DNA of 53,562 nucleotides, from contig VGXU01000011.1 of assembly GCA_016873215.1 (NCBI GenBank), forward strand, positions 1-53,562. Direction: 5' to 3'. Positions 1 to 53,562 of this stretch are shown one piece after another. How positions within the stretch are numbered: the stretch's first letter is position 1; every line of letters starts with the position of its first letter. The position numbers and the translations under genes are program-made. The notes under the pieces are model-generated. The model was not told where the DNA came from, searched no databases, and worked only from the letters and a program-made list of their open reading frames with translations. This DNA is from Planctomycetota bacterium (GTDB lineage: Bacteria; Planctomycetota; Phycisphaerae; Sedimentisphaerales; Anaerohalosphaeraceae).

Positions 1-85
1 AAGAGGTGTCAGGGTGCAGAGGAGAATATCTTTTGTGTATGACGTTAAATTTACTTAAAATAACCCAAAGAGCCTGAAAATAATT

Positions 86-1162
86 ATGAAAAGTTTAATG
101 CTGATTTCTAAGGAGAAACAAAAGTACGCCGAGATAGATTCTCGGAAAGTGACCAACGGGGCATTTCATACCAACATACACAAATGGCTTTTCCCGCAAA
201 TCGTTTCTTTTATCAAGGAAAGCGGACATCAGATTATCCTCGACCCTTTTGCAGGACATGGTGATATATTAAAAGCCTGCCAGGGACTTTTGTTTAAAAA
301 AGCTATAGGCTATGACATTGATTCTGATCTTGGATGGGACATTAACAACAGCTTAAACAATATTCCGAAACACGACGATGCTCTTGTTGTGACAAACCCC
401 CCTTACCTTGCAAAGCACAGTGCAAAAAGGAAAAGGGTTTTTGATAATATCAAAAAGTATTATTTATCTGGCAGAGATGACCTGTATCAAGTTGCCTTGG
501 ATAGATGTTTAGAACGATACTCCCATATTGTGGCGATCATACCGGAAACATTTTTTAATAGCGATTATCCAAAAGATAGGCTGCAAGTTTATACAATTGT
601 CGAAGAGAGACTTTTTACTGATACAGACTGCCCTGTTTGCGCTGCGTGTTTCGGTCCTGAAAAAAACAAAAAGACCGTCAATTTCAGTATTTACAAAGAT
701 GCCGAATATATAGGTGAATTCCAGGGCATATCACAACACGTAATGAAGACAACTAATTCCATAAAGATTTATTTCAACGACCAAGATGGACAAATTGCTT
801 TAAAGGCGGTTGATGGCCAAAAAGGGCCTGACAGAATACGCTTTATGAGCAGTGGTGATTTTTACTATGAGAAAAGCAATATCAAAGTCAGCTCAAGATT
901 GATGACTTACATAAGAATAGATGCAACTCGAAAGCCAATAGACATAGAAAATCTTATTAAAGAAAGCAATCAAATACTGGAAGAGTACAGAATAAATACA
1001 TCAGATATTTGTTTGTCGCCCTTTAAGGGGAACAATGAGCATGGCGTTCGAAGAAGACGGCTGGATTACTATACCGCCAGAGCAATAATTGAGTTGGCAG
1101 CAAAAAAAATTTCCGGTTTAGACAAAAAGAAAGAACACCAGCCTTGTCTGTGGAGTATGTAA
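86..1162 (+). CDS. DNA adenine-N6 methyltransferase of a type II restriction-modification pair
   Basis: This 358-residue protein probably transfers a methyl group from S-adenosylmethionine to adenine and so protects host DNA from the nuclease encoded next to it. Visible motifs are the SAM-binding motif I, DPFAGHGDIL (about residues 53-62), and the catalytic motif IV, TNPPY (about residues 103-107). An N-terminal motif I followed by NPPY is the arrangement of amino-methyltransferases. The C-terminal half has no motif I recognise and is probably the target-recognition part. The stop is one base before the start of the next gene, so the two are almost certainly co-transcribed. The region is AT-rich compared with the chromosome from 4.2 kb onward, which fits horizontal acquisition. 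The start at 86 has no clear Shine-Dalgarno; residue 5 is an alternative Met. The recognition sequence cannot be read from the protein. Confidence 0.82.
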   Translation: MKSLMLISKEKQKYAEIDSRKVTNGAFHTNIHKWLFPQIVSFIKESGHQIILDPFAGHGDILKACQGLLFKKAIGYDIDSDLGWDINNSLNNIPKHDDALVVTNPPYLAKHSAKRKRVFDNIKKYYLSGRDDLYQVALDRCLERYSHIVAIIPETFFNSDYPKDRLQVYTIVEERLFTDTDCPVCAACFGPEKNKKTVNFSIYKDAEYIGEFQGISQHVMKTTNSIKIYFNDQDGQIALKAVDGQKGPDRIRFMSSGDFYYEKSNIKVSSRLMTYIRIDATRKPIDIENLIKESNQILEEYRINTSDICLSPFKGNNEHGVRRRRLDYYTARAIIELAAKKISGLDKKKEHQPCLWSM

Positions 1163-1163
1163 A

Positions 1164-2120
1164 ATGCTTAGCAATATGGAAGTATTGGAGTATTCTGTTG
1201 CTAACCCCGAATCTTATGTTGATGAGTATTATGAAAAAGAGTATTTCATAATTACAGAAAATAAGCAAAAAACAAATCGCCTTATTGAAGCCAACAACGA
1301 AATAGTAAAATGCATATCGGCATACGATGTCAACAGCAATCTCGGTAATGACGCAGCAAATGAAAGCATTATAAAAAAAATAATCGAATTACTCAATACT
1401 CCAGACATAAACAATTCAGAATTTACCAGTTTCTGGGAGATCAATGATATCTCTTTTAGCATGTACGCAAAATTTAGCAAAGAAGATAAAATTGTTTTTA
1501 TGAAAGACATTGTGCCAAAGTATATAAAAAAGAGACATCAGGCATATCAGTCTCATGGCTATACTGCCACTACATTACAGGTCAAAGCAGACTCTTTTGG
1601 ACACAAGAGATCCGGCAATCTTGGCTTGGCAAAGGTCGCCGCGATTTTTGAGATATTCAAAATAAACAAATTTAACGGCACAGGAGAAGATTTTTGCAGC
1701 AGCAACAATTCTTACATATTTTCTGATCAAGATGGCAAGGCAGTATTTGATGAATTCAAAAGAATTAGTGGCATTGAATTTGGATGGCAGAAAGAGCACA
1801 AGGGGAAAAGGCCTGACTTCGTTTTCAGGATAAACGATTCTACCTTTATTATAGAACATAAGCATATGAAGGAAGGCGGAGGGGGACAAGATAAGCAGAT
1901 AGTTGAAATTTCTTCTCTTATTAGCTACTCAGATAAAAATGTCTCATACGTCGGATTCTTGGATGGGATATATTTTAATAAATTGTTTTCAAAAAGTGCA
2001 ACAGGTAAAATTTTAGAACAAAGAAATCAAATATTAACCTCTCTTAAAGAAAGGCCCTGTAGTTATTTTCTGAACACGATGGGTTTTCTTTATTTTCTAA
2101 GTAAACTTAAGAAGTCTTAA
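1164..2120 (+). CDS. Probable type II restriction endonuclease (PD-(D/E)XK fold)
   Basis: The 318-residue product is most likely the nuclease partner of the methyltransferase one base upstream. The direct sign is a PD-(D/E)XK-like catalytic signature in the C-terminal third: RPDFVF (about residues 213-218) followed after about ten residues by IIEHKH, giving the D...E-x-K metal-binding triad, then a glycine-rich GGGGQDKQ loop. The N-terminal half is charged, helical-looking and not recognisable, as is normal for fast-evolving restriction enzymes. Position next to a DNA methyltransferase and shared AT-rich composition support the assignment more strongly than sequence similarity. No signal peptide or membrane segment is visible. 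Cleavage specificity is unknown. It could instead be a nuclease of another defence type, but the tight methyltransferase pairing makes a restriction enzyme the simplest reading. Confidence 0.7.
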   Translation: MLSNMEVLEYSVANPESYVDEYYEKEYFIITENKQKTNRLIEANNEIVKCISAYDVNSNLGNDAANESIIKKIIELLNTPDINNSEFTSFWEINDISFSMYAKFSKEDKIVFMKDIVPKYIKKRHQAYQSHGYTATTLQVKADSFGHKRSGNLGLAKVAAIFEIFKINKFNGTGEDFCSSNNSYIFSDQDGKAVFDEFKRISGIEFGWQKEHKGKRPDFVFRINDSTFIIEHKHMKEGGGGQDKQIVEISSLISYSDKNVSYVGFLDGIYFNKLFSKSATGKILEQRNQILTSLKERPCSYFLNTMGFLYFLSKLKKS

Positions 2121-2311
2121 ACTCCAGTTGCTTGGAAACATTTGTTTTTATCTATAAATATAGGGATGAAAGATTTTTTGCAATTTTTGGCAATAGGATT
2201 TATGGCATTAAAATTATTTTATGTTACAAAAACTATAACAAAATACCCGTCCGATTATAACTGAGCATCTTGAAGAAGTTATCTTTTTGCCAATAAGAAT
2301 AGGAGTTTTCT

Positions 2312-3250
2312 ATGCCTCTGTTTGAGATTAAAAGCCAAAAGCTAAGCCCGGTTGAAAAAAGCAACTTCAATCAGGAAAAAGAACTTCAATCGCTTATCGA
2401 ACGTAATCTTGACACGGTTTTTAGCTGTCGCCTTATTGCGTCGGAGTTTTCCACGGGTCAGACTCATGCCGGGCGGATTGATACTCTGGCCATATCAGAA
2501 GAAAATAATCCGGTTATTATTGAATACAAGAAAGTCGAATCTTCCGAACTGATTAACCAGAGTCTTTTCTATCTGAACTGGATTTATGATCATAGAGGCG
2601 ATTTTGAAATCGCTGTTCAAAAAGCCCTTGGTAATAATGTTAAAGTGGACTGGTCTGATGTCCGGATTATTTGCATCGCTCCCAATTTCCGAAAATATGA
2701 CCTTCACGCCGTCCAGATGATGGGGGCCAATATCGAACTCTGGAGTTATCGTCTTTTCAAAAATTCAACCCTTTATCTGGAACAGGTTTACGGGAAAAAT
2801 TATTTTCCAACTCTTGTCGATGCTGAAACGAATAAAAAAAACCCTGTTATGATTGCTGCCGGCAAAAAAGCTGCGGCTACCCGAGCTACAGGTTCTTATA
2901 CCTTTGACCAGCATGTCAAAGGGAAACCAGAAAAAATAAAAAGTCTTGCTATCATGGTGCAGGAATTTGTTCAGGGTCTGGATTCTGCTATTATAGAAAA
3001 TCCAAAGAAATTTTATGTCGGCTATAAAACATCTCAAAACATCGTCTGCATGGAAGTAAAGACGCAGAAGATCATATTGTTTGTCAAATTAAATCCAAAA
3101 ACCCTAGGGCAACTACCTAAAATCGCAAGAGATGTTGCGAATATCGGCCATTATGGAACGGGTGATTTAGAATTTTCGATTGCAAACGAAGCAGATTTTG
3201 AGGTTGCAAAACAATATATCGAACAAGCTTATAAACGTATTGGTGGATAA
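2312..3250 (+). CDS. NucS-like nuclease domain plus DUF5655 protein
   Basis: A 312-residue cytosolic protein of two parts. The N-terminal half has the pattern GRIDTLAI (about residue 57) followed by VIIEYKK (about residue 71). This D...E-x-K arrangement of the restriction-endonuclease-like fold resembles the C-terminal domain of NucS. The C-terminal 110 residues (from about 205) resemble DUF5655, a small domain often annotated as a 'predicted transport protein' without experimental support. A central alanine/lysine-rich linker joins them. The start is supported by AGGAG eight bases upstream. Proteins with this pair of domains occur widely in accessory DNA, sometimes near restriction systems, which matches the position 190 bp after the restriction pair. 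The function is not established; a DNA-processing or defence role is an inference from the fold and the neighbours. Confidence 0.6.
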   Translation: MPLFEIKSQKLSPVEKSNFNQEKELQSLIERNLDTVFSCRLIASEFSTGQTHAGRIDTLAISEENNPVIIEYKKVESSELINQSLFYLNWIYDHRGDFEIAVQKALGNNVKVDWSDVRIICIAPNFRKYDLHAVQMMGANIELWSYRLFKNSTLYLEQVYGKNYFPTLVDAETNKKNPVMIAAGKKAAATRATGSYTFDQHVKGKPEKIKSLAIMVQEFVQGLDSAIIENPKKFYVGYKTSQNIVCMEVKTQKIILFVKLNPKTLGQLPKIARDVANIGHYGTGDLEFSIANEADFEVAKQYIEQAYKRIGG

Positions 3251-3359
3251 AATCACTATTGTCGGAAATTCAGATGAGTCTCAATGAAGGCGATCTATCG
3301 AAATAAATAAAGCTACCAGCGCCCAGCTTACAGCAGCCAGCGAAAATGGAGAATACTGG

Positions 3360-3380
3360 ATTCCGGATTAAATCCGGAAT
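3360..3380. repeat. Short perfect palindrome upstream of a small gene
   Basis: Eight-base arms ATTCCGGA and TCCGGAAT enclose a 5-nt loop. The hairpin ends nine bases before the start codon at 3389, where a ribosome site would be expected, and no Shine-Dalgarno is visible there. It may be a mobile palindromic repeat or may affect translation of the next gene; the sequence does not distinguish these. Confidence 0.5.
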
Positions 3381-3388
3381 GACACGGT

Positions 3389-3646
3389 ATGAAGGCAATA
3401 TATAAACACAAGACATCCGGCGATATATTTGCGATAGAGACAGACGAGCAGGGGGCTGTTATATCGACGTGCGGGCCGCTGCTGTTTAAGGAGCTTGACC
3501 CGAAATTGCTGGATTATGATGATTACTGGAATATGGAGATTGCGGCAAAGCTGGAAGATTTTGAGCGGGTCGGCCGGGCTGATTACCGGGAGATGTTAAT
3601 CAAAAACGGGTTTGTGATCCAAAGTTCACAGCGATATCTGTTTTAA
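3389..3646 (+). CDS. Small hypothetical protein (85 aa)
   Basis: An acidic 85-residue protein beginning MKAIYKHKTSGDIFAIE. I do not recognise a family. Sequence texture looks real: a short beta-rich N-terminus (KHKTSGDIFAIETDEQG), a central DPKLLDYDDYW segment and a basic C-terminus, with no signal peptide or membrane segment. The repeated pattern of turns suggests a small beta-sandwich or beta-barrel. There is no clear Shine-Dalgarno; a perfect hairpin lies just before the start. It sits between the accessory DNA upstream and a repeat-rich spacer downstream. It is probably a true small gene because codon composition resembles neighbouring genes, but it could be a remnant. Confidence 0.45.
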   Translation: MKAIYKHKTSGDIFAIETDEQGAVISTCGPLLFKELDPKLLDYDDYWNMEIAAKLEDFERVGRADYREMLIKNGFVIQSSQRYLF

Positions 3647-3700
3647 GGAAAATCAGACATTTCGGACTCGCAGGACGTGCAGGACCTATCCTTCGCCAAG

Positions 3701-3738
3701 GCTTCCTCCTTCGCACAAGGCTTCCTCCTTCGCACAAG
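3701..3738. repeat. Two perfect 19-bp tandem repeats
   Basis: The unit GCTTCCTCCTTCGCACAAG occurs twice in direct succession (3701-3719 and 3720-3738), preceded by a related partial unit at 3688-3700 and followed by the inverted-looking GCTACGGAGGACAAG. The block looks like shattered copies of one palindromic element. Confidence 0.75.
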
Positions 3739-3813
3739 GCTACGGAGGACAAGACGGAGGACAGGCCGGAGGGGAGGCGAAATGGACGGGGTGGACGAGG
3801 TGGACGGGGTGGA

Positions 3814-3908
3814 CTATGTGTCGCCCCTTCGGGGCTTTAGGGAAGAGAGTGAGAGAATCGGTTCCGGCGGTTCACACCGCCGGCTATTGTATATCGTCCC
3901 TTCGGGAC
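3814..3908 (+). repeat. REP-like palindromic repeats (one half copy, one full copy)
   Basis: The full copy has a palindrome with arms CCGGCGG/CCGCCGG (3864-3883), a 12-nt spacer CTATTGTATATC (3884-3895), and a second palindrome GTCCC-TTC-GGGAC (3896-3908). The half copy just upstream has the spacer-like CTATGTGTC followed by GCCCC-TTC-GGGGC (3823-3835) and CTTTAG. The arrangement is the same as in the array beside the transposase gene at 19309-19761, but with different stem sequences. Confidence 0.7.
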
Positions 3909-4222
3909 TCAGGAGAGGAATCCGCTCCCCGCCATCGCGAGGACAGGCTGCGCGGATGGAAATTTACCCGAACCGAGACGGTTTGGCTACGTTAACTAAC
4001 CCTACATCGGGCGGCTTGCGCCGCGGCGCTTCTATTTCGAGGCGGCAAGGGAAACCGCAAAATTGAGAACTGAGAAATGGAGAAGGGATTGACGATTGGG
4101 GGAATGGGGGTAATAATTGTCTTAATAGATGTAAAAAGTGGAATTGCCGCCGGGAATGGCCGATATTGTAAGAGACAAGAGTCAAGAGAACAGAGACAAG
4201 AGATAAGGGCTTCGGGACAAGA

Positions 4223-5035
4223 ATGGTAACATTGGCGGTTTGGCGGAAATTTAAGCAGCAGGTTGAGCACCTTGGCCGGTTCTCGCGTTTCAGCGGGTCG
4301 GCGTTTGGTGCGATGGGTTCGTCTATTGCGCACCCGAAGACATATCCATTGGTCTGGACGCAGATGAATATCATTGGTGTTAAGAGCGTTCCGGTGATTA
4401 TGGCGACGGGTGCGTTTGTGGGGATGATACTCGCGGTGCAGGCGTACAGTCAGCTTGCGGCGATGGGGCTGGAAGAGCGGCTTGGGGTGCTGATTAATAT
4501 CGCGGTGGTGAAGGAGCTTGGGCCGGTGCTGGCGGCGGTGATGCTGGCGGGGCGTGTGGGAGGGGCGCTGACGGCGGAGCTTGGGACGATGAATGTGACG
4601 GAGCAGATCGCGGCGGTGGAGAGTATGGGGACGGACCCGATTAAATATTTGGTTTCGCCGCGGGTGCTGGCGTGCCTGCTGCTGACGCCGGTGCTGATTG
4701 TGTATGCGGATTTGCTGGGTATTCTGGGCGGGTATTTTGTGAGCGTGATTCAGTTCAAGATTAACAGCGGGGCGTACTGGGATTACAGCGCGATGGGGGT
4801 GGAGTTGTGGGACGTCGGGACGGGGATTTTCAAGGGGTTCTTTTTCGGCGGGGCGATAGCGCTGATTAGCTGCTATAAGGGCTTTACCTGCCGGGAAGGT
4901 GCGCAGGGCGTTGGCGAGGCGTGTACGGAGGCGTTTGTGGGGTGCTTTATCTCGATATTGGCGCTGAATTATGTTTTTGCGGTGATATTAGATGCGATTT
5001 ATAAAACATTCTGGCCGCTGCGGCCGCTGCTGTAG
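4223..5035 (+). CDS. mlaE: MlaE-family ABC transporter permease
   Basis: The 270-residue inner-membrane protein matches the MlaE permease family, which moves phospholipids or other lipids between membranes with an MlaF-type ATPase. Supporting features are the family length, four to five hydrophobic helices, and the conserved central block with KELGPVLAAVMLAGRVGGAL followed by AELGTMNVTEQIAAVESMG (about residues 95-135), which is the characteristic MlaE coupling region. The gene ends nine bases before the ATPase gene, consistent with a two-gene operon. No MCE-domain substrate-binding protein (MlaD) is found directly downstream, although in many genomes it follows. The ATG at 4223 has no strong ribosome site, so the exact N-terminus is less sure. 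Substrate is inferred from the family. Confidence 0.9.
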   Translation: MVTLAVWRKFKQQVEHLGRFSRFSGSAFGAMGSSIAHPKTYPLVWTQMNIIGVKSVPVIMATGAFVGMILAVQAYSQLAAMGLEERLGVLINIAVVKELGPVLAAVMLAGRVGGALTAELGTMNVTEQIAAVESMGTDPIKYLVSPRVLACLLLTPVLIVYADLLGILGGYFVSVIQFKINSGAYWDYSAMGVELWDVGTGIFKGFFFGGAIALISCYKGFTCREGAQGVGEACTEAFVGCFISILALNYVFAVILDAIYKTFWPLRPLL

Positions 5036-5044
5036 GAGTCGGCA

Positions 5045-5887
5045 ATGACGCGTGTGGAAGTCAAGCCCGGAGACGGGATTTTAGTGACGCGGAATCTGAC
5101 GAAGATTTACGGCGAGCGTGTTGCGCTGGAAAAAGTATCGGTGGCGATTGAGAAGGGCAAAACGACGGTCATCATCGGGCAGAGCGGATGCGGCAAGACT
5201 GTGTTTATGAAGCATCTGATTGCGCTGGAGCGGCCGACGGAGGGCGAGGTTTTTTTCAAGGGTCAGCGCATCGACCAACTGCACAATCACGAACTGGCCG
5301 AGGTCCGCACCAGTTTTGGATTTTGTTTTCAGATGGGGGCGCTGTTTGACAGCCTGACGGTGTATGAGAATATTATTTTTCCGATTCAGCAGCATCGCGA
5401 AATCAAAGATTTCAAGGTGCTGGGCGAGCTGGTGAAACTGAAATTGGCGCTGGTGGGGATGGACGGCTACCAGCATCAGTACCCGGCCAGTCTGTCTGGG
5501 GGACAGAAGAAGCGTGTTTCGCTGGCGCGGGCGATAGCGCTGAATCCAGAGGTAGTGCTGTATGATGAGCCGACGACGGGACTGGACCCGATTACGTCGG
5601 ATGTTATCAATGAGCTGATTATCAAGCTGCAGCGGGAACTGAAGATTACGAGCGTGGTGGTGACGCACGATATGAAGAGCGCGTACAAGATTGCGGACCG
5701 GATTATTATGCTTCACCGGGGCAAGATTGCGGCGGATGGCGACGCGGATTATATCCGCAATCATCCGAGCGAAGTTGTGCGGCAGTTTATTGAGGGGCGT
5801 ATCGGCGAGGCGGATTTGGCGGCGCTGCGTCTTGGGGGGACGAAATTTCCGACGCAATTTCAGCCGGAGGATTTCAGCGGGACGTAA
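5045..5887 (+). CDS. mlaF: MlaF-family ABC transporter ATPase
   Basis: The 280-residue cytoplasmic ATPase powers the MlaE permease encoded immediately upstream. All ABC motifs are visible: Walker A GQSGCGKT (about residues 44-51), Q-loop FCFQMGALFDSLTV, signature LSGGQKKR, Walker B VVLYDEPTTGLDP and the switch histidine in VVVTHDM. The Q-loop wording MGALFDSLTV is typical of the Mla group rather than of general importers. The C-terminal extension after the ATPase core is about 40 residues and ends PTQFQPEDFSGT. The nine-base gap from mlaE indicates co-transcription. The next gene downstream is a membrane protein, not MlaD, so the rest of the transporter must be encoded elsewhere. Confidence 0.93.
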   Translation: MTRVEVKPGDGILVTRNLTKIYGERVALEKVSVAIEKGKTTVIIGQSGCGKTVFMKHLIALERPTEGEVFFKGQRIDQLHNHELAEVRTSFGFCFQMGALFDSLTVYENIIFPIQQHREIKDFKVLGELVKLKLALVGMDGYQHQYPASLSGGQKKRVSLARAIALNPEVVLYDEPTTGLDPITSDVINELIIKLQRELKITSVVVTHDMKSAYKIADRIIMLHRGKIAADGDADYIRNHPSEVVRQFIEGRIGEADLAALRLGGTKFPTQFQPEDFSGT

Positions 5888-5995
5888 GAGTTATGGGACC
5901 TGCAAGGGTGTTGGTGGGGTGTAAAGGCTCAAGAAACTCTCTGTGTTATGTCGATAAATCCATAGTTAAAAACGAATTATCGCAGGAGATAAGAA

Positions 5996-6691
5996 ATGAT
6001 AGAGTTTTTGCTGGCTGCGGCGGAAACGGCACCGCAGGGCGGCGGTCAGACGCAGATTGTGCCGCTGGATTTTATATGGGAGCAGATAACGAGCCTGACA
6101 TGGCTGCAGGCGGTGATCGGGATTTCGTTCGGGATGGTGTATCTGCTGTACGGGTGGCGGATATTCCGGATTATGGTGGTCATCTGTTTTGCATTTGCCG
6201 GGATGTATGCCGGGATGCTGGTCGGTCAGCGACTCGGGGGTCAGGGGAGTGAATTGTGGGGCGGCGTCATTGGGGTCTGTGCGGCGGCGGCGGTGTCGAT
6301 GAGCCTGATTAAGTGGGGCGTATCGGTGCTGGGTGCGGCGGCCGGCGGTATTGTGACGGGCGGTCTGTGGTATGCGTTTGGTCTGCCGGAACAGTATATC
6401 TGGGCGGGTGCGGTTATCGGGATTGTGGCCGGGGGGCTGATGTCGTTTATCCTGCTGAAAATTTCAGTGATGCTGTTCACGAGCCTTGGCGGTTCGGTGA
6501 TTCTGGGCATCAGTTTTCTTGCGCTGCTGTATCAGTATCAGACGAAAGTGATGAATCCGCCGAGCGGTAATATTCATGAGATGATGTTCGGCAAGACGTG
6601 GTTTCTGCCGCTGATTATTATTGTGCCGACGATGATCGGGATGGTCGTGCAGAACAAGCTGATTAAGAAGTCCAGTGAGTGGGACTTTTGA
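5996..6691 (+). CDS. Multi-pass membrane protein, DUF4203-like
   Basis: The 231-residue protein has about seven hydrophobic helices starting near residue 33, many rich in small residues (Gly, Ala), and a short N-terminal stretch outside the membrane. The spacing of glycine-rich helices and sequences such as GMVYLLYGWRIFRIM resemble the DUF4203/TM7S3-like group of uncharacterised membrane proteins. The start is well supported by AGGAG seven bases upstream. It follows the Mla genes by 108 bp on the same strand, so it may share a transcript, but a functional link is not shown. No catalytic motif was recognised. The gene ends in a TGA stop, one of several showing that TGA terminates translation here. 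Confidence 0.6.
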   Translation: MIEFLLAAAETAPQGGGQTQIVPLDFIWEQITSLTWLQAVIGISFGMVYLLYGWRIFRIMVVICFAFAGMYAGMLVGQRLGGQGSELWGGVIGVCAAAAVSMSLIKWGVSVLGAAAGGIVTGGLWYAFGLPEQYIWAGAVIGIVAGGLMSFILLKISVMLFTSLGGSVILGISFLALLYQYQTKVMNPPSGNIHEMMFGKTWFLPLIIIVPTMIGMVVQNKLIKKSSEWDF

Positions 6692-6729
6692 AAATCAAAA
6701 GTTAAAAATCAAAAAGCAAAATTATTGAA

Positions 6730-6744
6730 TCCGGCGTTGCCGGA
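6730..6744. other. Small hairpin between converging genes
   Basis: TCCGGC-GTT-GCCGGA is a perfect 6-bp stem in the 62-bp gap between the membrane protein gene and the converging SNase-like gene. It has no long T-run, so it is a weak terminator candidate at best and could be another small palindromic repeat. Confidence 0.3.
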
Positions 6745-6753
6745 AGACCCAAT

Positions 6754-7425
6754 TTATGGATTACAAGTCTGGCAGGGGCGTTTGCCGGAGTTTATCGCTT
6801 CTTCCCGCGTTCCATAAGTGACTCGCGTGTTATCCTGAATACGTTTTGCGTGCGGGCAGGCGGATTTGTGAAAGACCTTGCCGGATTTAGAAGCGACGAA
6901 GCCTCCGGCGGGGGAGGATAACGGAGAAGAGGTCGGGGCGGCTGAGACGCCGGGGGCGGATTTTGGGATGATGATTTTTTTGGCGTAGCCTTTGTCCACC
7001 AGCATCTGGGCGAGATCGTGACCGTTGATTTCCACATCCGCGATGAGGCAAAATGTCTGGCCTCGCTGGATGTGTTTGAGGAGAATTTTGGGGGCGGCTG
7101 GCCGGTTGGGGTCTGAATTGGCGATGGAGTCTGAATTTATCGCGGCGGTTAGCGTTTCGAGGATAAACTGGCGTGTGGGGATATCGAAGGATTGCTGGGC
7201 GTCGAGGCCGCGAATCTGGATGGGAATTTCTCTTGCGATAATTGGGGGCCAGTTTTGGATGTCGCAGAAAATCCGACATTGGGAATCGACGCGCAGGGTT
7301 TTTTCGACGACGGCCTGGCCGTAGTCGTCGTCGGCGGCGGATGGGGAGGGGTTGTCGCCCGGGGCGGTTGAAAGAATAGACAAAATCAACGTCAGCACAA
7401 AAAACGCAGGGTATTGTCGGTTCAT
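6754..7425 (-). CDS. Secreted SNase-like protein with Cys-rich Ada-type tail
   Basis: The start at 7425 is preferred because the first in-frame ATG (7437) lies inside the ribosome site GGAGGT that precedes it. The 223-residue product begins with a signal peptide (MNRQYPAFFVLTLILSIL). The next 120 residues resemble the staphylococcal nuclease fold: IQIRGLDAQQ corresponds to the usual RGIDAPE stretch and LVDKGYAKK to the C-terminal strand-helix. The DGDT-type motif is not recognisable and the usual catalytic Glu appears as Gln, so nuclease activity is doubtful. The tail (about residues 175-223) has the Ada-like pattern GKVFHKSACPHA...PCQTCNP, known from many nuclease-domain proteins and likely metal-binding. 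It converges with the membrane protein gene and is probably a single transcription unit. Confidence 0.65.
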   Translation of the reverse strand: MNRQYPAFFVLTLILSILSTAPGDNPSPSAADDDYGQAVVEKTLRVDSQCRIFCDIQNWPPIIAREIPIQIRGLDAQQSFDIPTRQFILETLTAAINSDSIANSDPNRPAAPKILLKHIQRGQTFCLIADVEINGHDLAQMLVDKGYAKKIIIPKSAPGVSAAPTSSPLSSPAGGFVASKSGKVFHKSACPHAKRIQDNTRVTYGTREEAINSGKRPCQTCNP

Positions 7426-7559
7426 TTTTACCTCCATAAAGGTTCCCTTAAAAGCTCTTCAAACGACGGGGGGATTATACCGGAAGCGGGCGGGAATTTC
7501 CAGTGAGATTTAGCCGTTTCTAAATATAAGCAGCGGGCCGGCCTTATGCAGGAAAATTC

Positions 7560-7588
7560 TTGACAAGAGAGACCCTGGAATGTATAAT
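7560..7588 (+). promoter_or_regulatory. Consensus sigma-70 promoter
   Basis: TTGACA (7560-7565) and TATAAT (7583-7588) are perfect matches to the sigma-70 -35 and -10 hexamers, separated by the optimal 17 bases. A small inverted repeat ACCCTC...GAGGGT (7592-7610) follows in the presumed leader. The promoter points to the interrupted surface-protein gene starting at 7641. Confidence 0.85.
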
Positions 7589-7640
7589 TCCCACCCTCGT
7601 GATATGAGGGTTTAATTTTTCACAGAAAACAAGGGAGATA

Positions 7641-9827
7641 GTGATGAAAAAGCTGAGTTTTGCCCTGATGTTGTGTCTGTCCTGCCTGTTTGGTTCCAGT
7701 CTTTACGCGGCCTACGGCGGCGGTAGCGGAATTGAAGAAGATCCGTACTTGATCCAAACCGCCGAACACATGAACGAAATCGGTCTGCATTCGGAAGACT
7801 GGAGCAGCTATTTTGTCCTGATGAACGATATTGATATGTCCGCCTACGGCGGTACGACATACAACATCATTGGCAATTCCACGACAAAATTCACCGGCAA
7901 TTTTAACGGCGCCAGCCATGTCATCCGAAATTTTACTTATGCCACTGCAGCGGCAGCCGAATATACCGGCCTGTTTGGCTACATTGGTCCGGCCGGGCAA
8001 GTTGGAAATCTGACTCTGGCTGCCGCATCGGTTCAGGGCGATTGGGATGTTGGCGTGCTGGCCGGGTACAATGCCGGCAGTATCACCCATTGCTCCAGTA
8101 CAGGGGTAGTTGACGGAGATGAATTTGTCGGCGGCCTGATCGGTGAAAACGAAGGTTCCGTAATAAAGAGTTATTCTCTCTGTTCTATCGATGGTTGCGA
8201 CAATTGCGGGTGATTAGCGGGTTCAAACACAGGGAATGTCAGCCAATGTTATGCCGGCGGAAATATTCTCGGCATTTGGGATACGGGCGGATTGGTTGGC
8301 GACAATACCGGAACGGTTATCGACAGTTATGCCGCAGGAATGGTTACAGGTGATAACAGTCATGGGGGATATATCGGTGGATTAATCGGGGTTAATTCCG
8401 GGCCTGTCAGCAATTGTTATGCAGCGGGAGCGGTTTCCGGTTTTGCGTATGTGGGCGGGTTAATCGGGGATAACGGCAGTACTGTGGGTAACTGTTTCTG
8501 GGACACGGAGACGTCCGGCCAGGCGACCAGCGCCGGGGGAGAGGGCAAAACGACCGCCGAAATGCAGACGCTTTCGACGTTTGCGGACGGGGGGTGGGAT
8601 TTCAGTGCCGACGACGGGGATGCGGCTGACTGGCTGATGCCGGCGGTTTCTTATCCCCGCTTGGCGTGGGAAAAAATTATTACTTTTTCTCCCGACGGGG
8701 GAACGTATCTGAGCAAGCAACATGTGATAATCACCTATCCGTCACCGACAGCGACAATTCATTATACGGTGAATGGCAATACCCCAACCGAAAGCGATCC
8801 CGTGATTGCATCCGGCTCCAGTGTGTTAATCAGCAAATCTATGACGCTGAAGGCGAGAGCCTGGGAAGAAGGTTTGAATCCGAGTGAAATCAAGTCGGCG
8901 AATTATCAAATCGATTTGATTTGTCCGACTGCGGATTTAAACGGCGATTGCAAGGTAAATTTAGAAGATTTTGCTATCCTGTCCCAATGGTGGCTGGGAG
9001 TCTGCAATGTAACCAACGGCTGGTGCGGCGGTGCGGATTTAGACGCTTCAGGCCTGATCGACACCGACGAACTTGAGGATGTGACGAGGGACAATCTGGA
9101 GGAAGAAGAGGTTGCCAGCCATATCAAGGAGCTTACGGTAATCGCACAGCGGGATTATGGAGATGCCCATATTCAGCAATATTACGGCAAGACAATGACG
9201 TATGACATATATATCCAGGTCAGCACCGACGCAACAGTAACGGCTGTTGAGTTTACAACACCTGCAGGAAATACCTTCAGCATACCTGCGACCGTTTATA
9301 CATGGAGAGAATCGCATCCGGACGGATTACTTTCATATGGACTGGGAATAATCAATCCCGATTGGCTTCTCTGGGAGTATGAATATAAATTTTTCAATGA
9401 AAGCTCGCTGGATGCATACGGGGACGGGTTATATACCTTTACCGTCCATTATACCGACGGAGGAAGTCAGCAGACTACCGCCTGGTTTGGCATCCCAGAA
9501 ACAACGGATCCAATTCCAACGCCGACACAGATTCCGACATTTACCAGCTTTGTGAACGGTCAGACGGTCAATTCTCCGGTTACATTTACATGGCAGGCCT
9601 GTACGGACCCGGCAATTCAGGCTATGGCAATGGGTATTGTGTATGTCGATTTCTGGTCATTTGAGGATACGACTGCAACCGGACTTGCGGCACCGATCTC
9701 GTTATCCGCAGGCGAACATGATGTCTGGCTGTTATTTGAGTCTTATTACGGCTATGACAATGAAGACGGTATTTCAGTCGGCGCCTGCAAACAGAATCAA
9801 AGCCATTACAAGATTACAGTCAACTGA
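7641..9827 (+). pseudogene. GLUG/dockerin surface protein gene with an in-frame TGA
   Basis: The reading frame runs 728 codons from a signal peptide (MKKLSFALMLCLSCLF) to a TGA stop at 9825, interrupted only by TGA at 8211-8213 (codon 191). Sequence on both sides belongs to one protein. GLUG-type repeats (GGLIGENEGSV, then LAGSNTGNVSQCYAGG, GGLVGDNTGTV, GGLIGVNSGPV) continue across the stop, about residues 150-285. After these come a chitobiase-like C-terminal domain (about 349-423, FSPDGGTYLSK), a dockerin-like repeat with Ca-binding Asp/Asn residues (about 428-480, ADLNGDCKVNLEDF), and a C-terminal beta-rich domain. Family role is secretion and adhesion or polysaccharide binding. The repeat pattern predicts Gly where TGA stands, so one G-to-T change from GGA would explain it. 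It may be a recent pseudogene, a read-through gene or a base-call error. It has a strong promoter and a terminator. Confidence 0.75.
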
Positions 9828-9862
9828 CAATTAAAGATTGTTGGATGATTCAGGTTTTTCAC

Positions 9863-9896
9863 AAAGGCGGGGCTTTTTATGCCCCGCCTTTTTTGT
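9863..9896 (+). terminator. Rho-independent terminator
   Basis: The stem AAAGGCGGGGC / GCCCCGCCTTT with a 7-nt loop (TTTTTAT) is followed by a T-run. It lies 36 bases after the surface-protein gene's final stop and is a near-ideal intrinsic terminator. Confidence 0.92.
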
Positions 9897-10063
9897 TTTT
9901 GAGGTCGTCGTTGATTGCGGTGAAAGAGGGGGGCTTTGGGGGTGTTTTTGGGGCGGGATGGGGTAAAATCAGGGGGAAACGGGGAAAAGCAGTTTTTTTA
10001 GAGTAATGAGGATGAGTTATGTGTGTAGTAATATGGAACGGTCGTTTCTGTTAAGGGTTTTGG

Positions 10064-10183
10064 ATGCTTGAAGATGCACTGCTCATTTTGAGGTTCCGGT
10101 ACGGCAGCGCCGAAGCGCTTGGCCGGATTTATGAGAAGTACCGGCATTACCTGCTGATTTATTGGCTTGACGAGATGCACTAA
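10064..10183 (+). pseudogene. Fragment of an ECF-type RNA polymerase sigma factor
   Basis: A 39-codon frame starting at ATG 10064 encodes MLEDALLILRFRYGSAEALG followed by RIYEKYRHYLL. This is the usual opening of planctomycete ECF sigma factors, the first helix of region 2.1. The similarity stops about 30 residues in and the frame ends after LIYWLDEMH, so regions 2.2-2.4 and 4 are missing. Nothing like the rest is visible before the converging nfnB gene. It is therefore a truncated relic, not a functional factor. The remainder of the 9897-10193 gap is GC-rich with no other recognised feature. Assignment rests on memory of the family pattern. Confidence 0.5.
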
Positions 10184-10193
10184 GGGTTCGTTT

Positions 10194-11657
10194 CTATTTT
10201 GTTTTCAGATACTCATTGATTGCGGCGGCGGCGATGCGTCCCTGGCCCATCGCCAGAATGACGGTTGCAGCGCCAAGAACGATGTCCCCGCCGGCATAGA
10301 CGCCATCGAGGTTAGTTTTGCAATTGTCATCGACGACGATATTTCCCCACTTGTTAAATTGCAGATTCGGCGTGGTCTGCTGGATAAGCGGGTTTGAGCC
10401 GTTGCCGATGGCGACGATGACGGTATCGACATCGATTGTAAATTCGCTGCCGGGGATTTCGACGGGCCGGCGTCGGCCGGAGTCGTCGGGTTCGCCGAGT
10501 TGGTATCGCAGATTTTCGATACCGATGACACTGCCTTTGTCATCGCCGAGGATGCGTTTTGGATTTTGGAGGGTGCAGAAGATGACGCCTTCTTCTTTGG
10601 CGTGGTGGACTTCTTCGACACGTGCGGGCATTTCGACTTCGCTGCGGCGGTAGATGAGATAGACTTTTTCTGCGCCGAGGCGGACGGCCATACGCGCGGA
10701 GTCCATCGCGACGTTTCCGCCGCCGAGGACGGCGACTTTTTTGCTTACGGCGATGGGTGTGTCGGCGCCTTTGCCGAAGGCGTAGGCTTTCATCAGGTTT
10801 GCGCGGGTGAGATATTCGTTTGCGCTATAGACGCCGACGAGCTGTTCGCCGGGGATATTCATAAATTTGGGGAGTCCTGCGCCGACGCCGATATAGACGG
10901 CATCGAATTTGTCTTCCGTCATCAATTCATCAATGGTGCGGGTTCTGCCGACGATGAAGTTGCAGACGATATGGACGCCCATTTTTTCGAGGACGTCGAT
11001 TTCTTTCTGGACGATGGCCTTGGGCAGGCGGAATTCGGGGATACCGTAAATCATTACGCCGCCGGGCTTGTGGAAGGCTTCGAAGACGGTGACATCGTGT
11101 CCCGCACGGCGGGTGTCTGCGGCGGCGACGATACCGCCGGGGCCTGAGCCGATGACGGCGACCTTTTTGCCGGTGGCGGGGGCGACCGTGGGGATACCGC
11201 CGTTCTGGTCGAGGTCAGCGACGAAACGTTCGATTCTTCCGATGGAGACGCTCATCGCGACGTCTTTGTATTTTTTGCCTACGGTGCAGGTTTCCTGGCA
11301 CTGGACTTCCTGCGGGCAAACGCGTCCGCAGACGGCGGGCAGGAGGGAATTTTGTTTAATGATTGCCAAAGCTCTGGCGAAATCGCCGTCGGCGACGGCT
11401 CCGAGGAAATCACGAATTTGGATTCGCACGGGACAACCTTCGACGCAGGGAGCGTTGGCACACTGGAGGCAGCGAAGGGCTTCGAGTCGCGCCTGCGTTT
11501 CGGTATAACCCTGGGCGACTTCTTTAACGTTGCTCCGGCGGGCGTGTTCATCCTGCGAGGGCATGGCCTGCGGGGGGATCATATAACGGTCTTTGGCTTT
11601 TAATTCGCCTTTGGCTTTTTTCTCGAGCATTTCCTGTAATAATTTTTTGCAATCCAC
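10194..11657 (-). CDS. nfnB: NfnB-type NADPH:ferredoxin oxidoreductase large subunit (GltD-like)
   Basis: The 487-residue flavoprotein resembles the glutamate synthase small-subunit family. It has an N-terminal Cys-rich [4Fe-4S] domain (CLQCANAPCVEGCP near residue 63 and CGRVCPQEVQCQETC near residue 110), a first FAD dinucleotide-binding motif GSGPGGIVAAA (about 171) and a second NADPH-binding motif GGGNVAMDSARMA (about 313), ending with GVYAGGDIVLGAATV. Alone it could be a glutamate synthase subunit. Here it follows an NfnA-like gene with a 41-bp gap, the arrangement of NfnAB, which couples NADH and ferredoxin oxidation to NADP reduction by electron bifurcation. No large glutamate synthase subunit is nearby. 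The start is GTG with a weak ribosome site. A SudAB-type sulfide dehydrogenase is the main alternative. Confidence 0.82.
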   Translation of the reverse strand: MDCKKLLQEMLEKKAKGELKAKDRYMIPPQAMPSQDEHARRSNVKEVAQGYTETQARLEALRCLQCANAPCVEGCPVRIQIRDFLGAVADGDFARALAIIKQNSLLPAVCGRVCPQEVQCQETCTVGKKYKDVAMSVSIGRIERFVADLDQNGGIPTVAPATGKKVAVIGSGPGGIVAAADTRRAGHDVTVFEAFHKPGGVMIYGIPEFRLPKAIVQKEIDVLEKMGVHIVCNFIVGRTRTIDELMTEDKFDAVYIGVGAGLPKFMNIPGEQLVGVYSANEYLTRANLMKAYAFGKGADTPIAVSKKVAVLGGGNVAMDSARMAVRLGAEKVYLIYRRSEVEMPARVEEVHHAKEEGVIFCTLQNPKRILGDDKGSVIGIENLRYQLGEPDDSGRRRPVEIPGSEFTIDVDTVIVAIGNGSNPLIQQTTPNLQFNKWGNIVVDDNCKTNLDGVYAGGDIVLGAATVILAMGQGRIAAAAINEYLKTK

Positions 11658-11698
11658 AGTACGATTCCAATCGTCAATCGAAAATCATCAATCGTTAA

Positions 11699-12547
11699 TT
11701 ACTTCAGACCGATTTTGCATTTGTGCTGCTGATACTGTTCGAGGGCCTGTTTTTCGAGGTCTTTGTAGGCGTTCATTCGTTTGGTCATTTGTTCGAAGTT
11801 GACGAGATGGCCGTCGAATTCGGGGCCATCGACGCAGACGAATTTTGTTTTGCCGCCGACTTCGACGCGGCATCCGCCGCACATGCCGGTTCCGTCCACC
11901 ATAATCGTATTCAGCGAGACCTGCGTCGGGACGTTGTATTTTTTCGTCGTTTCGCAGCAGAATTTCATCATAATCGTCGGACCGATGGCGACGGCGAGAT
12001 TGGGTTTTGGGTTGCGCCGGCATATTTCATCAAGAGGCTGGGTGACGAGGGCTTTTCGGCCATAGGAGCCGTCATCGGTGACGACGATGAGTTCGTCGCT
12101 GACGGCCTTGAATTCGTCTTCGAGAATGAGAAGGTCTTTTGTTCTTGCGCCGAGGATGCTGACGATTTTGTTTCCGGCCTGTTTCATCGCCGCGGCGATG
12201 GGCAGCAGCGGCGCGTTGCCGATACCTCCGCCGACGCAGACGACGGTGCCGAAATTTTCAATGTGTGTTGGTTTTCCGAGCGGGCCGGCGACATAGCCAA
12301 GAGATTGTCCGGGCTGAAGGTCGGCCAGTTGCGTCGTGGCTTTTCCGACGCGCTGGAAGATGAGGCGAATGGTGCCGTTATTTTTATCCGCCCCGGCGAT
12401 AGTCAGCGGGATGCGCTCGCCGGCGTCGAGGTCGGGCGAAACGATGACGAATTGCCCGGCCCGGCAGGTGCGAACCACGAGAGGGGCTTCGACGTCCATC
12501 AGAAACACGTTTTGGGACAATTGCTTTTTTAGTACGATTTTGTACAC
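11699..12547 (-). CDS. nfnA: NfnA-type ferredoxin-NADP oxidoreductase subunit
   Basis: The 282-residue protein belongs to the ferredoxin-NADP reductase/dihydroorotate dehydrogenase electron-transfer (PyrK-like) family. Visible are the FAD-binding RIPLTIA block (about residue 45), the NAD-binding GGGIGNAPLLPIA segment (about 105), and a C-terminal [2Fe-2S] site CGGC...C in GMCGGCRVEVGGKTKFVCVD (about 223-242). It is the first gene of a two-gene operon with nfnB. The start is GTG, preceded by AAGGA. The family includes NfnA, SudA and PyrK; a pairing with a GltD-like subunit and no pyrD nearby favours NfnA. In the cell the complex would balance NADH, NADPH and ferredoxin, a typical feature of anaerobic metabolism. 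Confidence 0.82.
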   Translation of the reverse strand: MYKIVLKKQLSQNVFLMDVEAPLVVRTCRAGQFVIVSPDLDAGERIPLTIAGADKNNGTIRLIFQRVGKATTQLADLQPGQSLGYVAGPLGKPTHIENFGTVVCVGGGIGNAPLLPIAAAMKQAGNKIVSILGARTKDLLILEDEFKAVSDELIVVTDDGSYGRKALVTQPLDEICRRNPKPNLAVAIGPTIMMKFCCETTKKYNVPTQVSLNTIMVDGTGMCGGCRVEVGGKTKFVCVDGPEFDGHLVNFEQMTKRMNAYKDLEKQALEQYQQHKCKIGLK

Positions 12548-12695
12548 TTTTTATTCCTTAATCCGACAGTCCGCAAAAGGCGGTTATTGTATCCGAAGTC
12601 GGGGTAATTTCCATCTTTATTTTATTACCAGACTTGGCGTGCGATAACGTACATAATTCTTCTAATCGAAGACATCTGTTTTTTTAATGACGCTG

Positions 12696-12736
12696 TAAAA
12701 CAAAAGAGGCTTTGAGGAAGTTGTCCCCAAAGCCTT
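12696..12736 (-). terminator. Rho-independent terminator for the minus-strand secreted protein gene
   Basis: Read on the minus strand, AGGCTTTGGGG and CCTCAAAGCCT form an 11-bp stem with one mismatch or wobble, followed by CTTTTGTTTT. It starts about 20 bases after the stop of the gene ending at 12756. Confidence 0.85.
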
Positions 12737-12755
12737 TGGACGGGTTTGATGTCTG

Positions 12756-15700
12756 TTATATGGAAAAGCCGGAATCCAGCCATTCGCTGATTAACTGTTC
12801 GAGGTCATCGGCGTCCACCTGATGGGTTTTGTTGTAGTCGCTGTCGTCGCACCAGTAGGGTTCGCCGCAGGTTTGCAGCCAATGATCTGCCAGGAGGGCG
12901 AAATCGCTGAAGTTCACGTAGCAGTCCCTGACGCCGGCCCATTCGGGGCCTGAGATGTCGGCAAAGGGGCAAGTGACATTGCTGGTATAGCGTACCTGAT
13001 AGTATGCGCCGTTTATATACCAATCCCGGTTTTCGATTTTGAGGTAGTATCGTCCGCTGACGGGACAAGTCCAGCAGAAGCTCATCATGGAGCTGGAATA
13101 GCGTGCGATTTCATAGATATCGTCATTCCCGTTTCGGCCGTGCAGCGAGAGGGCGAAATAGGTTTCAGTCGTAGGCTGCAGTTCGAAGCAATATTCGGCG
13201 CCTTTAACGGCGTCAAAAGCGAAAACAGCCGTGCGTTTTGAAACCTCATCGAGTTGTCCATCCATCCAGACGTCCTGCTGGAGAACAGGCGGATTTTCGA
13301 GGACGAGATTGACATTTTTGAGCAGCGGATACCGCAGATACGCTTCAACAACGCTTTCTATCGTGATGGCGTCCAAATCCGTCAGATTCAGGCCGAACAG
13401 CGGAGTAAAGGCACGAACATACCCTTGCCAGCCCAGCGGGATGCCATCCAGTTGATAAGGACCGGGGGCGGCAATCATTGTGGAAGCGACGACGCTTTCG
13501 TCGGGATTCTCCAGGTCAACAAAGGCCTGAATGTAAATCGGCGCGCCGATATAGCCGTTATAGGAAACGGTTCCGGACAATGTGCTGCAGGTGCCGATTT
13601 GAATCTGCGTTTCGTTAATATCTTTTGCCGTATAGTACCAGTCTTCCCATCTCCGCCAGAAACTGTTGAGCGAAATATAGCGACCATTGATACCGGCCGG
13701 GATTATCCAGGAGGGGACGCGGAAGCAAATACGATTATCGTTCAGAAGGACTTCGATTAAAGCAATATTACTCCACATGGCGGCAGGGGAAGCGTAGTGT
13801 ATTCCCGGACCCCCGTAAATCTGCAAATCGGCGTGAATGCCGTCGCCATAGACAATATGTATGCGGAGTGAACCGGGGACTTCGGGCTGTGTGGGACAAT
13901 AACTGAGTATTACATCATAGACATAATAACCATTTTCAGGCATTTGGTCGCAGGTGATTTCGCCTTGGAGGTAGTTATCCCAGTCGTATCCCATATAGAG
14001 CGCGGCGATGTCCACGCCGGGGGGACAGTTTTCAATATTTTCATCGTCCCATTGTACGTCGCCGAGGGGGTCTTCAAAGATTAATTGCTCATTGAACCAG
14101 AAGTACGGCCATCCGTGTACCAATTGCCATGTCGGGATTTCCTGCCAATCAAGATGTGCGGTTGGCTGGGAATTAAACATCAGGTTCCAGTCGAACTGGG
14201 TCATTTCGGGCAGGATGCCGCCGAGTGTGGGGTCGTCCGCGAGGCCGTAGCCCATAGTAGAAGGAAGGGGCCGATTCCACCACGGGTTAAATTGCGGCGC
14301 GAGATCCCGCGGATTGACAGGCTGCGGATAACGGGGCGTCGAGCCAAGAAGCGGATTGAGGTCCAGCAGGAGGTTTTGTGTCTGTGTTTCCTGCGGCACG
14401 GCGGTTAAATTATTGAGAGAAGCGTAAGGCTGGCCCCAGAAGGACAACTGAAGATTATTGATGGAGCTATCATTGGGGTCGATTATCCCGCTGAGATAAC
14501 CCCAGCTCCAGGCATTCCAGCCACTTGTGAGATAAATGGTTGACTGCCAGTTTCCATTGCCGATGCCGACATAAGGGGAAAGGCTCTGATTCCCGTAACC
14601 GTAGTCGAAACGGAAGGAACCATTGCGGTACAGAACGACGGCGAAATTGCAGGGGTAGGATGTGTTATAGTAATGTGCGGCCCATCGGATAACGAGCTGA
14701 TCGGGGTCGGGCTGGGCGATATAGATATCGCCGCCAGCCAGGTCGGTTCGCAGATTATATCCGAAAGGTTCGATACGGATGCGGTCCGACAGATAATCAT
14801 AATATGAAGGTTCGGCGCCGGTGAAATCGATGAAGCCGTTAGAGGAGACATAGATTTGCGTGTATGTTGTGCCGAAGAAGGGGAACTCAAACGGCAGCGT
14901 GTAAATCCACATTTGGTCATCGGCGTGCCAGCCTTGGGCGGTACCCATCTCACTGAACAGGCAATCCGGCAGGACTTCGACGGTGTATGCGGGACTGCCC
15001 TGACACTGGGGTGGAGTAAACAGCACAGAGGGAGCGTAATACAAATTCCCGTTCCAGCAGTAATTGTAAGCGGGGTCGGAGTAAAGATGGCGGAGTGAGG
15101 CGGAGATTTCAGAGTCGATGACTTCAATATCACTCAATTCCCATGTGGAGGGGATACCGGCACATTGTATTGTTTGGAGAGCTCCATCTTCGGGCTGTTC
15201 AAGAATGTCCAGATTTAAATCAAGCCGTCCGACGGCCGGTTCATCGCAGCCGGCGCATTCGATATTATAGGTTCGCAGGCTTTCATAAACATAATTTTGC
15301 GCGGTATCGTTTTGCAGGGAATCCAGCAGTTGGGCCAGGCGTTCTTTGAGTTTTTGGTTTTGTGCCCGGTCTTCATTTGCGATATAGAACAGTTCGTCAT
15401 CCTGGGGGTCTGTGCCTTCGGGATTATCTTCCTGGTCCATCGAATCCATCGCCAGTTGATAATAGGTCAGGGCTTCAATCCATGTCTGTCGGGCCTGTGC
15501 AAGAGCGGCTGCGCCGTCGGCGGGCAGGACGTTCATAAATTGGGGATTTGGCAGGAGGAGGTCATTGTTGATGCTGAAACATTCACCATAGAGCTTTTGC
15601 ACGATTTTTTCTTTGTTAGCGGGGTTAAGGTCGTAGGCTGAGAAGGTCTGGATGCCGGCCTTGACGGCGGAGAGAATGCCCTTGAGCATCAGCACATCCG

Positions 15701-16295
15701 TGTAGTCCACTTCGAGGTCGTAACTCAGCGGCGGCGACATCGGGTCCATAAAGGCGTGCGTTTCTTCGGGCGTTAAAAATATCCGAAAGCGATTTTCCGG
15801 CGTTTCGGTAATGCCGTCGAGTTCGGCAAGGACGGCATTGATTTCCGTCAGGCCGTCGGTGCCGAGAGAAACGGCAATATTCAGGATAATGGCTTCGAGA
15901 TCGGCGGGGAGGTCATAAGCGTCGCGGCGGTTGATTTTCCAATCGCTGGAAAATTCGATTTCGCTGAGCATATCACCGGTCAGATGGAAGCCGTTCTGTT
16001 CGGCCAGTTCCAGTGCGCTGTCGGTTGGAGCGCCGTCATTGCGTACAGCCCACATTGCCATTCGTGACAGGGCGTGGAAGAAAATCAATTTCCGGCTTGA
16101 GGCGCAGTCGGGGCAGGCGGGGTCGTTTATGCCGGTTTTAAAGATGTCGTATCCTTCACGAATTCCCGACAGGGAACCGTTAAACAGATGCAGCCTGCCG
16201 GACGCCACATATTCGTCGGCGGTTGTCGCATACGCTGCGCCGCAGGCCAGTACGGCCAGCGCCGCGATTGTCCATGTTATCACCTTCGTCTTCAT
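12756..16295 (-). CDS. Large secreted protein with nidogen-like region and C-terminal dockerin
   Basis: The 1179-residue protein starts with a clear signal peptide (MKTKVITWTIAALAVLAC, cleavage near AYA-TT). Residues about 25-370 are helix-rich with a CPDC/CAGC pair and resemble an alpha-helical repeat region. Around 465-600 the pattern FPFFGTTYTQIYVSSNG and later LYRNGSFRFDYG matches the nidogen-like/'SSNGFIDF' beta-sheet domain found in bacterial surface proteins. Residues about 970-1100 look like carbohydrate-binding or pre-peptidase beta-domains. The last 65 residues form a dockerin-like pair: CYVNFSDFALLADHWL and HQVDADDLEQLISEWL. The ribosome site AAGGAG lies within the end of the upstream gene, whose stop codon is two bases before this start, so the two are translationally coupled. 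The protein is probably displayed at the cell surface; substrate unknown. Confidence 0.75.
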   Translation of the reverse strand: MKTKVITWTIAALAVLACGAAYATTADEYVASGRLHLFNGSLSGIREGYDIFKTGINDPACPDCASSRKLIFFHALSRMAMWAVRNDGAPTDSALELAEQNGFHLTGDMLSEIEFSSDWKINRRDAYDLPADLEAIILNIAVSLGTDGLTEINAVLAELDGITETPENRFRIFLTPEETHAFMDPMSPPLSYDLEVDYTDVLMLKGILSAVKAGIQTFSAYDLNPANKEKIVQKLYGECFSINNDLLLPNPQFMNVLPADGAAALAQARQTWIEALTYYQLAMDSMDQEDNPEGTDPQDDELFYIANEDRAQNQKLKERLAQLLDSLQNDTAQNYVYESLRTYNIECAGCDEPAVGRLDLNLDILEQPEDGALQTIQCAGIPSTWELSDIEVIDSEISASLRHLYSDPAYNYCWNGNLYYAPSVLFTPPQCQGSPAYTVEVLPDCLFSEMGTAQGWHADDQMWIYTLPFEFPFFGTTYTQIYVSSNGFIDFTGAEPSYYDYLSDRIRIEPFGYNLRTDLAGGDIYIAQPDPDQLVIRWAAHYYNTSYPCNFAVVLYRNGSFRFDYGYGNQSLSPYVGIGNGNWQSTIYLTSGWNAWSWGYLSGIIDPNDSSINNLQLSFWGQPYASLNNLTAVPQETQTQNLLLDLNPLLGSTPRYPQPVNPRDLAPQFNPWWNRPLPSTMGYGLADDPTLGGILPEMTQFDWNLMFNSQPTAHLDWQEIPTWQLVHGWPYFWFNEQLIFEDPLGDVQWDDENIENCPPGVDIAALYMGYDWDNYLQGEITCDQMPENGYYVYDVILSYCPTQPEVPGSLRIHIVYGDGIHADLQIYGGPGIHYASPAAMWSNIALIEVLLNDNRICFRVPSWIIPAGINGRYISLNSFWRRWEDWYYTAKDINETQIQIGTCSTLSGTVSYNGYIGAPIYIQAFVDLENPDESVVASTMIAAPGPYQLDGIPLGWQGYVRAFTPLFGLNLTDLDAITIESVVEAYLRYPLLKNVNLVLENPPVLQQDVWMDGQLDEVSKRTAVFAFDAVKGAEYCFELQPTTETYFALSLHGRNGNDDIYEIARYSSSMMSFCWTCPVSGRYYLKIENRDWYINGAYYQVRYTSNVTCPFADISGPEWAGVRDCYVNFSDFALLADHWLQTCGEPYWCDDSDYNKTHQVDADDLEQLISEWLDSGFSI

Positions 16296-16296
16296 T

Positions 16297-17235
16297 TTAT
16301 TTTTCTCCTTTGTTTGCGAAAGTTCTTCGCTGTTCGATTTTTTTCAGCGCGGGGTCGAAACACCCACCCTGTCCTTTTTTCATTTGATTTGCGCAATGTA
16401 TGATATAAGTTCCCTGCACGTCGAACGTCTGGTTTTGAATGTCCCAGCGGACGCAATTGCTTTCAAGCATTGCCTGCGGCGTCTGCAAAATAACGTGTCC
16501 CTGCAGAATGATTTCGGCGGATTTACCGGGTTCGATAGAGACCTTTCTACTCTGGATGGTTAATGGGATATTTTGTCCTTCGAGAAATCGGCACTGGAAA
16601 TCGCTGACGCGTATCTGCACCAGATGGCTGAAATCCGGCCAGGGTATCCGCAGGGAGTCATCTTTATCGGCAGTCTGTAATGCCACTGTTTCGAGGAATG
16701 ATTTTTTCCAATTTCCGAATGTGCCGGCGGAAGATGAATTATTCGAAGAAATTACCTTTGAATCTGAGACGGAAGAAAGGGGATTTCCGATGGCGTCGAT
16801 TTTAAGATTCTGATCTTTGGCGGTATCTGCGGAGGAAACGTTATTCGCGAGGATGGATTTTGGATTCGAGGCGAAAGAAAGCGGATTTCCGATAATATCG
16901 ATTTTGAGATTCCGGATGATCATCGCACGGCATGCGGCGGTTTTGAAGAAGCCGAGGTCGGCGCTGTCTGTTTTCAGATTTTCAAAAGCGACCGAGCCGA
17001 GAGGATTTTTGCTGTCGGGGTCGTAAAATTCGAAACGGCAGCATCCCAGTTCGTTTTTGTGGGTTGAAATGGATGAAAGGACTTTTTCGACAGCGGGGTC
17101 AATAGTCGAGCGTCTGTTGTAATCGCTGCTCAAGACATACAAAACACTCAGCGATACCAGCCAAAAAGCAAAGACAAAAACAACTTTTTGTATTCCCTTT
17201 CGGGAAACAAAGATACCCTTATTCCCGCCAAACAT
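16297..17235 (-). CDS. Membrane-anchored LptC/LptA-like protein with an internal repeat
   Basis: The start at 17235 (MFGGNKGIFVSRKG) is chosen because a GAAGGG element precedes it and the region upstream looks non-coding. The 312-residue product has one N-terminal membrane helix (about residues 17-35, VVFVFAFWLVSLSVLYVL) and a periplasmic remainder. The C-terminal third, with AEIILQGHVILQTPQAMLES and VRWDIQNQTFDVQGTY, resembles the beta-taco repeats of LptC/LptA lipopolysaccharide transport proteins, but similarity is weak. A 34-residue unit, NLKIDxIGNPLSxxS with a Ser/Asn-rich tail, occurs twice in tandem in the middle (102-bp period in DNA, near 16780 and 16883). It is the first gene of an operon with the large secreted protein, suggesting a role in presenting or exporting it. 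Function is uncertain. Confidence 0.55.
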   Translation of the reverse strand: MFGGNKGIFVSRKGIQKVVFVFAFWLVSLSVLYVLSSDYNRRSTIDPAVEKVLSSISTHKNELGCCRFEFYDPDSKNPLGSVAFENLKTDSADLGFFKTAACRAMIIRNLKIDIIGNPLSFASNPKSILANNVSSADTAKDQNLKIDAIGNPLSSVSDSKVISSNNSSSAGTFGNWKKSFLETVALQTADKDDSLRIPWPDFSHLVQIRVSDFQCRFLEGQNIPLTIQSRKVSIEPGKSAEIILQGHVILQTPQAMLESNCVRWDIQNQTFDVQGTYIIHCANQMKKGQGGCFDPALKKIEQRRTFANKGEK

Positions 17236-17400
17236 AAAGGTTTTCCCTTCTCCGTTAAAACACCATAGTATATTTATTGCCGTGTCAAAAATCAAGTATA
17301 TTCACAAAAAGATATGGCGTGTCCTGTTTTGTCTTTCAAATACTTCTCTTTCCGGCGTTTCTATTTGACTGGGCGGGGTAAAATCAGTAAGACAGCAGTA

Positions 17401-19215
17401 ATGGACACGCGAATGATTGAATTATTGGCACCGGCAAGGGATGCGAAAACCGCGATAACGGCGATAGAATGCGGTGCGGACGCGGTGTATATCGGCGCGC
17501 CGCGGTTTGGTGCCCGGCAGGCGGCGGGCAGCAGCCTTGACGACATCCGCCGGGTGGTGGAATTTGCTCATCCGTATTATGTGAAGGTTTATGCGGCGCT
17601 GAATACACTGCTGTATGATGAAGAGCTGGCGGAGGCGGAGAAAATAATTCGCCAATTATACGACATCGGTGTTGACGGGGTGATAGTTCAGGATGCGGGC
17701 TTGCTGGATGCGGATTTGCCGGCGATATCGCTGATTGCCAGTACGCAGATGAATAATGATTCGACGGAGAAGGTGAAATTTCTGGAGGGGGTGGGGTTTT
17801 CGCGGGCAATTCTGGCGCGGGAATTGACGCTGTCGCAGATTCGGGAGATTCGGAAGCACACGTCGATTGAGCTGGAATGTTTTATCCACGGCGCGCTGTG
17901 CGTGGGAGCCAGCGGCCAATGTTATTTGAGTTATGCCATCGGTGGCCGCAGCGGCAATCGCGGGGTCTGCGCGCAGCCGTGCCGGAGGATATATACGCTG
18001 AAGGATAAATCCGGCGGTGTTGTTGTGAAGAATAGATACCTGTTGTCGCTGAAGGATTTGAATTTGTCGGGGTACCTGGAAGAGATGATTGACGCGGGCG
18101 TCTGCGCATTCAAGATTGAGGGGCGATTGAAGGATGCGTCTTACGTGGCCAATACGGTCGGATTCTATCGACAAAAATTGGATGCGATTCTGGCTAAAAA
18201 GGGATTGCGGAAAAGCTCGTCCGGCGGGGTGCGTCTGAATTTTACGCCGGATTTGGGTAAGACGTTTAATCGCGGCTATACGGATTATGGAATCGCCGCC
18301 AAATGCGAAAAGATGGGGGCAATGGATACACCCAAGTCCGTCGGTGAGTTTGCCGGCGTTGTGTCGCGCGTGGACAAGGGCGGTTTTGTTTTGGACGGCA
18401 AAGTAGAACTGCACAACGGCGACGGAATATGCTTTTTTGATACGCAAAATAACCTGGGCGGGACGGTGGTCAACGGCATTGAGGGACGTAAAATTAAGCC
18501 GCAGAAGATGGAGGATATCCGTGCGGGGATGAAAATCTATCGCAATTACGACCACGCGTTTAACAAGCTGCTGGAAAAAAATCCGGCACAGCGAAAAATT
18601 TTAATTTGGATGGTTCTGCGTGATACGAATGAAGGCGTTTCATTGACTGCCAAAGATGAAGACGGCAATGAGGCGATAGTGGACATTAAAATAGAGAAAA
18701 TACCGGCGCAAAAAAAAGACGCGGCGATGGAAACGATTCGGACGCAGTTGAAAAAATTAGGCGGTACGATTTTTGAGTGCGTTGAGGTGCGGGTCGAGAC
18801 GCCGGAGGTTTATTTTTTTGCGGTTTCGGCGATGAATGAATTGCGGCGGGCGGTGGTTGGAAAGCTGCTTGAGGCGCGTGAGCAAAACCGGCCGAGGAAA
18901 CGGGGCGGGGCGATACGCAATGCCGTGCCATATCCGGAAAAGCATCTGAGCTATCGGGGCAATGTGCTGAATACCAGGGCGCGGGCGTTTTATCTGCGGC
19001 ATGGCGTGGAGACGATAGACCCTGCGGCGGAGACGGGACTGGATTTGACGGGCGGGGTGGCGATGACGACGAAATATTGTCTGCGACGGGAGCTGGGATT
19101 GTGCGACGGCGCCGGACGCCAGTCGGAGGCGATGATTCTGGAGGATGAGGACGGCCAACAGTTTGAAGTAAAATTCCGCTGCGGTCCCTGCGGAATGGAA
19201 ATTGTTCCAAAGTGA
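17401..19215 (+). CDS. Peptidase family U32 protein with DUF3656 domain (RNA hydroxylase type)
   Basis: The family signature is clear at ECFIHGALCVGASGQCYLS (about residues 160-178), and the four-Cys cluster region continues into GNRGVCAQPCRR. The 604-residue length and the middle domain (DUF3656-like, about 300-500) place it with the RlhA/YdcP group rather than short TrhP-like members. In bacteria, U32 proteins are now known to act in hydroxylation of tRNA uridine (TrhP) or 23S rRNA cytidine (RlhA) rather than as proteases; the exact target is inferred. The open frame extends 29 codons further upstream, but ATG 17401 (MDTRMIELLAPARDAKTA) matches where family members begin; ATG 17413 is also possible. 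The gene stands alone, divergent from the LptC-like operon. Confidence 0.82.
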   Translation: MDTRMIELLAPARDAKTAITAIECGADAVYIGAPRFGARQAAGSSLDDIRRVVEFAHPYYVKVYAALNTLLYDEELAEAEKIIRQLYDIGVDGVIVQDAGLLDADLPAISLIASTQMNNDSTEKVKFLEGVGFSRAILARELTLSQIREIRKHTSIELECFIHGALCVGASGQCYLSYAIGGRSGNRGVCAQPCRRIYTLKDKSGGVVVKNRYLLSLKDLNLSGYLEEMIDAGVCAFKIEGRLKDASYVANTVGFYRQKLDAILAKKGLRKSSSGGVRLNFTPDLGKTFNRGYTDYGIAAKCEKMGAMDTPKSVGEFAGVVSRVDKGGFVLDGKVELHNGDGICFFDTQNNLGGTVVNGIEGRKIKPQKMEDIRAGMKIYRNYDHAFNKLLEKNPAQRKILIWMVLRDTNEGVSLTAKDEDGNEAIVDIKIEKIPAQKKDAAMETIRTQLKKLGGTIFECVEVRVETPEVYFFAVSAMNELRRAVVGKLLEAREQNRPRKRGGAIRNAVPYPEKHLSYRGNVLNTRARAFYLRHGVETIDPAAETGLDLTGGVAMTTKYCLRRELGLCDGAGRQSEAMILEDEDGQQFEVKFRCGPCGMEIVPK

Positions 19216-19289
19216 ATTTAAAATTCGAAACTTAAAAACCAAAACCAAAATTTAAAAATTTTAAATAGCTTATTTCTGTTTAATATTCA

Positions 19290-19300
19290 GCCCGAAGGGC
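19290..19300 (-). repeat. REP-like half copy downstream of the transposase gene
   Basis: GCCCGAAGGGC is the second palindrome of the repeat family. On the minus strand it is preceded by the spacer-like TTGAATAATGCC. It lies just beyond the stop codon of the RAYT gene, so repeats flank that gene on both sides. Confidence 0.6.
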
Positions 19301-19308
19301 GGCATTAT

Positions 19309-19761
19309 TCAATCCAGATAATGTTGCGGGTCATAGTCGATGCCATGCCGTTCCAAAAATGATTTCAATTCATCGGCAAAGCTGACTATCTTGTGATGTT
19401 CCTGTTGATTTTCAATATATTGCCTGACGCGATTGACCGATGATTCACTCACGGTAAAGCTGGAAAATCCGTTTTGCCATTGATAACCAAGAGGGAGGTC
19501 AAATCGCTCCTTGAGCCAGCGGGATGAATTGGCTTTCAATTTGCCGACGAAATCCGAGACGGCCAATGCAGGTTTGATTTTGGCCAAAAGATGAATATGA
19601 TCGGAGACGCTGTTAATTACAAGAATAACGCTTTCCTGCGATTGTGCGATACCGCAAAGGTAGCGGTGTGTTTCGTTGCGAAAACGGTCTTCTATGATGC
19701 CGCAGCGGTCTTTGGTGCTGAAGATAATATGATAAAGATTGTTTGCAAATGTGTGTCCCAT
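19309..19761 (-). CDS. REP-associated tyrosine transposase (RAYT, Y1/HUH family)
   Basis: A 150-residue HUH single-strand endonuclease of the IS200-like TnpA/RAYT group. It starts MGHTFANNLYHIIFSTKDRC, has the metal-binding HUH pair in SDHIHLLAKI (about residues 54-63), and the catalytic tyrosine in VRQYIENQQEHH (about residue 115). Family members cut and rejoin palindromic DNA of the REP type. The ribosome site AAGGAG is well placed. It is intact and sits directly beside an array of palindromic repeats (19778-20235), with one more half copy after its stop, which fits a domesticated transposase acting on these repeats. No separate insertion-sequence ends or TnpB gene are visible. Activity is an inference. 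Confidence 0.88.
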   Translation of the reverse strand: MGHTFANNLYHIIFSTKDRCGIIEDRFRNETHRYLCGIAQSQESVILVINSVSDHIHLLAKIKPALAVSDFVGKLKANSSRWLKERFDLPLGYQWQNGFSSFTVSESSVNRVRQYIENQQEHHKIVSFADELKSFLERHGIDYDPQHYLD

Positions 19762-19777
19762 GGAATCTCCTTCTGTC

Positions 19778-20235
19778 GCCCCCTGCGGGGGCTTGAAATA
19801 GTGAGTTGGTTCTCCTTTTTTTCCACGGGCTAACGCCCGTGGCTACACTATATCGCCGCCTGCGGCGGCTCGAAACAAATAATACTATTTTTTCCACGGG
19901 CTAACGCCCGAGGCTACACTATATCACCGCCTGCAGCGGCTAAAATAAAAAACAAAATTGGTTCAGAGTTTTTCTCTCATCCATCCGCCACGGGCTAACG
20001 CCCGTGGCTACATCATGCCGCCCTGACGGGCTTTTAATTTGTTTGTAATCGATTATGTCTTACCTTTGTATTCGCGGACAATATATTATAGTTTCATCCA
20101 CAGAGTGGAAGTAAAAAACCGGGATTATTCGTTTTTTAGCTCGTAGAGCGACATATTGCAGCCACACCCACAAGGGTGTGGAACAAAAATATCTCATAAA
20201 CAAATTGAGTCCCCGCAGGGGACGGCATAGTGTCG
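19778..20235. repeat. Array of REP-like double palindromes beside the RAYT gene
   Basis: Template: palindrome 1, a 12-nt spacer, palindrome 2. Plus-strand copies: 19823-19869 (CCACGGGC-TAAC-GCCCGTGG, CTACACTATATC, GCCGCC-TGC-GGCGGC); 19894-19940 (same with one stem mismatch); 19988-20031 (spacer CTACATCATGCC, then GCCC-TGAC-GGGC). Minus-strand copy 20139-20181: CCACACCC/GGGTGTGG arms, spacer CTGCAATATGTC, then GCTC-TAC-GAGC. Half copies lie at 19778-19792 (GCCCCC-TGC-GGGGGC) and 20209-20235 (GTCCCC-GCA-GGGGAC plus spacer, running up to the stop codon of the next gene). A degenerate copy may lie at 20086-20108. Stems vary while spacer length and layout are constant. Confidence 0.85.
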
Positions 20236-20919
20236 CTATGAAGCGGTAATTGCCTCTCTAATGATGTTGCTCAATTTAAACCAGAAATCTTGAATAGTTT
20301 TAAGTGAACGCCAGCAAAAAGATGTTTCGATAAGAAGTTGTTTTTCATCTATTGTGATCCCGTCAGTTTCTTCAATAAAATCTTGCAAGCAGTAGATATC
20401 TTTCCCTTTGTCGTCGCAGCGTCCCAGATTGTGGGCGATGACATTCCGAATTTTGTATAGCTTCTCTATGGTATTCCAGTCGCAGGAAGAAGTATCGGCT
20501 TGTATGGCTTTTTCTATATTTTTTTGAATGCAGTCAATTGTTGATTTCCCCTTTTTCTCCCCAATTCCCTTGTACGACAAAAGATCCCCATATATTCTCG
20601 TCAGGTATGACTCGAAATACGAAGTTAAAGATAATATAAATGTTTCTTTCCACATTTCTTGAAAAAAGGTTTCCCAGTAGTGCGGATAATTCCATTCAAA
20701 GAATTCATCGCGTTTGTTCTTAGGTAATCTATTGAGTTTTTCTGTAAATTCGGTGCCGGACTTTTTGGCCTGTTCGGCCATGAAATCTTCTACTGTCTTG
20801 AAGTAAAAACGGAGTTCCTCTATCGCATCGTTAAAAAAACTACATTGAATGTCAAAATGTTCAAGACATCCACTGCGATTATCGCCAAACATGTCGTCTA
20901 TATCTTCGGTATTATCCAT
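20236..20919 (-). CDS. HEPN-like protein, possible ribonuclease
   Basis: The 227-residue protein is acidic at the N-terminus and mostly helical. Residues 158-163 read RNVIAH, the R-x4-H motif that marks HEPN-fold RNases, in the setting LYKIRNVIAHNLG, common in HEPN proteins of defence, toxin-antitoxin and abortive-infection systems. Upstream, ILSLTSYFESYLTRIYGDLL (about residues 95-114) resembles the first helix pair of RiboL-PSP/MAE_28990-type HEPN proteins. No antitoxin or nucleotidyltransferase gene is next to it: one neighbour is the REP-like array, which touches its stop codon, and the other is a metabolic gene. It may be a stand-alone stress or defence RNase or a non-catalytic relative. 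The ribosome site is weak. Composition is more AT-rich than its neighbours, suggesting transfer. Confidence 0.55.
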   Translation of the reverse strand: MDNTEDIDDMFGDNRSGCLEHFDIQCSFFNDAIEELRFYFKTVEDFMAEQAKKSGTEFTEKLNRLPKNKRDEFFEWNYPHYWETFFQEMWKETFILSLTSYFESYLTRIYGDLLSYKGIGEKKGKSTIDCIQKNIEKAIQADTSSCDWNTIEKLYKIRNVIAHNLGRCDDKGKDIYCLQDFIEETDGITIDEKQLLIETSFCWRSLKTIQDFWFKLSNIIREAITAS

Positions 20920-20954
20920 GGACTTCTAAATTCACAAAAACGGGAGTATGTCCT

Positions 20955-22145
20955 TTACTTATCTATTGTTTTTCCGTCAATGATTTTCCAGGGCAGGCCG
21001 TAGAGGTTGAGGTCGGCCATAAAGGGGTCGGGGTCGAATTGTTCCATATTAAATACGCCCTTGCCTTTCCATTTGCCTTCTAAAATCATCTTTGCGCCAA
21101 TCATCGCAGGGACGCCGGTGGTGTAAGAGACGGCCTGAGCTTTGGTTTCTTTGTAACATTCGGCGTGGTCGCAGACGTTGTAAATCATCATCTTTTTTTG
21201 TTTGCCGTCTTTGACGCCGTCGAAGATGACGCCGATGGAGGTCTTGCCTTTGTAATTGACGCCGAGCGAGCCGGGGTCGGGCAGGACGGCCTTCAAAAAT
21301 TGCAGCGGGATGATTTTGTGGCCTTCGTATTCGACGGGGTCGATGCGGGTCATTCCGACATTCTGCAGGACGCGGAGGTGCGTCAGATATTGTTCGCCGA
21401 AGGTCATCCAGAAGCGGATGCGTTTGAGGCCTTTGATATTCTTAACCAGCGATTCGAGTTCTTCGTGGTAGAGCAGGTAAGAGGCCTTGGGGCCGACTTC
21501 GGGATAGTCGATGTCTTTGCGGATGCTCATCGGGTCGATTTCGACCCATTTGCCGGAGTCCCAGTATTTGCCTTTCTGCGTGACTTCGCGGATGTTGATT
21601 TCAGGGTTGAAGTTGGTGGCGAAGGGGTGGCCGTGGTCGCCGGCGTTGCAATCGACAATATCGACATAGTGGATTTCGTCGTAGTAATGTTTTTGGGCGT
21701 AGGCGCAGAAGACATTGGTAACGCCGGGGTCGAACCCGCTGCCGAGGAGGGCCATAATACCTTTGGCTTTGTAGCGGTCCTGATAGGCCCACTGCCACTT
21801 GTACTCAAACTTGGCCACATCTTTCGGTTCGTAATTGGCCGTGTCGAGGTAGTCCACCCCGGCCTCAAGACAAGCGTCCATAATCGGCAAATCCTGATAT
21901 GGCAGCGCGATATTGAGCACCAGTTTGGGCTTGTGTTTGCGAATCAGAGCGACGGTCTGTTTGACGTTGTCGGCGTCCACCTGCTCGACCGTGATGGGCC
22001 GGTTAATGCCGGCGGCGATATCCTGACATTTTTTAATTGTCCGACTGGCCAGCACGATTTCCGAAAAGACCTGCGGTAACTGGGCACATTTGTGTACGAC
22101 GACGTTGCCGACGCCGCCGGCGCCGATAATCAAAACCTTTGCCAT
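20955..22145 (-). CDS. Carboxynorspermidine/saccharopine dehydrogenase family protein
   Basis: The 396-residue enzyme most likely forms carboxy(nor)spermidine from aspartate semialdehyde and a diamine with NADPH, the first step of the alternative spermidine route. Evidence: an N-terminal Rossmann motif GAGGVGNVVVHKCAQ (about residues 7-21), LDTANYEP (about 103), the GSGFDPGVTNVFCAYAQKHY block (about 135), and total length typical of carboxynorspermidine dehydrogenase rather than lysine-pathway saccharopine dehydrogenase. The start at 22145 (MAKVLIIGAGG) is favoured by GGAGG seven bases upstream; the open frame continues 18 codons further without a ribosome site. The usual decarboxylase partner (NspC) is not in the window. 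Saccharopine dehydrogenase is the alternative. Confidence 0.85.
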   Translation of the reverse strand: MAKVLIIGAGGVGNVVVHKCAQLPQVFSEIVLASRTIKKCQDIAAGINRPITVEQVDADNVKQTVALIRKHKPKLVLNIALPYQDLPIMDACLEAGVDYLDTANYEPKDVAKFEYKWQWAYQDRYKAKGIMALLGSGFDPGVTNVFCAYAQKHYYDEIHYVDIVDCNAGDHGHPFATNFNPEINIREVTQKGKYWDSGKWVEIDPMSIRKDIDYPEVGPKASYLLYHEELESLVKNIKGLKRIRFWMTFGEQYLTHLRVLQNVGMTRIDPVEYEGHKIIPLQFLKAVLPDPGSLGVNYKGKTSIGVIFDGVKDGKQKKMMIYNVCDHAECYKETKAQAVSYTTGVPAMIGAKMILEGKWKGKGVFNMEQFDPDPFMADLNLYGLPWKIIDGKTIDK

Positions 22146-22494
22146 CCTAAAGCCTCCGTACTGTAAAAGGTTATTTTCTGCAAGAATCCGTAAAATCAAC
22201 GTTAAGAGTATATTCGGCCGGGCGGTAAAATCCAGTTTTTTTGTAATGTTTTCCAGGGCGGGATCTAAATAGGTTCTTCTGATGTCCTTTATAATTACAG
22301 CTTATCTTAAGACTGCAAAATATGTTTCTTGATACTATTATAGCGTTTTTTGACAAAATTCGGAGGTGAATTCCTCTTCAAGAGCGAAACTTATGAAAAC
22401 CCCTTGTCCCTGCAAATTTAATTTGGTAGAATGCCCTCCGCTTTATGCTGTATAAAATGACATAACCACTGCGGCTTTAAGGGAGAATGAATCG
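22146..22494. other. Intergenic region between divergent genes
   Basis: 349 bp, AT-rich. It should hold promoters for the dehydrogenase (leftward) and for the DUF4954 gene (rightward). A TATAAA at 22451-22456 is a possible -10 for the latter, without a good -35 at the right distance. A TTGACA at 22350-22355 lacks a matching -10. No RNA gene or repeat was recognised. Confidence 0.4.
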
Positions 22495-24699
22495 ATGGAC
22501 CATGTATCAATACAACCGTCCGGCAGCATCGGCAGGAATTTCATCCCGTCAGAGTTTCTTCCGCCCGGCAAAGACGAATACTATCTTCGCAATGAGCAAA
22601 ATAATCGCCCGGCCGGGCAGTGGCGACAATTGCGGGCCGAAGAATTGGAGCAACTTGTCAAAAACGGGAACACCTCCAGCAACTGGGACGAACTTCTTGT
22701 CTCCGAAGAATTTGACCCGCAATTAATTCGCAACACGGATTTCTTCGGACTGGTGCGCATTGGTCGGCTGCGGAATGTGATCCTGGAACACCACGAGCTT
22801 CAGATTTCCGCCGGCATCAGCAACAGTGTTATTGTCGCCTGCGACATCGGCGACGACGCGGCGATTCACGGCGTGCGATACCTGGCGCACTATATCATCG
22901 GCGACCGATGCATTCTGGCCAATGTTGACGAGATGCACACGACCAACCATGCCAAATTCGGCAACGGGATTGTGAAGGAAGGCGAGGATGAAAATGTTCG
23001 CGTATGGCTGGACCTGATGAACGAGACGGGATGCCGGAAGGTGCTGCCGTTTGAGGGGATGATTCCGGCCGACGCGTATCTGTGGGCCAAATATCGTGAC
23101 GACAAGGCCCTGATGGCCAAATTCAAGGAGATGACGCAAAAGCGGTTTGATTCGCGTCGCGGCTATTACGGAACGGTCGGCGAACAATGCGTCATCAAGA
23201 ATTGCCGGATTCTCAAAGACGTCAAAATCGGTTCATACTGCTATATCAAAGGCGCCAATAAGCTTAAAAATCTGGCGATTCATTCCTCGGCGCAGGAGCC
23301 GGCGCAAATCGGCGAAGGTGTGGAATTAGTCAATGGGATTATCGGTTTCGGCTGTCATATTTTCTACGGCTGCAAGGCGGTGCGTTTTATCCTGGGCGAC
23401 AATTCCAACCTGAAATACGGCGCTCGGCTGATTAATTCATTCTTGGGCGACAACTCGACGATTTCGTGCTGCGAGGTGCTCAATAACCTGATTTTCCCGG
23501 CGCATGAGCAGCATCATAACAATTCGTTTTTGATTGCGTCGGTGGTTTTGGGGCAAAGCAATATGGCCGCCGGCGTGACGGTCGGGTCCAATCATAACAG
23601 CCGGGCCAACGACAACGAAGTGCAGGCGGGACGCGGATTCTGGCCGGGGCTGTGCACCAGCGTCAAACATTCCTGCAGGTTCGCATCGTTTACGCTGCTG
23701 GCCAAGGGCGATTACCCGACGGAGATGGATATTCCGCTGCCGTTTGCGCTGCTCAATGACAATACTTCCGACGACCAGCTTGAGGTGATGCCGGCGTTCT
23801 GGTGGATGTTCAATATGTACGCGCTGGCGCGGAACACCTCGAAGTTTCTGGGCCGGGACAAGCGTGTCAATAAGATTCAGCATATTGAGTTTGAGTCTCT
23901 GGCGCCGGATACGGTGGAAGAGATTTTTCACGGGCGGCGTCTTCTGGAGATATGGACGGGCAAGGCCGAGCTTCGCCGGGCGGGGAAATACAAAGACAGC
24001 CTGTCGCAGGATGAGTTGGCCCGAATCGGCAAAGACATCCTGAACGGGCCGCAGGAGCGTGCGGCCGGATTGGAAATTCTCGGCGAAAAGATGGAAAAAT
24101 CGCAGCGCAAGGCGGTCATCGTCAAGGCGTGGGAAGGTTATCATGCTTACGGGCAGATGCTGTTGTACTACGCCGTTAAAAATCTGATTGAGTATCTGCG
24201 GTTCAATACCAGCGCGAATTTTGGTGCGATGCAAAAGGCCCTGAAGGGTCCGCGGGTACGGGAGTGGGGCAATCTTGGCGGGCAGCTTGCCCCGGCCAAA
24301 GATATCGACCAGCTTCGCGCGGACGCCGGCGGCGGGAAACTCGCTTCGTGGGACGACATTCACAAGCGATATGATGCGCTGTGGGCGGCCTATCCGCTGG
24401 AAAAGCAAAAACACGCGATGGCTTCGCTGTGTGAGATTTACGGCGCTGCAGAATTGAAAAAAGAACAATGGCAGGATGCCCTGCAGAAATCCGTCGGCGT
24501 TCAGGAATACGTTCGCGACCAGGTTTATATTACCCGCAAGAAAGATTTTGACAATTCCTTCCGGCAGGCGACGTTCCGGAATATGGACGAGATGACGGCT
24601 GCCATTGGAACGATAGAAGATAACGGTTTTGTCAAGCAGGTACGCACCGAAACGGAACAGTTCAAACAACAGGTCGCTGAGATACTTCAGCGGGGTTGA
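22495..24699 (+). CDS. DUF4954 family protein (hexapeptide beta-helix fold)
   Basis: The 734-residue protein matches the DUF4954 family of Bacteroidota and Planctomycetota. The middle part (about residues 90-400) shows left-handed beta-helix character as in nucleotidyltransferase/acyltransferase-like proteins: repeated hydrophobic-Gly patterns such as VIVACDIGDDAAIHGV, YIIGDRCILANV, GVELVNGIIGFGCHIFYGC and RLINSFLGDNSTISCCEVLN. A conserved ending block, AGRGFWPGLCTSVKHSCRFA, precedes a helical C-terminal region (about 480-734). Function is unknown; sugar-nucleotide handling is an inference from the fold and from the SIS-domain sugar-phosphate protein 45 bp downstream on the same strand. GGGAG precedes the ATG. 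It ends with TGA. Confidence 0.8.
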   Translation: MDHVSIQPSGSIGRNFIPSEFLPPGKDEYYLRNEQNNRPAGQWRQLRAEELEQLVKNGNTSSNWDELLVSEEFDPQLIRNTDFFGLVRIGRLRNVILEHHELQISAGISNSVIVACDIGDDAAIHGVRYLAHYIIGDRCILANVDEMHTTNHAKFGNGIVKEGEDENVRVWLDLMNETGCRKVLPFEGMIPADAYLWAKYRDDKALMAKFKEMTQKRFDSRRGYYGTVGEQCVIKNCRILKDVKIGSYCYIKGANKLKNLAIHSSAQEPAQIGEGVELVNGIIGFGCHIFYGCKAVRFILGDNSNLKYGARLINSFLGDNSTISCCEVLNNLIFPAHEQHHNNSFLIASVVLGQSNMAAGVTVGSNHNSRANDNEVQAGRGFWPGLCTSVKHSCRFASFTLLAKGDYPTEMDIPLPFALLNDNTSDDQLEVMPAFWWMFNMYALARNTSKFLGRDKRVNKIQHIEFESLAPDTVEEIFHGRRLLEIWTGKAELRRAGKYKDSLSQDELARIGKDILNGPQERAAGLEILGEKMEKSQRKAVIVKAWEGYHAYGQMLLYYAVKNLIEYLRFNTSANFGAMQKALKGPRVREWGNLGGQLAPAKDIDQLRADAGGGKLASWDDIHKRYDALWAAYPLEKQKHAMASLCEIYGAAELKKEQWQDALQKSVGVQEYVRDQVYITRKKDFDNSFRQATFRNMDEMTAAIGTIEDNGFVKQVRTETEQFKQQVAEILQRG

Positions 24700-24744
24700 A
24701 AATGAAAAGCGAAAAATTTATTTCTACGTAAAGGAGAAGAACGC

Positions 24745-25761
24745 ATGAATTTACAGGACACCAAGTACGCCAAACACGCACTGGTTCAGGAAATGATGGA
24801 CACGGTCAAAGTCGTCAAATCGTTTAACCTCAACCAGACGAAAGAAGTGGCCGGGCAGATTAAATCCGCCGGCCGACTGCTGATGACGGGGGAAGGTTCC
24901 AGCCGGATTTTCCCGGCCAAGAACGCCATCCGAAAATCGCTGAAGTGGGGCATGGGGCTGAACATTTTCACCGAAGGTTCTCGTCAGGCTGCGCAGTATG
25001 ACCTGGCCAAATTCGCCGTATTCTGCGCATCCAATTCCGGGCGAACCAAGGAAGTGGTTTTGTTGGCGAAGAAACTGGCCGAGATAGGAAACAAAAACCG
25101 CTTTGGTCTGACGGCCAACGAGGGCACGATGCTGGCGGAAGCCTGCGCGAAGACATTTGTTCTGACCTGCGGGTGGGAACAGGCGGTTGCCGCGACCAAA
25201 AGCGTTATCGAGCAGGCGTTGTTTTATGAATCCATCCTGCGTCATATTACGGGCACGATTGGCGCGGTGGACTGCAAGAAACTTTCCAGTCAGGTTGAGA
25301 CGGCGCTGACGCTGTCCGTTCCGGCCGACATCGTGAAAACAGCCGTGAAGGCACCGACGATTTATTTCGCGGGATACAACGACGGCGTGGCGGAAGAACT
25401 GACGCTCAAGACCAACGAGATTACGCGGAAAAAGTCGGACTTTCTGGAAGGGACATACGCGGTTCACGGCATCGAAGAAGTGATGAGCCCGGCCGACATC
25501 GTTTTTGTCGTTGACCCCATCGAGGAAGAAATCGGCAAATTCCAGGAAGTGCTCAGCAAGGGCGTCGGTCTCAAAGTGGTGGCCATTGCCAACCGCGAAA
25601 CGCCGTTTCCCACGATTCGCGTTCCGGACGCCGGAGAATTGACGCCGTATGTTTATTTGTGTGCCGGCTGGAATGTGCTGGTCGAAATCGGATTAGCTTC
25701 AGGCATCAATCTGGATAAGCCGGAGCGGGCCAGAAAAGTCGGCAATGAGCTGATTGTATAA
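24745..25761 (+). CDS. SIS-domain sugar-phosphate isomerase-like protein
   Basis: The 338-residue protein carries two SIS domains like the isomerase half of GlmS or the AgaS/FrlB group. The first has LLMTGEGSSRIFPAKN (about residues 45-60) and the phosphosugar-binding CASNSGRTKEV (about 90-100). The second has IYFAGYNDGVAEELTLKTNE (about 210-229). The GlmS glutaminase half is absent. The start is well supported by AAGGAG. It follows the DUF4954 gene by 45 bp and is probably co-transcribed, so the pair may act on the same aminosugar phosphate. Substrate not determined. A bidirectional terminator separates it from converging dnaA. Confidence 0.82.
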   Translation: MNLQDTKYAKHALVQEMMDTVKVVKSFNLNQTKEVAGQIKSAGRLLMTGEGSSRIFPAKNAIRKSLKWGMGLNIFTEGSRQAAQYDLAKFAVFCASNSGRTKEVVLLAKKLAEIGNKNRFGLTANEGTMLAEACAKTFVLTCGWEQAVAATKSVIEQALFYESILRHITGTIGAVDCKKLSSQVETALTLSVPADIVKTAVKAPTIYFAGYNDGVAEELTLKTNEITRKKSDFLEGTYAVHGIEEVMSPADIVFVVDPIEEEIGKFQEVLSKGVGLKVVAIANRETPFPTIRVPDAGELTPYVYLCAGWNVLVEIGLASGINLDKPERARKVGNELIV

Positions 25762-25799
25762 GTTCCGGCAGCGGCGAGAAATTCCGAATCAAAAAGAAA

Positions 25800-25834
25800 A
25801 AGAGCCATTCGTTTTAACGGGTGGTTCTTTTTTT
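25800..25834. terminator. Bidirectional intrinsic terminator between converging genes
   Basis: AAGAGCCATTCG and CGGGTGGTTCTT form a 12-bp stem with three G-U pairs and a 6-nt loop, flanked by a T-run on the right and an A-run on the left. It lies between the SIS gene and the end of dnaA. Confidence 0.8.
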
Positions 25835-25837
25835 GTC

Positions 25838-27154
25838 TTACATTCCGCGTGTGATGTGTGTGGTGAGTTTATCGATGCGGCTGCGGAAGTTGGCGTCGGA
25901 TTTATAAAGCTGTTCGACCTTGGTACAGGCGTGCAGAACGGTGGAGTGGTCGCGTCCGCCGAGGTGGCCGCCGATTTCTTCGAGGCTGTGACGAGTGAGC
26001 GTGCGGGCCAGATACATACACAACTGTCGCGGCAGGGTGATACTCTGGCTGCGTTTTTTGCTTTGCAAATCCGTGATGCGAACGTCGAAGGATTCCGAGA
26101 CGGCGGCGATAATATCGCCCATGGACAGCGATTTGGCTGTCGGGTTGTCCTGGAATCCCAGCGCCTGTTTGGCGAGGTTCAGCGTAATCGGGCTTTGGGC
26201 GGTCCGCGCAGTGGCGTAGATGATGGTCAGCGCGCCTTCCAGCTCGCGGATGTTGCTTTTGATGTGTTCGGCGATTAATTCGGCGACGCCTTCGGGCAGG
26301 TCGAGGCCGCGCAGCGAAGCCTTTTTCTTGACAATGGCGATGCGGGTTTCGTAGCTGGGTGCATCGAGACGTGCGACAAGTCCCCATTTGAACCGGCTGA
26401 TGAGACGTTCCTCCAGCGACTGTAAATCGGCCGGAGCGCTGTCGGCGGTCAGGACAATCTGGCGACGGTTGTTATAAAGGGCGTTGAAGGTGTGGAAAAA
26501 TTCCTCCTGGCTTTGTTCCCGCTGCCGCAAAAACTGTACGTCGTCGATAATCAGCACGTCCACCGAGCGATACAGGTTCTGGAAATCCGCCAACTGGCCT
26601 TTTTCAATGGCGCTGATGAATCCGTTGACGAAGACTTCGCAATTGAGGAACTGAACCGACAATGTTGGTTTATTCCGCAGACTTTCATGGCAGATGGCGT
26701 GCAGGAGGTGTGTTTTACCCAGCCCGACGTTACCATATAAAAAGAGGGGGTTGTAAATGGCGCCGGGATTCTGGCTGACGGCGATACAGCTTGCGTGAGC
26801 GAGCCGATTGCAGGGGCCAACGACAAAATTGTCAAAATTGTAATCGGGATGGAGTTTGACGCCGGATTGGACTGTGGCCGGGATGATGGGTTCGGCGCCG
26901 ACACGGACGGGCCGAAACTGGACGCTCACGAGATGGCCGGTGACATTCTGAGCTGCCTGAGTGAACGCGGCAAGGCAGCGGTCGTGCAGATACTGGGCAA
27001 TCGCGGCATCAGGGCAGCCGATGTGCAGGATGCCGCCGTCAAAACTTTCCAGCACGAGGTCGTCGAACCACTTGCGGGTGTTGGCGGGATCCAAAGCTCT
27101 GGCCCGTTCGAGAATATTTTCAAATAATTGCCTGGAATCTTGTGTTTTTACCAC
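25838..27154 (-). CDS. dnaA: Chromosomal replication initiator DnaA
   Basis: DnaA binds DnaA boxes at oriC and opens the origin in its ATP form. The protein has a domain I-like N-terminus (WFDDLVLESFDGG), a AAA+ core with Walker A GNVGLGKTHLLHA, Walker B LIIDDVQFL, sensor sequence EERLISRFKWGL, and the DnaA-box-binding signature GGRDHSTVLHA near the C-terminus. The GTG at 27154 is chosen as start: it is preceded by GGAG, gives 438 residues (normal for DnaA) and begins just before domain I. The frame extends another 68 codons to a GTG at 27358 without ribosome site or recognisable sequence. The gene is divergent from ftsY rather than followed by dnaN, an unusual but planctomycete-compatible setting. 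Confidence 0.93.
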   Translation of the reverse strand: MVKTQDSRQLFENILERARALDPANTRKWFDDLVLESFDGGILHIGCPDAAIAQYLHDRCLAAFTQAAQNVTGHLVSVQFRPVRVGAEPIIPATVQSGVKLHPDYNFDNFVVGPCNRLAHASCIAVSQNPGAIYNPLFLYGNVGLGKTHLLHAICHESLRNKPTLSVQFLNCEVFVNGFISAIEKGQLADFQNLYRSVDVLIIDDVQFLRQREQSQEEFFHTFNALYNNRRQIVLTADSAPADLQSLEERLISRFKWGLVARLDAPSYETRIAIVKKKASLRGLDLPEGVAELIAEHIKSNIRELEGALTIIYATARTAQSPITLNLAKQALGFQDNPTAKSLSMGDIIAAVSESFDVRITDLQSKKRSQSITLPRQLCMYLARTLTRHSLEEIGGHLGGRDHSTVLHACTKVEQLYKSDANFRSRIDKLTTHITRGM

Positions 27155-27392
27155 GAGTTCTCCGGCTCCTCCGGCTGCTGCGATGTTCTTCCATTTTTTT
27201 TGACACACCCGGCGTGATAAAACCTCATGAACTACCGGGATAAACACTCTACCGCCGCGGTCCCGTGCTGTCAAAGGAATTTCATTATCTGCTTCCACGG
27301 AGAATGTCCGACGGAATTTGAATTGAAGACTTGAAAAGACGGGTGTTTTCTGCGACACTGGCGGTTTATAAGATGATGATTATGGAGAGATT

Positions 27393-28316
27393 ATGGGTTT
27401 TTTCTCGAAGACGGTACAATTTTTACGAGAACATCTGGCCAAAACGAGGCAGAAAATCGGTTCGAGCCTGTCGTCGATATTGACGATTGGACGTAAAATC
27501 GACGCTGAGCTGCTGAATGAGCTGGAACAGACGCTGATCAGCGATGACATTGGTGTGGAGACGACGGAGCGGCTTATCGAAGACCTCCGGCAGGCGTGGA
27601 AGGCGGGGGAAATCAGCGCCAGTGAGGATATCGTTCCTTTTCTGAAGGAGCAGATGAAAAAATATTGGCCCGCGCAGGACCGGCAGCTTCGTCTGGCCGA
27701 GACGGGGCCGACGGTGATATTGGTGGCGGGCATCAACGGTTCGGGCAAGACGACCAGTATCGCCAAGCTGGCGTATATCTTAAGCCGCAACGGGAAAAAA
27801 GTAATTGTGGCGGCGTGCGATACGTTCCGTGCCGCGGCGGTGGAGCAATTGAGCATCTGGGCCAAGCGCATCGGCGTTGAGATTGTCCGCCATCAGCAGG
27901 GCTCGGACCCGGCGGCGGTGGCGTATGACGCCTGCGAGGCGGCGGTGTCGCGCAACGCGGATTATTTGATTTTGGATACGGCGGGGCGGCTGCATACGCA
28001 GAAACACTTAATGGATGAACTGGGCAAAATTCGCAGTGTCGTGGTTCGGCAGATTCCCACAGCCCCGCACGAAGTACTTTTGGTGCTGGACGCGACGACG
28101 GGGCAGAATGCGATTATGCAGGCGAAGATGTTCACCGAGACGGTGAAGGTCAGCGGGATTTTTTTAGCCAAATTAGACGGCACGGCCCGCGGCGGCATTG
28201 TCATTGCGATTAAAGACATGCTCGATATTCCGGTTAAATTCGTGGGGCTTGGCGAACAGCCCGAAGACATCGCCGAATTTGACCCCGATGAATTTGTCGA
28301 AGCATTGTTTGCGTGA
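27393..28316 (+). CDS. ftsY: Signal recognition particle receptor FtsY
   Basis: The 307-residue GTPase is the SRP receptor that docks ribosome-nascent chain complexes at the inner membrane. It contains the N domain (about 1-95, helical, LLNELEQTLISDDIGVETTE) and the G domain with P-loop GINGSGKTTS (about 115), DTFRAAAVEQLS, DTAGRLHT, AKLDGTARGG and GLGEQPEDIAEFDPDEFVE. The acidic A domain is nearly absent, as in many short FtsY proteins. The TGA stop, typical motifs and GGAG ribosome site make the call firm. It diverges from dnaA across about 240 bp that must hold both promoters. Confidence 0.96.
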   Translation: MGFFSKTVQFLREHLAKTRQKIGSSLSSILTIGRKIDAELLNELEQTLISDDIGVETTERLIEDLRQAWKAGEISASEDIVPFLKEQMKKYWPAQDRQLRLAETGPTVILVAGINGSGKTTSIAKLAYILSRNGKKVIVAACDTFRAAAVEQLSIWAKRIGVEIVRHQQGSDPAAVAYDACEAAVSRNADYLILDTAGRLHTQKHLMDELGKIRSVVVRQIPTAPHEVLLVLDATTGQNAIMQAKMFTETVKVSGIFLAKLDGTARGGIVIAIKDMLDIPVKFVGLGEQPEDIAEFDPDEFVEALFA

Positions 28317-28340
28317 GAAGCCTCGTAAAAAATAATCGAA

Positions 28341-28964
28341 TCATTCCACAGGGATTAATACTTCGTTTCGTCTTAAAAACCATAGTTGAAATGGCGGGTC
28401 ATAGCGGGCAAAGACAGGTTCTCCTGTAGAAGAGAGTCCTTTCTTTTGTATAAACTCATTTAATGAGGCTTTCTTCGCCTCATAACGTTTCTGGCTCCAT
28501 GTTCCTGAATAGCGGATGGCGGCTATTTTCCGAACGGGGACTTCTTTAATTACAACGGCTTCATTCGATGGTACGGGAAGGGTTTCCAGGGTGTATTGGG
28601 AGGGCATCAGAAAACTTACGGCATATTTACCCTGTGTTTGCTGCATATTAACCGGAGCCGTCATTGCAATCTTTTCAGAGGTACCTGTTTGGCTTACCGG
28701 AGCCGTCATTGGAATCGATACCTGTTTTCGGTTATCGCCCGATATGTATTTGAACAGCCGTCCAAAAGCGATGTTTCCCGCCTTGTTGAAATCGGCATCG
28801 ACGACAGTTTCGGCAACCAGACAGGAGGGATATTGTCGGAGTTCAAATTGTCCCTGTTTTTCAAGTATCGTATATTTTGGCTTTTCTATTCCCACAGCAC
28901 ATGAATATAATAAAAAAGGTAACGAAAGTAATATGGATAACAGGATGAGTCTGTTTGTTTTCAT
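28341..28964 (-). CDS. SOUL heme-binding family lipoprotein
   Basis: The 207-residue protein starts MKTNRLILLSILLSLPFLLY and has a lipobox-like LYSC (Cys near residue 22), so it is probably lipid-anchored. The rest matches the SOUL/HBP family: YTILEKQGQFELRQYPSCLV (about residues 31-50), IPMTAPVSQ and IAMTAPVNM (the repeated MTAPV motif), and the C-terminal YDPPFQLWFLRRNEV. Family members bind heme or tetrapyrroles, but bacterial functions are poorly known. The start at 28964 is preferred because AGGGG lies at proper distance; an in-frame ATG five codons upstream lacks one. It converges with ftsY with only 24 bp between the genes. Confidence 0.88.
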   Translation of the reverse strand: MKTNRLILLSILLSLPFLLYSCAVGIEKPKYTILEKQGQFELRQYPSCLVAETVVDADFNKAGNIAFGRLFKYISGDNRKQVSIPMTAPVSQTGTSEKIAMTAPVNMQQTQGKYAVSFLMPSQYTLETLPVPSNEAVVIKEVPVRKIAAIRYSGTWSQKRYEAKKASLNEFIQKKGLSSTGEPVFARYDPPFQLWFLRRNEVLIPVE

Positions 28965-29241
28965 AAAAACCCCTTTCAATGATTGACTGTTTTTCTTTCA
29001 AGAACTGTTTTGGCGTTTAGTTCGGCTCGCTGTTTTAGAGTCGCCGGCTGTCTGATTTGAATGTCTCCTCATAAAGGTACTTTTATGTTTTTGAAGCATA
29101 CAGACTATTATATAGAATTGTCTCGACAGGAAAAGGATTTTTTGAGGATTTTGGCGAGACCCCCTTTTTCTTCAATATTGTGGACTTTTCGGTCGATAAA
29201 AGAGAGGGTATCGTATTTTTTGAAGATGCGGAGCAATTTCG

Positions 29242-29610
29242 ATGGAAACATCGTTTGGACAAAATAGCGTAGAGGCCGGGAATTTCAAGAAGTGCCCGTA
29301 TTGCGCCGAGCAGATTCAAAAAGAAGCGATTCTGTGCCGGTATTGCCACAAGGAATTGGCGCCGCCGGACCTGTCGAAAGACTGGCGATATTCGACGCTT
29401 GTAGTGGTACTGGCGCTGTTGACGCTGGGGCCTTTTGCGCTGCGGTTAATCTGGAGACATCCGCGTTATAGCAAACAAACCAAATGGGTCATAACTGTTG
29501 TTACTATTATTCTGACGATTGTTCTTATCGTTTTGACGGTCGTTATTTGTTATCTCTTTTACATCTGGGTTATAGTTCCTCTTCTTGAGAAGATGAAGCC
29601 CGGAATGTAG
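29242..29610 (+). CDS. Zinc-ribbon membrane protein
   Basis: The 122-residue protein has an N-terminal zinc ribbon with two Cys pairs, CPYC and CRYC ([20 protein letters not shown], about residues 17-36), followed by two hydrophobic helices (about 52-68 and 80-112). This layout occurs in many small uncharacterised bacterial membrane proteins. GGAG lies eight bases before the ATG. A strong hairpin at 29704 may terminate its transcript. It stands alone between a SOUL lipoprotein gene and a converging sigma factor gene. Function not known. Confidence 0.72.
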
Positions 29611-29703
29611 CGTTAAGACGGAATAGTTCAGATACCGCACTCCATAGTTTTATACCCGCCGGGTTTTATTATTCAAAGAGCAATAGATGCTCAGATAGAA
29701 GCC

Positions 29704-29740
29704 GGGCCGCCGAAGACAAAACCTTTGGCGGCCCATTTTA
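29704..29740 (+). terminator. Probable terminator after the zinc-ribbon gene
   Basis: GGGCCGCCGAA and TTTGGCGGCCC-like arms enclose a short loop, and ATTTTATTTT follows on the plus strand. The minus-strand side has no T-run, so it serves the plus-strand gene. Confidence 0.65.
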
Positions 29741-29778
29741 TTTTCCGGCTTACGGGTGTACGATTTGAGAGAATTGTA

Positions 29779-30588
29779 TTACGTGGTCATCAATTCGTTC
29801 AATTGCGCCAGCGCGCTGCGCTGAATCTGGCGGACGCGTTCGCGTGTCAGGCCGAGTTTTTTGCCAATCTGCTTGAGTGTCAGCGGCTCTTCGCCGCCCA
29901 GCCCGAATCGCAGCCGCAGGACTTCCGCTTCGCGGGAATCAATCTGGCCGAGCAGTTCAACCGCCCGATGGAGTTCCTCGTCGGAGCCGAATACATCTTC
30001 CGGCATCGTGATTTTATCGTCCTCAATCGACTCATTGAGACCGGTGTTTTCTTCCGCCGAATCATGCTGAAATCCATCGTTGACGACGGCGACAATATCG
30101 CGAATGGCGACGGCTTTACGAACGGAGACTTTCATCGCGGAGGCCATTTCTTCCAGACTGACCGTCCGGCCGAGTTTGGTTTCCAGTTCGGCATAAGAAT
30201 GACGCCACTGATTGATCAGTTCGACCATATAAGTTGGAATATGAATCGGCTGAGAATTATTCAAAATGGCCCGTTTGATGGCCTGTTTAATCCACCATGC
30301 CGAATAGGTGCTGAATCGTACGCCGAATTCGGGGTCGAAAGTATCGACGGCGCGCATCAGGCCGAGATTGCCCTCTTCAATCAGATCTCCGAGCATCAGA
30401 CCCCGGCCGGAAAATCGCTTGGCGATATTGACCACCAGCCGAAGATTGCTTCGCACAAGGCGTTCGCGAGCCTCCGGGTCGTTGGTTTCCATTACCGCTT
30501 TGCCCAGTGTTTTTTCTTCTTGCCAACTCAGCAGCGGCGAGTTATCAATTTCGTGCAGATATTCCTTGATTGTCACATCGAAAATCAT
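29779..30588 (-). CDS. RNA polymerase sigma-70 factor (RpoD/RpoS-like, short)
   Basis: The 269-residue protein contains regions 1.2 through 4 without the long region 1.1 of primary sigma factors. Region 1.2 is near the N-terminus (IKEYLHEIDNSPLLSWQEE); region 2 has RLVRSNLRLVVNIAKRF, GLMLGDLIEEGNLGLMRAV and FSTYSAWWIKQAI; region 3 has LGRTVSLEEMASAM; region 4 has LRLRFGLGGEEPLTLKQIG and LTRERVRQIQ. Such compact group 1/2 factors are common in planctomycetes. It directs RNA polymerase to -35/-10 promoters of the kind seen at 7560. Upstream on the same strand is rpsA, but a terminator lies between, so it has its own promoter. Confidence 0.93.
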   Translation of the reverse strand: MIFDVTIKEYLHEIDNSPLLSWQEEKTLGKAVMETNDPEARERLVRSNLRLVVNIAKRFSGRGLMLGDLIEEGNLGLMRAVDTFDPEFGVRFSTYSAWWIKQAIKRAILNNSQPIHIPTYMVELINQWRHSYAELETKLGRTVSLEEMASAMKVSVRKAVAIRDIVAVVNDGFQHDSAEENTGLNESIEDDKITMPEDVFGSDEELHRAVELLGQIDSREAEVLRLRFGLGGEEPLTLKQIGKKLGLTRERVRQIQRSALAQLNELMTT

Positions 30589-30620
30589 CGTAAAACCCTT
30601 TCACCCTGGCACTTATTATT

Positions 30621-30677
30621 TAAAAAAACAAGACCACAGAGAGCAAGAACAAAACCATCCTTATTCTCTGTGGTCTT
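30621..30677 (-). terminator. Rho-independent terminator after rpsA
   Basis: Arms TCTCTGTGGTCTT and AAGACCACAGAGA form a 13-bp perfect stem with a 22-nt loop. On the minus strand the stem is followed by GTTTTTTTAAATAA. It lies about 70 bases after the rpsA stop. Confidence 0.85.
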
Positions 30678-30749
30678 TATCGGCCTGCAGAGACAGGCGA
30701 CTTAACCCGTCTCCGTAAAAATACGGATGCCTGCAAGGCCTTTTAATTA

Positions 30750-32510
30750 TTATTGTACGAGGGGTCCATCGAGTCCGCCACGGCGTTGCGGGTTGTTGTC
30801 TTTCTCGGACGTTTCTTCAGTATCGGGAGCGGCGGCACTTTGCTGGGCATGGCTTTGCTGGTCCTCAGCGGCCCACTGTACCCGTCGCAGGCTCAACCCA
30901 ATCTTTCTGGAATCCGTGTCCACCCGTAAAATCTTGACCTCGACTTCGTCGCCGATTTTGACTACATCCTGCGGCGATTCGATTTTCTGGTCGGACAGTT
31001 CGGAGATGTGCAGCAGCCCTTCCAATTCCGATTCCAGTTCCACAAATACGCCGAAGTTGGTCAGCTTGGTCACTTTGCCGCGGACAATTTGGCCGGGGAT
31101 GTATTTTTCTGGGATGGCGTGTACCCACGTATCTTCGGTCAACTGTTTGAGTCCCAGCGAGATGCGATGCTTGTCTTCATCGACTTCGAGCACGACACAG
31201 CGGATTTCCTGGCCTTTCTGAAGACATTCGCCGGGATGATTGAATTTTTTCGTCCAGCTCAGGTCGGAAATGTGAATCAGTCCGTCGATGCCCGGCTCGA
31301 TTTCCACAAACGCGCCGTAATTGGTCAGGCTGGTGACGGTGGCGGCGACCATGGTGCCGACGGGATATTTCTGCCCGGCGACCGACCATGGATTGGCTTC
31401 GAGCTGTTTGATGCCCAGCGAGATTTCCTGTTTTTCCTTGTTAACATCCAGGACGACGATTTCGATTTCCTGTCCGACCTGAAGGATATCGGAGGGATGA
31501 CCGACGCGTTTTGTCCAGCTCATTTCGCTGATATGGACGAGGCCTTCGATGCCTTCGTCGAGGCGAATAAACGCACCGTAGTTCATGATGTTGACGACGG
31601 TGCCTTTGACGCGGCTGCCGACGGGGAATCGCTGTTCGACGTTTTCCCACGGGCTGGGAGTCTTTTGCTTGAGCCCCAGCGAGATTTTTTCGGTGGTGCG
31701 ATCCACGCCGATGACCATACACTCAATTTCCTGGTCGAGTTGTACGACTTCGGAGGGGTGCGCGACCCGGCCCCAACTGAGGTCGGAGATATGCAGCAGG
31801 CCATCGAGGCCGCCCAAATCGACGAATACACCGAAATCGGCGATATTTTTAACAAGCCCTTTACGAATCTGACCGACTTCGATTTCGCGCAGCAGGTTTT
31901 CTTTGCTGACCTGACGGTCTTCTTCGATGAGTTTGCGGCGGGACACCACGATGTTATGATTTTCTGTGTCGATTTTGAGGATTTTGCATTCGATTTCCTG
32001 GCCGATGAACCGGCTGATGTCGCCGGGCTTTCGGATATCGACCTGCGAAGCCGGCAAAAAGACTGGTACGCCGATATCGACCAGCAATCCGCCTTTGATG
32101 CGTCGGCTGACGATACCCTTGACGACGTCGCCTTCTTTGTTGGTGGCGATGATGCGTTCCCATCCGCGAATGCGGTCGGCTTTGCGTTTGGACAGGACGA
32201 TGCCGCTCTCGGCGTCCACTTCTTCGATGAGCACTTCGATTTCTTTGCCGGATTCGATTTCTTCCGGGCTGTCGAATTCGGAGGCTTCCACGACGCCTTC
32301 GCTCTTGAGGCCCAGTTCGACCACGACGTCGTTTCCGATTTGACTTACGATTTTGCCCTGTACGATGGTGCCGGGAACAAGCGCTTCGATTTTCTTGTCC
32401 AGGACCTTCTCGAGCATGTCCCGATGTTCCTGGGTGTACATTTCATCGAGCTGCTGTTTGAGTTGTTCGTCCGTGAACCCCAGATTTTTGATTAAATTTC
32501 TGTCAACCAT
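30750..32510 (-). CDS. rpsA: 30S ribosomal protein S1
   Basis: S1 brings mRNA to the 30S subunit. The 586-residue product contains six S1 RNA-binding domains, each recognisable by G-x-V-x-x-x-x-x-Y/F-G-A/V-F-V and HISE/DLSW patterns such as GLVKNIADFGVFVDLGG, GTVVNIMNYGAFIRLDEG, ATVTSLTNYGAFVEIEPG and GKVTKLTNFGVFVELESE. The start at 32510 (MVDRNLIKNLGF) has AGGAG seven bases upstream; the open frame's longer N-terminus lacks support. The C-terminus is Gln/Ala-rich, ending GGLDGPLVQ. ispH is directly upstream on the same strand, a neighbourhood (and sometimes a gene fusion) known from other bacteria. Confidence 0.96.
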   Translation of the reverse strand: MVDRNLIKNLGFTDEQLKQQLDEMYTQEHRDMLEKVLDKKIEALVPGTIVQGKIVSQIGNDVVVELGLKSEGVVEASEFDSPEEIESGKEIEVLIEEVDAESGIVLSKRKADRIRGWERIIATNKEGDVVKGIVSRRIKGGLLVDIGVPVFLPASQVDIRKPGDISRFIGQEIECKILKIDTENHNIVVSRRKLIEEDRQVSKENLLREIEVGQIRKGLVKNIADFGVFVDLGGLDGLLHISDLSWGRVAHPSEVVQLDQEIECMVIGVDRTTEKISLGLKQKTPSPWENVEQRFPVGSRVKGTVVNIMNYGAFIRLDEGIEGLVHISEMSWTKRVGHPSDILQVGQEIEIVVLDVNKEKQEISLGIKQLEANPWSVAGQKYPVGTMVAATVTSLTNYGAFVEIEPGIDGLIHISDLSWTKKFNHPGECLQKGQEIRCVVLEVDEDKHRISLGLKQLTEDTWVHAIPEKYIPGQIVRGKVTKLTNFGVFVELESELEGLLHISELSDQKIESPQDVVKIGDEVEVKILRVDTDSRKIGLSLRRVQWAAEDQQSHAQQSAAAPDTEETSEKDNNPQRRGGLDGPLVQ

Positions 32511-32674
32511 AAATAATCTCCTGTGGCGTCTGTTTGGCTTCGTTTGCGCCCCACATTTACGCAAACAAGCGTACAACCTTAAAAAAGGTTAGTCATAAAA
32601 ACGCATCGGCCCACACAGCCGACACTTTGGCCTATAGTTTTGTCATTCGGTGAGTTGGCCTCCACCGGCAAAAT

Positions 32675-33505
32675 TCAGATTTGCCTGAGCTTATCGACGA
32701 ACTCTTTGATGACCTCATCCGGGGTGGATGCACCGGCAGTGACGCCGGCGATACGCTTGCCGGAAAGGATACTTATATCAAGTTCGTCCCAATTTTGCAA
32801 ATGCCAGGTTTGAGAATTGTGTTTTTTGCACAACTCGGCCAGTTTGCGGGTGTTGGCGCTGTGCAGGCCGCCCAGCACAAACATAATATCCACCTGCCGG
32901 CAGAGCTTGACGGCGGCTTCCTGCCGGGACATTGTTTCACGACAAAGCGTATTGATAATCTTGATTTCAGAAAATTCCAGACGGCCGATATGGCCAATCA
33001 TATTTGCAAAGAAATCAGGGCTTTGGGTGGTCTGGCAAATTACTCCTAATTTCTTGTATTTACTTAGCTTATCGAGGTCTGATTCGTCGCCGACCACTTC
33101 CACATCCGGCGCGGAGCCGACAACGGCCTTGACTTCAGGATGGTTTTTATCTCCTATTATGACAACCTTGTAGCCTTCTTCGTGGAGAACGCGGGCGATT
33201 TTCTGGACGCGTTTGACCAGAACACAGGTGGCGTCAACAATATTGACTCCCTTTTTTTCAAGAGCCTGGAGTTCTTTTTGTGTAGCGCCGTGCGAGCGAA
33301 TCAGGACCGTTCCGGTAGAAATCTGGTCAACGGAATCAATGGTTTTCAGCCCGGCTTGGGCCAATTGCCGAACGACTTCCTCGTTATGAATGATCGGGCC
33401 GAGGCTATGAACCTCTTTTTTTCCCTGAATGGTCTTTTTGGCCAGGGTGATGGCATTTCGCACCCCCGGACAAAATCCGCATTTTTCCGCCACAAGTACT
33501 TCCAT
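32675..33505 (-). CDS. ispH: 4-hydroxy-3-methylbut-2-enyl diphosphate reductase IspH
   Basis: IspH makes isopentenyl and dimethylallyl diphosphate in the last step of the MEP isoprenoid pathway, using a [4Fe-4S] cluster. The 276-residue protein keeps the family's cluster cysteines (Cys12 in CGFCPGVRNA, one in VDATC near 92, one in NTLC near 188) and substrate histidines (IIHNEE near 40, RSHGAT near 70, NHPEVKAV near 122), plus VTAGASTPDEVI at the C-terminus. It lies 165 bp upstream of rpsA on the same strand. An adjacent aldo/keto reductase gene further upstream is unrelated in function. Length is slightly short but complete. Confidence 0.95.
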   Translation of the reverse strand: MEVLVAEKCGFCPGVRNAITLAKKTIQGKKEVHSLGPIIHNEEVVRQLAQAGLKTIDSVDQISTGTVLIRSHGATQKELQALEKKGVNIVDATCVLVKRVQKIARVLHEEGYKVVIIGDKNHPEVKAVVGSAPDVEVVGDESDLDKLSKYKKLGVICQTTQSPDFFANMIGHIGRLEFSEIKIINTLCRETMSRQEAAVKLCRQVDIMFVLGGLHSANTRKLAELCKKHNSQTWHLQNWDELDISILSGKRIAGVTAGASTPDEVIKEFVDKLRQI

Positions 33506-33549
33506 CTTTTCTATCTTTCTTTCCGCCTTGTAGAAATCTTCATTTTTCA

Positions 33550-33564
33550 GACCCCGAAGGGGTC
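33550..33564 (-). repeat. Isolated REP-like half copy
   Basis: GACCCC-TTC-GGGGTC on the minus strand is preceded by GCTATTTTATTT, resembling the 12-nt spacer of the repeat family, and followed by TGAAAAA. It lies between the aldo/keto reductase and ispH genes. Confidence 0.5.
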
Positions 33565-33634
33565 AAATAAAATAGCAAAAGACACGATGCGCTATCTTAT
33601 CGCATTTCAGGACGGACTTCCACCTTTTGCTTTT

Positions 33635-34759
33635 TCATTCTGCTCCTTCCCATTGCGCGATGGTCTCCAGCCGGCGCATAATATCGAGGTGCTGTGTGCA
33701 GGCCATTTCGCAGCGTCCGCACTGGACGCAGTCTTTAGCGTCGGCCCGGCGGTCGGCCAGAACCCCCCATTTTTTTTGAAAGTCCAGCTCTTTGGCCATT
33801 TCCACGTCGGTCTTGCCCGTCAGCACTTTGGCGTTGTAATACTGCATAAACGACGCCACCGGAATATCCTTTGGACACCGCCCCATACAATAGCCGCAGC
33901 CGGTGCAAAGCTGGTTCATATTTTTCGTGATGTGCCGGCGGATGCGCTGAATGTCTTTTTGTGAAAATGCCTTTGCCGCATCCGCGACCCGGCAGACGGC
34001 GTCGATGTGTTCCCGGGTCGTGAAGCCGACCAGCGTAACGGTAATCTGCGGACAACTGACACAAAAGCGAATCGCGGCCTCGGTCGGCGTTTCGCCGGGA
34101 TCGGCCAGAAATGCCAGTTGTTTTTCATTTTTCGGGATGACGCCGCCGGCCAATGGATTCATTGCCACAACACCCATCCCCGCCTGATGTGCCGCTTCAA
34201 CGCCCTGCCAGCGGTAGAGGAAGTTCAGAATATTGACGCCCAGCAGGATACCTTCAAATTCACGATTCTGGATGATACGGACGATTTCCGGCCCGCGAAG
34301 ATGAGACGAAATCACAATGTGCCGAATCAGACCTTTTTCCTTGCATCGCAGGAGGCCTTCATATTGTCCGCCGGGGCGCATCGCCAGTTCGTACTGTTCC
34401 GCCCGGCGGATGCACCAGACGTGATAGAAATCCAAATAATCGCATTTGAGCCGCGATAGCGATTTTTCCACGGCCGCCACGGCCTTGGCGGCGGTGTCGT
34501 GGTCTTCCGGCATTCCCTTCGTCGAGACATAAAATTTCTCCCGCTGCGATTTCATTTTCGATAGCGCCAGCCCGAAGATGTCTTCGCTGTGGTCCTCACA
34601 GTAGCCGGGAGCGGTATCGAAATAATTGATGCCGCGGTCGAAGGCATAATGCAGCAGCTTGGCGTTATCCTCATCCCCTCGGCTCACGTCAAACCGCATC
34701 CCGCCAAATCCCACTGCGCTGACGGATAGCCTCGTCTTGCCGTATATTTTACAAATCAA
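33635..34759 (-). CDS. Aldo/keto reductase with C-terminal 4Fe-4S clusters
   Basis: A cytosolic oxidoreductase of the AKR superfamily fused to a ferredoxin-like tail. The AKR part shows the catalytic tetrad: Asp and Tyr in NYFDTAPGY, Lys in VSTKG and His in LDFYHVWC. The C-terminal 100 residues carry two Cys clusters, CTGCGYCMGRCP and CVQCGRCEMACTQ. This fused type is common in anaerobes; the substrate is unknown. The start is placed at TTG 34759 (preceded by GCGGAG), giving MICKIYGKTRLSVSAVGFGG, close to the usual family N-terminus. The frame stays open to 34915, but that extension overlaps the csrA terminator (34905-34937) and has no similarity to the family. 374 residues. Confidence 0.85.
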   Translation of the reverse strand: MICKIYGKTRLSVSAVGFGGMRFDVSRGDEDNAKLLHYAFDRGINYFDTAPGYCEDHSEDIFGLALSKMKSQREKFYVSTKGMPEDHDTAAKAVAAVEKSLSRLKCDYLDFYHVWCIRRAEQYELAMRPGGQYEGLLRCKEKGLIRHIVISSHLRGPEIVRIIQNREFEGILLGVNILNFLYRWQGVEAAHQAGMGVVAMNPLAGGVIPKNEKQLAFLADPGETPTEAAIRFCVSCPQITVTLVGFTTREHIDAVCRVADAAKAFSQKDIQRIRRHITKNMNQLCTGCGYCMGRCPKDIPVASFMQYYNAKVLTGKTDVEMAKELDFQKKWGVLADRRADAKDCVQCGRCEMACTQHLDIMRRLETIAQWEGAE

Positions 34760-34897
34760 TCTGTACTCCGCCAGTATTGTCTTATGTGAATCTGTTTTCC
34801 GCTTACAATCATACGCGAAAACAAATCCGGGATAAATGTTTTTTTGTATATTGCTGATAAAAGGGGAGCATCGCGGCCAGGATGTTGCCGTCGGCGC

Positions 34898-34937
34898 ATA
34901 AAAAAAGACCCGCACCCGCTCACCGGCTCAGGGTCTT
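34898..34937 (-). terminator. Terminator downstream of csrA
   Basis: On the minus strand AAGACCC ... GGGTCTT form the outer stem of a long hairpin (inner part GAGCCGGTGAGCGGGTGC), followed by TTTTTTT. It lies 25 bases after the csrA stop. Confidence 0.75.
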
Positions 34938-34962
34938 GAGTGTGCGAAATAAAAACTCGTAT

Positions 34963-35205
34963 TTACGATGTTTTGGCGTGAGCCTTGCCGTCGCCGTTGC
35001 CGTCTTTCTGGACGGGAACCACACCTGTCCCGGCTTCCAGTTTTTCCTTTTGAATGGCCAGATAGATTTCCTTGCGGTGAACGGATATCTCACGCGGGGC
35101 GTTGATGCCCAGCCTGACCTTGTCACCGCGGACGTCAACGACGATAATTTCCACATCGTCGCCAATCATAATCGACTCATCCTTTTGCCTGCTTAAAACC
35201 AACAT
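34963..35205 (-). CDS. csrA: Carbon storage regulator CsrA
   Basis: CsrA is a small dimeric RNA-binding protein that blocks or activates translation at GGA motifs in mRNA leaders. The 80-residue sequence begins [20 protein letters not shown] and continues [23 protein letters not shown] in two short stretches, matching the family over the first 50 residues including the RNA-binding VHRKEI region; residues about 60-80 ([20 protein letters not shown]) are an extra tail. AGGAG precedes the start. It is a monocistronic gene ending in a strong terminator. No flagellar genes, the usual neighbours, are close by. Targets are unknown. Confidence 0.96.
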
Positions 35206-35512
35206 GTTTGTCTCCTTGGCCGCATTTGTCTTCGGATTACTATTTCCATTCCTTTCCGAATACGTCCGGCCTATCTATTTATACGTTTTTCAAACGCATC
35301 CGGACGCAACATCCTTCGGCGATTCTTGTCCGGCAGGTCTTTTTTCGGCAGTTTTGGATGGTGGGGTAATTCCTTTATCATTCCCGGGAATTTTTTTAAA
35401 AAATGGGTTTTATGGGTGAATTTTAAGTAATTGTCAAATAAGGACTTGGCGGAACACGGACAATTTTTTGTTTGAGCTGAATTTTGAAAAGCAGGAGGTT
35501 TATCGGACGTAA
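35206..35512. other. Intergenic region upstream of csrA
   Basis: About 307 bp, moderately AT-rich. It should hold the csrA promoter and leader. A self-complementary ATTCCCGGGAAT (35379-35390) is followed by TTTTTTTAAAAAA; its role is unknown. Open frames here are shadows of the membrane protein gene. Confidence 0.4.
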
Positions 35513-36481
35513 TCAGGCTTGTTTTTGTCGTTCGAGGATTTTTTTTGCGGATTGGTATCCGGTAAAAGCCCCTATAGCTCCGAAAGCGGTCATTTGCAGG
35601 GGCAGAACGGCACAAACGGAGTTTGCAAAATAGGCCACCGACCAGTTGCGGACCATATTTTCGAGGACGGCGGGCGTCGCGGCGTAGCGCATCGCCAGAT
35701 AAACCGCCGCGGCCGTGCAAAGCGTGGGAACAAAATAGCCGATTTTGGCGAAGTATTTGGCGACAAACCCGGCGGCCATGAATGAAACAAAAACGGCAAA
35801 AACAATTTGGCCTTTGCCGGGCTGACCGATAACCTGTCCGAGTTGTGAATCGGCCTGGCGAACGTCCTGGGCGAAGATGTTTATAATCAACTGTGTGATG
35901 ATAATAGACGCCGCGATGGCAACCGCGGCCCAGAAAGGTTTTCCGTCGGCGGTCAGCGAGGCCGGAGACAGCGATGGTTTTTTTCGGTTTTGAATCATCC
36001 AGCCGACCCAGACGCCAAGCAATCCGGCCAAAACGGGCAGAAGCCAAAACAGGCCTTCCCAGCCAAGCGTTGCAAACACCTTTTGTCGTTGTGCCACGGC
36101 GGAATGATATAGCAGCAGCGTACGCATATCGCCGGAGGCGAAGACCCAAACCGCCATGCCCGCCGGCGCCGCCAGCGGGGCGGTCAGAAGCCCTTTGGGC
36201 CAGCTTGTCAGATACGCGATAAGCCCTGCGGCAAACGCAAGGCCGCAAAGACAAACCGTTTCGCCGGGTGTGATCAACCCATCGACCAGCGTAATCGCTC
36301 CCAGCGGGTCTTCGGGTCGAACCATAGGCCAGCCCATCCAGCCGAGAAGAACGACGCCGATCAGCAAGCTCAGGATTGTTCGTATGCGGGTCAGCCAGTG
36401 AACGTCAAAGAGACTCAGCAGCAAATAAACGCCTACCAATCCGCCGCCGATTCTCAACAGGATGTCATAACTCAATTCCAT
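35513..36481 (-). CDS. Multi-pass membrane protein of unknown function
   Basis: The 322-residue product has about eight hydrophobic segments and charged loops, with the N-terminus MELSYDILLRIGGGLVGVYL. The first third contains three or four helices, a hydrophilic loop around 160-175 (GWMIQNRKKPSLSPASLT) follows, and further helices end in a basic tail ERQKQA. I do not recognise a family. Many Gly, Ala and Trp residues suggest a channel- or transporter-like helix bundle rather than an enzyme. The start at 36481 is preferred to the upstream ATG at 36514 because GGAAAG precedes it. The gene stands alone on the minus strand before csrA. Confidence 0.55.
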   Translation of the reverse strand: MELSYDILLRIGGGLVGVYLLLSLFDVHWLTRIRTILSLLIGVVLLGWMGWPMVRPEDPLGAITLVDGLITPGETVCLCGLAFAAGLIAYLTSWPKGLLTAPLAAPAGMAVWVFASGDMRTLLLYHSAVAQRQKVFATLGWEGLFWLLPVLAGLLGVWVGWMIQNRKKPSLSPASLTADGKPFWAAVAIAASIIITQLIINIFAQDVRQADSQLGQVIGQPGKGQIVFAVFVSFMAAGFVAKYFAKIGYFVPTLCTAAAVYLAMRYAATPAVLENMVRNWSVAYFANSVCAVLPLQMTAFGAIGAFTGYQSAKKILERQKQA

Positions 36482-37363
36482 AACCGTCTTTCCAATTCGG
36501 CCATACACTATCACTGCCCCGGCAACAGGTCAAGACAAAACAGAAATGACACTCCCATCAACCCCATCAAATCCTGTGGAATTATTTGCTTAACGTGGCG
36601 GCGATATATTACTGTACCGCCTCCGGCATGGTCGCACCGAATTAGAATTTCCCGTTGCCGGTCTGTATCATTATCGCTTTGCAAGGCTTCCAATTTTCCA
36701 ATATCGACGATAACAAGACGATGCTTTCAAGCTCAATCACACTGCCGCACGATGAACAAAAGGATTGGCTCATTATTGAAGATGCTCTCTTATTGGTTCT
36801 GTTGGCCCTAATTTTTCCAATCGCGGCGTAAAAAATGCAATTTTTTCTGTATTGGCGCAAGTGTTTTCCATGTATGGAGTTACGCCGAAACAAAAAAAAC
36901 AATAAAAATGAAAGACGCAGCCAGTTTTTGACATAACTCTTTTTCTATAAATAAGTAATAGCATTTTCCTGTGATTTTAGAAGTGCTGTGTAACAGCGGG
37001 GTGAAAAATTTTTATGATTTTATGCTTGCAGAGGGCCGGTGCTTTAGTTATTATGCCAGCGCCAAATCTTGTCGAGGGATAATAGCAGGAAATGACGGAG
37101 GATAGAAGAGAGAGATGGCGGGAAAGAGAAAACAAAGCGCAGTAGTGGTTTTTGTTTTTTGCCCATCCGGTGTAAGACGGAGTGGTTTCTATGCACGCCT
37201 GAGCGATCCCTCTTTTATTATGTCCAGTGAGTGAGTATGTGTACACATTGCGTGCGGATGGTCCGTGCGTGATATAAAATGAATGTAAAAGCGTGAGGTC
37301 GTGATTTACTTATGCTTAAAGGAAGAGAAGAGAGTTTTTGGTTTTAGATTGGAGGATGGAGCC
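36482..37363. other. Long gene-poor region
   Basis: 880 bp without a convincing gene. On the minus strand at about 36514-36779 two overlapping frames (MSQSFCSSCGSVIELES, then QSDNDTDRQREILIRCD and GGGTVIYRRHVKQIIPQDL) look like one small protein split by a frameshift, possibly a zinc-ribbon relic; this is weak. The right part (about 36980-37300) is the probable promoter and leader of the PEP-CTERM gene, with TATAAA near 37275. No tRNA or other RNA gene was recognised. Confidence 0.35.
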
Positions 37364-38008
37364 ATGAGAAAAATGATTTTTGTAGGAATGCTGCTGTTGG
37401 CGGGTGTCGCCAGCGCAACACTGACAGGCCTGGCGACCGACAAGATAGAACCTGTGTGGCGAGGGCAGGCCAACACGACCCTTCAGGCGTGGAGTTTTGA
37501 TACGCCAGATAACCCGGCTCTGGTAACGCTGGATGCAAATCCTTTCGGCACGCCTTCCGCGGAAGTTCATTGGCCGGACACGGGTTTCCCCAAGCAGACC
37601 TATTGGATGACTGAAAACGGTAACGGCCACAAGTGAGTATGGCGCATCTACGGCGACGACTATCTGCTGCTGCATCTTCCGAACAGTCAAGAGCCCAACC
37701 CCGCCAAGATAATCTGGCTTCAGATTACCTACTCGGCCGGCTCGATTGACAGAAAGCCTCAAATACAGACGCTTCCGCAGTATGCATCGATTCATGCCGT
37801 CCAATCCACGACCATCGACAGTCTGTATTATCACGACATCTTCCGTATTGTTCTCAAGCCAAATCCCCCGGAAGAATGGATTGCGATTCAGCCTCGCGAC
37901 TGCACTCTGTATATTGACGAAATCGTGGTGGATACCATTTGCATCCCCGAACCGGCGACGATGCTGATGTTGGGACTGGGAATAGTTCTTCTGCGAAAGT
38001 TCAAATAA
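37364..38008 (+). pseudogene. PEP-CTERM surface protein gene with an in-frame TGA
   Basis: The frame begins ATG 37364 (GGAGGA nine bases before), runs 214 codons to TAA, and is interrupted only by TGA at 37634-37636 (codon 91). The N-terminus is a signal peptide (MRKMIFVGMLLLAGVASA). The segment after the TGA (VWRIYGDDYLLLHLPN, KIIWLQITYSA, DCTLYIDEIVVDTIC) keeps normal codon use and ends with a PEP-CTERM tail: PEPATM, a hydrophobic stretch LMLGLGIVLL and basic RKFK, the signal for exosortase processing. Such proteins are exported and processed at the cell surface. From memory of related sequences, Gly would be expected at the TGA; this is not verified. A read-through product, a base-call error or a fresh nonsense mutation are all possible. 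The other open start at 37301 lacks a ribosome site. Confidence 0.75.
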
Positions 38009-38053
38009 ACAAAAAAGGTGTCTTTCAGCGAAAGATGAACTTTACAAAATAAG

Positions 38054-38078
38054 GGCCTGCGAATAGCGCAGGCCTTTT

Positions 38079-38080
<2 letters not shown>
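38054..38080. terminator. Terminator between the PEP-CTERM gene and uvrA
   Basis: GGCCTGCG-AATAG-CGCAGGCC is a perfect 8-bp stem followed by TTTTTT, with an A-rich left side. It lies 45 bases after the PEP-CTERM gene and just beyond the uvrA stop, so it can serve both converging genes. Confidence 0.88.
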
Positions 38081-40961
<2,881 letters not shown>

Positions 40962-41082
40962 TTTGCCTGTTACGTATTCCTCTCTTGTTAAAGCAGAAAA
41001 TAAACAATAAGCCAAACTTGCCATTCTACACCAAAACGTCTATAAAGTACAATAGTTTTTATGTCGGATTTTTCCTAAGAAT

Positions 41083-41763
41083 ATGCACATACGGGAGTTA
41101 CATCCGTGGGATTTGACGGTCGCAGGAGCCGTCCAATTGCAGCGACAATTGGCGCAAACGGTGATTTTGTCGCCGCTGCGTTCAAAGCCCCGGTTTGTCG
41201 CCGGGCTGGATTGCGCGTTCAGCACGGATACAAAACGCATCATCGCGGCGGCGGTGGTGCTGGAACTGCCGGACTTTCGATTGGCGGAAATGACCGAGGC
41301 GGTATTGGATGTGCAATTTCCGTATGTGCCGGGTTTGTTATCGTTTCGAGAAGCCCCGGCGTGTCTGGAGGCGATGCGAAAACTACGAACGATTCCGGAG
41401 GTGGTTTTGATTGACGGGCAGGGCATCGCTCATCCGCGAAGGCTGGGGCTGGCAAGCCATTTGGGGTTGTTTCTGGACACCCCGACTATCGGCTGCGCGA
41501 AAAGCAGGCTGATTGGCGAGTACGGCGATTTGCCGACGCAAAAGGGGGCTTGTGTTCCGCTTCTGGATAAAAATGAGAGAATCGGTTCTGTGGTGCGGAC
41601 GCGCACGAATGTCAAGCCGCTGTTTATTTCGCCCGGCCACAAAATCACACACCATCAAGCGGTGGAAATAGTTTTGAATTGCTGTATCCGCTATCGTCTG
41701 CCGGAACCCACCCGTCTGGCGCATCAGAAAGTTACAAGCCTGCGACAAAAAATGATCGGATAG
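41083..41763 (+). CDS. nfi: Endonuclease V (deoxyinosine 3' endonuclease)
   Basis: Endonuclease V nicks DNA next to deaminated adenine (inosine). The 226-residue protein shows the family blocks: FVAGLDCAFS (metal-binding Asp), the wedge loop FPYVPGLLSFREAP, VVLIDGQGIAHPRRLGLASH and KSRLIGEY. Length and motif order are normal. There is no strong Shine-Dalgarno before the ATG; the position immediately opposite uvrA explains a compact divergent promoter. It acts in the cytoplasm. Confidence 0.94.
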   Translation: MHIRELHPWDLTVAGAVQLQRQLAQTVILSPLRSKPRFVAGLDCAFSTDTKRIIAAAVVLELPDFRLAEMTEAVLDVQFPYVPGLLSFREAPACLEAMRKLRTIPEVVLIDGQGIAHPRRLGLASHLGLFLDTPTIGCAKSRLIGEYGDLPTQKGACVPLLDKNERIGSVVRTRTNVKPLFISPGHKITHHQAVEIVLNCCIRYRLPEPTRLAHQKVTSLRQKMIG

Positions 41764-41912
41764 AAAAAAAGGTGAAAAACATCTGATTATTCGGCTAAAA
41801 TCGTGTAAATTTTCACAAAAAGGAATTCTGCAATAAACGATTTTGTCCATGCGTCTCAAACACGGGTCATTTCAAGCAACGCGTTGCGGATTAAATATTG
41901 AAAGGGATTTTT

Positions 41913-43127
41913 ATGTTCAGAAAAAGTATGAATTTTATGACAATTGCGGTACTGTTGCTGGCAGCCTGTGTCAGCGCCAAGGATGTCAAAAACATCGTGG
42001 TGATCGGATGGGATGGCTCTCAGAGGAATCATGTCAAGGAGATGATTGAGCGTAAGGAACTGCCAAATCTTATGGCGCTGAGCAAGGAAGGCAAAATGGT
42101 CGATATCGATGTCACCAGCGGCGCCACCGATACCAAGGCGGGATGGACGCAGATTCTGACCGGTTATCGCTGTGAAGTGACCGGTGTCTATAGCAACAGC
42201 AGGTATCAGCCCATTCCGGAAGGTTATTCGGTCTTTGAACGGCTGGAAAAACACTTCGGCCCGGACAAGATTGATACCGTTGCCATTATTGGCAAGAAAG
42301 GTCATGTCGATAATGATGGGCCGCAAAAAGTGCATTACGAAAAATGGCTGGCCAGAGAGAAAAAACAGGAAGCGATCAATAAAAAAGCAGCCGGACTTGG
42401 TAACATGCAGGGGGGTAAAATTATTGAAGAAAACGGCAAGAAGTTTGTCGAGACGCCCGGCAAACCCTGGTATCTCGCCAGTCAGCATATGGATTTGTTT
42501 GAAAACGGCCTGATAGAAAATGAGAAGGTCGGCACCCGGGCGATGGAAGAACTGGAAAAGCGAAAAGATCACCGGTTTTTCTTTTTTATTCACTTTGCCA
42601 ATCCAGACCATGATGGCCATAAATTTGGTGAGAACTCGCAGGAATATACCGATGCGCTAAAATCTGACGATGAATGGACGGGCAAGATTGTCGCCAAAAT
42701 CAAAGAATTAGGGCTGTATAAAGATACTCTGGTCTATATTGTTGTTGACCATGGTTTTAATGAAGGCGAAAAAGGACACAGCTATGCACCGTATGTGTTC
42801 ATGGCCACGAACGATTCGAGAGTTAACCGCGATGGCGACCGGATGGATATCGCCCCGACAATACTCAAGCGATTTGGCCTGGACTTGTCTAAGGTCGAAC
42901 CAAAGTTGGACGGTACGCCGTTAGATGAACCTGCCGAACGCAAGATTGCCCCGGCGGAAAATCCGAATCCAAATTCAAATAAGAATGCCGCAGGTCTGGG
43001 AAAGGCAACTGGTAAGAAGAAGTCTGGACAGACGACAGAAAAGAACGCGGCTGAGTCTAAAAAGAACGGCAGGAGGAAAAGCAGGGAAAAACAGCAGGAA
43101 GCTGCCGCTGCCAACACAGATGTATAA
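41913..43127 (+). CDS. Secreted phosphodiesterase/alkaline phosphatase superfamily protein with basic tail
   Basis: The start at 41913 (MFRKSMNFMTIAVLLLAACV) is preferred because AAAGGG lies before it. The 404-residue protein has a signal peptide, possibly lipobox-like LAAC. The core resembles type I phosphodiesterases/sulfatases: metal-binding VVIGWDGSQ, the nucleophile region SGATDTKAGWTQILTG (Thr), then FIHFANPDHDGH and YIVVDHGFNEG with the metal-binding Asp/His residues, and GHSYAP. The catalytic set looks complete, but substrate (phospho- or sulfo-ester) is unknown. After residue 330 a low-complexity Lys/Asn/Ala tail follows (GKATGKKKSGQT, NGRRKSREKQQEAA), absent from typical family members. 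Transcription ends at the terminator at 43145. Confidence 0.75.
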   Translation: MFRKSMNFMTIAVLLLAACVSAKDVKNIVVIGWDGSQRNHVKEMIERKELPNLMALSKEGKMVDIDVTSGATDTKAGWTQILTGYRCEVTGVYSNSRYQPIPEGYSVFERLEKHFGPDKIDTVAIIGKKGHVDNDGPQKVHYEKWLAREKKQEAINKKAAGLGNMQGGKIIEENGKKFVETPGKPWYLASQHMDLFENGLIENEKVGTRAMEELEKRKDHRFFFFIHFANPDHDGHKFGENSQEYTDALKSDDEWTGKIVAKIKELGLYKDTLVYIVVDHGFNEGEKGHSYAPYVFMATNDSRVNRDGDRMDIAPTILKRFGLDLSKVEPKLDGTPLDEPAERKIAPAENPNPNSNKNAAGLGKATGKKKSGQTTEKNAAESKKNGRRKSREKQQEAAAANTDV

Positions 43128-43144
43128 CAGAATGATTTAACCCT

Positions 43145-43171
43145 AAGCGGGGTAAAGTGTCCCCGCTTTTT
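43145..43171 (+). terminator. Rho-independent terminator
   Basis: AAGCGGGG-TAAAGTGT-CCCCGCTT followed by TTTTT lies 18 bases after the phosphodiesterase gene. Confidence 0.92.
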
Positions 43172-43249
43172 TTATTCGCATAAGCAAAACTTTTATTGGC
43201 CGCAAAGACTACCCAATCCATTGCTTGCCGGAGCCAGATTAACCGACGG

Positions 43250-44752
43250 TTATTTGGACTCGGCAGGTGCCGGGGCAGCAATGAGCTTTGGCGGCAGGGT
43301 CACTTTTTCAATCTTAAAACATCCCAGTGTATTGACCAGCGAGAAGAAATCCGTGGGATTGCCGTCGCCGCGGGCCAGCGTAATATGGCCTGCGGAAAAG
43401 CCGTTCGGCGCCCGCGTCGGGTCGATTGGAAACCATTTTCCGTCCAGAAAAACCTCGGCCCACATGTGGGCGCCGAAGACATTTTTCTTTGTTCCTATCG
43501 CATCGGTATAGACTAATCCGCAGACGACTCGCGCGGGAATCCCGGCCGAGCGGCACATCGCCGCGGCCAGGATGGCGTGTTCCGTGCAGTCTCCCTGTCG
43601 TGTCTGGGCCACTTCCGCCGCCGAGGCATAGCCGACGGACATATCTTTTTTCGTGATGTAGCCTTTCACAAAACTTTCAATCTTCTGGGCCGCCTTGAGA
43701 ACATCATCCGTGCCGCTGACGGCGCGCTTTGCCAAATCCACGACTTTAGCGTCTTTGGTTTGGAGATATTCGGTTGCCTCAAGGGCTTTTATGACTTCTT
43801 TGTCTTTGCCTGCGTAGGGAAATTTCACCCTGCTGGGCGGCTGAATCGGACCCACGGTGACTTCGAACCGGCCCGGCGTGATTTCTTTTACCGCCTGCGT
43901 ATCGGTGTTGGGCAGCAGGAGAGGTTTGCTGGTTGTGGCCGTCAGTTCGTAAATAATCGGTCCGGCAAAGCTATCGCTGCCGATTGGAGTGGGGCTGGCC
44001 ACGCAGAGTTTGTCGAGGAAATCCACAATGTCGTCCTGGCTCAGGGCGAAATCTTTTTCGCAGGCGATCATTTCCAGATTCATTCCCATCATGGGAATAA
44101 TGCTTTTAAGAGCCATGAAATTTTCATCCACGTATTCGGTAAAAACAATAGCCTGCTGCCCGACCTGCATATTGATTTTGACTTCGCTGAGTTCCCGCAT
44201 TCTTCCGAGCAGATCGATACTGGTTTTTTTGCCCACTTCGACTTTTGCGGGCAAGGCCTGAGCCATGTCAGGCCTGAAGAGCAGGGCGTCGTAAAGTTGT
44301 CCCGGCTGCAGGCCTTTTTTGACCTGGAGCAGTCTCAATCCTTCCGCCATTAAGGCGCCGACGGGATACGCGATGGTGGACTCCGTCGATGTCGGGCCGT
44401 TTTGAAGAATCATTTTTATCTTGCCATTATTAACCGTCCCTTTGCGGGTTTGTTCCATACCGCTGATATTCTGAATGGTTTCAAAGGCAATGGGTTTTCC
44501 GGCGATACTTTCGATATTGACTTCCCGTCCGGTGTACCGAATGGCCGTTGGACCCCGGCCGATCAGCATATTCATATCGTTGGTGGTCGTCACCTGCGCC
44601 CCGTCAACTTTGCGGGCATGAATGGCGTAGCCGATTTTATGGCCGTCCAGGAGAATCGCCATATAATCCGTTTCCTCCGATGGCGCGGCGAATATAGTAC
44701 TGGTCAACAGAGATGAAAAAAGGATTGCTGAAACAAAGAAGTTCCTTTTCAT
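43250..44752 (-). CDS. Secreted transglutaminase-like protease-fold protein
   Basis: The 500-residue protein has a signal peptide (MKRNFFVSAILFSSLLTS) and a large N-terminal domain (about 30-330) without clear family. The C-terminal transglutaminase-like domain shows the catalytic triad: Cys in TRQGDCTEHAILAAAMCRSA (about residue 400), His in FGAHMWAEVFLDGKWF and Asp in PIDPTRAP. The family includes bacterial peptidases and peptide hydrolases. The start 44752 has AGGA upstream; the frame is open 11 codons further. It diverges from the caspase-like/murE region. In the probable ancestral arrangement this gene would have been next to murE, so a cell-wall-related role is conceivable but not shown. 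Confidence 0.82.
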   Translation of the reverse strand: MKRNFFVSAILFSSLLTSTIFAAPSEETDYMAILLDGHKIGYAIHARKVDGAQVTTTNDMNMLIGRGPTAIRYTGREVNIESIAGKPIAFETIQNISGMEQTRKGTVNNGKIKMILQNGPTSTESTIAYPVGALMAEGLRLLQVKKGLQPGQLYDALLFRPDMAQALPAKVEVGKKTSIDLLGRMRELSEVKINMQVGQQAIVFTEYVDENFMALKSIIPMMGMNLEMIACEKDFALSQDDIVDFLDKLCVASPTPIGSDSFAGPIIYELTATTSKPLLLPNTDTQAVKEITPGRFEVTVGPIQPPSRVKFPYAGKDKEVIKALEATEYLQTKDAKVVDLAKRAVSGTDDVLKAAQKIESFVKGYITKKDMSVGYASAAEVAQTRQGDCTEHAILAAAMCRSAGIPARVVCGLVYTDAIGTKKNVFGAHMWAEVFLDGKWFPIDPTRAPNGFSAGHITLARGDGNPTDFFSLVNTLGCFKIEKVTLPPKLIAAPAPAESK

Positions 44753-44904
44753 TGGACATCCTTTCCTGAATTTTTGTGGTTTCACGATTCAAAAAACCGA
44801 AAACAAGTCATATAATATAATTGCTTTTTGGGATAATGCCGTTTTCCGCCGGCACAAAGGAAGTATTGTACCGTTTTGTACCGGCCGGAGCAATAGAAAC
44901 CCGG

Positions 44905-45094
44905 CTTTTGCGGCAAAGACAGCAGCCATAGCCGGATTTTGTTGAAAAAATGGTGGTTTTGTCCGCCCGCGGCGGAGTTCATTTTTACGCGACAGGAATT
45001 TTTATGACGTTTACACAGCTTTTGGCTTTAGTAGGATCGCCGGCCGCCGATATCGGCGTCAGCGCCGATTCCCGCCAAATTCGCAGCGGCGATG
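44905..45094 (+). repeat. Upstream copy of the murE leader and first codons
   Basis: This 190-bp segment is repeated at 48551-48740, a constant offset of 3646 bp. From the ATG (45004 versus 48650) there are five mismatches in 91 bases, all of them A or T here and G or C in the murE copy. Upstream similarity runs to CTTTTGCGG with one diverged ten-base block. It includes the ribosome site CAGGAATTTTT. Confidence 0.93.
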
Positions 45095-46071
45095 AAGTTT
45101 CCGTGAAAGTTTATGCGGACTGCGGCAATCTGGTGTGGTCGCAGACCTATGACGGAAACGATATTGCGTATTCTATCCCTGCCGAGATTACCGGCCAGCA
45201 TGAGATTGATTATATTAATTTTGATAAAGACGATGGAACATCCATTACCAAATTTACATCTCAAACACTTCATCTTTCTAAAAGTGATCCTAATATTAAA
45301 GCTTTGATAATCCTTCCTGATACATTTTCGAGAATAGGAGATATTGTAACTGTATCAAAGGTTCAAACAGCTTTCAAGAACAGAGGTATTAAATATCAAA
45401 AGTTATCTTTGTGGTCAGCTACATTTGATAATATTGCATGGTTTGCTCAGAATAGAAATATCAAATATATTTACCTTAGTTCACATGGACATTATATCGC
45501 GGATGACAGCGGAACTTCGAGGACAACCGTAAAATTATGGGATGGATGGGCTGTTTCTGTCAAACAATCCGATTTCCCTCCGGGCCAGGCTCCTTCTTGG
45601 TGTGAAAGACTTTCCGGCGATTTGGAACTAACAGCAAAAAGTTTTGCCTCGATGGATTTTACATCTCTTGAATTTGCTTATTTTGACTGTTGCTACGGAG
45701 GAAGATTGAAGATAAGTTCTCATGGATATTTGATTATGGGTGGTTCGGGACAAATAGGTCTTCTTTTTGATGGGCCCCATTCCGACATGAGTATTGCTTT
45801 AGGCATGAATGATACCTCAAAGAGCCGTGTTTATCAGGGTTGGTATGATATGTCATCAATGACTTTTTGGTGGACAATCTGGTCAGCATCAGAATATCAA
45901 AAATGGACTCGGCTCGAATGGGAAAGATTAGGCGCAGGAGATAATTTGTATGATGCCTTAGATTATACAATTAACCATCAAACTGAATTTGACCCCAACA
46001 AAGCTCCGGTGAACAATTACCGACTGAAAGGACAAGGGTCTTTTACAGAGATAAAATTAAGATCAAATTGA
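45004..46071 (+). CDS. Chimeric protein: MurE N-terminus fused to a caspase-like domain
   Basis: The first 30 residues (MTFTQLLALVGSPAADIGVS and ADSRQIRSGD) copy MurE. From residue 31 (EVSVKVYADC) the sequence is unrelated: an Ig-like beta segment (about 31-85), then a caspase/metacaspase-like domain. Its catalytic pair would be His161 or His163 in YIYLSSHGHY and Cys229/230 in FAYFDCCYGG, recalling the SGHG and DCCHSG motifs of metacaspases. The remainder (to residue 355) is rich in aromatic residues. There is no signal peptide, although the domain's relatives in this phylum are often exported, so the fusion probably replaced the original N-terminus. Translation would use the murE ribosome site. 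AT-rich codon use beyond 45095 differs from murE. It may be a non-functional by-product or a new cytoplasmic protein. Overall 355 residues, stop TGA. Confidence 0.65.
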   Translation: MTFTQLLALVGSPAADIGVSADSRQIRSGDEVSVKVYADCGNLVWSQTYDGNDIAYSIPAEITGQHEIDYINFDKDDGTSITKFTSQTLHLSKSDPNIKALIILPDTFSRIGDIVTVSKVQTAFKNRGIKYQKLSLWSATFDNIAWFAQNRNIKYIYLSSHGHYIADDSGTSRTTVKLWDGWAVSVKQSDFPPGQAPSWCERLSGDLELTAKSFASMDFTSLEFAYFDCCYGGRLKISSHGYLIMGGSGQIGLLFDGPHSDMSIALGMNDTSKSRVYQGWYDMSSMTFWWTIWSASEYQKWTRLEWERLGAGDNLYDALDYTINHQTEFDPNKAPVNNYRLKGQGSFTEIKLRSN

Positions 46072-46091
46072 GGAGAGCAGAAAGGAATATT

Positions 46092-46550
46092 ATGCGTAAA
46101 AATATTTCACAATGGTTTTTCGGGTTGACCGCATTTTTAGCAATCTGTTTAATAGGTTTATGGTTATATCCGTCAGCCATTTATACAGACGTCTTTTACA
46201 AAATCTGCGGCTATACAATAACCAATGCTTTTATTCTTATCGCCAGCTACGTCTTATTACGGAAACTCAGGTTGCTTGCTTTGTGGAGATTTATAGTATA
46301 TCTTGTATCTATTGTGGCGGGAAATATTTGCATCGACTTCATTCTGCCTATGAGGCAACTTTGCCCTTCTCCTTTTATGGCGTCTAATTATTTTCTGTTT
46401 TTTGCTTTCGGTAATTTTGTACTCCTCGCTCTCTTTAATTTTATGCTCTCAAGGTTAATTTTTTTCATGAAGATCAGAGACGCTATTGTATTCGGTGTAA
46501 TTATAAGCTTAATCAACAATGTATTCTGCATGGGACCGTATTACAAATAA
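46092..46550 (+). CDS. Small integral membrane protein of unknown function
   Basis: The 152-residue protein (start ATG 46092 preceded by AAAGGA; a TTG start at 46068 overlapping the upstream stop is less likely) has four predicted hydrophobic helices: about residues 8-22, 38-57, 64-85 and 100-145 with polar breaks. It begins MRKNISQWFFGLTAFLA. No family is recognised. It lies 20 bases after the chimeric caspase-like gene and may be translationally linked. Codon and base composition are AT-rich like the rest of the island. It might be a membrane partner of the caspase-like protein; this rests on position only. Confidence 0.5.
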   Translation: MRKNISQWFFGLTAFLAICLIGLWLYPSAIYTDVFYKICGYTITNAFILIASYVLLRKLRLLALWRFIVYLVSIVAGNICIDFILPMRQLCPSPFMASNYFLFFAFGNFVLLALFNFMLSRLIFFMKIRDAIVFGVIISLINNVFCMGPYYK

Positions 46551-46608
46551 CTGATTAGAACAACCCAATCGCTCTGTCCGGCTGATTCAGAATCTGGCCA
46601 AATGAAAT

Positions 46609-46767
46609 GCCGGTTTTCACCGCAACGGGATTGTGGATGAGTGGGATTTGGAACTGATGAATCTTTGTATGGGCGCGGTCAGCGACCCCAACATTGTCCG
46701 GCTGGATATGGATTATGACGGCCGGGTTGATATGCCGGATTTCGGGCAAGCATTGGTGGAACCTTGA
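46609..46767 (+). pseudogene. Dockerin-like fragment
   Basis: Without a start codon, this frame reads HRNGIVDEWDLELMNLCMG and later LDMDYDGRVDMPDFGQAL before a TGA stop. The two Asp-rich loops spaced about 24 residues apart are the dockerin-like Ca-binding repeats found in secreted proteins elsewhere in this window. A TGA lies just upstream (46603), so this is a decayed end of a longer protein. Confidence 0.6.
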
Positions 46768-47299
46768 TGAAAAGAGTAGGGTATTTTCCTATTTCAATCT
46801 CCAGGAGCTGCTGCCTGATGACTGGGATCACAGGGGGTTTAGTTTATGGAGTATCGGAATGCATGATACAGTGAACAAATGGATTGTCTTTGTGGATTGC
46901 TGCAGATCAGCGGCGTTTGATACGTTCGATGTACAGCCGGATATGGCACGAACCTTTGGAATTTTTAACAGCGGCAATAACAATCAGATATATATAGGAT
47001 GGCATTACAAGATTACCACAACTCAGAGTGGACACAGAGAAATCTTTTCTCCCCGAAATTTTGAAAAATACAAAACGAAAATCGATCCCGGCATTATACG
47101 GTTCTGGGAAAAGATGGGGACAGGCAGTACGGTAGAGCAAGCGCTGGAAGCAACAACTCAAGCAAGTTATCTGGGCGAGGATACGCCTCTCACGCTGTGG
47201 GGTTCGAATACGAAAATGGATCTTGCCGTACCAAACAGTGATGATAGCATCCGTGTTTATGGCAATGGACTGACAAATAAATTAAGCAACAGCAATTAG
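46694..47299 (+). pseudogene. 5'-truncated second caspase-like sequence
   Basis: The open frame of 201 codons overlaps the dockerin fragment in another frame for its first 23 residues. From about residue 24 it resembles the C-terminal half of the caspase-like protein at 45004: KWIVFVDCCRSAAFD corresponds to SLEFAYFDCCYGG, IYIGWHYKI to VYQGWYDMS, and FWEKMGTGSTVEQALEAT to EWERLGAGDNLYDALDYT. The region with the catalytic His is missing, so it cannot be an active peptidase on its own. It follows a dockerin scrap and looks like the remains of a tandem duplicate. It could be expressed as a small protein, but there is no clear ribosome site before 46694. Confidence 0.55.
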
Positions 47300-47310
47300 C
47301 GAGGATTAAA

Positions 47311-48306
47311 ATGAAAAAGATGATTTTCTATGCGCTATTGGTTTTGATGACATTGGAGTGTTCATCCTGTCAGAAAAGACAGGAGAGAACTTCTTTGCCA
47401 GTTGAGGTTTGGGATGGTAAAAGTTTTTTACGAGAACGTGGGCTTCCTGTAAGTATTGTCTGGTTTAGAGGGCCGGGCGCAGAACTACCTCATAAGGGGT
47501 TTTGTCATGCAAAAGAGATTAAGGAAATTGTAGATCGGCTGCTGTGGCCTGAAATTCCAGGTTCACCGCCGGATATGTCCTTAGTGCCGGAAACTCGGAA
47601 TCTGTTGTGTTTATCTTTTTTTGAGGCAGGCCAATATTATGTTTCGCGTGTAGTGGTGGTTGATTTTGATATTGATAAAAATGGCGTTTTCCTCGGGCCT
47701 CGCGGCAAAAGCCCGGCGTTGGGCAAACTGTTGCAGGAAAAGGAGGAATCCGGCTTGAAAGGGTATTCTGTTTACGGCAGTCCTGACACTGAAGAAGAAA
47801 TGATCGACAGAAGTGAAACAATAAAACGTTACATGCAAGACCATCAAAAACGTTACGAGGAGGCCGTAGCACGCTACGAAATCCTCGGTGTTACGCATCC
47901 ATTTGAGCTTGTGGATATAACCATTGACGACCTTTTGAAAGACACCCCCAATAGCTTTGATGGCGTCCTCATTCGACGAAGCAACGACCCTGATCCGAAC
48001 CATGTGATGGCGATAGCCGGAGAACTTCGTAGTGCGCAACCCATTGTTGGCCACAAAATTAACGCCGATAAAATATTGGGGTATCCCTGGCCTATCCGTA
48101 TCTTTGAAGGATTCCAAAAGGCCGACCGAGTAAAGCTTCCCGCCATGGACAACTACCAGTACGAAGTAATCTTTCTAAATGGCAGTAATCGAAAAGGCTA
48201 CAGGATTAAAATGGCCGTCGATAAGAAGTATGTCTATGGCGCAGGCTATCGCTCCAAACAGCTTCGCAAAGACTTTGCGAAAAGGGGGTTATTTGAGACA
48301 AAATAA
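47311..48306 (+). CDS. Putative lipoprotein of unknown function
   Basis: The 331-residue protein begins MKKMIFYALLVLMTLECSSC, a signal peptide with Cys residues that could act as a lipoprotein attachment site though the lipobox is not canonical. The rest is mixed: a beta-rich region (about 30-130), a long charged helix (about 145-190, RYMQDHQKRYEEAVARYE) and a C-terminal beta region (about 230-331) with KADRVKLPAMDNYQYEVIFL. I do not recognise a family. GAGG stands before the ATG. It lies in the AT-rich island next to caspase-like remnants, 11 bases after their end, and may have been part of the same cargo. A terminator follows at 48442. Confidence 0.6.
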   Translation: MKKMIFYALLVLMTLECSSCQKRQERTSLPVEVWDGKSFLRERGLPVSIVWFRGPGAELPHKGFCHAKEIKEIVDRLLWPEIPGSPPDMSLVPETRNLLCLSFFEAGQYYVSRVVVVDFDIDKNGVFLGPRGKSPALGKLLQEKEESGLKGYSVYGSPDTEEEMIDRSETIKRYMQDHQKRYEEAVARYEILGVTHPFELVDITIDDLLKDTPNSFDGVLIRRSNDPDPNHVMAIAGELRSAQPIVGHKINADKILGYPWPIRIFEGFQKADRVKLPAMDNYQYEVIFLNGSNRKGYRIKMAVDKKYVYGAGYRSKQLRKDFAKRGLFETK

Positions 48307-48361
48307 GAGAGATTTACGATGCTATTTTCCGATAGGCGTCCAGGGGAGCTTCGGGATACCG

Positions 48362-48415
48362 TCCAGCCCGGCGGATTTTAATCAGGACGGGATTGTGGAT
48401 ACGCAAAAAATAGAT
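48362..48415 (+). pseudogene. Dockerin-like scrap before murE
   Basis: The short frame reads SSPADFNQDGIVDTQKID, the first Ca-binding loop of a dockerin-like repeat. The second loop is missing. It is a third trace of such repeats in the island and supports its origin from secreted-protein genes. Confidence 0.5.
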
Positions 48416-48441
48416 AATCATTCTCTGGCATATAAAATTTC

Positions 48442-48474
48442 AAAGCAGGGGACTGAAACGCTCCTGCTTTTTTT
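48442..48474 (+). terminator. Rho-independent terminator
   Basis: AAAGCAGG ... CCTGCTTT with a 13-nt loop and a T-run follows the lipoprotein gene and precedes the murE leader. Confidence 0.85.
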
Positions 48475-48550
48475 ATCGCGTTCACGAAAAGCAGGGCTTG
48501 TAATGTCGTGTAATTTTGATTAAATAGAGTTTAAATACAATTGTCATAAT

Positions 48551-48740
48551 CTTTTGCGGGAAAGACGGGATGCGTGGCCGAATTTTGCTGAAAAAAAGGC
48601 GGTTTTGTTCGCCCGCGGCGGAGTTCATTTTTACGCGACAGGAATTTTTATGACGTTTACACAGCTTTTGGCTTTAGTGGGATCGCCGGCCGCCGACATC
48701 GGCGTCAGCGCCGACTCCCGCCGGATTCGCAGCGGCGATG
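48551..48740 (+). repeat. Downstream copy of the murE leader (the functional one)
   Basis: The partner of 44905-45094. It contains the ribosome site and first 30 codons of intact murE. Similarity ends within codon 31 (GATG versus GTGTTTGTC). Confidence 0.93.
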
Positions 48741-50101
48741 TGTTTGTCGCCGTACCCGGCGTGCACGCCGACGGGCACAATTTTATCCCGCAAGCGGTCA
48801 AAAACGGCGCTGCATACATCGTGTGCCAAAAACCCGTCGATTGCCGTCCGGCCCAGATGGTTCTGGCCAACCGCTGCGCATACGCTCTTGGCCTGCTGGC
48901 ACAGGCGGCCCAGGGAAATCCCAGTTCCCAGCTTACCAATCTCGCCGTCACCGGCACAAACGGCAAAACCACCGTCAGCTACCTGACCCGCTCGGTCATT
49001 GAAACCGCCGGCCTTGAGGCCGGATTGGTCGGCACAATCATTCTTTCGGCCGGCAGGGCCGTTCAGGAAGCCGCGATGACGACGCCGGATGCCGTGACGA
49101 TTGCCAAAGCGGCCCGGCAAATGGTCGAAGACGGCGCGAAATATATGGTTATCGAGGCCAGCTCCCACGCCCTCGACCAGGACCGCCTGGCCGGGATTTC
49201 CTTTACCGCCGCGGCGTTCACCAATCTGACCGGCGACCATCTGGATTACCATAAAACGATGGAAGACTATCTTGCGGCCAAGACGAAACTGTTTCTGGAT
49301 TTGCCGCCGCACGCCATTGCCATTTTGAACGCCCAGTCGGAAGCGTCTGAAAAAATCGCCGAAAAATGCCGGGTTCGTATCCTTCGCTATGCCATTGACG
49401 AACCGACCGACATCACTGCTCACGTCCAGTCGATGAATGCCGCCGGAAGTGTATTCTCGATTGAATTTAACAATTATATGGAAAAAGTCCGCACGCCGCT
49501 TCCGGGAATGCATAATATCAGCAATCATCTGGCTGCGGCGGGTCTTTGCTTAGCGGCGGGGTTTGATTTGGGAATGGTTGCTAAGGGGCTGTCGGCGCTG
49601 AAAACCGTCCCCGGCCGGCTGGAACCGGTAATTTGCCCGGCCGGGCAAAAGGCCGGCATCGGCGTTTTTGTCGATTACGCCCACACTGACGACGCAATGC
49701 TTAATGTCCTCAATACGCTTAAACCGTTGTGCAAAGGCAAGTTGATTACGGTTTTCGGCTGCGGCGGCGACCGCGACAAGACCAAACGCCCCCGCATGGC
49801 CGCTGTGGCCGAGCGGCTCAGCGATTCGGTCATCGTCACCAGCGACAATCCGCGAACCGAAGACCCGCAGCAAATCATTGCCGACATTCTGGCTGGATTT
49901 TCCGATTTGGCGCGCCGGCAAAAAATTCGTATCGAAGTGGACCGAAAAAAGGCGATTGGACTTGCAATTTCCACCGCAAAAAGAGATGATATTATACTGA
50001 TTGCCGGAAAGGGACATGAGACGTACCAGATTATCGGGACGACCAAGACCCATTTCAGCGATCAGGAAGTCGCCCGCGAAATGATGGAAGCGATTTTGTA
50101 A
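48650..50101 (+). CDS. murE: UDP-N-acetylmuramoyl-tripeptide synthetase MurE
   Basis: MurE adds the third residue of the peptidoglycan stem peptide. The 483-residue protein shows the N-terminal UDP-binding region (SADSRRIRSGDVFVAVPG), the ATP-binding TGTNGKTT (about residue 103), EASSHALDQ, and the specificity motif DNPR (in SDNPRTEDPQ, about residue 400), which marks meso-diaminopimelate as substrate. The start at ATG 48650 has AGGA upstream; the frame is open 32 codons further into the duplicated leader. It is the first gene of the run murE-murF-mraY, with a 94-bp gap to murF. An extra copy of its 5' end lies 3646 bp upstream. Confidence 0.96.
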   Translation: MTFTQLLALVGSPAADIGVSADSRRIRSGDVFVAVPGVHADGHNFIPQAVKNGAAYIVCQKPVDCRPAQMVLANRCAYALGLLAQAAQGNPSSQLTNLAVTGTNGKTTVSYLTRSVIETAGLEAGLVGTIILSAGRAVQEAAMTTPDAVTIAKAARQMVEDGAKYMVIEASSHALDQDRLAGISFTAAAFTNLTGDHLDYHKTMEDYLAAKTKLFLDLPPHAIAILNAQSEASEKIAEKCRVRILRYAIDEPTDITAHVQSMNAAGSVFSIEFNNYMEKVRTPLPGMHNISNHLAAAGLCLAAGFDLGMVAKGLSALKTVPGRLEPVICPAGQKAGIGVFVDYAHTDDAMLNVLNTLKPLCKGKLITVFGCGGDRDKTKRPRMAAVAERLSDSVIVTSDNPRTEDPQQIIADILAGFSDLARRQKIRIEVDRKKAIGLAISTAKRDDIILIAGKGHETYQIIGTTKTHFSDQEVAREMMEAIL

Positions 50102-50195
50102 AACGGGAAAATTTCAGACAGCGTTCTGTTTTGGGAAGCGGAACAAAGGTGGTGCGAATATTGACGTTGGTGATTTGAAAAGTGGATTTTGTTCT

Positions 50196-51617
50196 ATGAT
50201 TGATCTTCAAACGCTGCGGCAAGTTCTGGGCGCCCGCCCCAACGGACATGATAAAGACGCCGAGATGATTATTCACGGGGTCAGCACGGATACCCGTACC
50301 ATTCGGCGAGGGGATTGTTTCTTTGCCGTCATCGGGCCGAATTTCGACGGGCATAATTTTGTCGTTGGGGCGCTGGAAAAAGGTGCTGCCTGCGTCGTAG
50401 TTCAAAAACAGGTTGCGCTGCCGTCGGAATTACAATGCCGGGCCTTGTGGGTGGAAGATACGGTTAAATCGCTGGGACGGCTGGCGGCGTGGTATCGCGG
50501 CCGGCTCAAAGCCAAAGTGGTCGCCATCACCGGCTCGGCGGGAAAAACCACGACCCGTCATATCATTCATCATATTCTCAGCCGTCGTTTCAATTGCCAT
50601 CAGGCGACCGGCAGTTTTAATAATCACATCGGGCTGCCGCTGACGATTTTGTCGGCGCGGGACGAGCACGATGTGCTGGTTCTGGAGCTGGGGACCAATC
50701 ACCCGGGTGAAATCGGTTATCTGACCCGGATTGCCGCTCCGGATATCGCGATGGTTCTTAATGCCGCCCCGGCCCATCTGGAAGGGTTTGGGTCGATTGA
50801 TAATATTATCCGCGAAAAATTGTCTATTCAGGAAGGATTGGCCGGCGGCGGACTGTTCATCCTCAACGGCGATCAGCCGGAGCTTGTCGCATACGCCAAA
50901 ACGCTGAATCGCCCGTTTATTACATTTGGCGTTTCACCGACCTGCGACATTCGGGCGCAAAATCTGCAAACCGACGGCGACGCCGGCCAACTCACAATAG
51001 AAGGGCGGACAATGACTATCCCGCTGCCCGGCCGGGCAAACCTGCTTAACGTGCTGGCCGCATGGGCCATCTGCAAAGCCGTCGGTGTTTCATTGCCGGA
51101 CTTCGCCGAAGCGTTATCGAGTCTGCAGCCGGTGGTGATGCGGATGAGTGTTGAATCCGTTGGGCCGATAAAAATTATCAACGATTGCTACAACGCCAAT
51201 CCCGCCTCAATGGCTAATGCCTTGGATTACCTGGCGACGGTATCTCAAAAAGAGCAGCGCCGAGCGGTTTTTGTTGCAGGCTGTATGGCGGAATTGGGTT
51301 CTGCCTCGGCCAAACTGCATTATGAATTGGGACAAAGAGCCGCTCAGGCCGGCATTGGATGTGTTGCTGCCGCCGGAGCGTTTGCGTCCGATATTATCGC
51401 CGGCGCCGTCGGTGCTGGTTTCGATGCCTCCGCCTGCCAGACGTTTACGACCACACAAGCGCTGTGCGATAATCTGCACAATTTTATCCAGCCGGCCGAT
51501 ATAATACTGGTCAAAGGTTCCCGTGCGGCGGGCATGGAAAAAGCCGTGGAGCGATTGCGGAGCTTGTTTGGCTCCGCCAATGGAAGACATCCGGCTTTGT
51601 GTGAAAATAAAAAATAA
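50196..51617 (+). CDS. murF: UDP-MurNAc-tripeptide-D-Ala-D-Ala ligase MurF
   Basis: MurF completes the UDP-MurNAc-pentapeptide. The 473-residue protein has the N-terminal UDP-binding GVSTDTRTIRRGDCFFAV, the P-loop TGSAGKTTT (about residue 109), ELGTNHPGEI and the C-terminal NDCYNANPASM. The ATG at 50196 (MIDLQTLRQVLG) is preferred; the open frame continues to a TTG at 50175. It lies 94 bp after murE and before mraY, the usual division-cell-wall gene order. Confidence 0.96.
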   Translation: MIDLQTLRQVLGARPNGHDKDAEMIIHGVSTDTRTIRRGDCFFAVIGPNFDGHNFVVGALEKGAACVVVQKQVALPSELQCRALWVEDTVKSLGRLAAWYRGRLKAKVVAITGSAGKTTTRHIIHHILSRRFNCHQATGSFNNHIGLPLTILSARDEHDVLVLELGTNHPGEIGYLTRIAAPDIAMVLNAAPAHLEGFGSIDNIIREKLSIQEGLAGGGLFILNGDQPELVAYAKTLNRPFITFGVSPTCDIRAQNLQTDGDAGQLTIEGRTMTIPLPGRANLLNVLAAWAICKAVGVSLPDFAEALSSLQPVVMRMSVESVGPIKIINDCYNANPASMANALDYLATVSQKEQRRAVFVAGCMAELGSASAKLHYELGQRAAQAGIGCVAAAGAFASDIIAGAVGAGFDASACQTFTTTQALCDNLHNFIQPADIILVKGSRAAGMEKAVERLRSLFGSANGRHPALCENKK

Positions 51618-51739
51618 GAGTCAAATCAAAGATAGAAGATGTAATTCGCCCGCCGATTGACAGAGGGTCCCTTTTTTTATGGATGTCTGATTATTCAGTG
51701 TCGTTTTTTTAAGGCGATGTTTTTTCAGGATGTGTCGGC

Positions 51740-52876
51740 TTGCTGTATCATTTTTGCCATTACTCTAAAGATTTGATGTACGCAGTCGGCTTTTACGCCT
51801 GGGAGGATGTTCTGTTCCGGGCGATTATGGCGGCGATGGCGGCGTTCGCGGTTGCCGTCTGGATGGCGCCGCGAACCATTTGCTGGCTGATGCGGATGAA
51901 AATCGGCGACCGCCCGGAGTTTCATCACGCCGCGCTGAATGAGTTGATGCGCGAACGCGCTAACACGCCGACAATGGGCGGAATCATTATTTTGACGGCT
52001 ATCGCCGTCGGCACGCTGCTGTGGGCCAATTTAACCAACCCCTTTATTCACAAGGCGCTGTTTATTCTGATCTGGTTTGGAGGCATCGGCGGCGCCGATG
52101 ACTGGCTTAAGCTGACCAGCAAGACCCGTCAGCGCAGCCGCGACGGTCTGCGGCCGTGGGAAAAATTGGCCTTTCAGTTCGGCGGGGCGATGCTGGTCGC
52201 ATATTTTCTCTATTCCGACTTTCGCAATATCGAAGACGCCAAACGATTATGGCTGCCGTTCTATAAATACGGCATCCCGCTGGCAAGCTGGATTTTTATC
52301 ATCTTCAGCATCCTGTATATCTCGGCCACCAGCAACGCCGTCAACCTCACCGACGGGATGGACGGTCTCGCGTCCGGATGTCTCGGCATCGCCTCGACGA
52401 CGCTGGTGATTTTGTGCTATATCGCCTCGGAAATGATGAGCCGCTCCAGCCGGATGAGCTGGGCAGGCTATTTATTATTGCCGCATATTCCGCAGTCGGG
52501 AGAACTGTGCATTTTCTTCGGCGCCTTCACCGGCGCCATCCTCGGATTCCTCTGGTACAACTGCCACCCCGCGCAGGTCTTTATGGGGGATGTCGGCTCG
52601 CTGCCGCTGGGGGCGGCGCTGGGCTACGGCGCGATTGTGACTCGCAATGAAATCCTCCTGCTGCTTATCGGCGGCGTCTTCGTCATGGAAATGGGCAGCG
52701 TGATATTACAGGTCTGGTACTTCCGCCGCACCGGCGGAAAACGCATCTTTCGCTGCGCCCCCATCCATCATCATTTTCACCTTGCCGGCTGGTCCGAACC
52801 GCAGGTCGTCGTCCGCTTCTGGCTGCTGTCCATCGCCTTCGCCGTCATCGCCTTAGCAACCCTCAAACTGCGATAG
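51740..52876 (+). CDS. mraY: Phospho-N-acetylmuramoyl-pentapeptide transferase MraY
   Basis: MraY transfers the muramyl-pentapeptide to undecaprenyl phosphate in the inner membrane, making lipid I. The 378-residue protein has about ten membrane helices and the family's cytoplasmic motifs: GIIILTAIAVGT, GGADDWLK, NLTDGMDGLA (about residue 203), FMGDVGSLPLGAAL (about 285) and IHHHFHLAGWSE (about 345). The start appears to be TTG at 51740 with AGGA ten bases upstream, giving MLYHFCHYSKDL, like other MraY proteins. It is 122 bp after murF. The next gene of the usual order (murD) is not in the window. Confidence 0.95.
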   Translation: MLYHFCHYSKDLMYAVGFYAWEDVLFRAIMAAMAAFAVAVWMAPRTICWLMRMKIGDRPEFHHAALNELMRERANTPTMGGIIILTAIAVGTLLWANLTNPFIHKALFILIWFGGIGGADDWLKLTSKTRQRSRDGLRPWEKLAFQFGGAMLVAYFLYSDFRNIEDAKRLWLPFYKYGIPLASWIFIIFSILYISATSNAVNLTDGMDGLASGCLGIASTTLVILCYIASEMMSRSSRMSWAGYLLLPHIPQSGELCIFFGAFTGAILGFLWYNCHPAQVFMGDVGSLPLGAALGYGAIVTRNEILLLLIGGVFVMEMGSVILQVWYFRRTGGKRIFRCAPIHHHFHLAGWSEPQVVVRFWLLSIAFAVIALATLKLR

Positions 52877-52878
52877 CT

Positions 52879-52977
52879 GCCGAACTGGACAGCGATACAA
52901 CCGCGGACTACGACGACTTTAGTGTCTTCACCCAATACCGGCAGGACTTCTGCCCCAACGGCTGGCAATTTAAATGA
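52879..52977 (+). pseudogene. Dockerin-like scrap after mraY
   Basis: Directly after the mraY stop, a frame without start codon reads LDSDTTADYDDFSVFTQYRQ then DFCPNGWQFK before TGA. It resembles a dockerin-like loop followed by its usual C-terminal CP-x-GW segment. It is too short to be a gene and looks like the tail of a lost secreted-protein gene. Confidence 0.5.
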
Positions 52978-53339
52978 GGACTTTTGTCGAAGGATTGATA
53001 ACTGTAAACTCAGTATATAAAATGCTTTACGCTATAGTTTTTGGGTAGGCACGGTTTCGCGTTTTTTTAACGTCGGACTGCTTTTGATTTTGACTATTCG
53101 AGTCCATTTTTATACAATAGTGGTTGTTTTATCAGCGTTCTGCTGCTTTGCGTGGTTTGGTGGAGTGGGTGCGGAGTGGGGTATGAAAGTCGATCGGATT
53201 GGTTATATATGCCTTATCCTTTTTTCCCTGTTCCGAATACAAAGAGAAATATTTTGTCGATGCGGTTGTGTGGTTAGGGTAGAAAATGGTTTGAAAAACC
53301 GCCTTTGGAAATAACAAATATTTTGTTATGGAGGTGTTT
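52978..53339 (+). other. Intergenic region with a promoter-like site
   Basis: 362 bp without a credible gene; an open frame at 53084-53314 has no ribosome site and no family pattern. It holds the promoter candidate at 53090-53118 and presumably the 5' leader of the gene starting at 53340. Confidence 0.45.
53090..53118 (+). promoter_or_regulatory. Probable sigma-70 promoter
   Basis: TTGACT (53090-53095) and TACAAT (53113-53118) with 17-base spacing closely match the consensus. It lies about 215 bases before the start codon at 53340, implying a long leader. Confidence 0.5.
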
Positions 53340-53562
53340 ATGAAAAGCAAAACATTCAGTATTACCATTTCAGCTCTAATGATTTTTGGGAGTCTGTCAC
53401 AAGCGGCACATCTGATGGTGTATACTGAGAATAGCGGGCTTTGGGGACAGGTGGACCGCTACATCAGTGATTCGAACTCAGTAATTCCATCAAGTCCTAT
53501 TGTTGATGCCGGCAGTACGTCGGCCTATGCCGGCATTTCCGGAGCCACGGAGTATTCAAAAA
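53340..53562 (+). CDS. Secreted protein, cut by the window end
   Basis: The first 74 codons are visible. They begin MKSKTFSITISALMIFGSLS with a signal peptide ending near SQA-AH, then HLMVYTENSGLWGQVDRYIS and a Ser/Ala/Gly-rich stretch. GGAGG lies seven bases before the ATG. The protein is exported; its family cannot be told from this part. Confidence 0.7.
   Translation, partial: MKSKTFSITISALMIFGSLSQAAHLMVYTENSGLWGQVDRYISDSNSVIPSSPIVDAGSTSAYAGISGATEYSK

Follow-up and report, generated by a model that had tools for sequence, protein, structure and literature searches.

Our analysis showed that the 3.6-kb island lying between the transglutaminase-like gene and the working copy of murE in this planctomycete is an insertion, and that it consists of two C-terminal cassettes which belong to a family of secreted beta-helix/dockerin proteins and have been displaced, away from any gene for the constant head of such proteins. 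The insertion is best read as a homology-driven event of the single-crossover type, with the sparing of murE as a by-product. Our preferred reading, to which we give a probability of about 0.62, is that polymorphic tip and partner cassettes were displaced on a fragment that became circular and entered at the murE 5' end by a single RecA-type crossover. Positions refer to the window, the whole 53,562-nucleotide stretch of DNA that was analysed, in which the junction is built as follows.

43250-44785, minus strand: transglutaminase-like gene, left neighbour of murE and divergent from it (Pfam Transglut_core, 3.4e-24), with synteny kept in 8 relatives.
44788-44816, plus strand: promoter-like site (TTCAAA-17-TATAAT, a 10/12 match from a consensus scan), candidate original murE promoter.
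44905-45094, plus strand: repeat copy 1, with the murE leader, ribosome site and first 30 codons, attached to the host upstream region.
48551-48740, plus strand: repeat copy 2, which covers the corresponding leader, ribosome site and 30 codons at the start of the working gene.
48650-50101, plus strand: complete murE, 483 aa (Pfam Mur_ligase_M, 4.3e-51; Mur_ligase_C, 3.9e-30).

In eight relatives from the same genus, family and order, the distance from the murE start to the nearest transglutaminase match is 169-758 bp, compared to about 3.86 kb to the working murE here (218 bp to the ATG of copy 1), and the empty site is therefore the ancestral state. The original prediction had proposed this comparison, and the eight empty sites mean that the arrangement is not one that relatives all carry. 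Its description of the island as AT-rich agrees with a GC content of 41.9% between flanks of 52.4% and 55.2%, and the island is also, as described, unrelated to the dcw genes.

The two direct repeats were correctly located and described from the start: they lie at an offset of 3646 bp, align without gaps, and each comprises the 99 bp that precede the ATG, the first 30 codons of murE and one further base. They match at 173 of 190 positions (91.05%) with a BLAST E value of 1e-73 within the locus, so that the resemblance is not due to chance, and the 17 mismatches mean that the copies are not identical. These mismatches are unevenly spread: 12 fall within the first 59 bases and 5 within the last 62, and the 69 bases between have none. 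A run of this length free of mismatches (44964-45032, equal to 48610-48678) would have a probability of about 0.007 if the 17 were placed at random. Copy 2 reads on into a full-length murE with its Mur ligase domains, and murE thus stays whole, as had been claimed. Among named genomes, the closest murE sequences come from Phycisphaerae and other planctomycete MAGs, the best, at 55%, from a planctomycete MAG. The leader does not behave as a genus-wide repeat, since the leaders of genus mates do not align with it.

The content of the island becomes clear by comparison with a second locus of the same family, found by DNA search on contig C29 of the same genome.

45004-46071, plus strand: fusion ORF, with murE codons 1-30 in frame with a type-A tip and no signal peptide.
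45088-45094, plus strand: GGCGATG at the left, illegitimate joint, candidate micro-homology.
46092-46550, plus strand: membrane protein of 152 aa with about 5 hydrophobic helices, the type-A partner.
46606-46749, plus strand: dockerin-like remnant of the constant region, start of cassette B.
46743-47299, plus strand: C-terminal half of a type-B tip, broken (81% aa identity to the C29 member, with which it was also aligned at the DNA level).
47311-48306, plus strand: lipoprotein-like type-B partner, 331 aa, intact (59% to its C29 paralogue; homologues after type-B tips in G045 and G043).
48305-48412, plus strand: another remnant of the dockerin region, following the partner gene; C29 has one in the same place (18475-18556).
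48444-48475, plus strand: intrinsic terminator ending the array, a stem followed by T7 (fold -14.5 kcal/mol, z -3.66), with a counterpart at the end of the C29 array.

The left part of the island (45095-46550) is a type-A tip that takes over at murE codon 30, followed by the membrane protein, whose homologues lie directly 3' of type-A tips in G030, G042 and G045. The tip part of the fusion ORF, open over 324 codons, contains the end of an Ig-like segment and a caspase-like domain in which the His and Cys motifs are retained, and by its sequence the fused ORF can be read from the murE start. The right part (46606-48476) follows the order of the C29 locus, i.e. dockerin remnant, half tip, lipoprotein gene, dockerin remnant and terminator. 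On C29, the family member is an intact 1119-aa ORF with a hydrophobic N-terminus and a dockerin match (E 2e-4); behind it lie a lipoprotein-like gene (325 aa), a second copy of about 80 bp of the dockerin region, a terminator and queC. Relative to this member, the type-B tip of the island has suffered an internal deletion of about 1.15 kb and is out of frame with its dockerin remnant. The two lipoprotein paralogues differ mostly by synonymous changes (w 0.15, a rough figure given the high dS), and an open lipoprotein gene beside a broken type-B tip is what one would see if partner genes persisted after the loss of their tips.

Of 161 genomes of the order, 27 have type-A tips, which usually form the end of proteins of about 1000 aa; one of these proteins has a Pfam beta-helix match. 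Intact members of the family are predicted secreted proteins that combine a beta-helix with dockerin-like repeats and an Ig-like segment and end in a His/Cys domain. Their layout is that of a constant head with variable tips, each tip having a specific partner gene behind it that encodes a membrane protein, a lipoprotein or, in one case, a serpin. Strong matches to the membrane partner occur in four genomes only, each time (4/4) directly behind a type-A tip or its remnant, while the lipoprotein partner follows type-B tips on C29, in G045 and G043 and in the murE island. Tip exchange is visible between G018 and G043, two genomes of the same genus that share chromosomal flanks and head at about 89-93% DNA identity. 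The head of the G018 main gene is 89% identical to the head on G043 contig C10 and the attached tips differ; the tip fused to the G018 head exists on G043 contig C9 as a separate cassette with its partner (93% over 3.3 kb). Head fragments between cassettes within G043 are 95-100% identical. In G083, a head gene is accompanied by two orphan cassettes, each beginning in the dockerin region and each with its own partner behind, and the array in G030 consists of a head gene and, behind it, two partners, the first of them the membrane partner, separated by a small lipoprotein and a truncated tip. Orphan cassettes accompanied by head fragments were seen at G083:C57, G018:C7, G043:C9/C21, G030:C40, C29 and the murE island. 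These comparisons demonstrate cassette arrays and tip exchange in relatives and establish the identity of the cassettes of the island; it is on the basis of these arrays and of the head and tip layout that we assign the murE island to two displaced cassettes.

Two further observations were made on these arrays. In the comparison of G043 (C9, C10 and C21) with G018 (C7), contigs of G043 end exactly inside the near-identical head fragments, and many planctomycete genome assemblies are therefore likely to represent such arrays incompletely. A recurrent partner family of about 500 aa, with the motif VDYVAEYN and one N-terminal hydrophobic segment, lies behind different tips in several families (L260, reverse complement of 10122-11672; partner C of L193, G018:C7; L263; L264); its G083 member has no Pfam match and its G018 member a sub-threshold match to T2SSG (0.0078).

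The tip is probably a caspase-like peptidase of clan CD. The Cys is invariant in 11 tips of four types, in a DCC or DxC context, and most have an HG motif, the motif His being replaced by D in the type-B tips of C29 and G043. A comparison of the tip profile with Peptidase_C14 relatives from the same order gave a weak match that aligned both the His and the Cys motifs (E 3.5e-4, hhalign probability 37%), compared to an E value of 0.41 for a murE control, and it is this comparison that makes the assignment probable. The tip family has no significant match among Pfam, NCBIfam and PADLOC models, the same collections yielded nothing informative for the fused protein and the partners, and a profile search of the PDB with the tip gave chance-level matches, none of them significant. 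An AlphaFold (AF2) model of the tip alone, computed without an alignment, was unusable (pLDDT 36). The partners, being membrane proteins, lipoproteins and a serpin, fit a role as putative envelope inhibitors or immunity proteins, which is probably what they are, and a toxin/immunity function of tips and partners is putative. The serpin gene (E 4e-121) is found in G157, where it starts 13 bp after a type-A-like tip gene; it encodes a secreted protein (L261, G157:C87, 9617-10837) that is a possible inhibitor partner of the tip. Secretion of the heads is suggested by the hydrophobic N-terminal segment of the C29 member; no delivery system was identified.

This organisation resembles the Rhs, CDI and T6SS polymorphic toxin loci (PMC3482391, PMC3150448, PMC5361080) in its constant head with an exchangeable tip and its own partner, in the displaced tips and partners downstream, in the head fragments between cassettes and in tip exchange between close species. 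It differs in that the heads here are beta-helix/dockerin secreted proteins of Phycisphaerae, in that the tips compared, of putative toxicity, all look like variants of one His/Cys domain rather than many unrelated toxins, and in that the cassettes at murE lie away from any head gene. The closest parallel for the tip itself is with the Tox-Caspase tips (PMC3482391), which likewise place a C-terminal caspase-like domain with His and Cys motifs on a secreted protein with a partner behind, although the tip family described here, of putative peptidase function, has no significant match to the Pfam caspase-like families.

How the cassettes came to murE is suggested by the two joints. The left joint, from murE codon 30 to the tip, is illegitimate, and the right side, in the murE leader, is homologous. 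As expected of a single-crossover insertion, the insert is flanked by a direct repeat with an identical tract at its centre, and a 69-bp tract without mismatches, bordered on both sides by diverged sequence, is consistent with recombination between the copy of the host and that of a donor. We propose that the end of an array (cassette A with its tip and membrane partner, cassette B with its half tip and lipoprotein partner, and the terminator) came to lie beside a murE leader, and that a donor fragment running from the type-A tip through the array end to the murE leader and 30 codons would have been end-joined into a circle, perhaps via GGCGATG. A single RecA-type crossover, most likely located in the 69-bp tract, may then have taken the circle into the chromosome and would leave the murE 5' end on both sides of the island. 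A precedent exists in E. coli: when incoming DNA was homologous at one end, most insertions had arisen from a circularised form through a single crossover and bore duplications of 109-950 bp (PMC3240628). The island shares with such homology-facilitated illegitimate recombination a direct duplication flanking the insert and the combination of one homologous and one illegitimate joint; it differs in that those insertions were made by laboratory transfer, whereas here no donor was found and the flanking copies are 9% diverged. Our search for a donor with the array directly upstream of murE returned none. Near the place that corresponds to the left joint, homologues carry GATG or GGTGATG, in a comparison that lacks the parental type-A tip gene; no uninterrupted type-A parent gene was found, and the circle and the GGCGATG micro-homology therefore stay candidates.

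The insertion has consequences for murE transcription. The promoter-like site lies outside the repeat, so that copy 2 is without it, and the terminator sits 75 bp before copy 2. With this site left at copy 1 and a terminator in front of copy 2, transcription of the working murE would depend on read-through or on a promoter within the interval from about 48476 to 48650.

The same final anatomy could be produced by an intragenomic template switch, in which a replication fork broken in murE would have found micro-homology to an array, copied about 3.45 kb and returned to the leader 190 bp upstream. This would need no foreign recombinase, and a homologous array end is present in the same genome, on C29. 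The two murE copies would have been identical at birth and have drifted since, whereas they now differ by 9%, with the differences concentrated towards either end of the repeat, and none of the three larger cassette ORFs has been interrupted; at 4.5-9% neutral drift, the 978-bp tip frame stays free of stops in 11-1% of simulations, and drift alone thus explains the mismatches less well. The island is moreover about 80% identical to C29 or less, which argues against a recent copy from there. We therefore consider a template switch unlikely, though worth keeping in mind.

Bolder is the proposal that the Phycisphaerae possess an undescribed secreted peptidase/inhibitor system whose tip cassettes can leave their home locus and take the murE 5' end in place of a head, so that a fusion is expressed, with murE and its regenerated start as the displaced "tip"; we regard this as doubtful.

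An assembly artefact is improbable. It would have joined sequences at the 69-bp tract, the truth being an uninterrupted murE plus a 3646-bp circle, or an array placed elsewhere. The contig comes from a draft of 123 contigs, and an exact tract of 69 bp exceeds the common k-mer of 55; an Illumina assembly could in principle mis-resolve it. The joints at 45094 (murE to tip) and 48550 (array to leader) are, on the other hand, unique sequence that no repeat would create, and the duplication itself must consequently exist somewhere; a 3.6-kb circle lacking replication genes is also unlikely to persist.

Just as improbable is that selection has favoured the murE-tip fusion as a new gene, whose product would be a cytoplasmic peptidase made under murE signals and would pair with the membrane partner. 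The two parts are joined in frame, with an open tip and both motifs retained, but a frame is kept by chance one time in three, the Ig-like segment is truncated, there is no signal peptide, and no close relative is available in which selection could be tested.

The original prediction likened the island to elements that regenerate the 5' end of their target gene. SXT/R391 in prfC is an integrative element of this sort, inserted in the 5' end of a gene that is kept whole by a duplicated 5' end. The preservation of murE is alike; the differences are that the island has no integrase or element genes and that its repeat is long and diverged rather than a short core. A true integrative element, its recombinase lost or acting in trans and the murE 5' end serving as a regenerated attachment site, would account for the direct repeats and for a murE that is whole with or without the island, but is very improbable in view of the lack of a recombinase (every island ORF is accounted for), of a short conserved att-like core and of terminal inverted repeats, of a content that is chromosomal cassette debris with a C29 paralogue, of a murE search of 40 other genomes, of the kind that the original prediction had suggested, that found no similar duplication or second murE 5' end, and of a tip without match in phage, plasmid or viral collections, on which ground a phage, plasmid or viral origin of the island was also rejected. 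The island contains no integrase, as had been noted and as the ORF and Pfam check confirmed, and no tRNA or Rfam RNA. What stands of the excision envisaged earlier is that the repeats could in principle recombine with each other, with the loss of 3646 bp and with murE left whole. Since the island is made of displaced cassettes from a chromosomal family with another copy on C29, the regeneration of murE is best read as a by-product.

Elsewhere in the window, an Acido-Lenti-1 RNA (Rfam RF01687) lies at 3864-3909 on the plus strand (56.9 bits, above the gathering score), and a gene resembling those of type I phosphodiesterases/sulfatases lies at 41898-43127 on the plus strand. Its product has a signal-like N-terminus and ends in a basic tail of low complexity, and the GC content of the gene, about 45-49%, is below that of its neighbours.

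What happened at murE is best read as a side effect of recombination processes that are already known, and the family that it revealed is a variant of the polymorphic-toxin type of organisation, of putative function. Orphan cassettes of tip and partner can land at an essential gene and leave it intact, apparently with no recombinase involved. A beta-helix/dockerin family with variable His/Cys tips and envelope partners is described in none of the libraries that we searched. If the partners are inhibitors, the family would represent a protease-based system of competition or self-recognition in planctomycetes.
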